Below, one piece after another: positions 1-64,000 of a stretch of DNA of 64,000 nt. Source of the stretch: Bythopirellula goksoeyrii (GTDB lineage Bacteria > Planctomycetota > Planctomycetia > Pirellulales > Lacipirellulaceae); assembly GCF_008065115.1 (NCBI RefSeq), contig NZ_CP042913.1:133211-197210 (forward strand), read 5' to 3'. The notes beneath the pieces were generated by a model. The model saw only the letters and a program-made list of their open reading frames with translations. It was not told the DNA's origin and did no database searches. The translations under genes and the position numbers were made by a program. Each line of letters opens with the position of its first letter. The stretch's first letter is position 1.

Positions 1-174
1 TCCAACTTTGGCTACGGAGGCCGCCTGACTGAAACTATCTTGATTGGGAATCTGGCGCTGCGTATGCCCGAAGGTACCCGAATTGAATGGGATGCTGCGC
101 AACTCAAAAGCCCCAATGTTTCAGAAGTCAATCAGTTTGTACAGCGCGACTGCCGACCGGGTTGGGAGATCTGA
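1..174 (+). CDS. Gfo/Idh/MocA family oxidoreductase, C-terminal end (partial)
   Basis: The window opens inside a reading frame (frame 1) that runs without a stop to TGA at 172-174. The 57 residues start SNFGYGGRLTETILIGNLAL, then read RMPEGTRIEWDAAQLKSPNV, and end in a basic, Trp-containing tail (FVQRDCRPGWEI). Planctomycete Gfo/Idh/MocA dehydrogenases typically end with this pattern: a [N/D]FxYxGxLTExxLxGNxAxR segment, then IEWD, then a terminal RxGW. The product would be an NAD(P)-dependent sugar or cyclitol dehydrogenase, but the Rossmann domain is outside the window, so the substrate cannot be inferred. The gene's start and whether the rest is intact cannot be seen. No other family fits this tail as well. 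Confidence 0.72.
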   Translation, partial: SNFGYGGRLTETILIGNLALRMPEGTRIEWDAAQLKSPNVSEVNQFVQRDCRPGWEI

Positions 175-251
175 GATAGATCAGGCAAATGTGTGGAGAG
201 CTGCTCAGTTCTGCGTCGCGGCTCAAGCGGTGGTGAGTACCTTGCCAGAGC

Positions 252-475
252 GTGCGACGTGGCCCAGTGGAGCTGTGGGTTCCCAAGGGGCATGCCGACA
301 ATCCGGTGAATGTGCTTGAGATCGGTGGCACGACGGGCATTCCCAAGAGCCGGATTGCCATGCAAGACTTTCTCACCGCCTACGCACTCCTCAGCGATAC
401 CTCGCCGGACGAGTACTTTCCGCGCTGTAGCAATCGGTTGATGCTTGGCCCCTCGAAGACGCGAGGCGGAGGGGA
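252..475 (+). pseudogene. Relic of LuxE/PaaK-like acyl-activating enzyme
   Basis: About 73 codons encode VPKG....NPVNVLEIGGTTGIPKSRIAMQDF, followed by YALLSDTSPDEYFP and NRLMLGPS. This matches the nucleotide-binding core of the intact protein encoded at 40592-41767 (VFETGGTTGIPKSRIAMEDF, DTLPDKYFP, NWLMLGPSGP) almost residue for residue. Nothing of the paralogue's N-terminal part is recognisable upstream, and after the GPS motif the similarity stops. The frame continues to 602 with unrelated sequence; a short FIDQ near 548 may be a further scrap of the HCIDQ motif. I read it as the remnant of a second copy of the 40.6-kb gene, reduced to its ATP-binding motif. The rest of 175-638 shows no other recognisable coding content. 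Confidence 0.7.
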
Positions 476-598
476 CGGAAAAGTACTGCTATACACCTCG
501 TTTCAGCCCGTTACCTTGCGGTCGATGCTAGCAGGAAGTCGCAGTTTTATTGACCAACTCCATTGGTATTGCGATAGCCCCATGTCTGGGTCTATATT

Positions 599-633
599 TT
601 GACAAACCAAATTTGGTTAAACAAATATTGAGG
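599..633 (+). promoter_or_regulatory. Promoter with palindromic operator and RBS for the blaI-like gene
   Basis: A consensus -35 box TTGACA (599-604) is followed after 17-18 bases by CAAATA/AAATAT (622-628) as a -10 candidate. The spacer carries a perfect 14-bp palindrome AACCAAATTTGGTT at 605-618. A GAGG ribosome binding site at 630-633 precedes the ATG at 639. BlaI/MecI repressors bind as dimers to dyads over their own promoter, so this palindrome is the natural autoregulatory operator. The promoter elements are read by eye. Confidence 0.6.
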
Positions 634-638
634 TAATT

Positions 639-1025
639 ATGGGTCGTCCGCCAAAGAATGAACTTACTGAACGAGAGTTGGAGGTGATGCATGTCTTCTG
701 GAAGCGAAGTGATATCACTGCGAGCGAGGCACGTGCAAACCTTGCCAAAAGCGGGGTGGATCGAGCCTATGTTACGGTCGCCAACCTGGTCAGAATATTG
801 GTGGACAAAGGATTTCTGAAACCCACCAATGAGGAACGCCCGTTTCGTTATCGTCCTATGCGCACCTTTGAAGAGGTGTCTCAAAGCTTGGTGGGAGATC
901 TGGTTCAACGCGTGTTTCAAGGGTCTCGTAAACAGTTGCTGGTCAACCTGCTCGGGAGTGAAAAGAAACTCACCAAACAGGAAAGAACGCTTCTCAAAGA
1001 AGTTTTACGGGAGCAAGAGAAATGA
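639..1025 (+). CDS. BlaI/MecI/CopY family transcriptional repressor
   Basis: The 128-residue protein has the usual BlaI/MecI length and layout. An N-terminal winged helix (about residues 5-70) contains the family's opening LTERELEVMHVFW motif and the recognition-helix region YVTVANLVRILVDKGFL, then a wing with RPFRYRP. A C-terminal helical dimerisation part (about 75-128) follows. Family members repress a downstream gene and are inactivated by proteolysis through the partner M56 membrane peptidase. That partner starts 4 bp before this gene's stop (ATGA overlap), so the two are translationally coupled. A palindrome in the promoter at 605-618 is the likely operator. In planctomycetes such pairs are common and are not evidence of beta-lactam resistance; no beta-lactamase is nearby. 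The signal sensed is unknown. Confidence 0.9.
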   Translation: MGRPPKNELTERELEVMHVFWKRSDITASEARANLAKSGVDRAYVTVANLVRILVDKGFLKPTNEERPFRYRPMRTFEEVSQSLVGDLVQRVFQGSRKQLLVNLLGSEKKLTKQERTLLKEVLREQEK

Positions 1026-3181
1026 CTACATCCTACCTATGGTGTGTCATGCAGGTCACCTTGATATCGGCGACCGGGCTAGGTTTAACATGTAGTCTAT
1101 GTCGCCGCTACCCTGGGATAGGTGCCCAAGTAGCAAGCACAGCGACGGCGACAATCCTCGTGATAACCATCCTTATACCGATCTCGCTCCCAAGAATCTT
1201 CACTCCACAATCCAATGTGGAAATGACTGCAGACTCGACCGGCTCAGAAGAAACTACCAACTTCAAATCTGTGGAGGATCGCTCTCACGGCCAAGGATCT
1301 CCGGTCTTCTTCAATGCAATGGCATTGTTGTCGGATGTTGGACCTCTTTCAATCGGCAATACTACATCAAGAACAACGCTCGGATGGATTCTCACCAGTC
1401 TGGTAACTCTTGCTGTAGCATTCATGGTCTGGGGGATGCTGCGATTCATTGTTTCCCTAAGATACATCGTTAAACTGATCCGAGCGAGCGTGCCGATAGA
1501 GGACCGCCATGTTCTTCACAGAATTCTTCAACTCGCAGAGCATATTGAAGTTCAAAGGACAATAATACTTTGTGAATCGGCGGAAGTTGCTAGCGCGACA
1601 GTCGTCGGTTGGCGAAAACCGAGGATCATCCTTCCGCTCGATTGGCGCCAGTGGACCAACGATCAACTGCTGGCGGTGCTTGCGCATGAGTTGGCACATA
1701 TTAAGCACAAGGATTTCATATGGCGTTTGCTGAGCAGTCTTGCTGGTGCCATCCATTTCTACCATCCCTTGATTCACTCTCTAGTGAAAAGATTAGCTCT
1801 GTCGCAAGAATTGGCAGCCGATCAATTAGCTGCTGCTACCGTTGGGGGACGAACTAGATATTTGAAGGCGTTGTCACAGTTGGCAATCAGCAGAGACGAT
1901 TCTGTATGGCTTCGCACGGAGCCAATCGTTTTGCCTGCCTTGTCGACTAACTTGATCAGGAGGATCAACATGTTACGAGCAAAGGATTGCGAACAGGAAC
2001 GAAGCGCGCAGCGTGGCCTACGAGGTCTTTCCGCTGGCGTTATTGTTACTCTCGGTGTCGTCACGATGGTTTTGAGAAGTTCGGCTGAACCATTGAACGC
2101 GACACAGGCAGAGAAAACACGATCGGTCACGGCGGCTGAACCACCCAAAGAATTCGAGGCATTCAATAGGGCGCCGATTGATATCTCCCTAGTTGGGGAC
2201 AATGAATCTGGGGTGTTTGCTATTCGCTTGGGTGAGCTATCGCATCATCCCGCGTATCGACCCACAATGAACTTGTTCAACAACCTTCTCTGCGAAGTCA
2301 TACAGGAGAACCTTGGAAAAGATATAGCGGCTGACGTTCACTTTGAATCGATCGACTATATCATCGGTCTACTTGATCTGACAATTAAGCCGATCGAGAA
2401 ACCCAGCGATGCACAGCATAAGAATAAGTTGATGTTTGGCTCGTCTGAAGTAGTGCTTCGCTTCCGTGAAGATGTTCAATGGCAATCATGGATCCGACGC
2501 AATCTTCCAAACGCTGAAGAGAAGAGCGAAGGGGATGTGGTTTATTTTGAGTACAGTTTAATGGCGTTTGGTCCCCAGCCTTTGCTGATTGTCGCTCGCG
2601 ACAGTCGCACGGTAATCTTGGCACACTCCTTGGAGAGGCTTAAAGAAATGGCGGACAACAAAAGTGTGCATCAAACGAGCGATACTCTGGCAACCGAGTG
2701 GCAGGCCGCAGACAGGGGGCTTCTAACGATCGTGGCAACAGACAAGTCAATCGAATCTGCCGAATCTACTTCAACCGAACCGGCGGAAATGGCTTGTCGT
2801 GCAATCCTCCAGCACACGCGAAAGATTTCCATCGGATTGGACCTGGAAGAAGAAACCGGAAATGTCGGCTTGAAGTTCAGCTTGATTTCTGAAGACGAGC
2901 AATCCGCCGAGTCGGTGAGCGAAGCGATCGAGAAACTCATTCCTTTGGCAATCACAGGCCTGACTAAGCAGATCAATGAACACGAATCGGAACATCCGCT
3001 TGAAAGTGTTGAAGTCGCCTATGAGCAATTCTGTAAGGAATTCCTGGAAAGAATTTCGACGAATGTCTTGAAGCGGGCCGATGGATCTTACGCAAACGAA
3101 ATTTTAGCGGTATCGAGATTTCCTATGCAGGAGATGATGCTGGCATTGGCTAAGCATTCCGACGAACTTGAAACTCGATGA
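1022..3181 (+). CDS. M56 family (BlaR1/MecR1-like) membrane metallopeptidase
   Basis: A 719-residue membrane protein overlapping the upstream repressor gene by 4 bp. Hydrophobic segments lie near residues 1-25, 36-56, 119-143 and 335-357. The cytoplasmic zinc peptidase domain carries HELAH (residues 222-226) and the third ligand in LSQELAADQLA (E263), as in M56 enzymes. After the last membrane helix the 360-residue C-terminal region is not a penicillin-binding domain. It contains no SxxK/SxN/KTG set that I can see and resembles no sensor I recognise, so ligand specificity must differ from classical BlaR1. By analogy, an extracytoplasmic signal would trigger cleavage of the partner repressor. 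The target operon beyond the pair is not evident: the next gene is convergent. Confidence 0.85.
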   Translation: MTTSYLWCVMQVTLISATGLGLTCSLCRRYPGIGAQVASTATATILVITILIPISLPRIFTPQSNVEMTADSTGSEETTNFKSVEDRSHGQGSPVFFNAMALLSDVGPLSIGNTTSRTTLGWILTSLVTLAVAFMVWGMLRFIVSLRYIVKLIRASVPIEDRHVLHRILQLAEHIEVQRTIILCESAEVASATVVGWRKPRIILPLDWRQWTNDQLLAVLAHELAHIKHKDFIWRLLSSLAGAIHFYHPLIHSLVKRLALSQELAADQLAAATVGGRTRYLKALSQLAISRDDSVWLRTEPIVLPALSTNLIRRINMLRAKDCEQERSAQRGLRGLSAGVIVTLGVVTMVLRSSAEPLNATQAEKTRSVTAAEPPKEFEAFNRAPIDISLVGDNESGVFAIRLGELSHHPAYRPTMNLFNNLLCEVIQENLGKDIAADVHFESIDYIIGLLDLTIKPIEKPSDAQHKNKLMFGSSEVVLRFREDVQWQSWIRRNLPNAEEKSEGDVVYFEYSLMAFGPQPLLIVARDSRTVILAHSLERLKEMADNKSVHQTSDTLATEWQAADRGLLTIVATDKSIESAESTSTEPAEMACRAILQHTRKISIGLDLEEETGNVGLKFSLISEDEQSAESVSEAIEKLIPLAITGLTKQINEHESEHPLESVEVAYEQFCKEFLERISTNVLKRADGSYANEILAVSRFPMQEMMLALAKHSDELETR

Positions 3182-3350
3182 AATCGAAATTCTGGAAATG
3201 AGAGGCCATCTGCAGGGCGACTCTGCGAGTCGTTCTGCTGGGCTTCTATCTTAGCGAAACCGCTTATCGGCATCCGTTGAATGCTGAAATCTCCAAACGC
3301 TCCGCTTAGACGAGAATGGCTCGACAGCCGCGTGGCGGCTAACCTGGTTG

Positions 3351-4730
3351 CTAAACTGTTTCAGCAAGCCAGGAAGCAACGGCCGTCCAGATGCCATAAC
3401 ACGCTAGAGAAACAATTGAAACCGTGCTGATCCAGAACACAACGTCGTACAAGATTCCAGGATTGAGCTCAGGCAGCGACCGACGATAACGGAAGTCGAA
3501 GGCTGCGACGACGACAATCAACAAAATCGCCGCCGTAGCTAGACCCCCTAACATGACCATCAACACCGGTTGCTCGATCCACAGGAACGTGATCGTCCAC
3601 AACGTGGGAAACACCCAAGCGAGTATCTTAATCGTCCGCACTCGAGAAACTTGCTTCGTGAAATCGATCCAGCCGAACTGACTAAATGTGTCGCTGTAGA
3701 TGCGTGTCCAAGCAGCTAGGGCGGAGAAGGTCGTCGAAAAGAGTACGAAGAAGGCACCTGCTAGAAAGACATCTCGTGCCCAGGGTCCGAGTGACTCGGT
3801 GTACATGTTGGCGAGAGTGGCTACCATCTCATTTCCGGCTGGGATTTCATCTCGTGCGTGTAGTACGGCAGCACCTAATATGTAGAAAGCCGCCGTAACA
3901 GTGGTGTAGGCGAGCATCGACAGAAGGGCATCGAATACCATCACACGAGTCCAACCTTTTGCCCGGCGCAACCAGTCGGCATCTCCGCGCTGATAGGACC
4001 CAACTCGCGAGGCATAACCCTTTTCGAGCAACCAATAGGTATACTGCATAATCTCATCGCCACCGACACCAGTAAGCCCAAACGCGGCGAACACGAAGAG
4101 CAATGCTCCAGGCGGCACTTGGCCTCGCAACCCATCGAGAATCTCATTCCCATTGAGTCCGTAATCCGTCCATTGAAGAGCGGCAACTGATACGAGTGTT
4201 AGAATCGTAAAGACACAGGTCATGCTCAGCGACATCATCTCAATCAGCTTGTATCGTTCGCTGAACACCAATGCCGCGACTGTGATTGCTACGACAGCAC
4301 ACCATGCAGGTATCGAGAACGTCGGCATGATGAGATTTAAGAGAATCGCAAGCCCCCCCACGATCCCGCCGACTTGTAGAATCTTGATTGGTAATAAAGC
4401 CAACCAAAACCAGATCGTCCAATGCACACGGCCGATTCGCCAGCCGGGAAGCTTATTGATCGCCACGAGAGCCGTCTCGCCATGATGGATCGTGTGTCGG
4501 CCAAACTCCAGTTGCAGCACGACCTTCACGAGACAGCTCACGAGGATGACCCACAAGGCAGTGAATCCCGCCTTAGCACCAAGCGTGGTTGTGGCGATCA
4601 ATTCCCCCGACCCAACGATCGACGCTGAGAGCACAAATCCGGGGCCGCAATATTTCAATTGATCAAGAAACCTTGTGGGAGGCTCCTGAATAGATGCCGG
4701 ATCGAGAACGTAGGGATCGCGTGGGGGCAA
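3351..4730 (-). CDS. Divergent Nramp-family metal transporter
   Basis: A 459-residue polytopic inner-membrane protein with about 11 hydrophobic helices. The N-terminal part (YCGPGFVLSASIVGSGELIA, then TTLGAKAGF) aligns with the Nramp first helix. However, the canonical metal-binding DPGN is replaced by a Gly-Ser-Gly-Glu stretch. The second conserved region reads GLTGVGGDEIMQYTYW in place of the usual Pro-His-containing motif. It therefore belongs to the Nramp/APC superfamily but may not transport Mn2+/Fe2+ in the classical way. The start is taken as TTG at 4730, because an in-frame stop lies six codons upstream and no ATG precedes the first helix. It is transcribed divergently from acnA across a 243-bp gap. 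No obvious Fur or MntR box was recognised. Confidence 0.75.
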   Translation of the reverse strand: MPPRDPYVLDPASIQEPPTRFLDQLKYCGPGFVLSASIVGSGELIATTTLGAKAGFTALWVILVSCLVKVVLQLEFGRHTIHHGETALVAINKLPGWRIGRVHWTIWFWLALLPIKILQVGGIVGGLAILLNLIMPTFSIPAWCAVVAITVAALVFSERYKLIEMMSLSMTCVFTILTLVSVAALQWTDYGLNGNEILDGLRGQVPPGALLFVFAAFGLTGVGGDEIMQYTYWLLEKGYASRVGSYQRGDADWLRRAKGWTRVMVFDALLSMLAYTTVTAAFYILGAAVLHARDEIPAGNEMVATLANMYTESLGPWARDVFLAGAFFVLFSTTFSALAAWTRIYSDTFSQFGWIDFTKQVSRVRTIKILAWVFPTLWTITFLWIEQPVLMVMLGGLATAAILLIVVVAAFDFRYRRSLPELNPGILYDVVFWISTVSIVSLACYGIWTAVASWLAETV

Positions 4731-4973
4731 GAGTGTTTGTCACCAATAAACAAGAAGAGAAGCACGAATTTACTGTTGAAAGTGTACGGTGCAGGAGAAG
4801 TGAGCGGAAGTGTTTGAAGGGCTGAAATTGATGGGATACAGGGTCCAGACAAGCCAATCGAAAAACGCTAAAATGATGTTCCAAGCAAATTGGACGTAGA
4901 AAGTCCATTTCCAATGCTTGGAAATCCCAAATAGAACAGCACTAACAGCAATGAAATACGAAGGATCGCTACG

Positions 4974-7793
4974 ATGGCCGCTCCCACCTTACAAATTGAT
5001 CCCTTTGCAGCCCGAGACACGTTTGAGACTGGGAACGGCCTAGCCGGAATCTATCGGCTCGCCAAACTCGAAGAGCTGGGTCTAACCAAAGTAGCGGAAC
5101 TACCCTACTCGATCCGCGTGCTACTGGAATCGTGTCTTCGAAACTGTGATGGCTACACGGTCTCCGAAGATGACGTCAAGAAGCTTGCGGCCTGGACAAA
5201 GAGCCGGGGCGTCCTCGCCCCCGGTGATTCTGGCGTCGAAGTTCCTTTCAAGCCCGCCCGAGTGGTCCTCCAGGATTTCACGGGCGTCCCCTGCGTCGTC
5301 GACCTCGCTGCCATGCGATCCGCCATGGAGCGACTCGGAGGTGATCCGGAGAAGATTAATCCCCTGGTCCCCGTCGATCTGGTGATCGACCACTCGGTGC
5401 AGGTGGACTACTATGCATCCGATACGGCGCTTGATTTGAACATCGAACTGGAATTCTCGCGAAACCGAGAACGCTACGAATTCTTGCGCTGGGGCCAGGA
5501 GGCATTTGACAATTTTCGGGTCGTACCCCCGGGTACTGGAATCGTCCATCAGGTAAATCTCGAATATCTTGCCAAATGTGTGTTCCTCTTGGACGATCAC
5601 GCCGGTAAAGTGGCCGTCCCTGATTCGCTTGTCGGAACCGATAGCCACACCACCATGATCGATGGCCTCGGTGTTGTCGGTTGGGGCGTGGGAGGAATCG
5701 AAGCAGAGGGGGTTATGCTAGGCCAGCCGATCTACATGCTTATGCCTGAAGTCGTCGGCATGCAGCTCACCGGCAGGCTCCCCGCCGGGGCCACAGCAAC
5801 TGATCTCGTGCTAACCGTCACCGAACAGTTGCGTAAAGAAAAAGTCGTCGGCAAGTTCGTCGAGTTCTTTGGCGAAGGTGTCTCGACAATGTCGCTAGCC
5901 GATCGGGCCACGATTGCCAACATGTCACCCGAATACGGGGCCACAATGGGTTTCTTTCCTATCGATGAAGAGACACTTCGGTACTTGCGCCGCACGGGCC
6001 GCACCGAGGCAGAGGTAGAGCTCGTCGAGAGCTATACCAAAGCTCAGGGCCTGTTTCGTACTGACGACGCACCCATCCCGACCTTTACCAAAACCGTCAA
6101 GCTCGATCTCTCAACCGTCGTACCAAGCTTGGCAGGCCCCAAGCGACCTCAAGATCGAATCCCCTTAACGGCAATGAAGTCCACCTGGCATCGCGATCTG
6201 GAAGAAGTCTATGGTAAACGCCCCAACAATGGGAGTCCGCAAGGTCGGTGGGAAGGGGAGGGGGGACAGCCAGCAGAAGCCGCTGCAACTGCTGAGGTAG
6301 AAGAAGCAGTCGCGATAGCTGATCCTGGATTCGATGGCATTGAAGTTGAAAATAACGGCGAGAAATTTCCCATTCAACACGGCAGCGTCGTCATCGCCGC
6401 GATCACGAGTTGCACGAACACGTCGAATCCTTCTGTCATGGTCGCCGCCGGACTTGTCGCCAAGAAAGCGGTCGAAAAAGGTCTCACCGTTCCACCCCAT
6501 GTGAAGACAAGTCTCGCTCCAGGCTCACGAGTGGTGACTGACTACTTCGCCAAGTCAGGGCTCGACAAGTATCTCGACCAGATCGGTTTTAACACTGTCG
6601 GCTATGGTTGCACGACCTGTATCGGCAACAGCGGCCCACTCCCCGAACCAATCGCCAATGCCGTGGGCGAATACGATCTCGTGGTTTCTGGCGTACTCTC
6701 AGGTAATCGGAATTTCGAAGGCCGCATCAATCCGCATGTGAAGGCCAACTATCTGGCGAGCCCACCACTAGTTGTTGCATACGGTCTTGCAGGCACAACT
6801 GACATCGATCTTACTAAGGACGCCATCGGGACTGGTAAGGATGGCAAACCAGTCATGCTCGCCGACATTTGGCCAACTCATGATGAGGTCCAGTCGGCGG
6901 TGGAGAGCAGTGTGTTGCCAGAAATGTTCCAGGCCCAGTACGACAATGTTTGGGCAAAGAATCCCAAGTGGAATGAGATCGAAGTCACAGGAGGCGAGCT
7001 GTACGAATGGGACCCAGAAAGCACATACATACAGGAACCACCTTTTCTTGAGGATCTCAAACCAGAGGTGGATCCGATCAAATCAATCAAGGGAGCCCGT
7101 TGTCTAGCCTTACTTGGCGACTCGGTCACTACCGATCACATTTCACCCGCTGGTGCGATTGCCAAAGATAGCCCAGCTGGCAAGTTTTTGCAGGCCAATG
7201 GTGTCGAGCCGCGCGACTTCAACAGCTATGGTTCTCGCCGTGGCAACGATCGCGTTATGACCCGTGGCACGTTTGCCAATATCCGCATCCGCAACCAGCT
7301 CGCTCCTGGCACCGAAGGAGGAGTCACTCGCCATCTTCCCGATGGTGAAGTGATGAGTATCTACGATGCCGCGATGAAATACCGCGACGAAGACATTCCC
7401 CTGGTGGTACTTGCTGGCAGCGAATATGGCACCGGATCCAGCCGCGATTGGGCAGCGAAAGGGGCATTTTTGCTCGGTGTGAAAGCCGTGCTGGCGGCCA
7501 GCTACGAACGCATCCACCGTAGCAATCTCGTGATGATGGGCGTCTTGCCTCTGGAATTCCCCGGTGGACAAACCTGGGAGCGCTTAGGTCTCACCGGTGA
7601 AGAGACGTTCGATTTTCCTGAACTAGGCGATAACCTCAAACCCCGTCAGCAACTCAAAGTCATCGCCCGCCGAGCCGACGCCGACCCCATCGAATTCACC
7701 GCCACGGTCCGCATCGACACCCCCGTCGAACTCGACTACTACCGCAATGGTGGCATCCTGCAGACTGTGCTGCGGAAATTGATGAAGGGGTAG
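4974..7793 (+). CDS. acnA: Aconitate hydratase A
   Basis: The 939-residue protein is a full-length AcnA/IRP-type aconitase, interconverting citrate and isocitrate in the TCA cycle. It has the family N-terminus ([18 protein letters not shown]), the DHSVQVD and VGTDSHTTM substrate motifs, and the three [4Fe-4S] cysteines at about C480 ([10 protein letters not shown]), C546 and C549 ([13 protein letters not shown]). The C-terminal swivel domain has [25 protein letters not shown] and [11 protein letters not shown] lineage-type insertion of about 35 residues rich in Gly/Ala/Glu (around 418-455) precedes the cluster-binding region. The ATG follows an AAGGA ribosome site. The gene appears monocistronic, with a divergent Nramp-like gene upstream and a sulfatase downstream. 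Confidence 0.97.
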
Positions 7794-7891
7794 GGGTTGT
7801 CTCAAGCGTTTCTTCTACTGTTCTGCTACCAACTTAAGATCCTCCGCTAGTAGGAGGAAAAAACCTATCTCTAGCTCCTCAAGGCAATACC

Positions 7892-9433
7892 ATGAAGATT
7901 CCTCTCTGTTTGATCACTCTCTCATCTTGGCTGCTTTTCCTCACGACTGCCCAAGCCACCCCGCGTCCCAACATCCTCTTCGTCTTTACCGATGACCATG
8001 CGTATCAAGCGATCAGCGCCTACGGTTCGCGGATCAACGAGACGCCTAACATCGACCGACTCGCCCATGAGGGGATGCGGTTCGACAATTGCTATGCCAC
8101 CAATTCCATTTGCGGTCCTTGCCGAGCGGTGATTCTTACAGGTAAATATAGCCACCTTAATGGATTCCTTGTGAACGGCAACAGGTTTGATGGTGCCCAG
8201 CAAACGTTTCCCAAGCTTCTCCAAAAAGCAGGGTATGCAACCGCAATGATTGGAAAATGGCACTTAGAAAGCGAACCCACAGGATTCGACCATTGGGATG
8301 TCCTCGTAGGGCAGGGGACCTATTACAATCCGAACATGATCCGCGATGGCAAGCCGACGAAGAATGTTGGCTACACGACCGAACTCATTACCGACAAGGC
8401 TCTCGATTGGCTCAAGAATGGCCGTGATCAGGAAAAGCCCTTCATGCTGATGTACCAGCAGAAAGCCCCGCACCGGCCGTGGGATCCCGGTCCGAAGCAA
8501 CTCGACCTCTACGAAGACGAGACCATACCCGAACCACCGACGCTGTTCGAGGATTATTCTCTCCGCGGCCCAGCTGCCCAGCATCAAGATATGACCATTG
8601 CGGAGACAATGGACAAACGCGACTTGAAGCTCATTCCACCGCGAGAATTGAACGAAGAACAACTGGCGAAATGGAATGCCGCGTACGAGGCTCGAAATAA
8701 GGCATTCCGCGAAGCGAACCTGACTGGCGATGCGCTGGTGCGATGGAAATATCAGCGCTACATAAAGGATTACCTGCGGTGTGTTGCCTCCGTGGATGAG
8801 CAATTAGGACGCGTCTTGGATTGGCTCGAAGAATCAGGTCTCGCCGAAAACACCATGGTCGTTTATTGCTCTGACCAGGGTTTTTACCTGGGAGAGCATG
8901 GCTGGTTTGACAAGCGGTGGATGTACGAAGAATCGCTCCGCACACCATTCTTAGTCCGCTGGCCGGGACACACCAAGGCGGGCTCCTTGAACGATGCGAT
9001 TGTCTCGCCGGTGGATTTTGCCGAAACGTTTCTGGATGTCGCCGGCCTGGAGATCCCCTCCGACATGCAAGGCCGTTCGCTCGTCCCACTCTTAGAGGGC
9101 GAAACTCCTGCTGACTGGCGCACGACTTTCTATTATCACTATTATGAGTATCCAGGTTGGCACCATGTCCGTCGGCACTATGGTGTGACAGATGGTCGCT
9201 TCAAACTCATCTATTTCTACGAGCCGGATGTCGACGAATGGGAACTCTACGATCTGCTGCTCGACAAGAATGAATTACAAAACGTTTACGACAACAAAGC
9301 CTACGCGGGAGTGCGAAAACGGCTTGAGGGAGAACTCAAACGTCTGCGCAGCGAACTAAAGGTCCCTCAGAAAGACCCAGAAGCGTCGAATCTCAAGACG
9401 AATGCTCCCCGCACTCGGGTGCCGACTTCCTAG
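7892..9433 (+). CDS. Exported type I sulfatase
   Basis: A 513-residue arylsulfatase/alkaline-phosphatase superfamily enzyme. A cleavable signal peptide (residues 1-22, ending AQA) directs it out of the cytoplasm. The metal site begins at D34-D35 (FTDDHAY). The formylglycine motif is C74-G-P-C-R within [17 protein letters not shown], so activation would need a formylglycine-generating enzyme encoded elsewhere. Later conserved parts include [36 protein letters not shown] and [10 protein letters not shown]. These are typical of the planctomycete sulfatases acting on sulfated polysaccharides; the substrate cannot be named. The gene stands alone, 98 bp after acnA. Confidence 0.93.
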
Positions 9434-9475
9434 GAAAGAAATAGGCCGCGGACAAACACGGGCTGAGCGGATTAT

Positions 9476-9512
9476 CGCGGATTTTTTAGGAAATCATTCA
9501 TTCCTATCCGCG
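9476..9512. repeat. Imperfect hairpin of CGCGGAT-type repeat
   Basis: CGCGGAT...TAGGAA (from 9476) pairs with TTCCTATCCGCG (to 9512) with a five-T bulge. Further CGCGGA/ATCCGCG words sit on both sides (9446-9452, 9530-9536), giving the look of a dispersed intergenic repeat. It lies between the sulfatase stop and the next gene and could act as a 3' stem-loop. The remainder of 9434-9669 shows nothing else except the GGAG ribosome site before 9670. Confidence 0.4.
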
Positions 9513-9669
9513 CATATCTGCCCGATCCGCGTTCATTAGCGACTAATTTCTTCTGAGAATCATCAATTTCCGGGAATCTTTTCGCTCTAAGCTGCGTCCA
9601 ACCACGCAGGGACTCCCTTTTGGTAGAATTCGGGAGTATCGATTAGACTCATCACCACGGAGAACAACC

Positions 9670-11586
9670 ATGATTCGCCACGCTTTTGCTGCACTGCTTG
9701 TCGTACTTTCGGTCAACTCATTTTCTGTCCAAGCCGCTGAGCCGGTATCAACCGAAGGGCACGTCTCGGCCGTTACCGTCTATCAAGGCCAGGCCCTGGT
9801 TACCCGCAAGATCGATATCGAAGAGACAGAGGGCCTCCTCGAATTGGTCGTGACCAATCTCCCCGAGTCAGTCCTTGCGGGCAGCCTGTTCGCCGAGCCG
9901 GGTGACGGAATTCAGATCCGCTCGGTCCGCTATCGAACCCGCCCTATTGAAGCCGACGTGCGGCAGGAGGTTCGCGAACTCGACGAACAAATCCAGGCCG
10001 TCGATGATAAGCTAGCCGCCGTAGCCCAAGAACGCGGCTTGCTAGCCCAACGGAGTCAATATCTCACTCAGCTCGCTCAATTTGCCGCAGTCACTTCCCA
10101 ACAAGAACTCAAGAACGGCGTCCTCAACGCAGACACACTTAAGGAACTCACGCAATTTCAATTTTCTGAGCGAGATGAGATCGCCAAGCGCGAATTGGAA
10201 CTGGCCCAAGAAGAACGGAGTCTAAACAAGGATAAAACCTTGCTCGTTCGCAAACGAGAAACTATTGCCGCAGGTTCCGCCCGCAATGTACGAGAAGCAG
10301 TCGTCTTCATCGATGTGCCAAAACGCACAGCTTCCCAATTGCAGCTTAGCTACCTGGTGGGAAATGCTAATTGGTCTCCCTCCTATAATATCCGAGCCAC
10401 CGATGAGCGTGACCAGATCACGGTCGAGTACAACGCCTCGATCGAGCAAATGAGTGGCGAAGACTGGAACGACGTGGAGATGATCCTCTCCACGGCGACT
10501 CCCTCGCTCGTTGCCAAAGCACCACAACTCGAAGCCCTCGCAATCAAGCTGGGTAATCCTGCACCGCAACAACAGCAACAACCGATGTCGGCCGCAGAGA
10601 ACTACAAGCAGGCCCAGCAGAACCTTGCGAAACTTGGCAAAATGCGCGGTCAGATCAATGCCGATGCATCCGGGCCTTTCGGTGACGTTGTTGCGTCGAG
10701 TCCACAATTGGAAGCCCGGAGAGCGGGACGTGGCCGTGGAGGATTCGGTGGGGAAGGTGGCGGTATGGGTGGCGGTATGGGTGGCGGTGTCGGTGGCTGG
10801 GGATTAGCAATGAGCGATACGGCTAGTGCCGACGCTGTTTTGAATCAAACTGCCGATCAGTTGCAACTCATGGACTTTAATAATTCGCTCAGCGAACTCA
10901 AGCGAGAAAAAGATTCAACACAAACACCTGCCGAAGGGGTGAGCGTCAGCTACCAGCTCGCCAACCGCACAAGCCTCCCCAGCCGTTCCGATCGGCAACT
11001 GATCCAGATTGCCTCGGTTCCGCTTGAGGGAGATTTTTACCGACTGGCAACCCCTGTATTGACCAGTTATGTCTACGAAGAAGCCCGAGTTTCCAATACC
11101 AGTGACCGCGTGTTCTTGGCAGGTCCGGCCGCCACATTCTTAGGTGGCCAATTCGTAGGGCGTGGCGAACTGCCCACCGTCTCCGTCGGCGAAAGCTTTA
11201 CCGTGGGGCTTGGCATCGACCCTTCTCTCCGAACTCATCGAGAATTGGTCAACAAGGAGGAACAGATTCAAGGCGGAAACCGGGTCGTCGATTTCACCTA
11301 TGAACTCACGCTGGAAAACTTCGGCGAAAAGGCGGCTTCCGTCCGTCTGCTCGATCGGCTCCCGACGGTGGGTGAGAACGACATCAAGGTAACACTTGTC
11401 AAATCCGATGAAGCGATCAGTACCAACGAAACCTACTTAATGACCGACCGCAAGGAAGGCATCCTCCGTTGGGACCTGGAAGTCCCTGCTCAAGCAGTAG
11501 GTCCCAAAGAAAAGGTACTGACCTACACGATGAAAATCGAGTACGACAAGCAGCTTTCGATCGTCGGCATGCCAAATAAGAAATAG
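9670..11586 (+). CDS. Exported MuiA-like protein (DUF4140/DUF4139)
   Basis: A 638-residue secreted protein with a signal peptide (residues 1-22, ending VQA). The N-terminal domain (about 30-120) with HVSAVTVYQGQALVTRKIDI matches DUF4140. A coiled coil rich in Glu/Gln/Lys/Arg follows (about 95-200). The DUF4139 region (about 215-636) contains QLSYLVGNANWSPSYNIRA, the family hallmark, and NRTSLPSRSDRQL. Between about 350 and 376 there is a low-complexity Arg/Gly then Gly/Met stretch that interrupts the domain. The family is named for a mucoidy inhibitor, but its biochemical role is not known. The ATG is preceded by GGAG. No operon partner is evident. Confidence 0.85.
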   Translation: MIRHAFAALLVVLSVNSFSVQAAEPVSTEGHVSAVTVYQGQALVTRKIDIEETEGLLELVVTNLPESVLAGSLFAEPGDGIQIRSVRYRTRPIEADVRQEVRELDEQIQAVDDKLAAVAQERGLLAQRSQYLTQLAQFAAVTSQQELKNGVLNADTLKELTQFQFSERDEIAKRELELAQEERSLNKDKTLLVRKRETIAAGSARNVREAVVFIDVPKRTASQLQLSYLVGNANWSPSYNIRATDERDQITVEYNASIEQMSGEDWNDVEMILSTATPSLVAKAPQLEALAIKLGNPAPQQQQQPMSAAENYKQAQQNLAKLGKMRGQINADASGPFGDVVASSPQLEARRAGRGRGGFGGEGGGMGGGMGGGVGGWGLAMSDTASADAVLNQTADQLQLMDFNNSLSELKREKDSTQTPAEGVSVSYQLANRTSLPSRSDRQLIQIASVPLEGDFYRLATPVLTSYVYEEARVSNTSDRVFLAGPAATFLGGQFVGRGELPTVSVGESFTVGLGIDPSLRTHRELVNKEEQIQGGNRVVDFTYELTLENFGEKAASVRLLDRLPTVGENDIKVTLVKSDEAISTNETYLMTDRKEGILRWDLEVPAQAVGPKEKVLTYTMKIEYDKQLSIVGMPNKK

Positions 11587-11593
11587 ATTTTTC

Positions 11594-11713
11594 TGTCATT
11601 CCGAGAGGAGTTTCACGACTTAAGGAATCTAGTTCGAACCATCACTGGCTCCCTAGGTGTACTGGTTATACAACGCAGATCCCTCTGGTCGTGAAGCTCC
11701 CATCGGGATGACA
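11594..11713. repeat. 120-bp element with inverted ends (TGTCATTCCGAG / GGGATGACA)
   Basis: The left end TGTCATTCCGAGAGGAGTTT (continuing CACGAC) is nearly the reverse complement of the right end GTCGTGAAGCTCCCATCGGG (continuing ATGACA). That gives imperfect arms of about 26 bp around a roughly 70-bp centre. It sits 7 bp after the MuiA-like stop and 38 bp before a convergent gene. Such TGTCAT-CCGAG palindromes are common dispersed intergenic repeats in bacteria. It may double as a bidirectional terminator, though there is no clear U-tract. Confidence 0.5.
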
Positions 11714-11750
11714 AATCCTCCTGGATTCGCTCACCACTTCAAAAAAGCGT

Positions 11751-12062
11751 CTACTTCAGCGACACCTTTGCGCTGCGTCCACTGGTCGTGAATTGAAGTT
11801 TCTCTTCACGTGCAAGCCAACCAACTCCTGCCAGCACTAGATCACTCGGAGCATCGATTTCCTTCTTCAATGCGGTTATCGTCAATTCTCCATTTTGGGA
11901 GAGCACGCTCCAAATATCGCCGGCAGTTATCCCAATTTGCTCGTTTCCCAACGCACCCTGTGTCTTGGAGGCGACACCGTTGGAGGACGACTTGCTAATG
12001 GATTGTTTCTTGGGAGTAGAAGTCTTTGCTACAGCAGACGAAGTTGCCTTCTTCTTGGCCAT
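11751..12062 (-). CDS. Small winged-helix protein with basic N-terminal tail
   Basis: The predicted protein has 103 residues, starting at ATG 12062, which is preceded by AAGGAG at good spacing. The frame is open further upstream, but no other start has a ribosome site. The first 40 residues are Lys/Ser/Thr/Ala-rich (MAKKKATSSAVAKTSTPKKQ) and look disordered and DNA-binding. The C-terminal 60 residues (ITAGDIWSVLSQNGELTITA, then LKKEIDAP and VGWLAREEKLQF) form a compact winged helix-turn-helix of the DUF2582 kind. It may be a nucleoid or regulatory protein, with no known target. It is convergent with the MuiA-like gene, and the following STAS gene is on the same strand 167 bp upstream. Confidence 0.7.
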   Translation of the reverse strand: MAKKKATSSAVAKTSTPKKQSISKSSSNGVASKTQGALGNEQIGITAGDIWSVLSQNGELTITALKKEIDAPSDLVLAGVGWLAREEKLQFTTSGRSAKVSLK

Positions 12063-12229
12063 GGTGTTCTCCTTGCTCACGTTCATCAGGGAAAGGAGGA
12101 TTGTTTTGCCGCATTCAATCCGACGCGCCACTAAGATACCCGAAACATGAGCCAGAGCCAAGAATGGAAATCCGTGGGGTAGGGCCCAAAATATCATCCC
12201 GACCTGGGCAGGGAAAACTATAGGGCAAG

Positions 12230-12592
12230 CTAGCGAAACAAGCCCGTCTTGTTGAAGGCCTTGCGGGCGGCATCCTCGTTGGCGGCGATATCGAACACCT
12301 TATTCAGCTTGGTAATCTTGAAGACTTCCATTATTTCCGGACAGATGCCACTCAACTTGAGTTTGGCATTGTATTCCTTCGACTTCTTATTGAGCTGCAC
12401 CAGTTTGCTCAAGGCCGAGGATGCCATGAACAGAACCGGAGAGAAATCAATAATTACACGGTCTTCGGTGGATTTATTCACCTCCGTGTTCAGATCTTCA
12501 AAGAGTCGCTCCAAGACGACTGGTTCGACAAGCCGATCGTCCAATATATGGATCGTGAGAATTCCATCCTTCGAGGTAGTTTGAATCGGCAT
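12230..12592 (-). CDS. STAS-domain protein (anti-sigma factor antagonist-like)
   Basis: A 120-residue single STAS domain: beta strand DGILTIHIL, then VIIDFSPVLFMASSALSKLV, the region where anti-sigma antagonists carry the phosphorylatable serine (SSALS here), then LKLSGICPEIMEVFKITKLNKVFD. Proteins of this fold bind or release an anti-sigma kinase according to their phosphorylation state. No RsbW-like kinase or PP2C phosphatase gene is adjacent, so the partner must lie elsewhere. The ATG at 12592 follows an AGGG site. It is divergent from the MtfA-like gene, sharing a 152-bp intergenic region. Confidence 0.85.
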   Translation of the reverse strand: MPIQTTSKDGILTIHILDDRLVEPVVLERLFEDLNTEVNKSTEDRVIIDFSPVLFMASSALSKLVQLNKKSKEYNAKLKLSGICPEIMEVFKITKLNKVFDIAANEDAARKAFNKTGLFR

Positions 12593-12744
12593 CGTTGGTT
12601 ACCCTTCTACAGTGCCAAGTAAGTCAAAGACGACAAGCGTGTGCTACATTAGCATCTCATGCCATGAACTCTACGACAAGCGGAAACCCGTAATTTTCTT
12701 TGGCAAGACTGTTCTCTACAATACCTCTATGAGGAAGCTACAAG

Positions 12745-13551
12745 ATGTTTTTCGGCTGGTTGAGGGAACGACGACGTCGCCGACTGCTGGCCGAGCCCTG
12801 GCCGAGCGAGTGGGAGTCGCACCTCTGCGACAATGTCTGGCAGTACTCACTCTTGGATACGACTCGCCAACAGAGAGTTCGTGATTTTGTCCATGTCATG
12901 CTCCAAGAAAAAGATTGGGCAGGGGGAAATCGTCTGATCGTTACCGACGAGATGCGTGTATCTATCGCCGGGCAGGCGGCCCTCCTTACGCTCGGTTTCG
13001 AGAAGTCCTATTACTTTGACCGATTGCAGACGATTATTGTCTATCCAGGAGTCTATCAATCCCGCCCAGCTGAGTCCTCCGAGCTGCTGCTGGGACATCT
13101 CGAATCGCCCCAATCGTTCCCCGATGTGCGATCGGGCGAATCTTGGCAGGGGGGGCCTATCGTACTGGCCTGGCAGGCTGTGCTGAGTGAAGGTCGCCGA
13201 CCCAAGTGTGGACGATCCGTTGTGATCCACGAATTTGCCCACCACATGGATAGCCTCGACGGTACAACCGACGGGTCACCTCCGATGACGGATTACAAAT
13301 TCGAGAAACAGTGGTTTCGGGTTACTTCGGCCGAATTCACTCGCCTGGTGCAAAGCAGCCAACGAGGGGAACGTACTTTGCTCGACAGATACGGAGCCAC
13401 GAACCATGCAGAGTTTTTCGCGGTCGCTTCAGAATGCTTCTTTACTCGACCCCACCTGATGGCAGTTGAGCATGGCGAACTCTTTGCAGCCCTCGAACGT
13501 CTCTTCGGTCAGGATCCGCGCGAGTGGTTGCCGTCACCGTCAAATGCGTAA
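12745..13551 (+). CDS. mtfA: MtfA-family (M90) zinc metallopeptidase
   Basis: A 268-residue protein matching the MtfA family (about 265 residues in E. coli) over its length. The central zinc motif HEFAH is in VVIHEFAHHMDSLDG. The conserved region before it includes VSIAGQAALLTLGF, YYFDRLQTIIVYPG and IVLAWQAVLSEGR, and the downstream part has EFFAVASECFF with a likely third-ligand glutamate. In enterobacteria MtfA binds the repressor Mlc and so affects glucose PTS expression. No Mlc or PTS gene is seen here, so that role should not be carried over. The ATG follows GAGGAAG. The sucrose-related genes start 150 bp downstream. Confidence 0.9.
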   Translation: MFFGWLRERRRRRLLAEPWPSEWESHLCDNVWQYSLLDTTRQQRVRDFVHVMLQEKDWAGGNRLIVTDEMRVSIAGQAALLTLGFEKSYYFDRLQTIIVYPGVYQSRPAESSELLLGHLESPQSFPDVRSGESWQGGPIVLAWQAVLSEGRRPKCGRSVVIHEFAHHMDSLDGTTDGSPPMTDYKFEKQWFRVTSAEFTRLVQSSQRGERTLLDRYGATNHAEFFAVASECFFTRPHLMAVEHGELFAALERLFGQDPREWLPSPSNA

Positions 13552-13701
13552 TTAAGCTTCCTCGATATTTGTTTTACACTTCTCTGATAGATCAAAACAC
13601 GCGTGAACATAGTGACTGCAGAGCATACTTATGCTTGAACTTAATTTCTGCTAGAATGCTTGCTCGAATTGAGAGTATCAGAATTCCCAGAGGAGGATCG
13701 A

Positions 13702-15054
13702 ATGATGTCCCAATCGTCGCAGCGGATCATGATGATTTCTACCCATGGTTATGTTGCGGCCGAACCGGAATTTGGCAAACCAGATACCGGTGGCCAAGTA
13801 GTCTTCGTAATCGAACTATCTCGATGCTTGGCGCGTCTCGGCTATGAGGTCGACATTCTCACCCGCCAATTTGAAGACCAGCCTGCAGTTGAACCGGTCG
13901 ACGACCGCGTGCGGGTTCTACGATTTCCATGTGGGGGAAGGCATTTCATTCCTAAGGAGACATTGTGCGAGGCCATCCCTGAATGGGTCCAGCGCGTCGC
14001 CACTTTCATTCGGGATGAAAGCCTCGACTACAACTTTATCAACAGCCATTATTGGGATGCAGGCCTAGCCGGACAGGCACTGGCCAATCGCTTATCCATT
14101 CCCCATATCCATACGCCGCATTCGATCGGTGCCTGGAAACGGGACAACATGGACGGCAATCCTGACGAATTGGAACAGAAATACAACTTCCGGCGTCGTA
14201 TCCGCGAAGAGAAGGTGGTGTTCGACGAGTGCGATTTATTGATCGCCACGACTCCCGTCCAGCGAGATTTTCTCCTCCGTCCCGATGGAGAATACGATTG
14301 CACGCGGAACAAAATCCGAGTCATTCCTCCTGGCTATGACGACCGCCGTTTCTTCCCTGTCTCGCGAGCTTCACGCCGCAGTCTCAAACAACAGTTTGGA
14401 CTCGATGGCCGCATCGTGCTGGCTCTGGGGCGGATCGCCAACAACAAGGGTTACGACCTCTTGATCCGTTCGATGAAAGAAGTCTTTGATCGTGTCCCAG
14501 AGGCAAAACTGGTATTGGCGATCGGCTCGACCTCTCCAAATCCTCAAGAAGCGGAAATGGTTGACGGCTTCAAGAATCTATCACGAGAGTTAGGGATAGA
14601 AGATCGCGTGATCTACCACGACTATATCCCTGATGAAGAACTGCCCGATTATTATCGTGCCGCTGACGTCTTTGCCCTCAGCAGTCGCTACGAACCATTC
14701 GGCATGACTGCCGTCGAAGCCATGGCCTGTGGGACACCCACAGTTGTGACTACCGAAGGTGGCTTATGGGAACAAGTCATGTGGGGCCGCGATGCGATTT
14801 ATGCCAATCCATTTGATCCTCCCGCATTTGGCCATGCGATCGCCTCGGTGCTGCAATATGATGAAATCTACGACCAACTGGCGAAATACGGTTGCCAGAA
14901 AGCGCGTGCCCATTTCACCTGGACTGGCATCGCTCAACAATTGCTAGCGTCGGTGGACGATATTCCGCGTACTCCGCAAGAACCCAATCTTGTGTTCGAA
15001 GAAGCACCGATCCATAGTCTAGCAGGAGAAAAGTCGTGGACGACCGGTTCCTGA
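13702..15054 (+). CDS. Sucrose-phosphate synthase-like glycosyltransferase (GT4)
   Basis: The predicted GT-B glycosyltransferase has 450 residues. The N-terminal domain begins with ISTHGYVAAEPEFGKPDTGG followed by QVVFVIELSRCLARLGYEVD, the acceptor-side signature of sucrose(-phosphate) synthases. It also contains INSHYWDAG and HTPHSIG. The donor domain has ALGRIANNKGYDLLIRSM and the E-x7-E motif in YEPFGMTAVEAMACGTPTVV. The start is set at ATG 13702, five bases after a perfect AGGAGG. The gene overlaps the downstream HAD phosphatase by 19 bp, and a GH100 invertase gene follows convergently. This supports UDP-glucose plus fructose-6-phosphate giving sucrose-6-phosphate, though specificity is inferred from similarity and context. 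Confidence 0.85.
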   Translation: MMSQSSQRIMMISTHGYVAAEPEFGKPDTGGQVVFVIELSRCLARLGYEVDILTRQFEDQPAVEPVDDRVRVLRFPCGGRHFIPKETLCEAIPEWVQRVATFIRDESLDYNFINSHYWDAGLAGQALANRLSIPHIHTPHSIGAWKRDNMDGNPDELEQKYNFRRRIREEKVVFDECDLLIATTPVQRDFLLRPDGEYDCTRNKIRVIPPGYDDRRFFPVSRASRRSLKQQFGLDGRIVLALGRIANNKGYDLLIRSMKEVFDRVPEAKLVLAIGSTSPNPQEAEMVDGFKNLSRELGIEDRVIYHDYIPDEELPDYYRAADVFALSSRYEPFGMTAVEAMACGTPTVVTTEGGLWEQVMWGRDAIYANPFDPPAFGHAIASVLQYDEIYDQLAKYGCQKARAHFTWTGIAQQLLASVDDIPRTPQEPNLVFEEAPIHSLAGEKSWTTGS

Positions 15055-15767
15055 TTGTCAGCGATGTCGACGGAACCATGCTGGGAGATGACGACGCACT
15101 GGAACGATTTGCTGCATGGCTGTCCTCGCGTCGTGAACAGTTTTATCTGGCCTACAATTCGGGACGCTTATCCGCTTCTATTCGGCAATCGGTTGAGACG
15201 ACGCTGTTGCCTGAACCCGATGCCTTGATTGGTGGCGTGGGAACGCAAATCGAGTTCTTTGTAAATCGCCAAACGCTCGACGATTGGCCGGTATCTGGGG
15301 CGAATTGGAATCTCCTGGTCATCCGCGATACCCTCGCCGCTTGCGAGGGACTCGACTTGCAGCCCGACGAGTTTCTCTCAGAGCACAAACTCAGTTACTA
15401 CGCTTACGTTGCCAGCGAAAATGATCTGGCCCTTTGGATGTCCCTGCTCGAAAAAAACGGGCAGTGTGTCCAGATTGTCTACAACTCAGTGAGCGACCTC
15501 GATATTCTTCCCGTCGGCGTCAACAAAGGAACAGCCTGCGCAGATTTGGCCGAGCATTAGAATATTCGAGCCGAGCGGGTGCTCGTCTGCGGCGACACAG
15601 GCAATGACCGCTCTATGTTCTAGCAAGACTTGCTAGGTGTGGTCGTCGGCAATGCACTTCCTGAACTCAAATCGCTTAAGTCCTTGCATATCTACCACGC
15701 CCAAGGACACTACGCCGCAGGAGTTGAAGAGGGAATTCGCTATTGGCTGGAGGCAAGTCTTCGTTAG
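15036..15767 (+). pseudogene. Sucrose-6-phosphate phosphatase-like HAD protein with two in-frame amber codons
   Basis: GTG at 15036, seven bases after AGGAG, starts a HAD-superfamily protein of the S6PP family. The nucleophile motif is SDVDGTMLGD (D10, D12), then NSGRL (motif II) and VNKGTACADLAEH. TAG at 15558-15560 stops translation at 174 residues. The same frame continues with NIRAERVLVCGDTGNDRSMF, which is HAD motif IV with the essential acidic pair. It meets a second TAG at 15621-15623, then runs on with VVVGNALPELKSL, HAQGHYAAGVEEGIRYWL and a final TAG at 15765. Without readthrough the product lacks motif IV and should be inactive. Both lesions are point changes (TGG and CAG/GAG are likely ancestral codons), so inactivation looks recent. 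Confidence 0.8.
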
Positions 15768-15814
15768 CCGCGTCGTGGCTGCCAGGTTCCTCGAGGCAGA
15801 GCGTGTTCCCGGGC

Positions 15815-17113
15815 TCAAAACTGCCCATCCGGTTCTGGCTCCAGATGCAGATCGTGGCAGGCTTTCACGAAACTGGCTGCACTCCACGCTTGATACGCCT
15901 TGCCCATCGGCCGACCAGTTTCGGCGTGATGCCATTCGTTAAACTCCCACTCGTTCTTCACTCCCTGCGAACAGAGACTCGCCAATTTGACTAATTCGCG
16001 ACGAGCAACCTCGGGCATCCCCAGCTTGTGAATGTAACGAACCCACAAACCGCCGATGAAGGGCCAGATGCCACCGTTGTGGTAATGATTGGGCAGATTG
16101 AGGACGTTGACCGCAAAATAGTCACGCCACTCCGGATCGCCAGCGTGAATCGGCGGGTACATGTTGCGCACTGGCCCTGGCTCGTTGACGCCAACTCCCC
16201 ACAAGAACCGGAACGTCATCATCGCCCGATCCTTGTCAACCAGCTTTGTCAGATACGCCAGGAGGTTGCCGTAGACATCGCATCGCCAGCTGTAATTGAA
16301 TGGCGATACTTGCGCGACCAAATAGCGAGCGTCACCCAGCTGATATTGCACATCGGCAAAACTAGGACCACTTTGGGACTCATCGTGGATCGTTGATGGC
16401 CAAAACCGGCGCAAGATCATACTCTTCACATGCTCAGACCAATTGCGATAATCTTCGGCTCGATCATTCTCGCCATGGTGATCAAGCATGTCGGCATGGC
16501 ATTGAAGACAACGGTGCCAGAGCACCTCGTCATAAAGCACATGATAGCTACGGGCGAATAGGTCGGTCCAATCTCCCGCTTCTGGGATCTCCAGCAGGCC
16601 ACAATTGTTAGCGTCGAGGGCACCGAGCCAATCCACGGCTTTCTGCAAAGTGTCTCGAAACTCCTCCGCCAGCGACCAATCCCCGAGATGTCGGCAAAGG
16701 TGGTGGACGGCGATGATCGTCCACAAGGCACTGTCGATCGAAGTGATTCCCCCTACGCCACCGTACTCGGGCTCGTCCGAATCAATCAGCACATGCGCCG
16801 GAAGTTGCCCAGCAGGTGCCTGATGGGAGAGAATCGTACGAAGGGTTTGGAATTGGCAATTTCGGATATGCTCGTCATCCAGATCAAGCGTCCAAATGAT
16901 CGTTTTGGCTCCGTCGCGGGCCCATACGGAGCGATAGTTTGCGTCTGTTCCACAAACTTGGTTGTCATTGAGCGAACAGGCTGAGAAACCCTTGGGCGTG
17001 ATGTTCCGCTCCAGGGCATCGACAGCCCGGCCATAGCCCAACTGCAAGAGAGCTTGGTCCTCTGCGGTAAGATTGCTGTAGTGACTGGGATCAAAAAGGA
17101 TGGGCTTCGGCAA
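15815..17113 (-). CDS. Glycoside hydrolase family 100 (neutral/alkaline invertase)
   Basis: A cytoplasmic (alpha/alpha)6-barrel protein of about 432 residues, without signal peptide. Motifs such as DANYRSVWARDGAKTIIWTL, the PEYGGVGGITSIDSALWTI segment, PEAGDWTDLF, VNEPGPVRNMYPPI and NHYHNGGIWPFIGGLWVRY match bacterial and plant neutral invertases, which hydrolyse sucrose to glucose and fructose. There is no ATG at the N-terminus. TTG at 17113 has AAGGAG eight bases upstream and is preferred; the frame is open to another TTG at 17146. It converges on the sucrose-phosphatase relic with only 47 bp between stops, placing synthesis and breakdown of sucrose side by side. Confidence 0.88.
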   Translation of the reverse strand: MPKPILFDPSHYSNLTAEDQALLQLGYGRAVDALERNITPKGFSACSLNDNQVCGTDANYRSVWARDGAKTIIWTLDLDDEHIRNCQFQTLRTILSHQAPAGQLPAHVLIDSDEPEYGGVGGITSIDSALWTIIAVHHLCRHLGDWSLAEEFRDTLQKAVDWLGALDANNCGLLEIPEAGDWTDLFARSYHVLYDEVLWHRCLQCHADMLDHHGENDRAEDYRNWSEHVKSMILRRFWPSTIHDESQSGPSFADVQYQLGDARYLVAQVSPFNYSWRCDVYGNLLAYLTKLVDKDRAMMTFRFLWGVGVNEPGPVRNMYPPIHAGDPEWRDYFAVNVLNLPNHYHNGGIWPFIGGLWVRYIHKLGMPEVARRELVKLASLCSQGVKNEWEFNEWHHAETGRPMGKAYQAWSAASFVKACHDLHLEPEPDGQF

Positions 17114-17361
17114 AACAGTGGCTCCTTCAGGGCAGAGACGCGACAATCACTCACAGACAACATGCTAACCAAACCTAGCATGATAACAGAAACACTTTAC
17201 CGTGGGGGTAGTGATTGGGCAGATTATGCGGATGTTTTTTTAGCACACAGTTGTCGACTATCAGCCGCATCACGCTAGCGACTCGTTCCTCTGGCAAAGC
17301 ATAACAACCGGATGCTAGCGCACCGTGGATGATGTAAATACGAGTAAATTTACGTCTCTAT

Positions 17362-17835
17362 TCAACGTCTCAATTCAAAAGGAGTCAGCGAATCCTGGTA
17401 GCGCTCTAACGACTGCGCTGGTTCAAGGTTAAAGACAGCCCGCCCATTGGTGGTCCAAGAGTGGTCTCGATAAGCAAAGATAGCCGTGGCACATCGCAGA
17501 TTGCTCACTGCTTCGACATCTTCCATGTCTCCCCCTGCGATGGCTTCGAAGCTGATCGAGGCGGTTACAAGTGCATACAATTCGCCAGTTAGCTGATCGG
17601 TCGCAAACAGCGGTTCGCCGGAGAGTTCGCAGTTTTTCCAGGTCAGCCCCCGAGGCTTGCCGGTGGCATCTGCTGCGGCCAAGAATTTCTCTGTCAGAAC
17701 TGGACGTTGCTCTTCGAACGATTGAATCGCATCTCTGCGAGTAGCCTCGATTTGAGCTTTTCGCCACCTTCTCCACAGTGCACCAGAGACTATAGCAATT
17801 CCTAAGCCAATTAAACAAACGACGAAAAATCGCAT
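17362..17835 (-). CDS. Hypothetical membrane-anchored protein
   Basis: A 157-residue protein of no recognised family. An N-terminal hydrophobic segment (residues 2-20, MRFFVVCLIGLGIAIVSGAL) followed by RRWRKAQ suggests a single anchor with the basic side inside. The rest is soluble alpha/beta sequence with a clear core (WKNCELSGEPLFATDQLTGE, LYALVTASISFEAIAGGDME) and a WTTNGRAVFNL segment. This could be a lineage-specific conserved domain. No gene is close enough to call an operon. Confidence 0.6.
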   Translation of the reverse strand: MRFFVVCLIGLGIAIVSGALWRRWRKAQIEATRRDAIQSFEEQRPVLTEKFLAAADATGKPRGLTWKNCELSGEPLFATDQLTGELYALVTASISFEAIAGGDMEDVEAVSNLRCATAIFAYRDHSWTTNGRAVFNLEPAQSLERYQDSLTPFELRR

Positions 17836-17960
17836 GCAGCAACTTCAAATTGAGGATCTGGGGGTCACACTACTAGCAAGTGTAAGAGAAAAGTGTGCTG
17901 TTTGACAGGCAATGCTGCTTCCATATGGTGCGAAGTTGCATAAAACCCGAGCAGTAAGCG

Positions 17961-18395
17961 TCAGTTTTGAGGCGATCTCTGCGGACGAGATTGTGGCGCA
18001 GGGAGCACTTGGTGGTCGGACTCGCCGGGGAAAGAAAATAAAGAATCCCCGGGTTCCGGTAGTAAAACACTGTCTTCGGTGCCAGAGTGATCTGGAGTGA
18101 CCAGAGCATCAAGCTCAGCATGGCAACCGGGGCTCTCAAATCCGCCACGGAAGGATTCGCAGTAGGCCAAGCCACTAGAGAGACATCCCCGAGTATGCAC
18201 ACAGCGAGGGACTCGAAGCGGCGCACAGCCATGAGTCCGAATCATCGGTACGTGGTGCCCTGGCCCGCAACCAAAGCCACAGTATTGTGCATGGGTACTG
18301 GGCAAGTGCCAGTAGCCTATTGATTGGGCAGATGAAGTGCCCGCCAACATTAGTGCCAAGAGAGCGGCACAGCAGAATTGGCGATGCAAAGACAT
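17961..18395 (-). CDS. Hypothetical secreted Cys/His-rich protein
   Basis: A 144-residue protein starting at ATG 18395 after a GGAAG site. The signal peptide covers about residues 1-23 (LLALMLAGTSSA). The mature part has eight or so cysteines and many histidines and glycines (YCGFGCGPGHHVPM, HGCAPLRVPRCVHTRGCLSS), which could bind metal or form disulfides. A Pro/Ser/Asp-rich tail follows. No family is recognised. It is transcribed away from the PEP-CTERM gene at 18830. Confidence 0.6.
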   Translation of the reverse strand: MSLHRQFCCAALLALMLAGTSSAQSIGYWHLPSTHAQYCGFGCGPGHHVPMIRTHGCAPLRVPRCVHTRGCLSSGLAYCESFRGGFESPGCHAELDALVTPDHSGTEDSVLLPEPGDSLFSFPGESDHQVLPAPQSRPQRSPQN

Positions 18396-18829
18396 TTGCT
18401 TTCTTCCATGAAGGGCAAAATCGAACGGATACTAACTGCATCGAACTACGATAACGTCGTTCATTAATTATAGCGCTGAGGAGTTGCCAATCATTTCACA
18501 TTAATCCTTCGAGGGGGCATCAAGACCGGAATAACCCGACGACTCAATCTACGCACCTAGGCAATGCTCCCCCGACCTGAGCCGAAGGGCCCTACCACAA
18601 AGCATCTCCGGGTTAGTTGAGAACCACTGAGGTAGTCCGGACAGGAGCAACTCTCGGCAGCTTCATGGAATCTTAATGACTCATTAACAATCGCTCTATT
18701 TAGACAATGCTCACAAATTCTTCATAGATCCTTCACCCTGTCGCGCTAAACTCCAGCCATGGGATTGGGCTTGTAGTCCCAGTCCGTGGTTTTCAGTTTC
18801 TTAAACTTACGACAGATGGAGTGGATTTA
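18396..18829 (+). promoter_or_regulatory. Intergenic region with PHO-box-like direct repeats
   Basis: This 434-bp gap holds no convincing gene. Its right part has hexamers repeated every 11 bp: CTCACA (18710), TTCATA (18721) and TTCACC (18732). An earlier pair lies at TTAATG (18673) and TTAACA (18684). TAAACT at 18747-18752, nine bases after the last repeat, is a good -10. Direct TTNACA repeats with 11-bp pitch just before a -10 match the layout of PhoB/PhoP-activated promoters. The same pattern occurs before pstS at 51120. Regulation by phosphate is inferred, not shown. Confidence 0.5.
18757..18789 (+). other. 5'-leader stem-loop
   Basis: CCATGGGATTGGG pairs with CCCAGTCCGTGG around an eight-base loop, with G-U pairs and one bulge. 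It would lie in the transcript leader between the predicted -10 at 18747 and the start codon at 18830. It might stabilise the mRNA; it has no U-tract and does not resemble a riboswitch that I know. Confidence 0.35.
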
Positions 18830-19501
18830 ATGAGAATCTTACTGTGTGCGGCGGCTTTGGCCGCTTTGTTAAGCAGCCAGGCGATGGCTGCCTTTGACTT
18901 GCGAATTACCGAAATTTGGCCCGGAAATACCGATGGCGAGAATCTGACCGATGATTGGTTTGAAGTAACCAATTATGGTGATATGGCCTGGGTGGAAGCG
19001 ACCGACGGTAATCTCTATTTTGACGACGATTCTTTCGATGCCACTACAGCAGACCTTTTGTTTGGCGTGGATACTATTGCTCCCGGCGAGTCTGTCATCT
19101 TTGTCGATGGAAACGCAGGAACAGGGGGGATCAACACCTTTTTATGGGCCGATACTTGGGGCACTTTGGTTAGCCCACTTCCTCAAGTTGGCTCCTACGA
19201 GGGGTCCGGACTTGGTCAAGGTGGGGATGCAATCGGATTGTGGATAACTTCAGTGGCACCAACAGGGTCACCTGACATCACTGGTTCCTATCCCGACGGC
19301 AATGGCTCCCTTGGAGGTTCTTACGACCTCGTTCTCGGATCATTCAGCACAGTAGGCAATGCCGCAGGTGCTGTGGCAACTGCCGTCAACGATATCGGCG
19401 AACCTGCTATTGGCTCACCCGGCTCGGTTGGAGTCCCAGAACCAGCTAGCTTGGCATTGGTTGGCATGAGTTTGGTTGTCTTTAGCCTGCGACGCCGGTA
19501 A
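18830..19501 (+). CDS. Exported lamin-tail-domain protein with PEP-CTERM anchor
   Basis: The 223-residue product starts at ATG 18830, eight bases after GGAG; the frame extends to a GTG at 18821, which overlaps that site. It has a signal peptide (about 1-20, ending AMA) and then an LTD-like beta-sandwich (FDLRITEIWPG, DDWFEVTNYGD, IAPGESVIFVDG). The C-terminal sorting signal is VPEPASLALVGMSLVVFSLR followed by RR, the PEP-CTERM motif cleaved by an exosortase/archaeosortase-type enzyme. Lamin-tail domains occur in bacterial surface proteins, often alongside nucleases or phosphatases. PHO-like repeats upstream suggest phosphate-starvation expression. An intrinsic terminator follows. Confidence 0.82.
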   Translation: MRILLCAAALAALLSSQAMAAFDLRITEIWPGNTDGENLTDDWFEVTNYGDMAWVEATDGNLYFDDDSFDATTADLLFGVDTIAPGESVIFVDGNAGTGGINTFLWADTWGTLVSPLPQVGSYEGSGLGQGGDAIGLWITSVAPTGSPDITGSYPDGNGSLGGSYDLVLGSFSTVGNAAGAVATAVNDIGEPAIGSPGSVGVPEPASLALVGMSLVVFSLRRR

Positions 19502-19534
19502 TTACACTTCGATCTTCAATGTGACCATTAGATA

Positions 19535-19571
19535 CCCCGTTCTGAACCCTTTCAGAACGGGGATTGTTTTT
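19535..19571 (+). terminator. Intrinsic terminator after the PEP-CTERM gene
   Basis: CCCCGTTCTGA (19535-19545) pairs perfectly with TCAGAACGGGG (19552-19562) around a six-base loop and is followed by ATTGTTTTTAT. It lies 34 bp after the stop at 19501 and just upstream of the next gene, so the two PEP-CTERM genes are probably transcribed separately. Confidence 0.9.
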
Positions 19572-19594
19572 ATACGAATTCAAGGACAATTCCT

Positions 19595-20440
19595 ATGACT
19601 AACCCAATATTACGCTGCGTACTGGTCTTAATTGCGGGACTATCTTCTCAGTCCAATACCTTCGCTATTAGCTTTCACTTTGGTACCGACATTGGGGGCG
19701 AGAACAATGCTTACGTGGGACAACCCATGGCGAATATTGTCTCTGAGGGCACTACAGCAACTTTCATGGCTGCACCTATAGGCACCTTGTTAGACGATAG
19801 CGACGCACAAGGACTAGGTATCGATTCAAGAAGTCTATCAGATGCAATCGATGGGACTGCAACAGGTGACAGAACTAAATTCAATCTTCTCGAAGGAAGC
19901 CACAATTCGACCAGCCTTGGTGAGTCTCTCACTTTCTCATTCAATCAGGCAGGTGTACTCAACGACATCTTGTTTGATGGCGTTAAAGACGAGACACTCG
20001 AATACTTCATATTGACCTTTCCCAATGGATATCAGATCACTATCTTTGACTCCCAGGCCGAATACCGACTCGATCTACAAGGATATCATCTGACCGACTT
20101 GAACGTGCCAAACCCTATCGAGTGTCAATTCGAGGACGATGATTTAACAGGGATCAACTATCCATACCTTGCGGATGAGGTATTTACACTCACCTATGGC
20201 GAAGGCAACTATGCCGATGTGCCGAACTACAGGACCAATCCACGTTTTCCTCAATTTCCCAATGACGTGGGAGACGGATCGCGACTCCAGGGCATCGTAG
20301 TGACCTCGATCCCCGAGCCAACAAGTGTCCTGCTGTTCCTGCTTAGCTGCGGAGGTTTGACGATGTGGCGACACCCAGGCGGTAGTGCAAATCATTCCGA
20401 AATCAATTCTTCGCCATTCCGCGTACATAGAGCGAAATAG
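19595..20440 (+). CDS. PEP-CTERM sorting domain protein, function unknown
   Basis: A 281-residue exported protein. The signal peptide is about 1-24 (LIAGLSSQSNTFA). The mature domain is acidic and beta-rich (FHFGTDIGGENNAYVGQP, SLTFSFNQAGVLNDILFDGV) with no named family. The PEP-CTERM signal reads IPEPTSVLLFLLSCGGLTMW, but the protein continues about 25 residues past it (HPGGSANHSEINSS...), which is longer than usual after the anchor. The 3' end overlaps the convergent DUF1559 gene by 49 bp, so the ancestral stop may have been lost and the tail read into the neighbour. Confidence 0.75.
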   Translation: MTNPILRCVLVLIAGLSSQSNTFAISFHFGTDIGGENNAYVGQPMANIVSEGTTATFMAAPIGTLLDDSDAQGLGIDSRSLSDAIDGTATGDRTKFNLLEGSHNSTSLGESLTFSFNQAGVLNDILFDGVKDETLEYFILTFPNGYQITIFDSQAEYRLDLQGYHLTDLNVPNPIECQFEDDDLTGINYPYLADEVFTLTYGEGNYADVPNYRTNPRFPQFPNDVGDGSRLQGIVVTSIPEPTSVLLFLLSCGGLTMWRHPGGSANHSEINSSPFRVHRAK

Positions 20441-21465
20441 ACGTCACGCTCAGTGTCGTCCCGCAGGAATTGCACCGAGCCATCGCAGCGAAGCGTCTGA
20501 ACGCCGCCAGGATGGTCAGAGAAGAATTCCTCATAAGCAAATTGATACTTGGCAGCGGGATTAATCGCCGAGATCTTTTCCCCACAAACAGGACTCTCAG
20601 GATCTAGCTTCACTCGGCTAATATTCTTATCACTAGCCCAGGCGCCTGAAAACTCGTCCGTTGACAACGTATTCTCGCCGTTGCATTTGAGACCTTCCTC
20701 AGCACCGCGACCGCTCGATTCGCCAATCAGGATAGTGTAAGTGGCACCATCGGTAATCTCTTTGAACCGAACTACTGCGGATGAGCATGTTTCATTCTTG
20801 TTTAAACAGAGCCCCCCCGATTGCAAATACATCAGAATTCCCCGATCCAGTTTAAGGCTCGTGAAATTGCTCCCTCCTTCAGTCCCGTACGTAATTCCTG
20901 AGACTTTGTTTATGACATCCCAATCAGGTCCACGGATTCCCATATAATCAATGGTACCAAGTCCATTGCCCGTATGACCGGAGGAGCCTGAGGCCTCTGG
21001 CAGGCCAGTGAGTCGACCATCGTTTCCTCGAAAATTCTGTATGCGACCTGTACTAGGGCAACGATAGACATCGATCACCGTATTGGACGGCCCCGTGAGA
21101 TCTGGGCGGTTGTTTGGTAATTCGGTTACACCAAACTTTAGATCGAATTGATTGAATACGCTTTGCTGCTCGATGTAGGGCAGATGCCAAACCGACCAGG
21201 AGAGGGCACGCTTTTCCGTAAGTCCGGCAGGCTTAAATTGCCCGGGTGGAAAGCTCTTGCGTGAACTCTCGTAGTTGAGCATGCCCAATCCTATCTGCTT
21301 CAGGTTGCTCATGCACTGGGCCCTGCGGGCTGCCTCACGAGCAGACTGAATTGCCGGTAACAAGAGAGCAACTAGCACTCCAATAATGGCGATAACAACC
21401 AACAACTCGACCAAGGTGAACGCTTTGAGCGAGCCACACGGTCGGCGCTTTTTAGTACGAAACAT
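20392..21465 (-). CDS. DUF1559 protein with type IV pilin-like N-terminus
   Basis: The product has 357 residues from ATG 21465, which follows TTGGAGG; the frame is open further upstream but has no ribosome site. The N-terminus is a prepilin peptidase/methylation signal (KAFTLVELLVVIAIIGVLVA, then LLLPAIQSAREAARR). The C-terminal domain has the DUF1559 hallmarks IGLGMLNYESSRKSFPPG, ITDGATYTILIGE and FFSDHPGGVQTLRCDGSVQFL. These proteins are hugely expanded in Planctomycetes and are secreted by a type II/IV pilin-like route; their roles are largely unknown. It lies between two PEP-CTERM genes. The next gene (PEP-CTERM/dockerin) is on the same strand 52 bp upstream, so they may form a unit. Confidence 0.92.
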   Translation of the reverse strand: MFRTKKRRPCGSLKAFTLVELLVVIAIIGVLVALLLPAIQSAREAARRAQCMSNLKQIGLGMLNYESSRKSFPPGQFKPAGLTEKRALSWSVWHLPYIEQQSVFNQFDLKFGVTELPNNRPDLTGPSNTVIDVYRCPSTGRIQNFRGNDGRLTGLPEASGSSGHTGNGLGTIDYMGIRGPDWDVINKVSGITYGTEGGSNFTSLKLDRGILMYLQSGGLCLNKNETCSSAVVRFKEITDGATYTILIGESSGRGAEEGLKCNGENTLSTDEFSGAWASDKNISRVKLDPESPVCGEKISAINPAAKYQFAYEEFFSDHPGGVQTLRCDGSVQFLRDDTERDVYFALCTRNGEELISE

Positions 21466-21517
21466 AGATGCCTCCAAGCAATGATTTACTCGTATCAGAT
21501 TCCACAGGATCGAAATT

Positions 21518-22789
21518 TTATTCGCGGCGCTTCCGCCATAAGGCGACACTTCCCAAAACCAAGAGAACAAGGGAGGACGGTTCAGGGACGGCTACTACAA
21601 TGCCAACCAAAGCACCTGCCCCTGTCCCGTAGTTGGTACGCCAAAGTGCTAAATCTGCACCCTCAACGGTACGGTCTCCATTCGCGTCACCATGCCGGCG
21701 GGTAGCATGTTGACCATCACCGAATCCAAAATTTCGCTGCCAAGTGAGAAAATCGCTGCCGTCGACATCACCGTCGAAGACATATTGGTCACCATTGTAG
21801 ATTGCATCGAAATCGCCATCTTCGATATAGAGATTGGCTGACCCCATAGTTCCTGTAAGGTTCATGCTATAGGGGACTCCCTGACTGGTCTCTACGAATT
21901 GTCCAACTGCATCAACTCCGTGCGGCTCAGCAGATTGTCGAAAGTCACCGGTGCTTTGATATCCAGATGCATTGTCGTTGGTCAGATTGCTGACATGCCA
22001 GTCGTCGGCGGACGATCCTGTGCTGTTGCCCCAGCGGCCGAAATACTCGATTTCGAATCCTGCATCGATAAAGGTGGCACCTGCAGGGACATTGCCGCCA
22101 CCATCAGGCGTCCCAGCGCTAAAGTTGATGGGTGCGTATAGGAGCCCATTGATATCGCTGGCTTCTCCATTGATTCCAATGGAATCGAAAACTGTCCAGC
22201 TATCGAGAATTGTTCCTGCATCAAGCTCGTTGTCATCATCGACATCTAGATCGATCAAGGGATCAGGCAAAGCGGGGATAAATGGGATTGTTGCTGAGCC
22301 TCCGTTGTTCTTCACCAGCATAAACGTGCCGCCGCTGTTCTCTAGAACGCCATTGTTACCTTCGTCAGAGAATCCAACGGAGCTAGTCGTAGGCCCCGAC
22401 CCCCAGGTAAAGCTACTCAGAGTATTGTCCAGATTAGTAGCCTGCGAATCGAAGGCTGAATAATTTCCTCCCGCTTGGCGCAGTGTTAGAAAACCGTTTG
22501 CTCCCAGAAATGGAGTACTCAAACTACCCAGGTCGAATATCGCTTCGATCTCGCCTGGATTGGCAGTAGCACTGGTTTCATTTTCTAGCACGATCAGATA
22601 GTGATCAGCCAAAGATGCATTTGGCAGCCCACGCAGTTCGACATACTCGAACACTAGATCACCAGAACTACCGGGGGGATCGAGATAGATTTCATTGATG
22701 AACATCTGGCCAATACTGGCCTGCGAATTCACAGTGCAAAGCAAAAAGCAAGCAAAACCTGATTGCCGCAACGTCCTCATTAAATGCAT
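21518..22789 (-). CDS. Surface protein with LTD-like domain, dockerin repeats and PEP-CTERM
   Basis: A 423-residue exported protein. The signal peptide is about 1-25. The N-terminal domain resembles a lamin-tail domain (MFINEIYLDPPG, FEYVELRGLPNASLADHYLI). Near the C-terminus there are two calcium-binding dockerin type I repeats: FDGDVDGSDFLTWQRNFG, then GDANGDRTVEGADLALWRTN. The PEP-CTERM anchor is VPEPSSLVLLVLGSVALWRK. Dockerin plus PEP-CTERM is the common planctomycete surface architecture, probably for display of binding or catalytic modules. No cohesin or exosortase gene is in the window. It is divergent from the choice-of-anchor I gene. Confidence 0.88.
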   Translation of the reverse strand: MHLMRTLRQSGFACFLLCTVNSQASIGQMFINEIYLDPPGSSGDLVFEYVELRGLPNASLADHYLIVLENETSATANPGEIEAIFDLGSLSTPFLGANGFLTLRQAGGNYSAFDSQATNLDNTLSSFTWGSGPTTSSVGFSDEGNNGVLENSGGTFMLVKNNGGSATIPFIPALPDPLIDLDVDDDNELDAGTILDSWTVFDSIGINGEASDINGLLYAPINFSAGTPDGGGNVPAGATFIDAGFEIEYFGRWGNSTGSSADDWHVSNLTNDNASGYQSTGDFRQSAEPHGVDAVGQFVETSQGVPYSMNLTGTMGSANLYIEDGDFDAIYNGDQYVFDGDVDGSDFLTWQRNFGFGDGQHATRRHGDANGDRTVEGADLALWRTNYGTGAGALVGIVVAVPEPSSLVLLVLGSVALWRKRRE

Positions 22790-22927
22790 TTCTTTGTTCC
22801 AAAGTTTTCATGATTCACACGTCCTTCGTGCGCAAGGTCACCAGGGTTGGTGATATGCGCTCATCGTATCGTCGCTTGCATGCGTCACAACGCCCTAGGC
22901 TCGACATCCTTCAAAAATCATCACTTC

Positions 22928-22986
22928 TTCACAATTCAATAACATTCCCTGCATACAGTCTTAACAATCCTTTAACAAACTAGACC
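22928..22986 (+). promoter_or_regulatory. PHO-box-like repeats upstream of the choice-of-anchor I gene
   Basis: TTAACA (22961-22966), five bases, TTAACA (22972-22977) is a perfect direct repeat with 11-bp pitch, the same form as the Bacillus PhoP box. A weaker pair TTCACA (22928) and ATAACA (22939) precedes it. TAGACC at 22981 could be part of a -10 but sits only three bases after the repeat. The 23023 gene, a phosphatase-related beta-propeller, is the likely target. Confidence 0.5.
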
Positions 22987-23022
22987 CATCGACAGAACGT
23001 CGGGCGAGTGAAATGATCAAGT

Positions 23023-24681
23023 TTGCACAGGAACCCACCATCTGGTGAGTCGAAACAACGGGACCTTCGCGTGATAACTTTAAGTAAAGTTTGCTTTATT
23101 GCAGTTTGCGCTACGCAATTCCTACTACCTAAATCACAGGCAAGTGATCTCGTCGCTGAACTCGGCTGGCGATACGCAGCCCCTAGTGAATCTTGCGAGA
23201 TTGCTGCGCATTGCTCGGAGACTCACAAGCTATTCGTAACTACAGGAGTCGGGATCGATGTGGTCGATGTCTCCACGGGACAGCAAACAGGTAGCATAGA
23301 GCATCCTGCTGGGTATCACCCGACCAGTGTTACTTGTTCAGGGGGAATGCTGGCTGTTGCTTGGGCTGCGGATGATAAGCACGAAAAAGGGATCATCACG
23401 ATCTACGATTCGAATCAATTGGTCGAATTGGCAACTTCTTCAGCAGGCTTTCTACCTGACATGGTCACTTTCACACCAGATGGCAAGAGTTTATTAGTCG
23501 CCAACGAAGGGGAGCCGAATGACGACTACTCCTTTGATCCCGAAGGTTCAGTCACAATCATCACTCCTGGTGATGATTGGCAAGATGCCTCCGCGCGAGA
23601 AGTCCGCTTCACAAAGTTCGATTCGCAGAAAAAGCAACTGATCGCTGATGGAGTTCGTGTCTTTGGCCCCAATCAGGGCAACGACGATGGAATCGCAAGT
23701 GTCGCCCAGGACCTAGAACCAGAATACATTGCCGTCAGTGCCGACTCCAAGAAAGCTTGGATTACGCTGCAAGAGAATAATGCAATCGCAGAATTGGACA
23801 TCGAACATGCTGAGATCACTACGATCTATCCACTAGGACTGAAGGATTTTCGAGTACGAGGTAATAATTCAGTAACAAGACTCGTTTCTGCCTCAGCGGG
23901 TACAGGGCTCGATGTAAGTGACCAGGACGGTGGAGTCCGAATTCGACACTGGCCTGTAGCTGGATTATTTCAGCCTGACGGCATTGCGACTTTTGAGCAC
24001 AAAGATGAATCCTATCTCGTAACGGCCAACGAGGGCGATCCACGTTACTATGCCAATTTTTGCGAACCGATTCTAATCGGCTCAATCGCAGATAATGGTA
24101 TACTCGTGGATCGCAACAACCCTGCACGTCATTTGACGAACCATCCCGATCTGGCTCGGTTAGAGATTTCTCGATCGGCAGGGGATCTGGACGGCGACGG
24201 CGATCTTGACGAATTCGTCTGCTTTGGCACCAGGTCGTTTTCTATTTGGCGACGAACCCCTGATGAACTGGAACTCGTTTTCGACAGTGGCAACGGATTT
24301 GAGCAAACCGTCGCACGTGAGGCCCCCCATCTGTTCAATGTCGATAGCTATCTGCCTAGTGTTCCAGACAATCGCAGCACAACTCGTGGCCCTGAACCTG
24401 AAAACGTCACTCTCATTTCGCTCGATAGAAGACACATCGCTGCTATTAGCTTGGAACGAACAGGGGGCGTAATGTTTTATGATGTTTCCAACCCTCGTTC
24501 CCCAAGTTTTCTCGGCTACTTGCAACCAAATGCTGAGCCAGAACTTCGAGATCGTGCGCCAGAGGGGCTTCTCTTCATTCCTGCTTCGCAGAATCCACTC
24601 CACAAACCACTGTTAGTCGTCTGCAATGAAGGGAGTGGCACCATGACGGCTCACACTCTTTCGCTCAATGTAGCGGAATAA
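23023..24681 (+). CDS. Exported choice-of-anchor I beta-propeller protein
   Basis: The 552-residue reading frame begins at TTG 23023. GTG 23071, directly before the hydrophobic signal segment ([20 protein letters not shown], ending SQAS), is an equally likely start. The mature protein has repeated beta-propeller blades, with [67 protein letters not shown] and a late APEGLLFIP...[11 protein letters not shown]. This is the choice-of-anchor I pattern. Family members occur fused to alkaline phosphatase/nuclease domains and as free secreted proteins, which fits the PHO-like repeats just upstream. No anchor such as PEP-CTERM is present here, so it is probably periplasmic or secreted. Catalytic activity is not established. 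Confidence 0.8.
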
Positions 24682-24684
24682 CTC

Positions 24685-25362
24685 TCAGACATGCTCCACG
24701 AGTTGTCCATTATCAAGGTGCAAGCGGCGTTGCATTGAATCGGCCAATTGCTGGCTGTGTGTCACCGCGACGAGCATCGACTCCTGCTCGACTTGTAACT
24801 CTAGCAGCAATCGGGAAACCTCCTCAGCGGTTCTGCTATCGAGATTTCCCGTGGGTTCGTCGGCCAGCACAAGTATCGGCTTGCGTACAAGAGCCCTGGC
24901 GATAGCGACTCGTTGTTTTTCGCCGCCAGAGAGTTGGGCCGGTCGATGTAGTAGTCGATCCGCTAGGCCTACTCGACCGATGAGCTGAGTCGCTTCATCA
25001 ATTTCAACTGCGCCCGCCGAACCACTCGCCAGAAATGGTACTAACACATTTTCCAGTACCGTACATTGCGGCAGCAGGTGATGATCCTGGAATATAAACC
25101 CAATCTGCCGACTGCGAAACTCCGCCAATTGTGGCTCAGGTAATTGAAAGGGATCCGCGTCTCCAATTTTCAACGTTCCTGAACTAGGTTGATCCAAAGT
25201 GCCAAGAATAGCTAGAAGAGTACTTTTTCCCGAACCGCTAGGGCCCAGGATCGCCAGATTCTCACTGGCAGCAAGGCTCAAAGAAACATCGACAAGAACA
25301 TCCAGCTCAGAATCTGGAGTCGAGTAAGACTTCGAGAGTGAATCTGCTAGTAGGGAAACCAT
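24685..25362 (-). CDS. LolD-like ABC transporter ATP-binding protein
   Basis: The predicted 225-residue ATPase has Walker [11 protein letters not shown]-loop IFQDHHLLP, signature [15 protein letters not shown] and Walker [13 protein letters not shown]. The conserved TVLENVLVP and the spacing are those of the LolD/MacB/FtsE-like subgroup that work with FtsX-type permeases. ATG 25362 ([11 protein letters not shown]) is chosen; the frame extends upstream to 25440 and would overlap the thioesterase gene. No permease gene is adjacent, which is unusual for this family. The thioesterase gene 67 bp upstream is on the same strand and may be co-transcribed. Confidence 0.85.
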
Positions 25363-25429
25363 GCCATCATTCTGACAGGCCCAAGGCATGAGGCCAAGCA
25401 TCCTTGATAAAGAACAAGCGGGGCAAAGA

Positions 25430-25849
25430 TTAGGCGACAAAAGCCAGCAACTTCTCTCGAACCTCTGTGGGCAGTGGAACCGAAGTTATCGCCTTGCCTG
25501 GTGTCACCCGGCAACAAACACAAGTGATTTTTCCTACAGCGATCTCTCGGCCGTTCGAAGCCATCTCGAATGAATAGGTGATGCTCTTCTTCCCAAGACG
25601 TTCCACGAGAATGGAAATATCGAGCACCTCCTCACAACGAACGGGCGAGAGGTAATCGCAAGAGGCGGCAACTCGAGGGTAACTGATCGTCTCCCCGTCG
25701 ATTTGAGAGTGAACACTGAAACCTAGAGATCGAACGAATTCATGCTCCGCAGATTCCATGTACTGAAAAAAGGCCGCGAAATGCATGATTCCGGCCATAT
25801 CCGTGTCGTGGAACTCCACGAGTCGCTGGGTACGGAAAGGCTCGGTCAT
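25430..25849 (-). CDS. Hotdog-fold acyl-CoA thioesterase (YbgC/4HBT-like)
   Basis: A 139-residue single hotdog domain. The N-terminal VEFHDTDMAGIMHFAAFFQY carries the D-x-D-x-x-G-x-x catalytic pattern of 4-hydroxybenzoyl-CoA/YbgC thioesterases. The helix MESAEHEFVRSLGF follows, then SCDYLSPVRCEEVLDI and SITYSFEM. It should hydrolyse an acyl- or aryl-CoA in the cytoplasm; the substrate is unknown. The ATG has no Shine-Dalgarno. Instead the leader reads GGATCACCTCCT just before it, which is identical to the 3' end of 16S rRNA. A 109-bp palindrome begins 12 bp upstream of the start. Confidence 0.85.
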   Translation of the reverse strand: MTEPFRTQRLVEFHDTDMAGIMHFAAFFQYMESAEHEFVRSLGFSVHSQIDGETISYPRVAASCDYLSPVRCEEVLDISILVERLGKKSITYSFEMASNGREIAVGKITCVCCRVTPGKAITSVPLPTEVREKLLAFVA

Positions 25850-25861
25850 GAGGAGGTGATC

Positions 25862-25970
25862 CTAGTGCTTTGACAACTCTTAAAATTAGGGCGCGAGACG
25901 TCACAACTCTTTTACAAGTTTAAGTTTGCGACGTCTCGCACCCTAATTCTTAGCAAAGACAAAGCACTAG
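25862..25970. repeat. 109-bp imperfect palindrome with CTAGTGCTTTG ends
   Basis: The termini CTAGTGCTTTG (25862-25872) and CAAAGCACTAG (25960-25970) are perfect inverted repeats. The interior also pairs: AATTAGGGCGCGAGACGTC against GACGTCTCGCACCCTAATT, leaving a short centre around TTTTACAAG. The element is non-coding, lies between rpsR and the thioesterase gene, and would fold into one long hairpin. It looks like a MITE or REP-like dispersed element; copy number cannot be judged from this window. Confidence 0.65.
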
Positions 25971-26001
25971 ATCGTCACCGCACCAGTAAGATGCGCTAGC
26001 C

Positions 26002-26268
26002 TCAGCTACCGACGTAAGGCATCAATGCCATAAATCGGGCACGCTTGACCGCCTTGGAAACGGCGTGTTGGCTGGTCGCTTGGCAACCGGTCTTGCGACG
26101 GCTAACAATGCGACCGTGGCGATTGGTCAGCTTGCTGAGCATATCCAAGTCTTTGTAGTCGACAAACATCGGCCGAGGACGCTCACCATCGATGCAGATG
26201 GGGTCTCTCTTAGCAACCTTCTTAGTGACTTTACGCTTCTGAAATCGGGGAGATCGGGCAGGTTTCAC
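26002..26268 (-). CDS. rpsR: 30S ribosomal protein bS18
   Basis: An 88-residue basic protein with the bS18 core: DYKDLDMLSKLTNRHGRIVS, then RRKTGCQATSQHAVSKAVKR and ARFMALMPYV. It binds the central domain of the small ribosomal subunit together with bS6. The N-terminal extension (MKPARSPRFQKRKVTKKVAK) is basic, and a single CIDG remains where zinc-binding S18 forms have cysteines. It starts at GTG 26268. In most bacteria rpsR sits between rpsF/ssb and rplI; here it stands alone. Confidence 0.96.
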   Translation of the reverse strand: MKPARSPRFQKRKVTKKVAKRDPICIDGERPRPMFVDYKDLDMLSKLTNRHGRIVSRRKTGCQATSQHAVSKAVKRARFMALMPYVGS

Positions 26269-26648
26269 AGGGTAACAATCCTCACAGGACAGCAGGGTTC
26301 ATTGAGTAACAATTCCACATTCTACCAATTCAATCATCGCTTGCAATCGGAAATTCTGCTGAAAACACCCTTGAAAGTGCGGATCAAACGTCGTTTTCGA
26401 TGGCATTTTGCTCATGGAAAGGCCACGTTGTGACCTACAATTGTCGGGTGCACTCCTGAGATGGGGCCGAGTACCGGCTCGATTGCACGACTTGTATTTG
26501 CTGCCAAAGTTTCCCTTCCTACTTAGAGATCGACTATAATGGAACAAGTCGGAATGAGCAGTCTTGTCTGAGATCAATCTGCTGCAATTTGATCTTGTTC
26601 AACCTGCCTGCAACTCGCCCTTCTCGGTGAACAGAGAAACTGAGTACC

Positions 26649-28577
26649 GTGGAACTATTCAAAGTTACGTGTGTCACTTGCCAGTCCAAGCTATCGGTGC
26701 GCAATGCTGCCTTGATCGGACAGATCGTAGCTTGTCCCAAATGCGAGAGTATGGTTCTCGTCGCTGCGCCAGAGGCTGAAACGCCATCTTCGGCCCTGAG
26801 TCAGGCTCCCGCAGCGCAATTGCCCGAGCCAGTCGAACAGCCAGCTCCAGTTGTTCCCGATAGCTACGACTACGAGACGCCATCGGCTGATGTTCCTACA
26901 GCAGAGAGTCCACCGCTGGACGAGATGGCAAGCCTTGCCGTAAATACAGCGGCAGCGGGCCACAAGACGATCCTGTGGTGGATCGCCAGCTTCGTCATTG
27001 GTGCGAGTGTCACCAGTGCGTTCCTTGTTTTGCGTCATCAAGAGTTCTCCGAACCTGCCATCGTGGTTGATTCCGAGAATCCTCAATTCGCCGAAGTTCC
27101 CACCAGGACAGCAGAAGAACCTACTCCGTCTGTACCCAGCGAAAAGCAGGAACCCGGGGCGATTCAGGATCGCCAGAGTCCAGTCATAACTTCTCCTGAG
27201 GAGCCCCTCGCTGAAACGGCAGCCACTCCACCCCCAAGCATACCCCCTGCGAAACCGCATCCCGCTGGCGAAAATACTGTCGACACTAGGGTTGCCCCGA
27301 CCGAAAATCTAACGCAGGACACTGCCACACCCAAGCTCGTCGTGGAACCGCCCGACGAACCCCGCATCGCTCGCAAATTTGACCCTCTCCGCTTCGACCT
27401 AGAGCAAATGGACCTGGAGGATCTTGGGACTAGCGAAGAGACTGCAACCGCAACAACTGCCTCGCCTTCTGAGACTGCTGTCGAACCAGAAAACAACTTC
27501 GAGAAGCCGCGTCCCATCGGGAAGCCCACAGTAGTTCGCTTGAGCGAGAATAGCCCCGGACTCATTTTCGATCGCTCGGCGGAGGAGCAACTTCAACACA
27601 AGATCCCCTCACTAGTAGCGAAAGATGTGACCCTCACGGACTTTATGGATTTGATGAGCAGTCTCTCTGGTGTACCTCTCAGTGTGGCTCCCGTCGAGTT
27701 GCAGATGGCGGGCGTATCCCCCAATAAAAAAGTCTCGATCGATGTCTACGAGATACATCTTGAGGAGGCCCTCTCCCAAGTTCTGAAGCCCCTGCATCTT
27801 GAATTTACCACCGACGGGCCTCAAGTAGTGATTGTGCGAGAAGATGCTGAGAGGGTCCGCAAGATCGATTATCCCATTGACGATCTGATAGGTCCCCAAA
27901 CCACTTCAGAAGACTTTGCCAAGTGGATTGAAGAACTGATTGCTCCTGAAAGCTGGGACGGGGCAGGGGGTATCGGCACGATTTCTGCGACTACCAACGA
28001 GCTTGAAATCAATCAGGCTCAGGGCGTTCACTTCCATATTCTATTTTTCTTGGAACGGATTCGCCTGGCGAAGCAATTACCACTTCGAAGTCGCTATCCG
28101 GCCCGGCTACTTGGCGGCAAGCCCCATGGCTTGCAGATAGCAGAGCGAGTATCTGCACCCACAACGTTCACTTTTTCCCATGAGACTCCCCTTGCCGAAG
28201 TCTTTCGCTATTGGCAAAGCGAAATGGGTCTGCCCGTGTTTGTAGACTGGCCTGCACTGGCGACAGTGAATCTGTGGCCCGATTCGCGGATCACCTGCCA
28301 GATCACCAATCAGCCCTGGCGTGCGGCTCTTGAAGCCGTACTCACTCCATTAGAACTGGGCTGGCGCGCTGGCCCCGGCGGGACGGTCCAAATCACTTCG
28401 CAGGATGTTGTGAATAGCGAACCCTTGCTGGATATCTATCCTGCCAAACTTTGGCCGAAGGAAACTGACGGCAATGCCATCGTGATTCACGATTCGGGCA
28501 ATGAACTGGTCTATATTCGCGCTCCCGCTGCCGTGCATCGCCAAGTGATAGACCGCCAAGCCGCAAGCAGCGGCTAG
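26649..28577 (+). CDS. Zinc-ribbon membrane protein with secretin-like (STN) domain
   Basis: A 642-residue protein starting at GTG 26649. Residues 1-40 form an MJ0042-like zinc ribbon: CVTCQSKLSVRNAALIGQIV then ACPKC. A Pro/Glu/Ala-rich linker follows. One membrane helix (about 100-122, ILWWIASFVIGASVTSAFLV) places the remainder outside the cytoplasm. A second Pro/Thr/Glu-rich stretch runs to about residue 310. Then a domain with LVAKDVTLTDFMDLMSSLSG, VSIDVYEIHLEEALSQVLKP and FTTDGPQVVIV resembles the STN/secretin short domain, and a related fold may recur near 500-570 (ETPLAEVFRYWQSEMGLPVF). No secretin pore is present. The function is unknown; it may be a planctomycete-specific envelope protein. 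Confidence 0.65.
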   Translation: MELFKVTCVTCQSKLSVRNAALIGQIVACPKCESMVLVAAPEAETPSSALSQAPAAQLPEPVEQPAPVVPDSYDYETPSADVPTAESPPLDEMASLAVNTAAAGHKTILWWIASFVIGASVTSAFLVLRHQEFSEPAIVVDSENPQFAEVPTRTAEEPTPSVPSEKQEPGAIQDRQSPVITSPEEPLAETAATPPPSIPPAKPHPAGENTVDTRVAPTENLTQDTATPKLVVEPPDEPRIARKFDPLRFDLEQMDLEDLGTSEETATATTASPSETAVEPENNFEKPRPIGKPTVVRLSENSPGLIFDRSAEEQLQHKIPSLVAKDVTLTDFMDLMSSLSGVPLSVAPVELQMAGVSPNKKVSIDVYEIHLEEALSQVLKPLHLEFTTDGPQVVIVREDAERVRKIDYPIDDLIGPQTTSEDFAKWIEELIAPESWDGAGGIGTISATTNELEINQAQGVHFHILFFLERIRLAKQLPLRSRYPARLLGGKPHGLQIAERVSAPTTFTFSHETPLAEVFRYWQSEMGLPVFVDWPALATVNLWPDSRITCQITNQPWRAALEAVLTPLELGWRAGPGGTVQITSQDVVNSEPLLDIYPAKLWPKETDGNAIVIHDSGNELVYIRAPAAVHRQVIDRQAASSG

Positions 28578-29002
28578 TGAAAACTCACGAATTTTTGCTT
28601 GCTCTTGCGCACCGTGCCGGGGAATTTTGTCCTGGCCATTCTTATCGAAACTCAAAACAAAAATATAAAACTAAATCGGAATCGTTCTCTTTCCCGTGTT
28701 CTAGCGAGATTCTCGAATAGTTTTGTAAACATAACCCACCCTCGTGAGGGACAAAATACCTGGTGCTTCAAGCCCTCCAGGACTTGGCGACAACAGACGG
28801 ATCGCTAGCGGCGTCCCTGCTACGGTGCAAAGAGGGAACGGCTGCGTTCAGGTAGGTGCCTGCTAAGAAAATTGCTTGGCATTCTTCCTGCGGTTCAGTT
28901 TTCAAAGACCTATCAGACAATGCTGCGAGCTCTATTATCGCGATTGGGTGGGCGAGTTCTACAACGATTTTTGTGCCACGGAGTGAACCTATTTTACCAA
29001 AT

Positions 29003-29188
29003 GGTAGCTTGGGTCCCGACCCGAGTGGCATAGGGTAGCTTGGGTCACCGACCCGAGTGAAATTGGAGGGAAGAAACGCGGGTCGGGGACCAACGCTACT
29101 TGATAGAGCGTAGCTTGGGACCCTGTCCCGAGTTAATGTAGAAACGTAGGTACGTTGTTGGAACGCTGGACGGGGTCCCACTCTACGG
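29003..29188. repeat. REP-like palindrome cluster upstream of the RAYT gene
   Basis: Several copies of a GTAGCTTGGGTCCCGACCCG-type unit occur: 29003-29028 and 29034-29059 direct, 29076-29097 inverted, 29108-29133 direct, and a degenerate inverted copy at 29165-29188. Each contains a GGGACC/GGGTC core that can pair with its own CCCG end or with the neighbouring inverted copy. The rest of 28578-29199 (622 bp) has no gene that I can support. Confidence 0.75.
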
Positions 29189-29199
29189 GGGTGTTCTCT

Positions 29200-29889
29200 A
29201 TGTCCTTCAACTTGGATCCGCCTCCGGGGTTTCGAGGTCTTCATCCGGCTTTGCCGGTGCGGGTTTATACGCGGAACCTGCCGCACTGGCGGCAAGAGGG
29301 GGCGACCTACTTCGTTACCTTCAATCTGGCCGATGCCTTGCCGACCGCTAAGCGAAACGAACTGGCCGCGATGCGGCGAGAATGGGAGGCGCGGAATCCA
29401 CCCCCGCGCGATGAAGCGGCGTGGAACGACTACGCGCGGACAGTCTTTCGTAAGGTTGAAAAGTGGATGGACGCCGGCTATGGCGAGTGTTGGCTTGCTC
29501 AGCCAGAGTACGCTGTCGAATTCCGCCGGACTATTCTAAACTTCCACGGAGAACGCTATGAACTGGGTTGCTTTGTGATCATGGCCAATCACTGTCACAT
29601 GGTCATTCGTCCTTTCGCTTCCTACGAATTGGAAGACGAAGTAGGCTCCATGAAACGCCTGTCCGCGAAGTTTGTGAACAAGCGTCACAAGACGACAGGT
29701 AGTTTATGGCAAGCCGAGTTCTACGATCGGATCATTCGCGACACTGAGCATTTGTATCGCGTCGTCCAATACATCGGGGCCAATCCTCAACGGGCGGGAA
29801 TTGCACGCAGTGCGTGGCACCGCTGGATCAATCCTGCGTGGCAAGCAGCGGGATGGGATTTTGATCGGGAACGTAGCTTGGGACCCTGA
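29200..29889 (+). CDS. REP-associated tyrosine transposase (RAYT, IS200/IS605-like Y1)
   Basis: The product from ATG 29200 has 229 residues and starts MSFNLDPPPGFRGLHPALPV. The N-terminal beta strand YFVTFNLADALP and the HUH motif in CFVIMANHCHMVIRPF mark a Y1 transposase. The helix with GSMKRLSAKFVNK and SLWQAEFYDRIIRD, including the nucleophile-region tyrosine, follows, then a typical RAYT tail (YIGANPQRAGI). RAYTs process REP palindromes as single-stranded DNA, and REP-like units flank this gene on both sides. The last codons (RSLGP then TGA at 29887) lie inside a REP unit, so the repeat provides the stop. It appears intact. Confidence 0.9.
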   Translation: MSFNLDPPPGFRGLHPALPVRVYTRNLPHWRQEGATYFVTFNLADALPTAKRNELAAMRREWEARNPPPRDEAAWNDYARTVFRKVEKWMDAGYGECWLAQPEYAVEFRRTILNFHGERYELGCFVIMANHCHMVIRPFASYELEDEVGSMKRLSAKFVNKRHKTTGSLWQAEFYDRIIRDTEHLYRVVQYIGANPQRAGIARSAWHRWINPAWQAAGWDFDRERSLGP

Positions 29890-29937
29890 CGCGAGTGGAG
29901 TGAAGATCAATTACGCGGGACAGGGTCCCACGCTACG
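29871..29937. repeat. REP-like inverted pair downstream of the RAYT gene
   Basis: ACGTAGCTTGGGACCCTGAC (from 29871) and its near reverse complement at 29913-29937 (ending GGGTCCCACGCTACG) face each other across about 15 bases. Their sequence matches the units at 29003-29133. The left unit overlaps the end of the transposase gene. Confidence 0.75.
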
Positions 29938-30011
29938 TCACTAAGTACCGGAAGCTGGAATCGATTCAATTGCGCGGCACATCCTCGTCGTAGCCGACGA
30001 CGAATCAGCGG

Positions 30012-31043
30012 CTATACCGCCACCATCGCTCCTAGCTCACGATCCACCGCCTCGGCGATTCGTCGGCATTCGGTCATCATCTGCTCGAACTGGGCGAAGT
30101 TCATCGATTGATAGCCATCACTCATTGCCTTGTCGGGGTTCGGATGGACTTCGACGATCAGGCCGTCGGCACCGGCAGCGATTGCGGCCTTGGACATGGC
30201 TGTGACAAGGCTTGTGTGGCCCGTTCCATGACTGGGATCTACGACGATTGGCAAGTGGGTGCGCTGTTGTACGTAGGGGACCGTCGCCAAGGGAAGTGTG
30301 AACCGTGTGTGGCTTTCGAAGGTGCGCACTCCACGTTCGCAGAGCATCACGTTGAGGTTGCCGCCGTCAAGAATGTACTCCGCGGCAAGTAGGAATTCGT
30401 CGATCGTGGCACTCGGTCCGCGCTTCAAGAGCACTGCCCGGGGAGATTTACCGACGGCTTCCAACAAGCGGTAATTCTGCATGTTTCGCGCACCGATCTG
30501 CAAGACGTCCGAGTATTCACTGACCAGGTCGACGTCATCGGGAGATACAACCTCTGTGACGATAGCCAGGCCGGTTTCGTCGCGAGCGGCCGCCAACATT
30601 TTGAGGCCATCTTCCTTAAGGCCCTGGAAACTGTAGGGACTGGTGCGGGGCTTGAATGCTCCACCACGCAAGGCTGAGGCCCCAGATGCTTTGACGGCTC
30701 GGGCGCAGGCAAGGATTTGCTCACTCGTTTCCACGGAGCAAGGACCAGCCATCACGCCGATTGTGCCGTTTCCTACCGACAGGCTGCCGGCAGTGACGGT
30801 ACTGCTTTCTGGCTTGAGCTCACGACTGGCTAGCTTGTACGGTGCAAGAATGGGCAGCACTTCGTCTACCCCTGGACCACTCTCCAGGGAACTGATCCCA
30901 GCGACGCGTTCTTCGCCAACCGCTGCAATTACGGTTCGCTCAGTTCCTTGGATGACATTGGCCTTGAGGCCAAGACCTTCAACATTTGCAATCATGGTGT
31001 CAATATCCTCCTGAGAGGCACTACGTTTCATTACGATAATCAT
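30012..31043 (-). CDS. aroF: 3-deoxy-7-phosphoheptulonate synthase (DAHP synthase)
   Basis: The 343-residue product starts at ATG 31043, preceded by GGAG at seven bases. It catalyses condensation of phosphoenolpyruvate and erythrose-4-phosphate, the first step of aromatic amino acid synthesis. The N-terminal 70-90 residues ([20 protein letters not shown]...) are the ferredoxin-like regulatory extension typical of type I-beta enzymes. The barrel has [42 protein letters not shown] and [12 protein letters not shown]. The frame extends upstream through a tandem repeat, but that extension (SLTHLLTY repeats) is not credible protein. A four-helix-bundle gene, a strong terminator and a leader peptide lie upstream on the same strand. 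Confidence 0.95.
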
Positions 31044-31064
31044 GGGGGGCTCCGGTGGGGGGGG

Positions 31065-31136
31065 AGTGAGTAAGTGAGTAAGTGAGTAAGTGAGTAAGTG
31101 AGTAAGTGAGTAAGTGAGTAAGTGAGTAAGTGAGTA
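31065..31136. repeat. Tandem repeat: nine perfect copies of AGTGAGTA
   Basis: Nine uninterrupted 8-bp units (72 bp) occupy the gap between the four-helix-bundle gene and aroF, 22 bp upstream of the aroF start. Perfect short repeats of this kind vary in copy number by slippage. Three copies in inverted orientation occur at 31557-31580 on the other side of the four-helix-bundle gene. Confidence 0.95.
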
Positions 31137-31149
31137 AGTTGGGGCGATA

Positions 31150-31545
31150 CTATGGTTCGTCGGGTATGCCCTGTTTGGATTTTCGAAGGTAGGCAATATA
31201 GCTATTGATGCGGGCAATTAGTTGTAGAGCGTTTTCTTTGAGGCTGTTTAGTTGATCTTCGCTCGCATGGTTTTCGTCGAAACAAATGTTTAAGTCATCA
31301 ATGACTTCCTCTATGGAACCGCGCGATATTCGGCAAAATCGGATGTTTTGTTGGTAGTACCATCTGCCATGTCCTTCCGCGATATTATTGGAAATTGAGA
31401 TAGCAGCTCTCCGCATTTGATCAGCCAGGGCAAACCTCTCATTTGAAGGAAGTGAGTTGATAAGTACGTAAAGCCGTTTGCGAAAATCACGTGCCTGCTT
31501 GTACAGCTCAAAATCATCCAGACGAAACCGACTCTCGTAAGCCAT
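31150..31545 (-). CDS. Four-helix-bundle protein (23S rRNA IVP / S23-like)
   Basis: A 131-residue helical protein: [20 protein letters not shown], then [20 protein letters not shown] with the diagnostic AA.SI..NIAEG motif, then [20 protein letters not shown] and a last helix with [15 protein letters not shown]. The family is found inside intervening sequences of 23S rRNA genes and also free in many genomes; it is related to the accessory Avd protein of diversity-generating retroelements. Its molecular role is unproven, with nucleic acid binding suspected. No reverse transcriptase or template repeat is nearby. The gene is bracketed by inverted AGTGAGTA repeats and interrupts the region between an aromatic leader/terminator and aroF. 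Confidence 0.9.
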
Positions 31546-31556
31546 CTTAAATCACC

Positions 31557-31580
31557 TACTCACTTACTCACTTATTCACT
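31557..31580. repeat. Inverted copies of the AGTGAGTA repeat
   Basis: TACTCACT, TACTCACT, TATTCACT are three units (the last with one mismatch) of the reverse complement of the 31065-31136 repeat. They lie 12 bp upstream of the four-helix-bundle start. With the nine-unit array they could form a stem of up to 24 bp enclosing the gene. Confidence 0.85.
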
Positions 31581-31591
31581 CTTCCAACAAA

Positions 31592-31628
31592 AAAAGCCCC
31601 GAGAACCGTTGAGGTGCTCGGGGCTTTT
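31592..31628 (-). terminator. Intrinsic terminator of the aromatic attenuator
   Basis: On the minus strand AAAAGCCCCGAG pairs perfectly with CTCGGGGCTTTT across a 13-base loop and runs into a seven-T tract. It begins about 30 bases after the leader-peptide stop. Its 5' arm plus loop (GCCCCGAGCACCTC) can instead pair with GAGGTGGCGGGGC inside the leader coding sequence (31675-31687), the arrangement of a transcription attenuator. Confidence 0.85.
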
Positions 31629-31658
31629 GAGTGTTGTCTACGTATCTTTGCTTAGCAG

Positions 31659-31745
31659 CTACGCATTACCTCCGGCCCCGCCACCTCTTGTAAAAAAGAA
31701 GGAGCGAGTGGAACTAAACCAAAAGTAACCGTAAGTTGCCTGCAT
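31659..31745 (-). CDS. Putative aromatic amino acid leader peptide
   Basis: A 28-codon frame, ATG 31745 to TAG 31659-31661, encodes MQATYGYFWFSSTRSFFFTR followed by GGGAGGNA. Tyr, Phe and Trp make up 9 of its first 18 residues (Y5, Y7, F8, W9, F10, F16-F18). That composition and the strong terminator directly downstream are those of attenuation leaders such as pheL and trpL. The downstream biosynthetic gene on this strand is aroF. The antiterminator arm lies in codons 20-24, which a ribosome reaching the stop would cover and a ribosome stalled at codons 5-10 would leave free. A possible promoter is TTGCCA, 17 bases, CAGAAT (31780-31752), which would give a nearly leaderless transcript. Confidence 0.72.
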   Translation of the reverse strand: MQATYGYFWFSSTRSFFFTRGGGAGGNA

Positions 31746-31814
31746 GTCTGTATTCTGAACACGAACTCCGATTTTGGCAACAGAGAAAAATGCAAAAAAA
31801 GAAAATCGGCCAAT

Positions 31815-32627
31815 TTAACCAGAGGTCGATTTCTTCAAAATCCAGTCCCCTAGCTTCGGGGAAAGTTGGGACACTGCCATCAACAAGCGGACTTTTCCAG
31901 GTACCACCAATTCAAGCTGCTTCTTCTCGCAGGCGGCAAGAATCCTTTCGGCGAGCCAAGCTGGTTCAATCCCGCGAAGCTTCGCACCTGCCCCCGGCTT
32001 CTGTGCCGCGTCAGGGATGACAGTAGAAGTGTCAGCATACCGCTGCCCAGCATCATCTCGTTTAATGGGCCCTGGGCAGACCAACAATACGTGCAAACCT
32101 TCAGGTCCAAGCTCAATGCGAAGTTGCTGCGAATAGGCGCTCAAAGCAAATTTACTGGCCGGATAGGCACCTAAATATCTAGGTGCCACCTTGCCTGCCA
32201 GTGAGCCAATATTCACCAAATGCCCATCTGCGTCGATCAGCAGAGGCGCAAATGAACGGGTCATGCGGACAACTGAAAGGAAGTTTATCTCCCACAAGTC
32301 CTGAAAGTTCTCGGGGGTTGTGTCGATTGCTTCTCCCCGTGCGGATCGACCAGCGCAATTGCAAAGCAAGTCCAGTCCACCAAATCGCTCTTGGACCTCA
32401 CTCGCTAGCGCCTCGACATCCGACTGATCGGTCACATCACCTGGCAAGGCAATTGCATTGCTTCCCGTTGCCGCCAATATTTCGACTGCTTGCTCAAGTG
32501 GTGCTTTAGTACGCGCATTGAGTAGGACCGTCGCTCCATGGGTCGCGAGGCTACGCGCAATCGCCAACCCCAATCCGGAGGAAGCACCGGTTACCAGGCA
32601 GGTTTTGTTTTGCCAGTAATTCGACAT
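31815..32627 (-). CDS. SDR family NAD(P)-dependent oxidoreductase
   Basis: A 270-residue classical short-chain dehydrogenase. It has the cofactor motif TGASSGLGLAIA, an acidic-residue-free NARTK segment suggesting NADP preference, the D.TD and NCAGRSA motifs, and the active site S of NIGSLAGKVAPRYLGAYPAS with YPASK. The C-terminal region is basic and hydrophobic (AWLAERILAACEKKQLELVV, RLLMAVSQLSPKLGDWIL), like membrane-associated SDRs of the DHRS7/YqjQ type. The substrate is unknown. It is divergent from the pyruvate kinase gene; 32628-32969 between them shows no other feature. Confidence 0.88.
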   Translation of the reverse strand: MSNYWQNKTCLVTGASSGLGLAIARSLATHGATVLLNARTKAPLEQAVEILAATGSNAIALPGDVTDQSDVEALASEVQERFGGLDLLCNCAGRSARGEAIDTTPENFQDLWEINFLSVVRMTRSFAPLLIDADGHLVNIGSLAGKVAPRYLGAYPASKFALSAYSQQLRIELGPEGLHVLLVCPGPIKRDDAGQRYADTSTVIPDAAQKPGAGAKLRGIEPAWLAERILAACEKKQLELVVPGKVRLLMAVSQLSPKLGDWILKKSTSG

Positions 32628-32969
32628 TGCACTTGGGGTAGCTATTAACCCCCGGTCGAGAGGGTCTGGTAGTATCTGTAATGCTTATTCTATGTGCTGA
32701 TCTCCCTATACTTCACCCTAGAACACCAGCAAACGACACATTCTCTAAGTCATGGAAGTATGGTTTAACAGTTGAATCCAAGCAAGCAGGCAGTTCCTAT
32801 TGCTCTAGCACGCTTTTTGCGACCAGCCTCAACTTTACACCGTATTCCATTATCTGGACATTAAGGCACAATAGAGATGACGATTCTTTGCACCGACTTC
32901 CTGCCAACCTCCCAATCTATTGTCCCGCCTGCTGCGCCTAGCGATCGTTCGAGCGAATTAGGAAAACTT

Positions 32970-34460
32970 ATGGATGAGTACAATCTTCCCCTCAACCGTG
33001 TCGAAAAGGCACGCACCAAGATCGTTGCCACGGTAGGGCCTTCTTGCTGCGAACCCTCGCAACTCGCGATTCTCGCACGAAGTGGGGTTAGTGTCTTTCG
33101 TCTCAACATGGCACATGCTGGTCCGGAGCAACAACAGCCTCATGTAGATCACATCCGACAGGTGAGCGAAGATATCAATGAACCTTTAGCGATCTTGGTA
33201 GACTTAGCTGGCCCCAAGTTTCGCCTGGGCGAATTGCCTGACGAAGGAATTTTCTGTGGTCGAGACGAGACGTTCTTCTTGGTCAAACAGAACCCTTCGG
33301 CTGCCAATGAACTGGTTACCAGCTATCAAGCACTGGTCGACGAACTTTCTCTTGGCGATCTCGTGATGTTTGCCGATGGCACCGTCAGTATGTTGGTCGA
33401 AGAGTTGTTTCCAGATCGGGCTCGCTTACGTGTCCAGCAGCATGGCATTATCCGTAGTCGTCAGGGCATCAATCTGCCGGGAGTAAAACTCAGTGCACCG
33501 GCCATTAGCGTGGAAGACCATCAGCATGCAATCTGGGCCGCGAAGACAGGGGTCGATTTTGTAAGCCTGAGCTTCGTGCGCTCTCCCGATGAAGTCCGGA
33601 CACTCAAGGACATCATCCGTTCGAACAGTTCTACCGCGCGAGTGATAGCCAAGATTGAAAAGCGAGAGGCCCTGGAGCGACTTGAGGAAATCGTCGCAGA
33701 AGCGGATGGCATCATGGTCGCCCGTGGTGATCTCGGTGTGGAAATCGACGTGGCCGAAATGCCCCTGGCACAGAAACGCATCATTCGAGTTTGTCACGAA
33801 TATCACAAACCTGTTATCATCGCCACGCAGATGCTCGACAGCATGCATGAATCACAGCGGCCAACCCGCGCAGAAGCTACCGACGTGGCCAACGCCGTGC
33901 TCGATGGAGCGGATGCCTGTATGCTCTCCGGTGAAACCGCAATTGGGAAACACCCCCGCCTAGCGGTTGAGATGATGAACCGGATCGCCCAAGTAACCGA
34001 AAAAAGCTTGGAAGGTCTTCCCATCAGGCAGTCTGCCAAGAAAAACGCAGGGGGTTTGCACGAAGTCACGGCTGCAGTCGTTCGAGGAGCAGGCACGATG
34101 GCTCAAAGCCTGAACGCCAAACTTGTCGTCGTGGCAAGTCACTCCGGACGTACTGCCCTGGCATTGTCCCAGCAGCGAAATTTTAGTCCCACGATTGGAG
34201 TGAGTAGCAAGGAATCCACTCTGCGACTCATGTGCCTCTACTGGGGCGTCACACCGCTTCGCAACGCACCTGCAGAAAACATCGAGCAACTCATCAAGTA
34301 CACCGACGAATGGGCCTGTCGGGTGGGCCTGGCTGCCAAGGGAGACCGCATTGTGATTGTCGGAGGTTCTCATCTCACGGCAGGCCAGGGCAATAAGAAA
34401 ATGTCAAGCGGTGTGCACGACATTGTGGTTGTGCATGAAGTGGAAGGAACAATCGCTTAA
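32970..34460 (+). CDS. pyk: Pyruvate kinase
   Basis: The 496-residue product makes pyruvate and ATP from phosphoenolpyruvate and ADP. It has KARTKIVATVGPSCCEPSQL, SVFRLNMAHAG, DLAGPKFRLGEL (the LxGPKxR motif), FVSLSFVRSPDEV, IAKIEKREAL, the catalytic MVARGDLGVEI and IIATQMLDSM with PTRAEATDVANAVLDG. The C-terminal alpha/beta domain (VVVASHSGRTALALSQQR) follows. The motif order and length are normal for the family. ATG 32970 follows AGGA at eight bases. The frame is open to another ATG at 32877, but those 31 residues are unlike pyruvate kinases. Confidence 0.95.
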   Translation: MDEYNLPLNRVEKARTKIVATVGPSCCEPSQLAILARSGVSVFRLNMAHAGPEQQQPHVDHIRQVSEDINEPLAILVDLAGPKFRLGELPDEGIFCGRDETFFLVKQNPSAANELVTSYQALVDELSLGDLVMFADGTVSMLVEELFPDRARLRVQQHGIIRSRQGINLPGVKLSAPAISVEDHQHAIWAAKTGVDFVSLSFVRSPDEVRTLKDIIRSNSSTARVIAKIEKREALERLEEIVAEADGIMVARGDLGVEIDVAEMPLAQKRIIRVCHEYHKPVIIATQMLDSMHESQRPTRAEATDVANAVLDGADACMLSGETAIGKHPRLAVEMMNRIAQVTEKSLEGLPIRQSAKKNAGGLHEVTAAVVRGAGTMAQSLNAKLVVVASHSGRTALALSQQRNFSPTIGVSSKESTLRLMCLYWGVTPLRNAPAENIEQLIKYTDEWACRVGLAAKGDRIVIVGGSHLTAGQGNKKMSSGVHDIVVVHEVEGTIA

Positions 34461-34565
34461 CTGTACTCAATTAAGAAACGGTGCGGCTTGACGCAATCCA
34501 TGACTTCAGACATCCTGAAGCTCACCAGCAAATTGAATGCTGCGATTTGCCTCAGGAATGTCACT

Positions 34566-35837
34566 ATGTCGACTTTATTGAGTTCGCTCTCATCACGCGT
34601 TATCGTCTACTACTTGCTATTTGCAGTGACTTCTTTGACCGTGGTGGAAAGTACGTGCGCTGAGCCTTTTTGGAATCAGTTCCGTGGTCCAAATGGCGAC
34701 GGCGAAACCTCGGCTACGCTCCCCACCGAATTCAGCGACACTGAGAAAGTCACCTGGAAGGCTGCGATTCACGATAAGGGTTGGTCCTCTCCCGTCGTCT
34801 GGGGGAAGCAAATCTGGCTCACCACGGCCACGGAGGATGGCAAGAAACTCTATGCCGTATGCGTGAAGGCTGACACGGGTGTCATCGAGCATGATATTTT
34901 GGTGCTTGAGGTGGCTGAGCCGAGATACTGCCACCCTACCAATAGCTACGCCTCTTGTACGCCTTTTATTGAAGAAGGTCGCATCTACGTCCATTTCGGT
35001 GAGTATGGTACGGCCTGCCTCGATACGGCCACTGGTGAGAAGCTCTGGGAACGTCGCGATTTTGTCTGCGAGGATTTTCGTGGACCTGCCTCATCACCTG
35101 TTGTGGCTGGAGATCGACTGTTCCTCCTGTTCGACGGCATTGACAACCAATACGTCGTCGCACTCGATAAACACACAGGCAAGACACTGTGGAAAACTAA
35201 TCGAGACATCGATTATGGGACCGAAGAGGGCGATCTTAAGAAAGCGTACTGTACACCGACTTTGATCGAAGTCGAAGGTCAGCAGCAACTGATCTGTCCT
35301 GCAGCAATCGAGACAATCGCTTACAACCCTGAAGACGGCAGCGAACTCTGGCGAGTTCATCACGAAGGAATGAATGCCGCTGCTCGACCGATTTACGAGA
35401 ACGGACTGGTCTACATTGCGGCAGGCGAGGGTGACATGAGCCTTCTGGCTGTGGCCCCCGAGGGTACCGGCGACATCACCGAGTCGCGTGTCGCATGGAG
35501 TACGGGAAAAGCTGTTCCTCACCGTTCTTCGCAGATAGTCGCCAATGACCGACTTTTCATGATCAATGATAGTGGCGTGATATCGTGTCTTGATGCGTTA
35601 ACTGGCGAATCCATCTGGGTCAAGCGTTCGACTGGAGAATACTGGGCATCACCTCTACTAGCCGGCGAAAACCTCTACTTCTTAAGCAAAGAGGGATTAG
35701 TTTTGGTGATTGCAGCGGGGGATGAATATCAACTGGTCGCAGAAAAACAGTTTCCCGCCGGTTTCAATGCCTCGCCAGCGGTCATAGATGATGCACTCAT
35801 TCTGCGGAGCTTCACTCATCTCTACCGTATCGAATAG
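34566..35837 (+). CDS. Exported PQQ-like beta-propeller protein
   Basis: The predicted 423-residue product starts at ATG 34566, eight bases after AGGA; the frame is open to 34488. It has a signal peptide (YYLLFAVTSLTVVESTCA). The rest is a quinoprotein/BamB-type propeller: FWNQFRGPNGDG at the start, then repeats such as SSPVVWGKQIWLTTA, CLDTATGEKLWERRD, ALDKHTGKTLWKTNR and CLDALTGESIWVKR. In planctomycetes such PVW(N/R)QFRG proteins are numerous and mostly of unknown role. No PQQ-dehydrogenase catalytic residues can be assigned. It follows pyruvate kinase on the same strand 105 bp later and may be co-transcribed. Confidence 0.85.
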   Translation: MSTLLSSLSSRVIVYYLLFAVTSLTVVESTCAEPFWNQFRGPNGDGETSATLPTEFSDTEKVTWKAAIHDKGWSSPVVWGKQIWLTTATEDGKKLYAVCVKADTGVIEHDILVLEVAEPRYCHPTNSYASCTPFIEEGRIYVHFGEYGTACLDTATGEKLWERRDFVCEDFRGPASSPVVAGDRLFLLFDGIDNQYVVALDKHTGKTLWKTNRDIDYGTEEGDLKKAYCTPTLIEVEGQQQLICPAAIETIAYNPEDGSELWRVHHEGMNAAARPIYENGLVYIAAGEGDMSLLAVAPEGTGDITESRVAWSTGKAVPHRSSQIVANDRLFMINDSGVISCLDALTGESIWVKRSTGEYWASPLLAGENLYFLSKEGLVLVIAAGDEYQLVAEKQFPAGFNASPAVIDDALILRSFTHLYRIE

Positions 35838-35892
35838 GGTTCGCCACCTCTGGAAAGAGTGAGCAGGCGTTTTAGGGTGAGCCCTTGGAGAA

Positions 35893-35934
35893 TCAAAAAA
35901 AAATCGGGCAGGCTCTCGAAGCGAGAGCCTGCCC
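35893..35934 (-). terminator. Minus-strand intrinsic terminator without a visible gene
   Basis: GGGCAGGCTCTCG (35906-35918) pairs perfectly with CGAGAGCCTGCCC (35922-35934) around a three-base loop. On the plus side it is preceded by nine As, so the U-tract belongs to minus-strand RNA. Both neighbouring genes are on the plus strand. The remaining part of 35838-36234 (397 bp) shows no protein gene that I trust. It might terminate a small RNA, or act on plus-strand readthrough without a U-tract. Confidence 0.7.
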
Positions 35935-36234
35935 ACAGTCAACCGACTTCGCTGTCGCGAGCCATACTCCCCAGTAGGCTCACGGCGGATGCCGGCACGG
36001 ACGAACGGTTGAGTCAGGCACACTATTTTTCGTGCCTGTTTGATTTTTATTCCTTAGCGAATGTTTTACTCTGAAGCACAACGTTTCACTGTCGAAGCAT
36101 GCGTTACTCAACCGTGTTGAGCAAACGCAACAAGCACATTTTTTCTGATCCCAAAGCCTTACCCGGACGTTATAATCGGCATACACCGTGTTTTGTGATT
36201 TCAGAGCAGCATCGCTTGGACGAGAGAACCAGTC

Positions 36235-37086
36235 ATGACGATTGGAGGGATTCCGAATCAGCCACAATTAGTTGAGGTTGTGTTGGCCACCTTCCTGCTG
36301 GGGGTCTTGCTCGTCGATCGTACGACAGCCAAAGGGACCACTCTCACAGCCCCCCTGAATTGGGCAACGCTGTCGGCCTTATTGCTCCTGATAGCTTCGT
36401 TCTACTTGGGAGAAGACTCACTAATACAAAACAAGCTACTTCAAGCAGCGATCTGGTATATTGTCGGTTGCAGCACGTTTTGCCCCCTCATGGCCGTGCT
36501 TGGAGCCAAGCGTCCGCAGAACCTCGGTTGGCAATGGGTCGTAGCGACGCTTTGGCTGATTCTGGTCTGGCCCGCACTTCAGGCGCTCGCTTTACCGGCT
36601 GGCCCACGTCTGGAGTTGTTCGCCGCCTGGAGGTTATTCCTCCTTGCGCTCATCGTCCTGGGACTGCTGAACTATCTGCCAACTCGCCACTGGTTGGCTG
36701 CATTATTTACGGCAGCGGGGCAAGGATTGTTACTAGGCGAATACCTGGAACACGAGCTATCCTCACCCTGGCGTTTCTCAATCGCCCTGGGAAGTCTTCT
36801 CGTTGCCTCGGTATTGGTGATGTTAAGAAGGACTAAAGTCCCAGAGGACAGATCAATCAACCAACTCACGCAACGCTGGCTCAGCTTCCGCAATGCCTAC
36901 GGAGCATTCTGGGGATTGCGGATCATGCAGCGCGTGAATGAAACCGGAGAGCTCAGACATTGGCCAGTGCATTTGACCTGGTTCGGTTTTGAGCCGAAGA
37001 CGGATCGCGAGTCACGAGAACTTACACAAGATGAACTAGCAGAAATCGAGCAGACTCTCGATTCACTCCTACGCCGCTTCTTCTAA
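36235..37086 (+). CDS. Hypothetical polytopic membrane protein
   Basis: A 283-residue protein with about six to seven hydrophobic helices in residues 10-200: VLATFLLGVLLV, TLSALLLLIASFYLG, AAIWYIVGCSTFCPLMAVLG, VVATLWLILVWPALQALALP, LFLLALIVLGLLNYLP, WLAALFTAAGQGLLL and IALGSLLVASVLVML. A cytoplasmic C-terminal 80 residues (QRWLSFRNAYGAFWGLRIMQ, RVNETGELRHWPVHLTWFGF) follows. No family is recognised. Its 3' end overlaps the convergent SNF2 helicase gene by 18 bp. Confidence 0.75.
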   Translation: MTIGGIPNQPQLVEVVLATFLLGVLLVDRTTAKGTTLTAPLNWATLSALLLLIASFYLGEDSLIQNKLLQAAIWYIVGCSTFCPLMAVLGAKRPQNLGWQWVVATLWLILVWPALQALALPAGPRLELFAAWRLFLLALIVLGLLNYLPTRHWLAALFTAAGQGLLLGEYLEHELSSPWRFSIALGSLLVASVLVMLRRTKVPEDRSINQLTQRWLSFRNAYGAFWGLRIMQRVNETGELRHWPVHLTWFGFEPKTDRESRELTQDELAEIEQTLDSLLRRFF

Positions 37087-38904
37087 GCCGCTAGGCTCGG
37101 GAAACCGCAGATCAAAGAGCCCAAAGATTTCTTGACGCGAAAGCCCTTGTTTGCGAACCGTGGAACCGTCGAATACGGCATTGAAAAGCTGACGCTTCTC
37201 TTCAAGTACGGCGTTGATGCGTTCCTCGATAGTGCCAGCTGCCAGAAAACGAGTCACCGTGACTGGCCCAGTAGCACCAATGCGATGTGCCCGATTGATC
37301 GCCTGGTCTTCCACTGCCGGGTTCCACCAACGGTCGAAGAGGAACACGTAGCCAGCGAATTGCAAATTGAGGCCGACGCTCCCCGCGCCATAGCTCATTA
37401 GGATCACATGCTTCGAAGGGTCGTTGCGAAACGTCTCGATCACGCCGTCTCGTTGTCGAGAAGGAATCTTGCCGTGGTACTCCAGTGGCCCAAATTCTTG
37501 CAGCCGGTCGCGCAATTCAAACAGGGTCTTCGTCCATTGGCTGAAGATGATTGCCTTGCGGCCACTCGCTCGGCACTCTTCGAGATCTACTTTTAGGCGA
37601 TCGAACTTCGCACTGGCGCCGGTAATAGGATCAAAATTGCATATCTGTTTGAGCCGGATCACCAGCTCAAATACATGCTGAATCGTCAGCGAAGTCTCAA
37701 GCTCTTGAAGGTGAATAACCCCTTCCTTCTCAGCCATTTCGTACGACAACTGCTGCTCGGGCGTGAGTTCGACGTCGGCATCGCGGAACATTTTAGGCGG
37801 CAAATCGGTGAGGACTTGATCCTTGGTACGGCGAATGATGTAATCCCCCACAGCCTCACGAATCGAGGGAATCTTCATCTGCGGTCGTAAACAACCTGGT
37901 GAGACGAATTGAAAGATACCTAACAGATCGTCAATACTATTCTCGATTGGTGTGCCAGTTAGTGCCCAGCTCCGCTTGCGGGGGATACTGCACACGACTT
38001 CATTTGTGGTCCCTGATATGTTCTTGATCCGCTGCGATTCGTCGATCACGGCCAAGTCGAAGGGTTCCTCAATGGCATCGAGGCAAGAGCGATCACGCAC
38101 GAGTGATTCGTAGTTGGCCAGCAACACTCCTTCGCGGGCGTTCTCCCAAAGCCATTCCCGACGGGACTGCTTCCCCTCGATCACTGTGATGGGAAGCTCC
38201 GGTGCCCACAAGGAAAATTCCCGCTGCCAATTGGTGACGAGCGGCTTGGGACACACCAAGAGGGCTCGACGAATATGGCCCTGCTGCACCATCAGCCGCA
38301 TCGTAACGATTGTTTGCATCGTCTTGCCAAGTCCCATCTCGTCGGCCAGCACCGCTTCATTCCGTGGGTACAAGAATGCTACGCCATCGAATTGATATTT
38401 GAAAGGACGAAAAGGAAACTCCAAAGTTGCAGTAGCAAAAACCTGCTCCAGCGGAGGCTGCAGGAGATAGTAAAGCCGGTCCTCCAGTTTCACCACATCA
38501 CGCGGTGGACGAATTCGAGTGCAAGTTGTTGGTACAAAAGTTTCATTCAAGTCACCCCCTTCAACGACATGCTCGTCCAAGGGAACGACTGGAGGAGTCG
38601 CTGGCGTTGGCTTCGGAACTCGCTCTTTGGGAGCGTTGCTCGCCAACATTTCTCTCGCAGCGGGAAACGTTACTCCAACGGTCTTTACACGAGGGAATGC
38701 CAAAGGCACAGTCACAGCCGCGAGCTCGTCTAGTCGCGACATAATCTCCACACATTCAACTTCCTGGTCGAATGAAAATGCGGCCGTCAGTTCTCGAACT
38801 TCGCAAAATTCAGCCTGCAACACATCTCCGACAAAAGAGTGAATCGCCGGTCGCTGATGTGAAGATCGAGACAGTATATTTTGAGGCTGAGGATCAAGCA
38901 GCAT
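37069..38904 (-). CDS. SNF2/RapA-type DEAD-like helicase
   Basis: The product from ATG 38904 has about 611 residues; this start overlaps the upstream gene's stop by 11 bp. The N-terminal 150 residues are unassigned. The SNF2 ATPase domain has DEMGLGKTMQT (motif I), LLVCPKPLVTNWQREFSLW (Ia), AVIDESQRIKN (motif II, DESQ rather than DEAH) and ALTGTPIENSIDDL (III). Helicase C has KAIIFSQWTKTLFELRDRL, LMSYGAGSVGLNLQFAGYVF and DRWWNPAVEDQAINRAHRIG (motifs V/VI). Such proteins translocate on double-stranded DNA and remodel protein-DNA complexes. No SWIM domain or restriction partner is present. The adjacent 38894-39538 gene is probably co-expressed. Confidence 0.9.
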   Translation of the reverse strand: MLLDPQPQNILSRSSHQRPAIHSFVGDVLQAEFCEVRELTAAFSFDQEVECVEIMSRLDELAAVTVPLAFPRVKTVGVTFPAAREMLASNAPKERVPKPTPATPPVVPLDEHVVEGGDLNETFVPTTCTRIRPPRDVVKLEDRLYYLLQPPLEQVFATATLEFPFRPFKYQFDGVAFLYPRNEAVLADEMGLGKTMQTIVTMRLMVQQGHIRRALLVCPKPLVTNWQREFSLWAPELPITVIEGKQSRREWLWENAREGVLLANYESLVRDRSCLDAIEEPFDLAVIDESQRIKNISGTTNEVVCSIPRKRSWALTGTPIENSIDDLLGIFQFVSPGCLRPQMKIPSIREAVGDYIIRRTKDQVLTDLPPKMFRDADVELTPEQQLSYEMAEKEGVIHLQELETSLTIQHVFELVIRLKQICNFDPITGASAKFDRLKVDLEECRASGRKAIIFSQWTKTLFELRDRLQEFGPLEYHGKIPSRQRDGVIETFRNDPSKHVILMSYGAGSVGLNLQFAGYVFLFDRWWNPAVEDQAINRAHRIGATGPVTVTRFLAAGTIEERINAVLEEKRQLFNAVFDGSTVRKQGLSRQEIFGLFDLRFPEPSGLEEAA

Positions 38905-39538
38905 CGGCAAGACCAAGCTGAGAGTCTGGAGCAGGATCGGTAATACGCTGAGCTTCGCGGATGGCTGCGCGAATGCGCTCAAAGGGTTCCATCAAATCGA
39001 CATGGGAAATCAGCGAAAGAAGCAACGTCTGAAACGCCTCCGGTTGCCATACGCAACTCGGCGTACCAACTAGTTGATAGTCGCTTAGCACCAACAAAGG
39101 GCCGCTTGACGCCTCGGCCTGAGCGTCGTTGCAACCTGCAGGCTCGACACAAGCGATCGTTTCGTCACAAAGTAAGCTGAGCCCAAGCATTTCGCGCTGA
39201 TCGGTCAAGACCGCTTGCACTGGTAGCTGGGACTTGGCCAGCAAAGTCTGCCCAATTAGATCAGCCAGGACATAGTCCCTTAGAGTCGCACCATACAGTA
39301 TTCGCTGGGCCTGATTCGGCTGCACCGGCGTGCTGCAGTGAAATTCCAGGGGCCTCCCCAGTGAAGAAAGCACCAGATATCCGCCAAAATAGCCATGATT
39401 CTCGTCCTCGAGGGCCGTCACAAAACCAATGGCAGGTAAGGATTTAGACACTTTGATGTTCATCCAAGGGGGTATTTTCGAAGGGCCACGGGGACATGGC
39501 AGCTTGACCAGAAGAGGCACACCGGTCGTTCCACTCAT
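38894..39538 (-). CDS. Hypothetical protein coupled to the SNF2 helicase
   Basis: A 214-residue soluble protein of no recognised family. It has FGGYLVLSSLGRPLEFHCST then PVQPNQAQRILYGATLRDYV in its first half and acidic, Ala/Glu-rich sequence in the second (FERIRAAIREAQRITDPAPD). The LEFH...P.P.QRILYG pattern looks like a conserved core. Its stop overlaps the start chosen for the SNF2 gene, so translation is likely coupled and a joint role in DNA transactions is plausible. ATG 39463 (MNIKVSKSLP) is an alternative start. Confidence 0.65.
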   Translation of the reverse strand: MSGTTGVPLLVKLPCPRGPSKIPPWMNIKVSKSLPAIGFVTALEDENHGYFGGYLVLSSLGRPLEFHCSTPVQPNQAQRILYGATLRDYVLADLIGQTLLAKSQLPVQAVLTDQREMLGLSLLCDETIACVEPAGCNDAQAEASSGPLLVLSDYQLVGTPSCVWQPEAFQTLLLSLISHVDLMEPFERIRAAIREAQRITDPAPDSQLGLADAA

Positions 39539-39984
39539 CGGGACCCAGGGAGGGCCAACTTTAGCCTCCCGAGGACAAATACAGGCTTTCCAAACGCTAG
39601 AAATCTACTCAAGTTTCGTTAGAATGGGACTTATGGCTGCTGGGGCAACCGCTGACCTAGCAAGCCATCCCGGGGGCTTCTGGCTTTGCCAACCTAATGG
39701 CACAATCGAAGCAACAAAAAACGCAGCGGCAGATTGGACGAGAACTCGTTGTCGCGACGCACAACGACCATAGCGTCAGGCGACATGAAGTCGCCGGAGA
39801 TCTTGTTCGAGATACTGTTCGTTCGTATTATCACAAATTCATTGTTTGGCATTCTCATATGATGCAGTTCCTCTCCGGACTGATTGTTGGGCGAGAGATT
39901 GACGGACAAATTTGACTAGCGCGGGCATGAAAGTCTGCAATGGGTTTGCTCCATGGCAACCCGAAGAAAGGAAATGATTCTTCG
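39539..39984. other. Intergenic region, no supported gene
   Basis: This is the shared upstream region of two divergent genes. Overlapping open frames of about 70 codons exist on both strands at 39694-39915. Neither has a recognisable family, a ribosome site or convincing composition. No hairpin terminator or known RNA was seen. Confidence 0.4.
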
Positions 39985-40452
39985 ATGTCTCAAAGTCATT
40001 CGCTTCCCGCTGTGTTTTCCCAGTTAGATGTTAGTGCGGGAAGCAGTTCTCACAGAGCCGCTAATCCCGGAGGGGATCAGTCGGAATTATTGCGTGATGT
40101 CCTGGCGGCACAAGATCGCACGAACGAACTCTTAGAAGAATTGGTTGCCGTGATGGCCACCTCCCACAAACAGCGTTCCCAAGAGCTGCATCAGTGGCGA
40201 AGTGCCAATCCTCAACTTTCTGATTCTTGCCGTCAGGCAGCTGAAGTCCTCAGCAAAGTACAGGTCGAGTATCTAGAACGCATGACCGAGGAAATCAACG
40301 ACACTGCCGAAGAACTGGTTGACGGTGAATTCGTACTCAACGAATTCGTAGATCGATTTGGCCCCCGTCTGGCGCATCTCAATGGGGTCATTCAAGTCTT
40401 GGCGCAACTGAGCAGTATCCCCAGCGCTACTTCTCAAGCCGATCCGGCATAG
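39985..40452 (+). CDS. Hypothetical helical protein
   Basis: A 155-residue product from ATG 39985, with AAGGA about 13 bases upstream; the frame extends to 39940. It is hydrophilic, acidic and helical. A heptad-like region includes LLRDVLAAQDRTNELLEELV then AVMATSHKQRSQELHQWRSA, followed by VLSKVQVEYLERMTEEINDT then AEELVDGEFVLNEFVDRFGP. The pattern resembles a conserved planctomycete hypothetical with a coiled coil; no function can be assigned. It is transcribed in the same direction as the reductase operon that starts 139 bp downstream, but is probably a separate unit. Confidence 0.65.
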   Translation: MSQSHSLPAVFSQLDVSAGSSSHRAANPGGDQSELLRDVLAAQDRTNELLEELVAVMATSHKQRSQELHQWRSANPQLSDSCRQAAEVLSKVQVEYLERMTEEINDTAEELVDGEFVLNEFVDRFGPRLAHLNGVIQVLAQLSSIPSATSQADPA

Positions 40453-40591
40453 TTATTTGAGAACTTTGTATGCCAGAACGATTCAGACGAGTTCCGGCAA
40501 TGTAATACGAGCAAATGCCCTGTCAAGAAATTGTGCACAGCTTGGTCTTGGCTACCATCGACTTGCCAGTTGTTGCCCGGTGGTATAGCTT

Positions 40592-41767
40592 GTGGAGTGT
40601 GTCAATTACTCCCCTCTCAATCCCTCGCTCGCCTCTACCCTCCCCATGAATCCTTCTGCCCCTGCCTCAGCCACGGCAATCGATCAAGCGCGACAGAAAC
40701 TTGATGCTCACACCGTGGAAACTGTCGCCTGGCATTTTCACGAATCTACGGGTTGTCCCTTCTGGCTTGAGAAGAAGGCAAAGCTCAAGTTTGATCCACT
40801 CACAGAAATCCATTGTTTCGAAGACTTGAAGAAATTTGACCCGTTCGAGGACGAATGGTTGCGCGGTGGTCCGGTGACGCGGTGGGTGCCGAAAGGTCTT
40901 GTGGGCAAGCCGGTCTATGTATTCGAAACTGGCGGTACCACCGGAATCCCGAAGAGCCGAATCGCCATGGAGGACTTCCGCACTGACTATTCGCTCTTCA
41001 GTGATACCTTGCCTGACAAGTATTTCCCACCGGGAAGCAATTGGTTGATGCTCGGCCCTTCTGGCCCGCGGAGATTGCGGCTAGCTGTGGAACATCTCGC
41101 GCAGCATCGAGGTGGAATTTGCTTCTGTATCGATCTCGATCCCCGCTGGGTGATCAAGCTCATTAAAAAAGGCTGGATGGAGCACCTCAAAGAGTACAAG
41201 AAACATTGCATCGATCAAGCAATATCCATCCTGGGAGCTGGACACGATGTGAAGTGCATGTTCGGCACTCCCAAATTGATCGAGGCCTTGTGCCTGGAAC
41301 TTGAAGAACGTGGGACAACGCTGGGCGAAATGGGGATCACGGGTATTTTCTCTGGTGGCACAGAGTTCACGCCGCAGTGGACGAAGTTCTGTGTCGAAGA
41401 GCTTTTTGGAGGCCCCCCTGAAGAGAGCGGCATCTACATGACGCCCACCTATGGAAATACGTTGATGGGACTGGCCTGTAGCGAATTGGTAACTAAGGAC
41501 AACGGCTACAAGATAACGTACCATGCCCCCCAACCTCGCGCAGTAATAGAAGTCGTCGATTTTGACGATACCGACCGACTGGTGGATTTTGGCGAGACGG
41601 GACGCGTAAAACTAACGACGCTCACTCCAGAATTCTTCGTGCCAGGATTTCTTGAACGGGACGAAGGCGAACGAGAACCACCCTGTGAGCAATACCCCTG
41701 GGATGGTGTGAGCGGTGTGCGACCCTTCAGCCGATTGGCCGATAGTACCACGGTTGGCGTCTATTAA
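40592..41767 (+). CDS. LuxE/PaaK-like acyl-activating (ANL superfamily) enzyme
   Basis: A 391-residue adenylate-forming enzyme starting at GTG 40592 (ATG 40646 is possible). The N-terminal GCPFWLEKKAKLKFDPLTEI then HCFEDLKKF resembles the phenylacetate-CoA ligase entry region. The phosphate-binding loop is ETGGTTGIPKSRIAMEDF. Later motifs are FGTPKLIEAL, GITGIFSGGTEFTP, MTPTYGNTLMGLA and the hinge-like VPGFLERDEGE. It is shorter than PaaK and lacks an obvious complete C-terminal lid, as in LuxE acyl-protein synthetases. It would activate a carboxylic acid as acyl-AMP for the adjacent aldehyde dehydrogenase. It opens a five-gene operon with gaps of 34 and 27 bp, then overlaps. A degenerate copy lies at 252-475. 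Confidence 0.78.
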   Translation: MECVNYSPLNPSLASTLPMNPSAPASATAIDQARQKLDAHTVETVAWHFHESTGCPFWLEKKAKLKFDPLTEIHCFEDLKKFDPFEDEWLRGGPVTRWVPKGLVGKPVYVFETGGTTGIPKSRIAMEDFRTDYSLFSDTLPDKYFPPGSNWLMLGPSGPRRLRLAVEHLAQHRGGICFCIDLDPRWVIKLIKKGWMEHLKEYKKHCIDQAISILGAGHDVKCMFGTPKLIEALCLELEERGTTLGEMGITGIFSGGTEFTPQWTKFCVEELFGGPPEESGIYMTPTYGNTLMGLACSELVTKDNGYKITYHAPQPRAVIEVVDFDDTDRLVDFGETGRVKLTTLTPEFFVPGFLERDEGEREPPCEQYPWDGVSGVRPFSRLADSTTVGVY

Positions 41768-41801
41768 ATCCGATTCATCTTTCAACTAACTGCAATCATC
41801 C

Positions 41802-43220
41802 ATGATTACGCTTCCGGCTATAAGATGGGGCAAACCTTACGAATCTCTCGAAGTCGAAGAAATCTCGCACTTTCTTACCGGGGAACCGGTCGCCAAAGTC
41901 CATACGGTCGGTGCGGGAATTATCCGTCGCGATGCGAGGCAGGCCCGACAGGCTAGAGAGGCACTGCGTGAACTCTCGCCTGCAGAACTTATCGAAAAAT
42001 GCAAACAAGCTGGCGAGTTGTTTGAGAATGGCACTCTCACTGTTGGAGATAGCCAGCAGGCACCTACCGACTTTATCGCTCAGCAGTCGGCTACCACGGG
42101 TATGCCGCTCTCGATGTGTGCGGCCAACGTCACGAAAAATGCCTTTGTGCTAAAAAACATCGATAAGATTCTCGATGCCCTCACACGCGGGCTTGATCTC
42201 AACATTCTCGCGCGTGGTTATGGTGACGAAGGTCGTGGCGTAACTGTTAGCTACCAGGCGCAGACCGACGTTTTAGGGGCCGTGCTCCCTTCGAATTCCC
42301 CTGGAGTCCACACCCTTTGGCTTCCTGTGATCCCTTTGCAGATCGGTCTGGCGCTGAAACCCGGCTCGCAAGAACCGTGGACACCCTACCGTGTCGCTGC
42401 CGCGATGGTCGCTGCTGGAATCCCTGCCGAGGCGATTTCACTCTATCCGGGACCAGGTGCCGAACTTGGAGGAGCCATTCTGGCCTCCCATCGACGCAGC
42501 ATGATTTTCGGCGGTCCCCAAACGATCGACCAATACGCCGGAAACCCCCAGGTGCAGGTTCATGGTCCCGGCTATAGCAAGATTCTGCTGGGCGACGATG
42601 TGGTCGACGATTGGCCGCAATACCTCGATATGATGGTTGATAGTGTGGTCCGCAATGGAGGACGAAGTTGCATCAACTGTTCAAGCATCTACGCTTCACG
42701 GCACACTGCGAAAATTGCGGATGCATTGGCCGAGAAGTTGGGACCAATCCAGGTCCTCCCTCCCGATGATCCGCAGGCCTGCCTAGCGGCATTTACCACC
42801 CCCAAGGTCGCCCCGGCTGTCTGGAATTCAATCGAAAAATTAATCGAAAGCGGTGGCGCACGCCATGCCACTGCAAAAGCTGGTCCCCGCTTGATTGAGG
42901 GAGAAACATGCGACTATTTGCTTCCCACCGTATTGGAATGCGATAGCCCCGACTCGCCCGCAGCCAATGTCGAGTATATGTTTCCTATGGTAAGCGTTGT
43001 GCGATGTCCACAACAAGAAATGATTGCACGTATCGGCCCCACACTAGTTGGCACCGCGATTACCAACGATGAATCCTTTCTCCGCGACTTAATAGCATGT
43101 ACTCACATCGATCGGCTTAACCTTGGTTCGATTCCCACCCCTCAGGTCGATTGGCTCCAACCCCACGAAGGCAATCTCATCGAGTTCTTGTACCGCAATC
43201 GTGCTTTGCAAGTTACGTAG
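41802..43220 (+). CDS. Aldehyde dehydrogenase family protein (acyl reductase-like)
   Basis: A 472-residue aldehyde dehydrogenase fold protein. Its N-terminus (WGKPYESLEVEEISHFLTGE) and 150-residue lead region differ from ordinary ALDHs. Cofactor-domain motifs include VLGAVLPSNSPGVHTLWLPV, LALKPGSQEPWTPYRVAAAM and YPGPGAELGGAIL. The catalytic cysteine lies in NGGRSCINCSSIYA. The separation from standard ALDHs, and the coupling to an acyl-activating enzyme upstream and an alcohol dehydrogenase downstream, suggest it interconverts an activated acid and an aldehyde, as LuxC or CoA-acylating ALDHs do. Direction and substrate are not known. Confidence 0.82.
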   Translation: MITLPAIRWGKPYESLEVEEISHFLTGEPVAKVHTVGAGIIRRDARQARQAREALRELSPAELIEKCKQAGELFENGTLTVGDSQQAPTDFIAQQSATTGMPLSMCAANVTKNAFVLKNIDKILDALTRGLDLNILARGYGDEGRGVTVSYQAQTDVLGAVLPSNSPGVHTLWLPVIPLQIGLALKPGSQEPWTPYRVAAAMVAAGIPAEAISLYPGPGAELGGAILASHRRSMIFGGPQTIDQYAGNPQVQVHGPGYSKILLGDDVVDDWPQYLDMMVDSVVRNGGRSCINCSSIYASRHTAKIADALAEKLGPIQVLPPDDPQACLAAFTTPKVAPAVWNSIEKLIESGGARHATAKAGPRLIEGETCDYLLPTVLECDSPDSPAANVEYMFPMVSVVRCPQQEMIARIGPTLVGTAITNDESFLRDLIACTHIDRLNLGSIPTPQVDWLQPHEGNLIEFLYRNRALQVT

Positions 43221-43247
43221 ACGAGACGTGGCTGTACCACTTGGCTC

Positions 43248-44405
43248 ATGAATGGAACTATGACACAGGCAAACTATAGTTCAGCAACGCAAATCGTGTC
43301 CGGCGCCGGAAAGGTTGCCGAACTGGGACAACTGGCCCGCGAACTTGACGTGCAGCGGGTACTGGTAGTTAGCGATCCGGGTGTTATCGGAGCAGGGCAC
43401 ACGGGTCGTGGTCTTGAAAGTCTTGCGAAATCCGACTTGGAAGCCGAGCTATTCGATGGCGTTCAGGAGAATCCTACGACCGACAACGTCGCAGCGGGGC
43501 TAGCAGTCGCCAAGGAGTTTCACCCCGAATTGATCGTCGGATTGGGTGGCGGCAGTTCTATGGACTGTGCCAAGGGAATCAATTTCCTCTACTCCTGCGG
43601 CGGACGAATGCAAGATTACTGGGGCATCGGTAAGGCAACGGGGCCACTACTGCCGATGATCGCGGTTCCCACTACGGCCGGCACTGGCAGCGAAACACAA
43701 TCGTTCGCGCTCATCTCTGATGCCGAGACCCATGTGAAGATGGCCTGTGGCGATCACCGCGCAGCATTTCGTGTGGCAATTCTTGACCCCGAGCTTACCT
43801 TAACCCAGCCACCCCGCGTGGCTGCTCTCGCAGGGTTCGATGCACTTTCCCATGCGGTAGAAACTTACGTCACAACGAAACGGAACGAGATCTCGTGCGA
43901 CTACAGCCTCCGCGCTTGGAAGGAACTGGCCCCTCATTATTTGCAAGTTATCGAAGAGCCGGACAATCTGTCCGCCCGTGCTCATATGCAAACGGGTGCG
44001 TGTCTAGCTGGCTCAGCGATCGAAAACTCGATGCTTGGGGCTGCTCACGCACTCGCTAATCCACTGACCGCCACCTATCAGATTGCCCATGGAGAATCTG
44101 TAGCGCTGATGCTGCCCCACGTAGTGCGATTCAATGGCCAGGAATGCGAATCCTGGTATGAAAAGTTGCTTGCCGAGATCGATGGTGAGCCCAATTGTCC
44201 TCGAGGAGGCTCCACTGAATTGGCAGACTTCCTGCGAAATGTCGCCAACCGTGCGGGTCTTCCTGCTACACTACATGAATGTGGTGTCGAGCAGGACCGC
44301 TTGCCGCATCTTGCTGAGGCCGCCTCCTGCCAGTGGACAGCCACATTTAATCCTGTGCCCGTGAGTCGCGACGAATTACTGAAGCTTTATGAACAAGCCT
44401 TTTGA
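43248..44405 (+). CDS. Iron-containing alcohol dehydrogenase (group III)
   Basis: A 385-residue Fe-ADH. The NAD-binding half has VVSDPGVIGAGHTG, ENPTTDNVAAGLA, the glycine-rich LIVGLGGGSSMDCAKGINFL and PTTAGTGSETQSFALISD. Metal ligands are in the expected places: D and H in DPELT...GFDALSHAVETYV, plus later histidines in GAAHALANPL and YQIAHGESVALMLPHVVRFN. It would reduce an aldehyde to an alcohol, or the reverse, with NAD(H). The gene starts 27 bp after the ALDH and overlaps the following beta-propeller gene by 17 bp, so the three enzymes are almost certainly made together. Confidence 0.93.
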   Translation: MNGTMTQANYSSATQIVSGAGKVAELGQLARELDVQRVLVVSDPGVIGAGHTGRGLESLAKSDLEAELFDGVQENPTTDNVAAGLAVAKEFHPELIVGLGGGSSMDCAKGINFLYSCGGRMQDYWGIGKATGPLLPMIAVPTTAGTGSETQSFALISDAETHVKMACGDHRAAFRVAILDPELTLTQPPRVAALAGFDALSHAVETYVTTKRNEISCDYSLRAWKELAPHYLQVIEEPDNLSARAHMQTGACLAGSAIENSMLGAAHALANPLTATYQIAHGESVALMLPHVVRFNGQECESWYEKLLAEIDGEPNCPRGGSTELADFLRNVANRAGLPATLHECGVEQDRLPHLAEAASCQWTATFNPVPVSRDELLKLYEQAF

Positions 44406-45510
44406 ACTCGTAGCCTTTTTGATAATCGCAAGCAGCTGGGTTCTCGATCCGTCCCTAGCCGAAGATTGGCCCGTCTATCGTGGAAATCAAATGGCCACCG
44501 GGGCGGTGCAAACTGCCCTACCTGGCGAACCGGCCGTTCTATGGAAGCATTCACTTTCTGAAAGCGGGTACGAGGGGACGGCAGTCATTGCCGAGGGAGT
44601 GGTGTACGTCGGTGACAATGACGGAATGCTTTATGCCTATCAATTATCTGATGGGACGGAAGTTTGGCATCAGAAGTTTGAGAATAGCGGCTTTATTGCA
44701 GGGCCCACCTTCCACGATGGCCGAATCTATATTGGCGATTTCAATGGCATCATTCGTGCCGTGGATGCCAAGAATGGTGACTTGATTTGGGAATACGAAG
44801 CGCAAGGTGAATCCTACGCTGCCCCCAATGTTGTTGGAGACCATGTGCTTGCGACTACGGAATCGGGTGAGCTCGTTGCTCTGGATTTAGAGTCCGGCGA
44901 ATTGCAATGGAAATTCCAGATAGAAGCACCGCTACGCTGCTGGCCCACTGTGGTCGAGGGTCATGTCTTACTCGCCGGTTGCGACGAACGTGTCCATGCG
45001 ATTGATATCGCCAGTGGTAAAGAAGTTGCTGGAGTCGACATCGATGGACCAACCGGCTCAACACCGGCTGTTTTTGACGGTAAAGCACTTTTTGGCACCG
45101 AGCAGGGAAGTTTCTATGCAATCCGAGTGCCGGCAATGGAAATCGCCTGGCGACATCAAGACCCTGAAAATATCAATCCCATTCACACCGCGGCGGCTGT
45201 CGATTCACGTGCGGTGGTATTCGGAACTCAGGGGAAGAAGTTCTATGCAATTCACCCAGAATCTGGCGAAATGCTTTGGACTTTTCCGGTGCGCAGTGCC
45301 GTCGAAAGTTCGCCAGTGATTGTTGGCGACAGTGTTTTTCTTGCGACCAAACGCGGCGTAATTCATCGTGTTGATATTGCGACGGGCAAGGAACTTTGGA
45401 AATATGAAGCAGGCGGGAACTTCCAAGCGGCGTTTGCCATTGCCAACAATCGGCTGGTCATCGGGAATACCGATGGAACACTCTATTGTTTTAGCTCGGA
45501 AGAGAAATGA
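44389..45510 (+). CDS. Exported PQQ-like/BamB-like beta-propeller protein
   Basis: A 373-residue protein with a signal peptide (about 1-24, LVAFLIIASSWVLDPSLA). Seven or more propeller blades follow: DWPVYRGNQMATGAV, VVYVGDNDGMLYAYQLSDGT, AVDAKNGDLIWEYE, ALDLESGELQWKF, AIDIASGKEVA, AIHPESGEMLWTFP and RVDIATGKELWKYE. It overlaps the ADH gene by 17 bp and the radical SAM gene by 4 bp. The location outside the cytoplasm contrasts with its cytoplasmic operon partners. Either the pathway has an exported component, such as a quinoprotein electron acceptor, or the protein is a sensor or scaffold. No PQQ-ligand set can be named. Confidence 0.85.
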   Translation: MNKPFELVAFLIIASSWVLDPSLAEDWPVYRGNQMATGAVQTALPGEPAVLWKHSLSESGYEGTAVIAEGVVYVGDNDGMLYAYQLSDGTEVWHQKFENSGFIAGPTFHDGRIYIGDFNGIIRAVDAKNGDLIWEYEAQGESYAAPNVVGDHVLATTESGELVALDLESGELQWKFQIEAPLRCWPTVVEGHVLLAGCDERVHAIDIASGKEVAGVDIDGPTGSTPAVFDGKALFGTEQGSFYAIRVPAMEIAWRHQDPENINPIHTAAAVDSRAVVFGTQGKKFYAIHPESGEMLWTFPVRSAVESSPVIVGDSVFLATKRGVIHRVDIATGKELWKYEAGGNFQAAFAIANNRLVIGNTDGTLYCFSSEEK

Positions 45511-46823
45511 CTAAAAGCATGGCGACTGAAACCACTAAGACCGAAGTTGGCAGCTACTTTGTCAGCAATTATCCACCATTCTCACAGTGGTCCGCAGATA
45601 ATCTCGACGAGGTGCTCTCAGCAATGCAGAGCCCCCCCAACAAAGTCCCCTTAGGACTCTATCTGCACATTCCATTTTGCCGAAAACGCTGTAAATTCTG
45701 TTATTTCAAAGTTTTTATCGACAAGAATTCCAGCGAAGTCGAACGCTATGTCAGTGCTCTGTCGCAGGAAATCGAGTTGGTCAGCAAGCTTCCCGTGATG
45801 GGAGACAGACCATTTCGCTTTGTCTACTTTGGTGGAGGAACTCCATCATTCCTTAGCGGAAAACAACTCACTCGGCTGGTCGACCGCCTGCGGCAAAGCA
45901 TCAATTGGGATCACGCTGAGGAAGTTACCTTTGAGTGTGAACCTGGTACTCTGAGCGAACCCAAGGTTCATACTCTACGTGAATTGGGGGTGACGAGACT
46001 CAGCCTTGGCGTGGAACATTTCGACGACGAGATTCTTCGTGACAATGGCCGCGCGCATGAATCGATGGAGATTGACCGAGCCTGGCCCTGGATTCAAGCT
46101 GCCGGTTTTTCCAATACGAATATCGACCTCATAGCCGGAATGGTTGGCGACACGGATGAAAAATGGCAAACAACTGTAAAACGTGCGATCGAGCTTGAGC
46201 CCGACAGTGTAACCATTTACCAGATGGAACTACCCTTTAACACGGTCTATTCCCAAGATATTCTGGGCAACCAAATTGAAACCCCCGTTGCCGATTGGCC
46301 GACCAAGCGCCGTTGGGTCGACTACGCCTTCGACCAATTTCGTGCTGCCGGTTACCGAGTGTCGAGTGCCTACACGATGGTGAAGGATCCCACGGCAGTA
46401 AACTTTAGTTATCGAGACAATCTCTGGCACGGCAGCGATCTACTCGCCACGGGCATCGCCAGCTTTGGACATGTCTCAGGTGTACACTATCAAAATCTTC
46501 CCGAGTGGGAAGACTACTGTGAAGCGTTGGAATCGGGCCAGTTGCCTGTCGGCCGTGCCCTGCAAATCACACCCCATCAGGCCCTGGTTCGAGAAATGAT
46601 CTTGCAACTCAAGCGGGGATTCCTCGACGCTGACTATTTCCAAAATAAGTTCTCCTGCGATATTCTCGCCCAGTGGAGCGAAGTCTGGCAGGAATACCAA
46701 GATGCCGGATATCTCGCAATTTCGGGTCGCCGAGTAGAACTCACCCGAGAAGGCCTGTTGCGTGTCGACTCCTTGCTTCCGGCGTTCTTTGAGCCGCAAT
46801 TCCGGGATGTTCGCTACACTTGA
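45507..46823 (+). CDS. HemN/HemW-like radical SAM protein
   Basis: A 438-residue radical SAM enzyme. The cluster motif CxxxCxxC is in LYLHIPFCRKRCKFCYF. The SAM-binding GGGTP is in FVYFGGGTPSFL, then TFECEPGTLSE, RLSLGVEHFDDEIL and NIDLIAGMVGD. A HemN-type C-terminal domain (LQITPHQALVREMILQLKRG) is present. The usual HemN/HemW Y-x-D after the cluster is replaced by CYF, and the SxGxQ motif becomes SLGVEH, so it is probably neither coproporphyrinogen oxidase nor heme chaperone. HemN-like relatives methylate or cyclopropanate substrates. Position as the last gene of the reductase operon (ATGA overlap) suggests it modifies that pathway's substrate. Confidence 0.82.
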   Translation: MTKSMATETTKTEVGSYFVSNYPPFSQWSADNLDEVLSAMQSPPNKVPLGLYLHIPFCRKRCKFCYFKVFIDKNSSEVERYVSALSQEIELVSKLPVMGDRPFRFVYFGGGTPSFLSGKQLTRLVDRLRQSINWDHAEEVTFECEPGTLSEPKVHTLRELGVTRLSLGVEHFDDEILRDNGRAHESMEIDRAWPWIQAAGFSNTNIDLIAGMVGDTDEKWQTTVKRAIELEPDSVTIYQMELPFNTVYSQDILGNQIETPVADWPTKRRWVDYAFDQFRAAGYRVSSAYTMVKDPTAVNFSYRDNLWHGSDLLATGIASFGHVSGVHYQNLPEWEDYCEALESGQLPVGRALQITPHQALVREMILQLKRGFLDADYFQNKFSCDILAQWSEVWQEYQDAGYLAISGRRVELTREGLLRVDSLLPAFFEPQFRDVRYT

Positions 46824-46897
46824 CCCCGTCCGGCAGCAATTCTCACCGACTCGATGAGTCGCCCATCTCTCAGTCACTAGGCGATCCGCGCCTTGGC

Positions 46898-46925
46898 AAT
46901 TAAGATTGTGTGAAGGAATTATTAA
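46898..46925 (-). promoter_or_regulatory. Reverse-orientation PHO-like repeats upstream of the Na/Pi gene
   Basis: Read on the minus strand, TTAATA, five bases, TTCACA, five bases, TTAATT form three hexamers with 11-bp pitch, the spacing of PHO boxes. They lie 123-150 bp upstream of the phosphate cotransporter start, in a 224-bp gap with no other feature. The orientation is opposite to that before pstS, so the assignment is tentative. Confidence 0.35.
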
Positions 46926-47047
46926 GAGCCGCTGAATCTCGGAAATTGATTCTGATTTCAAGCCTATTACCCAATCTGGGCGAGAAATTCTGCCTAGGCG
47001 AAAACATCCGCAACTTTGAATGATCTGATTGAGGAGAACTAGCGCTC

Positions 47048-49141
47048 ATGGTGCGCGTTGCAATACTCGTATTAGGCATATGCCTGACTGTCTACCCGGC
47101 GACCCGCTTAGTAGCTTCTTTACTAGATGATGCCCAGCAAGCCGAGCCCTCAATAGAGCAGCCTGGAGCAAACAGATCGAGCGAGAGGCTGCTCCCCGAT
47201 TGCAAAGTGTTGCATGGCGCTCCCGATACGATCATCAACTTAGGAGAAGTGTTCCAAGGGACCCCTGCTGACACAGGAGAGGAGCTCAAGTTATCGATTG
47301 TACACAACACTAAACCAAAAGTCGCCGGTACAAATCTACAAGACAATCGGCTTATCCTCGAGTGGAAGAAAGAGGGGAGTACCGAAATCACGGTTCGTGC
47401 TCTTAACCCAGTTACCAATACGATTGTCGATGCTCGCTTCCAAGGGACGGTGTGGCACCCTGACTACTTGTCGCTTGCTCTGACCGTAATCGGCGGATTA
47501 GGCATCTTTCTTTTGGGCATGAAGAACATGTCCGAAGGCCTGCAAGCCATCGCGGGAAGTGGCTTGCGTCGCATGATTAGCAAGGTGACCGACAATCGAT
47601 TTATGGCTGTCGGCGTGGGTACGCTAGTCACGATGCTCGTCCAGTCGAGTTCGATTACGACCGTTATGGTCGTAGGATTTGTGAACAGTGGCTTTATGAC
47701 TCTCGCGCAGGCTATTGGGGTGATCATGGGTGCCAACATCGGCACCACAATCACCGGGTGGATTCTTGCCCTAAAAATTGGCGCCTACGGACTCCCCATG
47801 CTGGGATTGGGTGCCTTTGGCTACCTGTTTCCACGGCGAGAAAGCATCCGATTTGCCGCCTTGGCAGTCATGGGACTTGGGATGGTCTTTTTCGGACTGG
47901 AACTGATGAAGGACGGTTTCGCCATGGTAAAGGACCTACCGGCCTTCGAAGCTTGGTTTGCTCGATTTGATGCGCATTCCTATCTGGGAGTACTGAAATG
48001 TGCAGCCGCCGGTTGCATTCTGACATTTCTTGTACAATCATCTTCGGCCACATTGGGAATTACCATCAGCCTGGCGACGATCGGTGTGATTCCTTTCGAA
48101 ACGGCGGCCGCCTTGGTGCTTGGCGAGAACATCGGGACGACGATTACCGCTTGGCTAGCATCCTTCGGTGCCACGACCAATGCACGTCGTGCCGCCTATT
48201 TCCATGTACTGTTCAATCTAGTGGGCGTAGCATGGATCACCGCAATCTTTCCCTGGTATATTGATTTTCTTGACGATCTTTTCAATCTGCCTTTTATTCG
48301 ATCACTTGCTGGAGTGGAAGGTGATGTCGGCGAAGCCATCGATATGACGGTCCGAATAGCAGCGGTTCATACTTGCTTCAACGTCGTCAACACGATCGTA
48401 TTCTTCCCGTTTGCTAGCCTGCTGGGCAGGTTGCTAGAACGACTCGTACCGCAGAAAGTACATAAGGAAAAACCACATCTCACTCGACTTGACATTCGCA
48501 TGTTGGATACGCCGGTCATGGGGATCGAACAGTCTCGCGTCGAGGTATTGCGAATGGCTGATGGCTGCCGAAAAATGATGCACTGGCTCTCGGAACTCTC
48601 ATACCAGGGGGGAGAGCCCGACCGTAAGCTGACGCAGAAGCTTTTCAATCGGGAAGAAGTCCTCGACACGATTCAAGATGAAATCGTTACGTTCCTTTCT
48701 GACTTACTGTCTGCGAACCTGCCGCATGACGTCATCGACGAAGGCCGCCGCCAGCTTCGTATGGCTGATGAATTTGAATCTATCAGTGACTATATTGCGA
48801 GCATCCTCAAATTCCAGATCAAACTCAATGACCAAGGTTACGCCATGAACGGCACAATGCGACAGCAATTGAACAAACTACACGATACGGTCGCTGGATA
48901 TATGCAAATGGTAATCGATGCCTGTATACAGCGAAATCAGTCAGTGATTACGAAAGCCAATACCATGCGGGCAGAAATTAAACACCTTGTCCGCACACTC
49001 CGCAAGGAACACTTGCAACAAATGACCGACGAAAAGATCGCTCCCTACGTAAACGTTGCATTTACCTCTGCTCTCAACTCCTATGTACGCGTAAGTGATC
49101 ACACCCTAAATGTGGCTGAATCGCTCGCTGCAATTAAGTAG
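47048..49141 (+). CDS. Na/Pi cotransporter family protein with PhoU-like tail
   Basis: A 697-residue phosphate transporter. After a signal-like helix, residues 25-135 form an extracytoplasmic beta domain (INLGEVFQGTPADTGEELKL and following) not usual in this family. The membrane part has the paired QSSS signatures of type II Na/Pi cotransporters, in LVQSSSITTVMVVGFVNSG and LVQSSSATLGITISLATIG, each followed by a GxNIGTTIT motif (GANIGTTITGW, GENIGTTITAW). The C-terminal 200 residues are helical and PhoU-like (MADEFESISDYIASILKFQI). It starts the phosphate cluster, followed by phoR 95 bp later. It takes up or balances phosphate across the inner membrane. Confidence 0.92.
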   Translation: MVRVAILVLGICLTVYPATRLVASLLDDAQQAEPSIEQPGANRSSERLLPDCKVLHGAPDTIINLGEVFQGTPADTGEELKLSIVHNTKPKVAGTNLQDNRLILEWKKEGSTEITVRALNPVTNTIVDARFQGTVWHPDYLSLALTVIGGLGIFLLGMKNMSEGLQAIAGSGLRRMISKVTDNRFMAVGVGTLVTMLVQSSSITTVMVVGFVNSGFMTLAQAIGVIMGANIGTTITGWILALKIGAYGLPMLGLGAFGYLFPRRESIRFAALAVMGLGMVFFGLELMKDGFAMVKDLPAFEAWFARFDAHSYLGVLKCAAAGCILTFLVQSSSATLGITISLATIGVIPFETAAALVLGENIGTTITAWLASFGATTNARRAAYFHVLFNLVGVAWITAIFPWYIDFLDDLFNLPFIRSLAGVEGDVGEAIDMTVRIAAVHTCFNVVNTIVFFPFASLLGRLLERLVPQKVHKEKPHLTRLDIRMLDTPVMGIEQSRVEVLRMADGCRKMMHWLSELSYQGGEPDRKLTQKLFNREEVLDTIQDEIVTFLSDLLSANLPHDVIDEGRRQLRMADEFESISDYIASILKFQIKLNDQGYAMNGTMRQQLNKLHDTVAGYMQMVIDACIQRNQSVITKANTMRAEIKHLVRTLRKEHLQQMTDEKIAPYVNVAFTSALNSYVRVSDHTLNVAESLAAIK

Positions 49142-49272
49142 CTATTTCCGTCACTAGAATTTCACGGCGATTATTGGGGGCTGTTTGACCGTGGATAAGA
49201 TTTGGGTCGGCTCTGAGATTCTCAACTTTTTTAGTCTTGCTGAATGAATCCCCAACGACCACGATATCATTC

Positions 49273-51051
49273 ATGTGGTCCTCGCAAATCTTCTGGAAAC
49301 TGTTTGTCGCCTCTGCGATGCTTGTCATCTTGGCAGTCGCCGCGTGCATGGCAATCGTCTCCGGCTGGCAGGAAGAGCAATTTATCGAGCAAGCGCGTCA
49401 CCGACTCCGGGACACTGCAAAACTAGTCCGAGAGGACCTGGGATCAGATTTAGCCACAGAAAATCGCCAGCAATTACAAGAAAAACTCCGCCGGATAGGC
49501 TCGAGTACTGATATTCGATTTACCATCGTCGATGCCAAAGGGAATGTTCTGGCCGACTCCGAACGCGATTCGCTTTCCTCGGTCGACGCTATGGAAAATC
49601 ACCTCGCCCGGAAAGAATTCGCCCAGGCCTCTCACGAGGGGGAGGGTCAATCCCGCCGTCGCAGCCCGACGCTAGGAATCCCTTTCTTATATTACTCCCT
49701 ATCTATTCGAGATGGGGACAACACCGTAGGCTTCGTCCGAGCGGCGCTGCCAGTGGTACCTCTCAATGAGCAAGTAAAGTCCACAAACAAATTAATCGGC
49801 TTGGTGGGCTTGGGAGTTGCTCTCACTTGCCTACTATTCGCCTATTGGCTAACTAAGCGGCTGGTGAGCCCAATAAATGTGCTTACCGATGCTGCCGAGG
49901 CAGTCGCAGAAGGTCGCTATTCCGAACGGGTTCGTATCCATTCCAACGACGAATTGGGACGCCTCGCCCGCTCCTTCGAACATATGAGTAGCGAACTCGG
50001 AACCCGGGAAACCCAACTGCGTGAAAGCATCGAACGACAAACGACTGTACTCGAAGGTATGGTAGAAGGAGTCCTTGCCGTCGATCGCCAGGAACACGTG
50101 CTGTTTGCCAATACGGCTGCCGGAAAGAAGCTGAATTTCGAGCCAGACAAGGTTGCTGGCCTACCGCTTCTGGAAGTGGTTCGCAGCCATGAACTCCGCT
50201 CACTTCTTCAGCAAGCACTTAAGAGCAGCAAGCCTATTCGAGGAGAAGTTGCCTGGCAGACAAAGAACAGTTTACTTACCCTCGACGTTCAGGCCACCCA
50301 ACTAGCCGGCACTCCTCCAGCTGGCGTGGTGCTAGTTTTGCACGACATCTCAGAATTGAAACGGCTTGAAGGCCTACGCCAGCAGTTTGTTGCCAACGTA
50401 TCCCATGAACTCAAGACCCCTCTCAGTTCAATCAAGGCTTACACCGAGACACTTCTGAATGGAGCATTGGAAGATACCGAGCATGCCCGACAGTTCCTCA
50501 CCCGTATCGACGATCAAACATCTCGCCTGCACGAATTAATACTCGATCTTTTGAGTATCGCCCGCATCGAATCCGGACAGGCCACGCTGGAAGTTACCAA
50601 TCTCTTGCTCAGCAAGGTCGTCCGAACTTGTCTCGATGATTTTGAAGAAAGATCTAAGGCAGGGGGAATCACTCTTAAAAACCAAGTTGCCGAACAGCAA
50701 CTGCGGGTACAAGCGGATGAGGAGAGTCTCGTGCAGATACTAAGCAATTTGATCGACAATGCGATCAAATATACTCCGGCCGGAGGCACTGTCACTGTTA
50801 GCAGTCACACCGAGGGAGAAATAGCAGTCATCGAGGTCACCGACACGGGCATAGGCATCGAGAGCGAGCATCACGAACGGCTCTTCGAGCGATTTTACCG
50901 TGTCGACAAGGCCCGATCCCGAGAACTGGGAGGCACCGGCCTGGGATTGGCGATAGTAAAGCATCTCTGCCAGGCCATGCAGGGCAGTATTTCCGTCAAG
51001 AGTACCCCCGGTCAGGGGAGTACCTTTGCGGTCCGACTCCGATTGGCCTAG
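49273..51051 (+). CDS. phoR: PhoR-like sensor histidine kinase
   Basis: A product of about 592 residues (ATG 49273; the frame is open to TTG 49237). Layout: first membrane helix (IFWKLFVASAMLVILAVAAC), a periplasmic region of about 140 residues, second helix (LIGLVGLGVALTCLLFAYWL), HAMP (SPINVLTDAAEAVAEGRYSE), a PAS domain (VLEGMVEGVLAVDRQEHVLF), HisKA with VANVSHELKTPLSSIKAYTE, and HATPase with ILSNLIDNAIKYTP, VTDTGIGI and GGTGLGLAIVKH. It would autophosphorylate under phosphate limitation and pass the phosphate to PhoB at 55815. The large periplasmic region is more like B. subtilis PhoR than E. coli PhoR. Kinase and regulator genes bracket the pst operon rather than being adjacent. Confidence 0.9.
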   Translation: MWSSQIFWKLFVASAMLVILAVAACMAIVSGWQEEQFIEQARHRLRDTAKLVREDLGSDLATENRQQLQEKLRRIGSSTDIRFTIVDAKGNVLADSERDSLSSVDAMENHLARKEFAQASHEGEGQSRRRSPTLGIPFLYYSLSIRDGDNTVGFVRAALPVVPLNEQVKSTNKLIGLVGLGVALTCLLFAYWLTKRLVSPINVLTDAAEAVAEGRYSERVRIHSNDELGRLARSFEHMSSELGTRETQLRESIERQTTVLEGMVEGVLAVDRQEHVLFANTAAGKKLNFEPDKVAGLPLLEVVRSHELRSLLQQALKSSKPIRGEVAWQTKNSLLTLDVQATQLAGTPPAGVVLVLHDISELKRLEGLRQQFVANVSHELKTPLSSIKAYTETLLNGALEDTEHARQFLTRIDDQTSRLHELILDLLSIARIESGQATLEVTNLLLSKVVRTCLDDFEERSKAGGITLKNQVAEQQLRVQADEESLVQILSNLIDNAIKYTPAGGTVTVSSHTEGEIAVIEVTDTGIGIESEHHERLFERFYRVDKARSRELGGTGLGLAIVKHLCQAMQGSISVKSTPGQGSTFAVRLRLA

Positions 51052-51119
51052 AAGCGCCAAAGCCGCATACAGCTCACTTTTGCCGCACTTTTTCGGCGTC
51101 CCCAATTCGTGAAGAATTC

Positions 51120-51150
51120 TTCACAGTTTCTTCACAAACAACAGTTAGAG
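51120..51150 (+). promoter_or_regulatory. PHO-box-like promoter of pstS
   Basis: TTCACA (51120-51125), GTTTC, TTCACA (51131-51136) is a perfect 11-bp-pitch direct repeat. TAGAGT (51145-51150), eight bases later, is a candidate -10, and no -35 box is otherwise evident. This is the geometry of response-regulator-activated pho promoters. The pstS start is GTG 51203. Confidence 0.7.
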
Positions 51151-51202
51151 TAACCAAAGGACTTGGGTACTCCTATTCAAATCATGAAGTGAGAGGAAAA
51201 AA

Positions 51203-52189
51203 GTGCATATTTCACGTCGCTTGCAGAGATCTACAGGGATGGTTTTGGCATGTCTGCTTCTAATTGCTGGTTGTAGCAAATCAGCCATAACTCCTTCCGA
51301 ATCGGGGTCGCCATCCGTGGAAGGGACTGCCTCACCTAGTGGGAGCATCCGCATCGATGGTTCGAGTACCGTCTTCCCCATCTCCATGGCCGTCGCCGAA
51401 GAGTTTGGCTCAGCCTTCCCCAAGATCAAAGTCCCGGTCAAGCAATCGGGAACGGGCGGGGGCATGAAGCAATTCACCGTCGGAGAAGTTGATATCTGCG
51501 ATGCCTCGCGTGAGATCAAGGAATCCGAAGTCGAAGCCTGTAAAGCAAATGGTGTCGAGTACATCGAACTGACGGTCGCATTCGATGGAATGGCAGTTGT
51601 GGCAAATCCTGAAAACGATTGGTGCGATTGCATAACCGTCGAGCAACTCAAAAACATATGGCGTCCTGAGAGCGATGGCCAGATCACCAAATGGAGCGAC
51701 GTGAATCCGGACTGGCCCGATGAAGAATTGAAACTCTATGGCCCTGGCACCGACTCCGGTACTTTCGAATACTTTACCGAAGCTGTTGTCGGGGAAGCCC
51801 GTGCCAGTCGGCCCGATTACACAGCCAGCGAAAATGACAATGCCCTTGTCCGAGGCGTAGCCGCCGACAAGGGAGCACTCGGATACTTCGGCTATGCGTA
51901 CTTCGCCGAAAACAAAGATCAGCTCAAACTGCTCTCAGTCAATGACGGCAAGGATTGTGTGGCTCCTAGCGAGGAAACCGTGCGAGACGGCACCTACACT
52001 CCGCTGTCTCGTCCTCTGTTTATCTATGTAAGCAAAGAATCGCTCACGAGACCAGAAGTTGTAAAGTTCATTAAATTCTATCTAGACAACGTGGAGCAAC
52101 TTTCTAGCGAGGTGGGCTATGTCCCAATTACCGAGGCCGTTGCCAAAGAAAACAACAAGCTTTTGGAAGAAGCTTTAAACAAAAGTTAG
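51203..52189 (+). CDS. pstS: Phosphate ABC transporter substrate-binding lipoprotein
   Basis: A 328-residue PstS with a lipoprotein signal (VLACLLLIAGCSKS, lipidation Cys about residue 24). A Ser/Pro/Gly linker and then the phosphate-binding core follow. The core has IRIDGSSTVFPISMAVAEEF, KQSGTGGGMKQFTVGEVDIC, DASREI, YGPGTDSGTFEYFTEAVVGE and GALGYFGYAYF, the residues that cradle phosphate in this family. It delivers phosphate to PstCA at the outer face of the inner membrane. GTG 51203 follows AGAGG. The promoter carries the clearest PHO-like box in the window; pstC follows after 43 bp. Confidence 0.95.
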   Translation: MHISRRLQRSTGMVLACLLLIAGCSKSAITPSESGSPSVEGTASPSGSIRIDGSSTVFPISMAVAEEFGSAFPKIKVPVKQSGTGGGMKQFTVGEVDICDASREIKESEVEACKANGVEYIELTVAFDGMAVVANPENDWCDCITVEQLKNIWRPESDGQITKWSDVNPDWPDEELKLYGPGTDSGTFEYFTEAVVGEARASRPDYTASENDNALVRGVAADKGALGYFGYAYFAENKDQLKLLSVNDGKDCVAPSEETVRDGTYTPLSRPLFIYVSKESLTRPEVVKFIKFYLDNVEQLSSEVGYVPITEAVAKENNKLLEEALNKS

Positions 52190-52232
52190 CGTTGAGTGAT
52201 ATGGCCCCTGTTCCAGAGGGACCACTCTCGAT

Positions 52233-53207
52233 ATGACTTTCCCCGTGGAAATCTCAAGTCAGAATTCGCTTAGTATGCCATCACTTTCAGCAACCGAGAC
52301 ATTGATTGCCTCCAGCGGTCGCAGAAGCTTTCGTGCCGTATTTGAAATTATCCTGCATTCCGTGTTGCTGCTTTGTGCTGTAGTTTCAATCATCACAACG
52401 GTCGGCATCGTCCTGGTGCTGTTGATTGAGTCGCTTCAGTTTTTTCGCGATGTCTCCGTCTGGGAGTTTCTTACCGGAACGAAATGGTCGCCCCTCTTGA
52501 AGCCCCAGCACTTTGGCATCTTGCCTCTGTTTTGCGGGACTTTTCTCGTGGCGGCCGGCTCGGCTGTGGTCGCCATCCCCATAGGCTTGGGCACGGCCGT
52601 TTTCCTAAGTGAATATGCCTCCCCGCTAATACGCGACATTGTGAAGCCTTTGCTCGAAGTGCTCGCTGGAATTCCCTCAGTGGTGTATGGCTATCTGGCC
52701 GTTGTCTTCGTTTCTCCCATCATTAAGAGCCTCTTTGCCAGTGCAGAATTATTCAATGCTGCAAATGCCTGCATTGTCGTCGGCTTCATGATTCTACCGA
52801 CCATCATTTCGCTCAGCGAAGACGTGCTACGCTCTGTCCCCCGCAGCTTGCGCGAGGCCGCCTATGCCCTCGGAGCAACGAAGCTGGATGTTACCGTCGG
52901 TGTTGTCGTCCCGGCAGCTATGTCCGGAATCATGGCTTCCTTCCTACTGGCAATTGCACGAGCAGTCGGTGAGACGATGGCGGTCACCCTAGCGGCCGGT
53001 GCCACGCCCAAGCTAACACTCAATCCGCTTGAGAGCATCCAAACCATGACCGCCTATATTGTGCAAGTCAGCCAAGGAGACACACCAGCAGGCACACTTG
53101 AATACCGCACCATTTTTGCCGTCGGTCTTACATTGTTCATTTTCACGCTCCTATTAAACGTGATCGCACAATGGATTCTTTCTCGCGTCCGGGAGAAATA
53201 CGAATGA
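52233..53207 (+). CDS. pstC: Phosphate ABC transporter permease PstC
   Basis: A 324-residue permease with six membrane helices after a 40-residue cytoplasmic N-terminus. The type I importer (BPD_transp_1) domain has [20 protein letters not shown] then [50 protein letters not shown] then [11 protein letters not shown] (the EAA loop that contacts PstB) and [17 protein letters not shown]. It pairs with PstA to form the channel. Its stop overlaps the pstA start (ATGA). Confidence 0.94.
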
Positions 53208-54082
53208 ACCTCTCCCAACATTCCAAAGGTCGACCTTATGCAAAATTCGCTTCAAGCTGCTTTGCAGTCCTCTGCGGATTCTGTACAGTCTTAAGCGTCT
53301 CGGTTCTGGTCCTACTCCTATGGAATGTCTGCAGCTACGGTTGGAGCTCGCTCTCTTGGGACTTTCTCACAAGCTGGCCTTCTCGATTTGCCGACAAGAG
53401 TGGCATCTGGTCTGCGTTGATTGGAAGTCTCTATTTGATCGGCGTGACTGCCGCGGTATCCGTTCCAATCGGGGTTGGTGCAGCGATCTATCTGGAAGAA
53501 TATGCTCCCCCAAGTCGGTGGCGCACTCTGGTACAAATTAATATTGCCAACCTGGCAGGCGTTCCTTCGATCGTCTATGGCATATTGGGGCTTGGCCTTT
53601 TCGTACGCATGATGCAACTTAATCGCAGCGTGATCGCCGGCGGACTTACCTTAACCTTGGTCGTTCTTCCAATCGTCATCCTCTCCGCTCAAGAATCGCT
53701 ACGGGCGGTTCCTAGTACAATCCGACAAGCTTCCTACGCTCTAGGCGCTACCCGCTGGCAAACGATCTGGCATCAATTGCTTCCTGTTGCCCTCCCTGGG
53801 ATAATGACGGGAGTGATTCTGTCCTTGTCGCGAGCCTTAGGAGAAGCAGCTCCCTTAGTTGCCATTGGGGCGGCCACCTACGTACGATTCACCCCCAGTA
53901 ACTTATTTACCGACGAGTTTAGCGCACTACCCATTCAGATTTTCAATTGGACAGATCAACCTCAAAAAGGCTTTCATGAGGTCGCCGCGGCTGGCATTAT
54001 CGTACTATTGATCGTGTTAATCTCCATGAATGCATTGGCTGTAATCCTCCGACAAAGATTCAGCAAGAAAATCCGCTGGTAA
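53204..54082 (+). CDS. pstA: Phosphate ABC transporter permease PstA
   Basis: A 292-residue permease starting at ATG 53204, which overlaps the pstC stop by 4 bp and has GGGAGA upstream; an in-frame earlier codon at 53171 is less likely. Six helices are visible. The motif region includes [20 protein letters not shown] then [50 protein letters not shown] then [17 protein letters not shown] (EAA loop) and [17 protein letters not shown]. These are typical PstA sequences. Confidence 0.94.
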
Positions 54083-54191
54083 GAATTGCGACACTAGAAA
54101 TCATTCCCCAGTAACAAGCAATCAATTCCCTAAGAACCTGAGTACTGAATCAATGGCTCTCAAAACTCTGTTAGCCGAAGAGGAAACTCCC

Positions 54192-55043
54192 ATGAGCGAA
54201 GCGGCCTCTCCGAAGCCATCCCTCCGTGTGACGACCCCGACCGTACGGCGACCAGCTACGGATCGCGACGAAACGGATTTTACCCAGAGGGCGAATAAAG
54301 TTGTGGCTAACAACGTCGACTTCTTCTACGGTGCCCATCAGGCACTCCATGACATCAGTTTCAATATGCCTGAAAACTGTGTGACCGCTTTGATCGGCCC
54401 CTCAGGCTGCGGCAAGAGCACCTTCCTACGGTGCTTGAATCGCATGAATGACATGATCGACGAGACTGCTCTGAATGGCCAGATCCTGCTTGATGGCATG
54501 GATATCTATCAGCGGGGCACCGATGTGGTCGAACTACGCAAACGAGTAGGAATGGTCTTCCAGAAATCGAATCCTTTTCCCAAGTCAATTTACGAGAACG
54601 TGGCCTACGGACCTCGTGTAGCGGGAGTCAAGAGACGCGATGTCCTTGACGAGATTGTTGAGAGATGTCTTCAGCAGGCCGCTTTGTGGGATGAGGTCGA
54701 AAATCGCCTGAACGATTCGGCTCTGCAACTATCCGGCGGGCAACAGCAACGGCTTTGTATTGCTCGCGCCCTGGCAACCAACCCGGCAGTATTGCTGATG
54801 GACGAACCTGCCTCGGCATTGGATCCCAAATCAACTGCCGCAATCGAAGACCTAATTTTCGAGCTTAAATCAAACTACACCATTGTCATTGTCACCCACA
54901 ACATGCAACAAGCGGCACGCGTGTCTGACCAAACGGCGTTCTTCTACGAAGGCCATTTGGTCGAGGTGGGTGCAACTACTGACATGTTCACCAACCCGGG
55001 TGAGAAGAAAACAGAAGATTATATTACGGGCCGCTTTGGTTAA
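54192..55043 (+). CDS. pstB: Phosphate ABC transporter ATP-binding protein PstB
   Basis: A 283-residue ATPase. ATG 54192 has AGAGGAAA upstream and is preferred; the frame is open to ATG 54153. An extra N-terminal stretch of about 35 residues ([20 protein letters not shown]) is not part of the usual protein. Core motifs are [16 protein letters not shown], Walker [22 protein letters not shown]-loop [20 protein letters not shown], signature [16 protein letters not shown], Walker [14 protein letters not shown] and [20 protein letters not shown]. It energises phosphate import. Confidence 0.96.
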
Positions 55044-55079
55044 GGGCATATTTACCTACTCACAATACCCACTTTTACT

Positions 55080-55751
55080 ATGTCAAAACATCTCAGCCGT
55101 GATCTGGAAGCCCTCGAACAGGACCTCCTCGCCCAATCCTCTATTGTGGAGGGAATGATCCTGCGCGCCAGCCATGCAATCGCAGAACTGCAATCGGGCC
55201 TCTTGGTAAAACTGCTTGCTGATGAAGATCAGGTAAATCGTGGAGAGGTCCGCATCGAAGAAGAGTGTCTAAAGCTTTTGGCACTCCATCAACCCGTGGC
55301 GGTTGACTTGCGACGTGTCGCGACGGTGATGAAAATCAATGCCGATTTGGAACGAATCGCCGACTTGGCCGTCAATTTGGGCCAGCGGGCTCAGAGCCTT
55401 GTACGGTTCACTTCTTTTCATTTTCCTGGACGTCTAGAGGAGATGGTTGATGTCGCAATTTCAATGGTCCGAGATGCAATAGATGCGTTCGTGCGGCTTG
55501 ATGTCGATTTGGCTCGAGAAGTCCGATTACGCGATGATCAAGTGGACGACTTGAATCGGGAAGTGATCGACGATTTACAAGAAATGGTAAGATCTAATAA
55601 GGGTGATATCGAACCCGCCATGTATTACTTCTCAGCTTCACGCCATATCGAACGTATCGCCGACCATGCCACCAACATCGCTGAGGACGTCATCTACTTA
55701 GTTGACGGTGAGATCGCACGCCACCGGAACGAAGATTTATCATTTTTCTAA
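55080..55751 (+). CDS. phoU: Phosphate transport system regulatory protein PhoU
   Basis: A 223-residue all-helical protein with two PhoU repeats. The first is DLEALEQDLLAQSSIVEGMI, then EVRIEEECLKLLALHQPVAV and DLRRVATVMKINADLERIAD. The second is MVDVAISMVRDAIDAFVRLD, then FSASRHIERIADHATNIAED and VIYLVDGE. The metal-binding E/DxxxD motifs are present. PhoU connects the Pst transporter to PhoR so that signalling is off when phosphate is plentiful. It starts 36 bp after pstB. Confidence 0.95.
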   Translation: MSKHLSRDLEALEQDLLAQSSIVEGMILRASHAIAELQSGLLVKLLADEDQVNRGEVRIEEECLKLLALHQPVAVDLRRVATVMKINADLERIADLAVNLGQRAQSLVRFTSFHFPGRLEEMVDVAISMVRDAIDAFVRLDVDLAREVRLRDDQVDDLNREVIDDLQEMVRSNKGDIEPAMYYFSASRHIERIADHATNIAEDVIYLVDGEIARHRNEDLSFF

Positions 55752-55814
55752 TATCAGAATTCGGTCTTACCTACATAATCGTCCCTGGAAGGGGATAATT
55801 GAAAACAAATCACT

Positions 55815-56519
55815 ATGGCAAAGGCAAGCATACTAATAGTTGAAGACGATCCTTCCTTAGGGGAGGTTCTCGACTACAATCTCCGGCAAGAAGGCTACCA
55901 AGTAGACCTCAGTCGTGACGGACAGCAAGGTCTGCGACATGCTCGCGAGCATTGCCCTGATCTGATTGTACTTGATCTCATGCTACCCATGATCGATGGA
56001 CTAGAAGTCTGTCGGCAGTTGCGTGCTGATCCCAACACAAAGGATTTGTCGATCTTAATGCTCACAGCTCGCTCAGAAGAAAGCGATGAGCTAGTCGGCT
56101 TCACCGTGGGAGCCGACGACTATGTCACCAAGCCGTTCAGTGTCAAAGTTCTGCTGCAACGTATCAACGCTCTTTTGCGCCGGAAGGATAAGGGCAATGC
56201 CGATCGTGAGATTCTAGTCAGTCAGGGAATCATGATCGATCGAGTCCGTCACCGTGCCACTGCAGGTGGTATCGCACTTGATCTGACACCAAGCGAGTTC
56301 GGGCTACTCTCCGCTCTCATTCGTCAGCCTGGGAGAGCGTTCTCTCGGGCCGAGCTGATCGATTCCGCCCTGGGAGATGATGCCATCGTACTAGAGCGCA
56401 CGATCGATGTGCATATCCGCTCTTTGCGGAAAAAGCTTGCTGCCCACGCCGATTTGATCCAAACGGTTCGCGGCATTGGGTATCGCCTACGCGATCCGAC
56501 TGATCTCGTGCTGACATGA
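55815..56519 (+). CDS. phoB: PhoB-like OmpR-family response regulator
   Basis: A 234-residue two-domain regulator. The receiver domain has ILIVEDDPSLGEVLDYNLRQ, the phosphoacceptor Asp in DLIVLDLMLPMIDGLEVC, LMLTARSEESDE and the switch lysine in GADDYVTKPFSVKVL. The DNA-binding winged helix has LTPSEFGLLSALIRQPGRAF then SRAELID and VLERTIDVHIRSLRKKL, with VRGIGYRL. It should bind TTNACA-type direct repeats such as those before pstS. It is the last gene of the cluster, 63 bp after phoU. Confidence 0.95.
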   Translation: MAKASILIVEDDPSLGEVLDYNLRQEGYQVDLSRDGQQGLRHAREHCPDLIVLDLMLPMIDGLEVCRQLRADPNTKDLSILMLTARSEESDELVGFTVGADDYVTKPFSVKVLLQRINALLRRKDKGNADREILVSQGIMIDRVRHRATAGGIALDLTPSEFGLLSALIRQPGRAFSRAELIDSALGDDAIVLERTIDVHIRSLRKKLAAHADLIQTVRGIGYRLRDPTDLVLT

Positions 56520-56668
56520 GATAAGTGCTTGGGGAGGCGAGAATTACACAGACTTCCGAGAAGCAAACCACACGTATTGAAGATTACTGGAGTGGCCAGC
56601 TTCATTCTGCTCTCTTTTCCCACCCACTTTCCTCTGTGGGCCTTCACCCTATGACAGTGAGAAAGCTT

Positions 56669-56707
56669 GACCTAGCCCAAAAGTGGCATCACTTTTGGGG
56701 GCAGGTC
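56669..56707. other. Strong stem-loop between phoB and the minus-strand operon
   Basis: CCCAAAAGTG (56676-56685) pairs perfectly with CACTTTTGGG (56690-56699) around GCAT. Outer GACCT/AGGTC (56669-56673, 56703-56707) extend the stem across a small internal loop. No U-tract follows on either strand. It may be a rho-assisted or bidirectional end point between the converging phosphate and carbohydrate operons. Confidence 0.5.
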
Positions 56708-56733
56708 AGGCGTTATGCAACGATAGTCGGCAG

Positions 56734-57040
56734 TCACAATTGCTTCTTCTTCGTGGCTTGAGTGACCTGCTGCCCGGCTCGATCCCGGTAGCGATTGAAC
56801 GCGTCACAGACGGCTGGAATCTCCACCGTGCCACCTTCGTTTTACAGCCTGGCAGCCGAATCAGGGTGTTGCTGGCAGCGCCCGCCTATACCAATAAAGC
56901 CAATACGCAGGCGATCTTTCGCAGAGGTACCGTCGTGATTACCCGCTGCTCGAACAACCGGCGTCGCAGCCAGGGCAGCAGTATCGGTAGAAACTTTGGT
57001 GAATTTACGACGAGAAACATCGGAAAGCAGTTTTATTCAT
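56734..57040 (-). pseudogene. Decayed Gfo/Idh/MocA oxidoreductase (N-terminal remnant)
   Basis: ATG 57040 overlaps the stop of the upstream GHL10 gene (ATGA), as in a coupled operon gene. Its own frame stops after 11 codons. A one-base shift in a T run near 57025 opens the frame SDVSRRKFTKVSTDTAALAA, a Tat-type signal. This is followed by KDRLRIGFIGIGGRCQQHPD, the dinucleotide-binding GxGxxG region of Gfo/Idh/MocA proteins. TAA at 56844 then interrupts, after which NEGGTVEIPAVCDAFNRYRD continues the domain to a second stop at 56736. The remaining two thirds of the gene are absent. I read this as a former exported sugar dehydrogenase lost by frameshift, nonsense mutation and deletion. Confidence 0.8.
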
Positions 57041-58731
57041 GCTCGTAGTATCTTTCGGAAGAATTCTGATCTGCGACATCGGATTTGTGCAGACCCAATA
57101 AGAATAATCGTTGTAAGGAGTGCCGCCGATGAAGGTTCCGGTACACTAAACTGGCTTATGGACTCATCATTTTGCATCCAGCCGAAATTCATTTGCCAGT
57201 GGGCGAGGTCTAGTACGTCGACTTTGCCATCGGCATTGGCATCTCCGTCGAAGGCTGTCGCACCTGATGTCGTCCCTCGGCCGCGCTGCCAGGCAAGGAA
57301 ATCGGTGCCATCGACGTTGTTGTCGCCGTCAAAGTCACCAAGGAAGGACGTTGCCGAGCGGCGATCAACCAATAACTCGACTTGAGTGGCACCTGGTACG
57401 AGCAATTGCTGTGCGCCGGCAGCAAGCTCCGCCACATTGAACTCAGTCCAGAAGCTGCCAATCTTGGCAACAATGCGATAGCGATCCGCGTCGATCACAT
57501 TCACGTCCCACAAATTCCCGCCGGCGCTGGTGCCTATGAGTGGGGCAGGGCGATGGTCCGCAGCAAAGTTGGGGTTCTGGGCATGGCCTTGGCCAGCAAC
57601 GTCGTAGAAAGCAGTTAGTTGATTTTCATAGAAGTCCAAGACTCCGCTTGAAAACCAGAGACTGTGACCGGCGGCACCTTCAGTGCGACTGCGTTGAATC
57701 ATCGCTTCCACATCGGCATAGGGCGTGAGCGGAGAGGGATTGATTCGCAAACCGAAAACGAGCTTATCGAGATCATTGGGTTTGAATGGTGTGACCTGTT
57801 GGTTCACGATAGAGTTGAAACTAGAAAGTGAAGAGCGATACATTTGAATCGCGAATTCATCGAAAATTTCTTGTGATTCCCACAGAGGCCAATCTGCGTT
57901 GTAGTTCGTTGTTGAGAAAGAGGTAATCGATGGGCTTATGGAAAACTTGATTTCCGGGCGGGCCGTTTTTACGACCTTATAGAATTCAGCAGCAAAATCG
58001 GTCACCTTTTGTTGCCTCCAGGCACTGAACTGAGAATTCGAAGGCGACGTGGGAGCCGGGTTGCCGGTTTGAGAGGTGTAGAGGTTGATCGTTGTCGTGT
58101 CGAAGCCAAAGTTTATCGGCCATGCCATATGATCGTCGAATTGGATACCGTCCAGATCGTAACGATTGACCGCTTCGAGTGTCATGTTGATGATGAACTG
58201 CCGTACTTCCGGGACAGCAACATTCATGTAGGCGAATCCCCCATTCGTGCCATCCGCATATTCCCCCGCTTGGTTCTTGAGTAACCAGCCCCGGTTCTTC
58301 ATATAGGTAGAAAGTGGATTGCTGGGGTTCCCTCCCCCTCCGATGTATTGACTCATCGCGCCGTATTCAAACCAGCCGTAATACTCCAACTGATTGCGAT
58401 GAGCATGAATAAGCGTTTCCTGAACCAGATCTCTCGAAGAGCCGATGGTTGGGTTGCGGTCCGTTGTGCCGATGATCGACTTGAGAGTCTGAGAAGGATA
58501 ATTCGTGTACCCGTTTTTCCACGTCTCAACATATGTCGTGTTCAATCCAACCGCGCGGAGATCTTCCATCGTAGCTTCGGTATTGAAACCTGACCGGACA
58601 TGGTCAACACCTGTGGTGGTTAGCCATGTCCCGCGTACTTCAGGATTAGCTCCCTTCATGTAGGACGTCGGAAGCAAGCAGATCAGACATAGTAATAGGA
58701 GACGGATAATCACGGCAAATACCTTCGGCAT
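57037..58731 (-). CDS. GHL10-type glycoside hydrolase with dockerin and PEP-CTERM
   Basis: The predicted 564-residue exported protein starts at ATG 58731, directly before the signal peptide (VFAVIIRLLLLCLICLLPTS); the frame is open to 58986. The catalytic TIM barrel (about 30-390) has VRGTWLTTTGVDHVRSGFNT, NTTYVETWKNGYTNYPS, DLDGIQFDDHMAWPINFGFD and EIKFSISPSITSFS, typical of the GHL10 (DUF187-related) group. A beta domain and dockerin type I repeats (FDGDNNVDGTDFLAWQRGRG and FDGDANADGKVDVLDLAHWQ) follow, then VPEPSSAALLTTIILIGSAQ as PEP-CTERM. It is probably surface-displayed, acting on a glycan. It belongs to the minus-strand operon with an FAD oxidoreductase 28 bp upstream. Confidence 0.87.
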   Translation of the reverse strand: MPKVFAVIIRLLLLCLICLLPTSYMKGANPEVRGTWLTTTGVDHVRSGFNTEATMEDLRAVGLNTTYVETWKNGYTNYPSQTLKSIIGTTDRNPTIGSSRDLVQETLIHAHRNQLEYYGWFEYGAMSQYIGGGGNPSNPLSTYMKNRGWLLKNQAGEYADGTNGGFAYMNVAVPEVRQFIINMTLEAVNRYDLDGIQFDDHMAWPINFGFDTTTINLYTSQTGNPAPTSPSNSQFSAWRQQKVTDFAAEFYKVVKTARPEIKFSISPSITSFSTTNYNADWPLWESQEIFDEFAIQMYRSSLSSFNSIVNQQVTPFKPNDLDKLVFGLRINPSPLTPYADVEAMIQRSRTEGAAGHSLWFSSGVLDFYENQLTAFYDVAGQGHAQNPNFAADHRPAPLIGTSAGGNLWDVNVIDADRYRIVAKIGSFWTEFNVAELAAGAQQLLVPGATQVELLVDRRSATSFLGDFDGDNNVDGTDFLAWQRGRGTTSGATAFDGDANADGKVDVLDLAHWQMNFGWMQNDESISQFSVPEPSSAALLTTIILIGSAQIRCRRSEFFRKILRA

Positions 58732-58759
58732 TTCAAGTTTCTGTGAATCAGAATGATCG

Positions 58760-60502
58760 TTACTTGGTGGGAATAGTCCAGTCGATGGGGGTAAACTCTT
58801 TGACTCTTCGTTGCACTTCATGGATTTGTTCCAGAGCCTGTCTTGAATTCTTTCCTGTCTCTGCCATATAGGCTGCTGCGACTCCCGCAGCAGTGCCGGT
58901 AGACCATTCGATGGGGTGCAAGCGAGTTGCCGAGTTTGCGAGAAAGCTTTGGGCCATCGTCTTGCCCGCAACCAACAAATTGTCAAAGCGGTAGTGAGTC
59001 AAAGCTCGAAAGGGTAGATAGAAGGGGAGGGTATCGTGTGCAGCCTTGGTGTGTGCCGGATAAGTACAGGAGACTAACGGATGAATATCAGCCGCGTAGG
59101 CACCGAGGGCAATTCTGTCTGTGAACTTGGTGCCAGTAACCTGACTCGCTGGTCCAGAGAGGTCGTCGAACTTGAGAATGAAACCATCCAGTCCGATGGA
59201 ACGTCGGGTATCGCGAATATAAGGGAGTTTGGCCAAACCGTGGTCGGTTCCCAATTCGGCACCATTCAGAGTAATCTGATCTGGCTCAATCGGAGCTGGA
59301 GCGTTTTGACGGAACCACTCATGCCAGCCAAACGCACGATGTTCGGCTGCAGACAAGACTCCTAGATCGATTCCACCCCGCCAATCGGCGAGTTCCGCTG
59401 TTGTGTCGGCAATCGACTTGAAAAGAAACCCGAAAGGATAGTCATTGCCACCCTCCTTGCGTCGGCCGGAATAACCCCAGTTTTGCAGGCACAGATCACC
59501 GGGTGAGGGCTTGTCTTTACCATGGATTCGACGATAGGTCCAAATAAGGTCCCAGGCATTCTCTTTCTCTGCATAATCGGCAAAGCCAAAAGTAGAGAGA
59601 TCTTTTTCGCAAGTGGGTTGTTCCTGTGGAGTTGAATGCAGCTCTTGAACAAAACAATACACCGTGGCCTGGCCGCAAACGTCGTTGCTGCTGGTTTCGC
59701 CTTCCACGTGTTCAGCCCCCACCAAGTATTTGGCGCCAGACAAAGCCAGCAGTTCGCCCCATTCGGTTGCGTCAATGAAAATAGGTGCACGATCTGTGTG
59801 CGATCCAAAAAAGAGCACGTCCTTCGAAAATCGATCGCTTGGTTCCTGTGAATACCAGTCGGAGATGTCTTGTGAGGGTAGCCGATCATATCCCTTGGCT
59901 TCCAGATCTGGGGAGGGAATTCTACGAATGGCAGTGAGAGACTGGATCTTTCCAGAGTCTTCATCCACTTCGATCCGTTTGACCACCGTATCGAGAAACA
60001 CGGTCAGATTATCGCCCGATTCCTTCTGAAGTGGTAGTAATTGTTGCTTGAGATAAATGCTTGGACGGAAGCAGAAACGGCTCACCCAGCAGTCGCCGCA
60101 ATCTTGGAGTTGTTCTAGCGACTTGAGAAAACTCGGCGTCATGTTGCGGGGGTCGCGGGCGATTTGGGCTACATTCAGAAGCGGTTGTTGTGATTTCGAA
60201 TCGCGGAGAGTGTGCCAAGCTTCATCTACGGCAGGAACCCCACTGGAGGTGAGTTGTCCTCCCACCCAATCGGTTGGTTCTAGTAGCGCCGTTTTTGCAC
60301 CACAATTAGAAGAGGCAATTGCTGCTGCGAAGGCGGCCGTCGATCCCCCTGCGATCACAACGTCGTAATTATCGAGTTCGATGGTCTCAGCACATAATGT
60401 AGAGTCAGTGGGAAGTAAGTTACCGACAAGGCACGCCAAGAATACGGACAAGCAGACTGGAGCGAGAGAGAATCTTTGATAGAATGAGGGATGCAGTTTC
60501 AT
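58760..60502 (-). CDS. Exported FAD-dependent oxidoreductase
   Basis: A protein of about 580 residues with an N-terminal signal (FSLAPVCLSVFLACLVGNLL). The FAD-binding motif DVVIAGGSTAAFAAAIASSN ends its beta-strand in EP (LLEPTDWVGGQLTSSGVPAV). This is the FAD_oxidored (PF12831) family. Later motifs are PIFIDATEWGELLALSGAKY, CLQNWGYSGRRKEGGNDYPF and the C-terminal NLLVAGKTMAQSFLANSATR then LHPIEWSTGTAAGVAAAYM. Homologues occur in polysaccharide utilisation and sulfatase-rich clusters of Planctomycetes; substrates are mostly unknown. ATG 60502 is assumed (60517 is possible). It sits between the symporter and the GHL10 gene with short gaps. Confidence 0.86.
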   Translation of the reverse strand: MKLHPSFYQRFSLAPVCLSVFLACLVGNLLPTDSTLCAETIELDNYDVVIAGGSTAAFAAAIASSNCGAKTALLEPTDWVGGQLTSSGVPAVDEAWHTLRDSKSQQPLLNVAQIARDPRNMTPSFLKSLEQLQDCGDCWVSRFCFRPSIYLKQQLLPLQKESGDNLTVFLDTVVKRIEVDEDSGKIQSLTAIRRIPSPDLEAKGYDRLPSQDISDWYSQEPSDRFSKDVLFFGSHTDRAPIFIDATEWGELLALSGAKYLVGAEHVEGETSSNDVCGQATVYCFVQELHSTPQEQPTCEKDLSTFGFADYAEKENAWDLIWTYRRIHGKDKPSPGDLCLQNWGYSGRRKEGGNDYPFGFLFKSIADTTAELADWRGGIDLGVLSAAEHRAFGWHEWFRQNAPAPIEPDQITLNGAELGTDHGLAKLPYIRDTRRSIGLDGFILKFDDLSGPASQVTGTKFTDRIALGAYAADIHPLVSCTYPAHTKAAHDTLPFYLPFRALTHYRFDNLLVAGKTMAQSFLANSATRLHPIEWSTGTAAGVAAAYMAETGKNSRQALEQIHEVQRRVKEFTPIDWTIPTK

Positions 60503-60529
60503 AGGTAGATGTTCCAATTGTCGTGCGCT

Positions 60530-62374
60530 TCAAACATGAGGAGCGATTTGGGAATCCTCCATTCTTTGAATGTGCCAACGGAATAGTGGTAGAAAGAGGG
60601 CCGCTCCTGCTAGGGAGATCAGGCCTAAAATGAGGGCTTGGGTATATTGGCCCACGACAATCTGTGAAATGCCAAGCACTGCCGAGGCGACCCATAAAGT
60701 ACCTACTATAGCGATCAATGTCCCCGACAAGAGCAAGCGTGGCACAGGATTCAGATTTCCCTCTTCCGCCAAGACTTTCTTACGGATCGGTCCCCACCAT
60801 CCTAAGGGACGAGCGCGATGATAAAAGTTGCAGAGGGTTGCTTCACTTTCAGGAGATGTAAAAAGAGCGACATTGAACCAGACAACAGTCGTCAGTCCAA
60901 TCGAGATGACGGCTTGTAGCATTGCCATAGTATCAGCATTGGCAGGGCTGACTGCGATCTGGGCTGCCCACCACTCGTTGTGCGGCAGCAACCAACCCAG
61001 CCCGAAATAGACCAGAGGCCCAGAGACCATGGCCGCTATCCAAGAATAGAAGTTCACTCGCCACCACCACCATTGAGCCCAAAAAAAGGCTGCGCTGGAG
61101 GCAAACATTCCCGCGATAATAATAGCGATTCGAAACAGTGATTCCGCGGCCAGCATGACGCTCACTCCACAAGCCAAAATACCGAGCATGGCCAGCCGAC
61201 CAACCCAAACGCACGTGCTGGAGTCGGGATCCAACCATTTGGATTCAGGAAGAATCTGGCGCAAGACGTCATTGACGAATGTTTGGGCACCATAGTTCAT
61301 ATGACTGTCAATCGTCGACATCACACTTGCCAGTAAAGCGGCCAATGCGATACCCAATACTCCTACGGGGAGATGTTCGTCCAAGAGCATTCCGTAAGTT
61401 TCTTCGCGTACACTTGGAGAGGCGTGATAAAGTTCAGGCCGACTGGCTAACAGCCCAAGTACGGGCAGCGTCAGCAGTAGCAACATCAAGTACAAAGCCC
61501 CAGCTGCCCAGATTGGCACTTTTGCTGCCTCGCGCGATGAACGGGCGGAGAAGAGTCGCTGACCATCGAGGTCCACACTTCCACCGCGTCCAATCGTCGG
61601 CACAATGAACCAAGCCAACACGACTAGTGGTCCCAGTACGGCATGCCCCGGCACGGGAAAGACGGACATAATTTGTTCGTGTTCTGCAGGGTGCGCAGTG
61701 ACCAATTCCTCGGCCAGACCAACCGGTCCACCATGATCGACTAATACCGTTGCCAAGAGGATCACGCTTGCTAATACGATCACACCGGATTGCAACACGT
61801 CCGTAAAGACAACTCCGGCAAAACCAGAGATCCACACATAGGCGATTAGTAGGGGCAAGACGAGAGTAAGTGTTGTCACTTTGCTCTCAATGCCAAATAC
61901 GGGGCTCAATATTTTATGTGTTCCCAAAAGCCCTGCACCTAGCCAAGGGATCATATTGATGGCAATCGCAAACAGAGCCGAGTACACTCGTACAAATTTC
62001 GCTCCATGCCCTCCGAAACGAATCGAATAGAATTCGGGGCCAGTGCGAATTCCCATGGATCGCCAGCGGACGGCAAAGAGGAGTGCCACGAGCATCCAAG
62101 CGAAAGTGAATCGCGATAAGTAGTACCATGCGATCGGAAGTCCGATCACGGCAGTCAAACCACAATAGAGAGGAGCGACATCGGCATTCATGGCCGTGAC
62201 TGCATAGGAGATGCCATTGACCCAACCAGGAATTCTCCGCCCCGCCAGGTAATAACCTTCCTCGCCACCGCCAGTATGGAGAATGCGGCTGGCAAAAGCT
62301 CCCAGACCAAAACTCACGAGCAGATAGATGCCGATAACCACTGCATCGATCGTATGTGCTGTTGCGAATGGCAT
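60530..62374 (-). CDS. Sodium:solute symporter family protein
   Basis: A 614-residue membrane protein with about 14 helices. SSS-family motifs include YYLAGRRIPGWVNGISYAVT, GLPIAWYYLSRFTFAWMLVA, GPEFYSIRFGG, the Na+-site region ISGFAGVVFTDVLQSGVIVL and ALAALLASVMSTIDSHMNYG, where the ALLASVMSTIDS segment carries the conserved Ser/Thr sodium ligands. It is likely to import a sugar, sugar acid or related product liberated by the cluster's hydrolase. It lies between the Gfo/Idh/MocA genes (78 bp) and the FAD oxidoreductase (28 bp to its start). Confidence 0.92.
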   Translation of the reverse strand: MPFATAHTIDAVVIGIYLLVSFGLGAFASRILHTGGGEEGYYLAGRRIPGWVNGISYAVTAMNADVAPLYCGLTAVIGLPIAWYYLSRFTFAWMLVALLFAVRWRSMGIRTGPEFYSIRFGGHGAKFVRVYSALFAIAINMIPWLGAGLLGTHKILSPVFGIESKVTTLTLVLPLLIAYVWISGFAGVVFTDVLQSGVIVLASVILLATVLVDHGGPVGLAEELVTAHPAEHEQIMSVFPVPGHAVLGPLVVLAWFIVPTIGRGGSVDLDGQRLFSARSSREAAKVPIWAAGALYLMLLLLTLPVLGLLASRPELYHASPSVREETYGMLLDEHLPVGVLGIALAALLASVMSTIDSHMNYGAQTFVNDVLRQILPESKWLDPDSSTCVWVGRLAMLGILACGVSVMLAAESLFRIAIIIAGMFASSAAFFWAQWWWWRVNFYSWIAAMVSGPLVYFGLGWLLPHNEWWAAQIAVSPANADTMAMLQAVISIGLTTVVWFNVALFTSPESEATLCNFYHRARPLGWWGPIRKKVLAEEGNLNPVPRLLLSGTLIAIVGTLWVASAVLGISQIVVGQYTQALILGLISLAGAALFLPLFRWHIQRMEDSQIAPHV

Positions 62375-62452
62375 GTTGGCAGCTTCTTCAGTGTCGCCAA
62401 TGTATTTCCGCTTGGCGGGATACTGGAGTTTAGATTGTGAGGAAGCAAAAAG

Positions 62453-63508
62453 TTACAAGGAGAGGGCTGTTTGACGTGTTCTGGAGGAATAGATTGCGTC
62501 GACAATCGCCTGCACCGCGCAGGCTTCTTTGTAGTCTGCCCCTTGTACAACACGAGTTTCAACGCTTCGTTGAAAGTCTTGAAACTGTTCGAGGAAAAAG
62601 TCGCCATCTTCTACGGTGAGAGACTCGTCTACAACCTTGCCATCGAGTTCTGAGGTGAACTGAACTTCGTTGCCAAACAATTCAAATCCAATGCCCGCTT
62701 GATCACCAAAAAATCCCATTACGGAATCAGGAAAGAACTTACGGGGATAATTACCTGCCCATGCCACATGTAGTTCGAGAGTGGAACCGTTCGTGAATCG
62801 GACCAGTGCTTGAGCGGCATCTTCCACGTCGCAAATGCCTGACAGGCTGGGGGGGCCAGCCCACATGTCCTCATAATGGTAGGATTCCATCCGGCGCCCA
62901 AAAGTTTCGAATGTTTGACCCATTACAGACTCGACCTCTGGAAAATCCATGATGTGACATGCTAAGTCGATAAGATGGACTCCGACGTCAATCATAGCAC
63001 CTCCGCCTGAGAGTTCTTTGGTAGTGAACCACTTACCTAAACCTGGTACATTTCGGCGCAAGAACAGGTTGGCCTTGGCAGAATAGATCTCACCTAGTTT
63101 GCCTGAAACCGATAGTTGCTTCGCCAATTTGCCCACGCCGGTGTAGCGATGTACGAATCCAATTTGCAATACGCGCTGAGATGCTTCAGCTACTTGGGCA
63201 ATTAGCTGACAATCATCGAGCGAGAGGGACATCGGCTTTTCAAGTAGAACATCTTTTCCGGCTTCTAGAGCCTCGATCGCAAATGACTTGTGCAGGAAAT
63301 TAGGCACGCCGATAACGACTGCAGTGAGGGAATCATCTTCCCAAATGCGATCTGGACTTGAACAATAGCTAGCCTGGTATTCTTGGGCCAATGACTGACC
63401 AGCGGCTTCATTCTTATCGACTACCCATGCGATATCAGCTCCGGCTTGCCTGGCGGCGGCGGCATGTTTTTGTCCGATTGTCCCTGCTCCAATAATGCCT
63501 ATCTTCAT
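62453..63508 (-). CDS. Gfo/Idh/MocA family oxidoreductase
   Basis: A 351-residue cytoplasmic dehydrogenase. The Rossmann motif is KIGIIGAGTIGQKHAAAARQ. The nucleotide-domain core has VVIGVPNFLHKSFAIEALEA then GKDVLLEKPMSLSLDDC, which holds the catalytic EKP lysine, and LQIGFVHRYTG. The second domain has LSGGGAMIDVGVHLIDLACH with the GxxxDxxxH pattern. It would oxidise or reduce a sugar or inositol with NAD(P). Its start overlaps the stop of the next upstream gene by 4 bp (ATGA), so these two dehydrogenase-family genes are coupled. Confidence 0.93.
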   Translation of the reverse strand: MKIGIIGAGTIGQKHAAAARQAGADIAWVVDKNEAAGQSLAQEYQASYCSSPDRIWEDDSLTAVVIGVPNFLHKSFAIEALEAGKDVLLEKPMSLSLDDCQLIAQVAEASQRVLQIGFVHRYTGVGKLAKQLSVSGKLGEIYSAKANLFLRRNVPGLGKWFTTKELSGGGAMIDVGVHLIDLACHIMDFPEVESVMGQTFETFGRRMESYHYEDMWAGPPSLSGICDVEDAAQALVRFTNGSTLELHVAWAGNYPRKFFPDSVMGFFGDQAGIGFELFGNEVQFTSELDGKVVDESLTVEDGDFFLEQFQDFQRSVETRVVQGADYKEACAVQAIVDAIYSSRTRQTALSL

Positions 63509-64000
63509 CGTTCTCTTACCTTTACTAGTTCAGACTGCTTCCAGTGTGGAGCCGGCAATAAATCTCTTTTCGCTGTGTCGCTGGCAATGAGTGCAAATCT
63601 TGACATAACTTGATCGGACATGGCCAAGTCCAGAATCCGGCGAATCACCATGGTTTCTCGGCGATCGATCAGTGCGGACCCTGCATCAAAGAAATCCAAA
63701 ATTGCGGATGCTGCGTCGACAAACAAAGTATCTGTGTCCACGACTACATGTTCAGTGCCTTCATCGGTTATTAGAAACACGCTGAAGGGAATGTCGGCAG
63801 CTTCGTTGAAGTCGATGATTACCGTGCGATTATCACTGAATTTCAAAACATACTGGGGATGATTCAGGTTGCCTATTCGCATCAGTGCCACAATATCAGG
63901 TCCCATGGTGCTGACTGCTAGCTCCATGGGATGAATGCCGTATTCGGCAAACGAACTTCCTCCAGCGGTAACGAACATGCTCTGTACCGGTGAGGCAAGC
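63505..64000 (-). CDS. Gfo/Idh/MocA-like protein, C-terminal part (runs off the window)
   Basis: The frame is open to the window edge; its internal ATG at 63978 is unlikely to be the start. The visible 165 residues include FVTAGGSSFAEYGIHPMELA then VSTMGPDIVALMRIGNLNHP, FSDNRTVIIDFNEAADIPFS and a helical end with RRETMVIRRILDLAMSDQVM. The EYGIHPMELA...MG stretch corresponds to the Gxx.D.G.H-type helix and following strand of Gfo/Idh/MocA C-terminal domains. The nucleotide-binding part must lie beyond 64000. It is coupled by ATGA to the downstream dehydrogenase. Confidence 0.75.
   Translation of the reverse strand, partial: LASPVQSMFVTAGGSSFAEYGIHPMELAVSTMGPDIVALMRIGNLNHPQYVLKFSDNRTVIIDFNEAADIPFSVFLITDEGTEHVVVDTDTLFVDAASAILDFFDAGSALIDRRETMVIRRILDLAMSDQVMSRFALIASDTAKRDLLPAPHWKQSELVKVRER

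Follow-up and report, generated by a model that had tools for sequence, protein, structure and literature searches.

Positions 31592-31745 of the examined stretch of Bythopirellula goksoeyrii DNA (64 kb in full length, referred to as the window) very probably represent a ribosome-mediated transcription attenuator of the gene aroF, as judged from this sequence and its counterparts in other bacteria. Attenuators that work in this way are known; the phylum, the breadth of the occurrence, the mixture of aromatic codons and the promoter fused to the leader are new. The comparison between species supports the short open reading frame (ORF), the terminator, the pairing between regions 2 and 3, the spacing and the position of the promoter, and the conservation suggests that the leader switches the aromatic pathway on when aromatic amino acids run short. 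The elements are, in the direction of transcription:

31775..31780, minus strand: −35 hexamer TTGCCA (together with the −10 hexamer 9 of 12 consensus matches, spacer of 17)
31752..31757, minus strand: −10 hexamer CAGAAT, separated by 6 nt from the leader ATG (a leaderless start is predicted)
31659..31745, minus strand: leader peptide ORF of 28 codons, MQATYGYFWFSSTRSFFFTRGGGAGGNA*, with Y5 Y7 F8 W9 F10 F16 F17 F18 and counterparts in relatives
31696..31708, minus strand: region 1, 5' arm of the 1:2 hairpin (from a single-sequence fold of the leader only)
31675..31687, minus strand: region 2, GAGGTGGCGGGGC, codons 20-24, 5' arm of the antiterminator (pairing tests)
31613..31624, minus strand: region 3, GCCCCGAGCACC, common to antiterminator and terminator (pairing and covariation tests)
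31596..31607, minus strand: region 4, GGTTCTCGGGGC, 3' arm of the terminator (covariation tests)
31589..31628, minus strand: intrinsic terminator, hairpin 31628-31592 and T7 (sequence reading and folding, −23.6 kcal/mol)
30012..31043, minus strand: aroF, 3-deoxy-7-phosphoheptulonate synthase of 343 aa (NF006421, TIGR01361), with a ferredoxin-like PF18152 domain plus PF00793; the presumed regulated gene

An aromatic frame of 28 codons on the aroF strand had been claimed in the preliminary description and is present at 31745-31659 (minus strand), with aroF, the DAHP synthase gene, downstream on the same strand as claimed. The count of nine aromatic residues among the first 18 positions was one too high, since a recount gives the eight residues listed above. 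At least eight aromatic residues in 17 are expected with a probability of about 3.5e-5 for one ORF, given a background of 8.6% aromatic residues in 153 ORFs of the same genome. Approximately 30 nt behind the stop codon the GC-rich hairpin begins, and the seven Ts follow it. Up to this point the described terminator is confirmed; its stem as read from the sequence contains a single C/U mismatch, and therefore the terminator is not the perfect one that had been announced. The alternative pairing of codons 20-24 with the terminator also exists (GAGGTGGCGGGGC with GCCCCGAGCACC, −19.3 kcal/mol, with an internal loop). The leader RNA as a whole folds better than its shuffled versions (z −5.2; none of 200 shuffles as good), and the fold of this single sequence contains a possible protector hairpin between regions 1 and 2.

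The hairpin 31628-31592 is missing from the output of a generic terminator scan, which used settings of its own. A script of ours finds 19 sites with a hairpin and a T-run on both strands of the window, and an aromatic ORF precedes only the attenuator hairpin. Over 400 kb of this genome the count is one such ORF at 185 sites, and this sole chance site combines a weak hairpin with a Phe-only ORF. This rarity is an argument against an ordinary terminator of the upstream gene that happens to follow a chance ORF. The longest upstream ORF, a crude proxy of a gene, does lie on the same strand in 50 out of 65 loci, as would suit such a terminator, but it lies on the opposite strand in 14 of the 65; moreover, a promoter-like pair stands directly before the leader and region 2 covaries with the terminator arm (both below). 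This explanation was already disfavoured and is hardly credible.

The preliminary description had suggested looking for a short aromatic frame plus terminator upstream of orthologous aroF genes. This check was run, and the pair was found in 49 out of 54 loci of the family and order and in 19 out of 26 further loci of the class, compared to none of 13 loci of a paralogue. Within the genus and family 29 out of 30 loci (L001-L030, L008 being the exception) have a short aromatic ORF closely before a GC-rich terminator. The pair also occurs in 20 out of the 24 loci L031-L054, which comprise three loci of the same family and 21 loci spread over 19 further families of the order; it is missing in L037, L049, L051 and L053, and in L038 and L043 only the folding script recognized the terminator. 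Among the 26 class loci 17 lie outside the order, 12 of them with the pair. The pair is thus missing in five out of 54 and seven out of 26 loci, respectively. The class counts leave out 13 further listed class orthologues, and L071, L076, L083 and L085 duplicate loci already counted. L042 has a leader and a terminator by the other reading of the loci, but its terminator escaped the folding script, and the scripted sets therefore do not contain it. Five of the 59 genomes offered no usable sequence upstream of an orthologue (partial match in G002, G011 and G022, no close orthologue in G056 and G057).

The paralogue, a DAHP synthase homologue of about 50% identity, occurs in 29 out of the 59 genomes, the B. 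goksoeyrii genome not among them. In the 13 loci read (L055-L067) the combination of ORF and terminator is absent, L064 and L066 having an aromatic-rich ORF and no terminator, and the three loci L068-L070, which belong to a remoter homologue, lack the pair as well. A stricter folding script, the same kind of test as was used for the chance rate of 1/185, counts the pair in 48/54, 15/26 and 2/27 (phylum) loci and in none of the 16 loci of paralogue and distant homologue. The pair likewise occurs in two of the 27 phylum loci L101-L127, where L102 has only 61 nt of upstream sequence and L108-L127 are only 45-56% identical. In a set of named loci 35 out of 80 have the pair, several of the rest being short of upstream sequence; those with the pair include L204 (Phycisphaerales), L201 (labelled Proteobacteria) and L200, L202, L207 and L210 (Chloroflexota). 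In the loci outside the order (L086-L100) leader ORFs tend to have a longer N-terminus, and the close spacing to a promoter is not seen.

A covariance model reaching from region 2 to the terminator has its best match adjoining aroF in 22 out of 29 relatives, training genomes included, with E below 1e-10. One weaker match at aroF (G043) follows these 22, and all later matches reach at most 34 bits; within these 29 relatives the search, as judged from the listed scores, gave no second convincing element of a regulon. At E≤1e-6 the model matches 109 out of 197 genomes of the order, 103 of them once, and has no match in 88; many of the 109 are new genomes, in which a match counts by its score irrespective of its location. 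Upstream of trpE nothing comparable was seen in the 24 out of 26 loci read upstream of the intended ORF, the script having taken a neighbouring ORF in L247 and L248; L223 has one weak ORF with five aromatic residues 621 nt upstream. No Rfam family (amino-acid leaders, T-box and others) matches at its gathering score, and among the weak matches below it the best leader family is Thr_leader with 20.2 versus 55 bits.

The permutation tests were made with 53 loci, which are the 65 leaders minus 12 near-identical ones, and with a second set of 25 loci, from which L133, L134, L150 and L198 had been dropped because identical loci were already in use; six loci numbered L200 or higher appear in its listing and were kept out of the tests. 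In the terminator 62 cells are changed on both sides compared to 15.3 in shuffled alignments, 90.7% of the cells are paired, and seven of the 11 predicted pairs show change on both sides. An intrinsic terminator, predicted and covarying, stands between the leader and the biosynthetic gene. For the antiterminator in a fixed register 26 double-changed cells were counted versus 15.2 after shuffling (1/500), versus 25 each if the partners are slid by −1 or −2. Paired cells amount to 75.1% as opposed to 52% and 38% in these two, and like the covariation score of 0.137 they lie above the values of all slid versions; two further shuffle measures were unremarkable (86 and 123 of 500).

The register of the antiterminator shifts between species, and we therefore tested the pairing energy. 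In the 53 loci the own duplex of regions 2 and 3 has a mean of −18.5 kcal/mol compared to −15.4 kcal/mol for permuted partners (z −10.3; none of 20,000 permutations as low), while the stretch before region 2 and the spacer as controls reach −9.4 and −5.1 kcal/mol. The second set behaves alike, with −16.0 versus −12.5 (z −7.6; none of 20,000 as low). One has to bear in mind for both values that the permutations do not remove the relatedness among loci. If region 2 itself is shuffled, 63% of the 65 loci reach 0.05. Examples for the changing partners are GGTG/CACC (L001), GAGTC/GACTC (L033), GGATCAC/GTGATCC (L048) and TGGGTA/TACCCA (L039). From these comparisons regions 2 and 3 form a predicted antiterminator that excludes the terminator. 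Together with the conservation, the comparative support for both alternative helices argues for the ribosome-mediated attenuation of aroF that had been proposed at the outset.

A promoter is predicted immediately upstream of position 31745, in the order TTGCCA-17-CAGAAT-6-ATG. Among 55 leaders of the order aligned on their ATG a CTTG is found at about −36 in 50 (within the scanned region), and the −10 elements read e.g. CAGAAT, AACAAT, GATACT or CATAAT. The promoter score peaks at gaps of 6 and 7 nt (5.9 and 5.7 of 12, compared to 3.2-4.6 elsewhere). With gaps of 4-8 nt tried, 6 or 7 nt is the best gap in 46 out of the 55 leaders, 42 of these having a TTG −35 hexamer, and 24 of the 55 promoters individually beat their own mononucleotide shuffles at 0.05. 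In five of the nine remaining leaders (L012, L013, L026, L035, L036) another start codon stands in frame a short distance before the ATG used for the alignment. Words resembling AGGAG, GGAGG or GAGGT occur at −20 to −4 in one of the 55 leaders (L009). We infer a transcription start at the A of the leader from this position of the promoter. Translation of the leader probably begins on a leaderless RNA in most of the order rather than the whole class, because the arrangement of TTG and a 6-7 nt gap is absent from ten leaders of the first set (L081 and later) and found in 11 out of 25 of the named set. Two of these 25 (L164, L169) have words resembling a ribosome-binding site.

The predicted short leaderless mRNA of approximately 157 nt would also fit another function, in which the terminated RNA or the peptide, or both, act in trans and attenuation is secondary, as described for rnTrpL/peTrpL of S. 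meliloti in the available part of that source (PMC7298713). Apart from its aromatic content and the part that overlaps region 2, the peptide is poorly kept, which speaks against such an action, and we consider it unlikely.

In the attenuator that we favor, translation of the leader, sensing by tRNA and the effect on aroF, all of which we infer, would proceed as follows. RNA polymerase would start on the A of the leader ATG or on a neighbouring base, and a ribosome would begin on the 5' AUG of the leaderless RNA. If charged tRNA-Phe, tRNA-Tyr or tRNA-Trp is short, the ribosome would stall among the clustered aromatic codons, most of which lie 12-20 codons ahead of the stop codon, and leave region 2 free to pair with the nascent region 3, so that the terminator 3:4 would be pre-empted and aroF transcribed. 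With plentiful aromatic tRNAs the ribosome would reach the stop codon and cover the core of region 2, the 3:4 hairpin would form and transcription would end.

The geometry of the leaders is consistent with these steps. Region 2 starts at a median of 24 nt and ends 13 nt before the stop codon, its end falling within a five-nucleotide band in 40 out of 65 loci, and in 64 leaders aromatic codons occupy 48-80% of each position at a distance of 12-20 codons from the stop, compared to 0-5% in the final eight. In a model that includes the footprint of the ribosome, a ribosome on most codons of the aromatic zone leaves the core of region 2 free, and one on the stop codon covers it. The modelled nascent 2:3 pairing averages 0.43 for free RNA, 0.63 with a stalled ribosome and 0.00 with a ribosome at the stop codon (65 loci), and the rise upon stalling exceeds 0.2 in no more than 25 of the 65. 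For the full-length RNA of the window itself the equilibrium favors the terminator even if a ribosome is stalled (3:4 0.72-0.73, 2:3 0.00-0.01), and therefore antitermination in B. goksoeyrii would have to be kinetic. L039 and L044 switch at equilibrium for most stall codons.

A further aspect concerns the amino acids that are sensed. The leader ORFs are rich in codons for the end products of the pathway: Phe, Trp and Tyr occur together in 60 out of 65 leaders, and Phe in all 65, Trp in 63 and Tyr in 62, which makes Phe universal in these sets and Tyr and Trp usual. Leaders without Trp include L003, L043, L136, L145, L148, L164 and L169, those without Tyr L036, L054 and L100, and 32 of the 53 leaders have exactly one Trp. 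The strings YFWF and FWF recur in many leaders, YFWF being spelt by four codon combinations; such synonymous variation and the kept spacing to the stop codon would fit a translated leader.

Both the recurring strings and the kept distance of the aromatic zone from region 2 could be read as signs of a TnaC-like arrest, in which a nascent YFWF-type peptide stalls the ribosome on a free aromatic metabolite instead of at starved codons. The order and identity of the aromatic residues vary, e.g. QFGFWWFFS, AYYWFFFS, YRPSFIFSFT and GWWWSWAFT, and a content that is kept between leaders while the exact sequence is not suits the counting of codons rather than an arrest peptide, which we regard as improbable. 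A hint of slow codons in the leaders (TTT 188 and TTC 75, versus TTT 27 and TTC 261 in the downstream aroF genes) is given little weight because the B. goksoeyrii genome uses TTT in 48% of its Phe codons.

With codon counting as the favored reading, sensing of all three aromatic amino acids is plausible from the sequences. All three are present in 48 out of 53 leaders compared to 36.4 by permutation (none of 10,000 as high), and Trp is concentrated at codon −15 (23 out of 64 leaders). Sensing of Phe mainly or exclusively, with Tyr and Trp codons as passengers or fine tuning, is opposed by these two observations; its favorable points are the universal presence of Phe, its position as the commonest residue nearest to region 2 (codon −12 in 46 out of 64 leaders), the result of the second set (all three in 20 out of 25 versus 16.9, a value reached by 762 of 10,000 permutations and thus not significant) and the precedent of AroR, as far as the accessible text of PMC11802643 goes. 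We take it seriously as a possibility, if a rather doubtful one.

The authors tentatively propose, with slightly more reserve than conviction, that a single leader on a leaderless RNA integrates the three supplies, a shortage of any of Phe, Tyr and Trp turning on the first step of the pathway, and that this arrangement is ancestral to much of Planctomycetia and perhaps shared with other phyla carrying aroF of this type. Candidates there are perhaps L204 of Phycisphaerales and L200, L202 and L207 of Chloroflexota, the latter with Phe and Tyr only. Enteric bacteria possess several amino-acid-specific DAHP synthases; if the proposal is true, one gene would do here what they do with several. An attenuator occurring class-wide would provide a natural example in which a single leaderless leader may combine the signals of three amino acids. 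It would moreover imply a tight coupling of transcription and translation in planctomycetes and give a sequence-based predictor of the control of the aromatic pathway.

In the Chloroflexota, short ORFs rich in Phe and Tyr precede a hairpin with a T-run upstream of aroF (AYFYFYFYA, AFYFYFYF and VYFYFYFF in L200, L202 and L207), and the one in L210 also contains Trp. A TTGAC-type promoter ends 9-12 nt upstream of the ORF in L200, L202 and L207; the 2:3 pairing of these candidates is weak.

Between the attenuator and aroF the window contains additional elements:

31552..31580, no strand given: octamer array in inverted orientation, (TCACTTAC)3.6, one of the two arms (repeat analysis)
31150..31545, minus strand: 23S_rRNA_IVP/four-helix-bundle ORF (TIGR02436, PF05635)
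31065..31139, no strand given: octamer array (AGTGAGTA)9.4, the other arm of the inverted arrays around the IVP ORF (repeat analysis)

The distance from the 3' arm of the terminator to aroF is 560 nt in B. goksoeyrii compared to 53 nt in L002 (a 96%-identical relative), 102 nt in L003 and 80 nt in L005. The extra DNA is the IVP ORF between its inverted octamer arrays, and this ORF is absent between attenuator and aroF in the three relatives read (L002, L003, L005). A read-through RNA would carry it ahead of aroF. The octamer AGTGAGTA forms arrays at three other places of the genome (638445, 2579962, 5364685) and one in G004; none of the four other homologues of the IVP ORF in the genome lies at octamer arrays or has an adjoining GTGAGTAA array.

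Several reported systems share features with the planctomycete leader. Leader ORFs starting at the 5' end of the RNA are described, in the available portions of the sources, for trpL of S. meliloti (PMC7298713) and several leader peptides of Streptomyces lividans (PMC8079986); their 5' ends were mapped experimentally, while the planctomycete start follows from the promoter-to-ATG distance. The uORFC-13-1 motif, which precedes aroF in Acholeplasma and in environmental sequences (24 sequences, PMC8632094), is likewise a computational finding, with one or more Phe codons just before an intrinsic terminator and aroF and possible promoter hexamers; according to the part of that source at hand it differs by a ribosome-binding site and by having at least one Phe codon and no Tyr/Trp cluster. 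A study of leader-gene distances that includes Planctomycetes notes no aromatic attenuator in its accessible part (PMC4833913). The author of the preliminary description knew of no planctomycete example, and the literature searched, partly accessible and with subscription papers largely outside, gave no described amino-acid attenuator in Planctomycetes either.

The attenuators trpL and pheL of E. coli follow the same logic of regions 1 to 4 with amino-acid codons as sensor. They differ from the planctomycete leader in responding to one amino acid each, in their target genes and in a leader ORF led by a Shine-Dalgarno sequence. The AroR leader and attenuator of aroF in Corynebacterium glutamicum was reportedly described by Neshat et al. 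in 2014. As far as the accessible parts of the sources tell, ribosome stalling on this leader under Phe limitation raises transcription of aroF (PMC11802643, PMC4046766), and the availability of Tyr is reported to be without effect in spite of its Phe-Tyr-Phe sequence (PMC11802643). AroR is the closest known system, since there too a leader peptide with aromatic codons precedes a DAHP synthase gene; in contrast to its Phe-Tyr-Phe without a response to Tyr, the planctomycete leader has eight aromatic residues, usually includes Trp, and belongs to another phylum.
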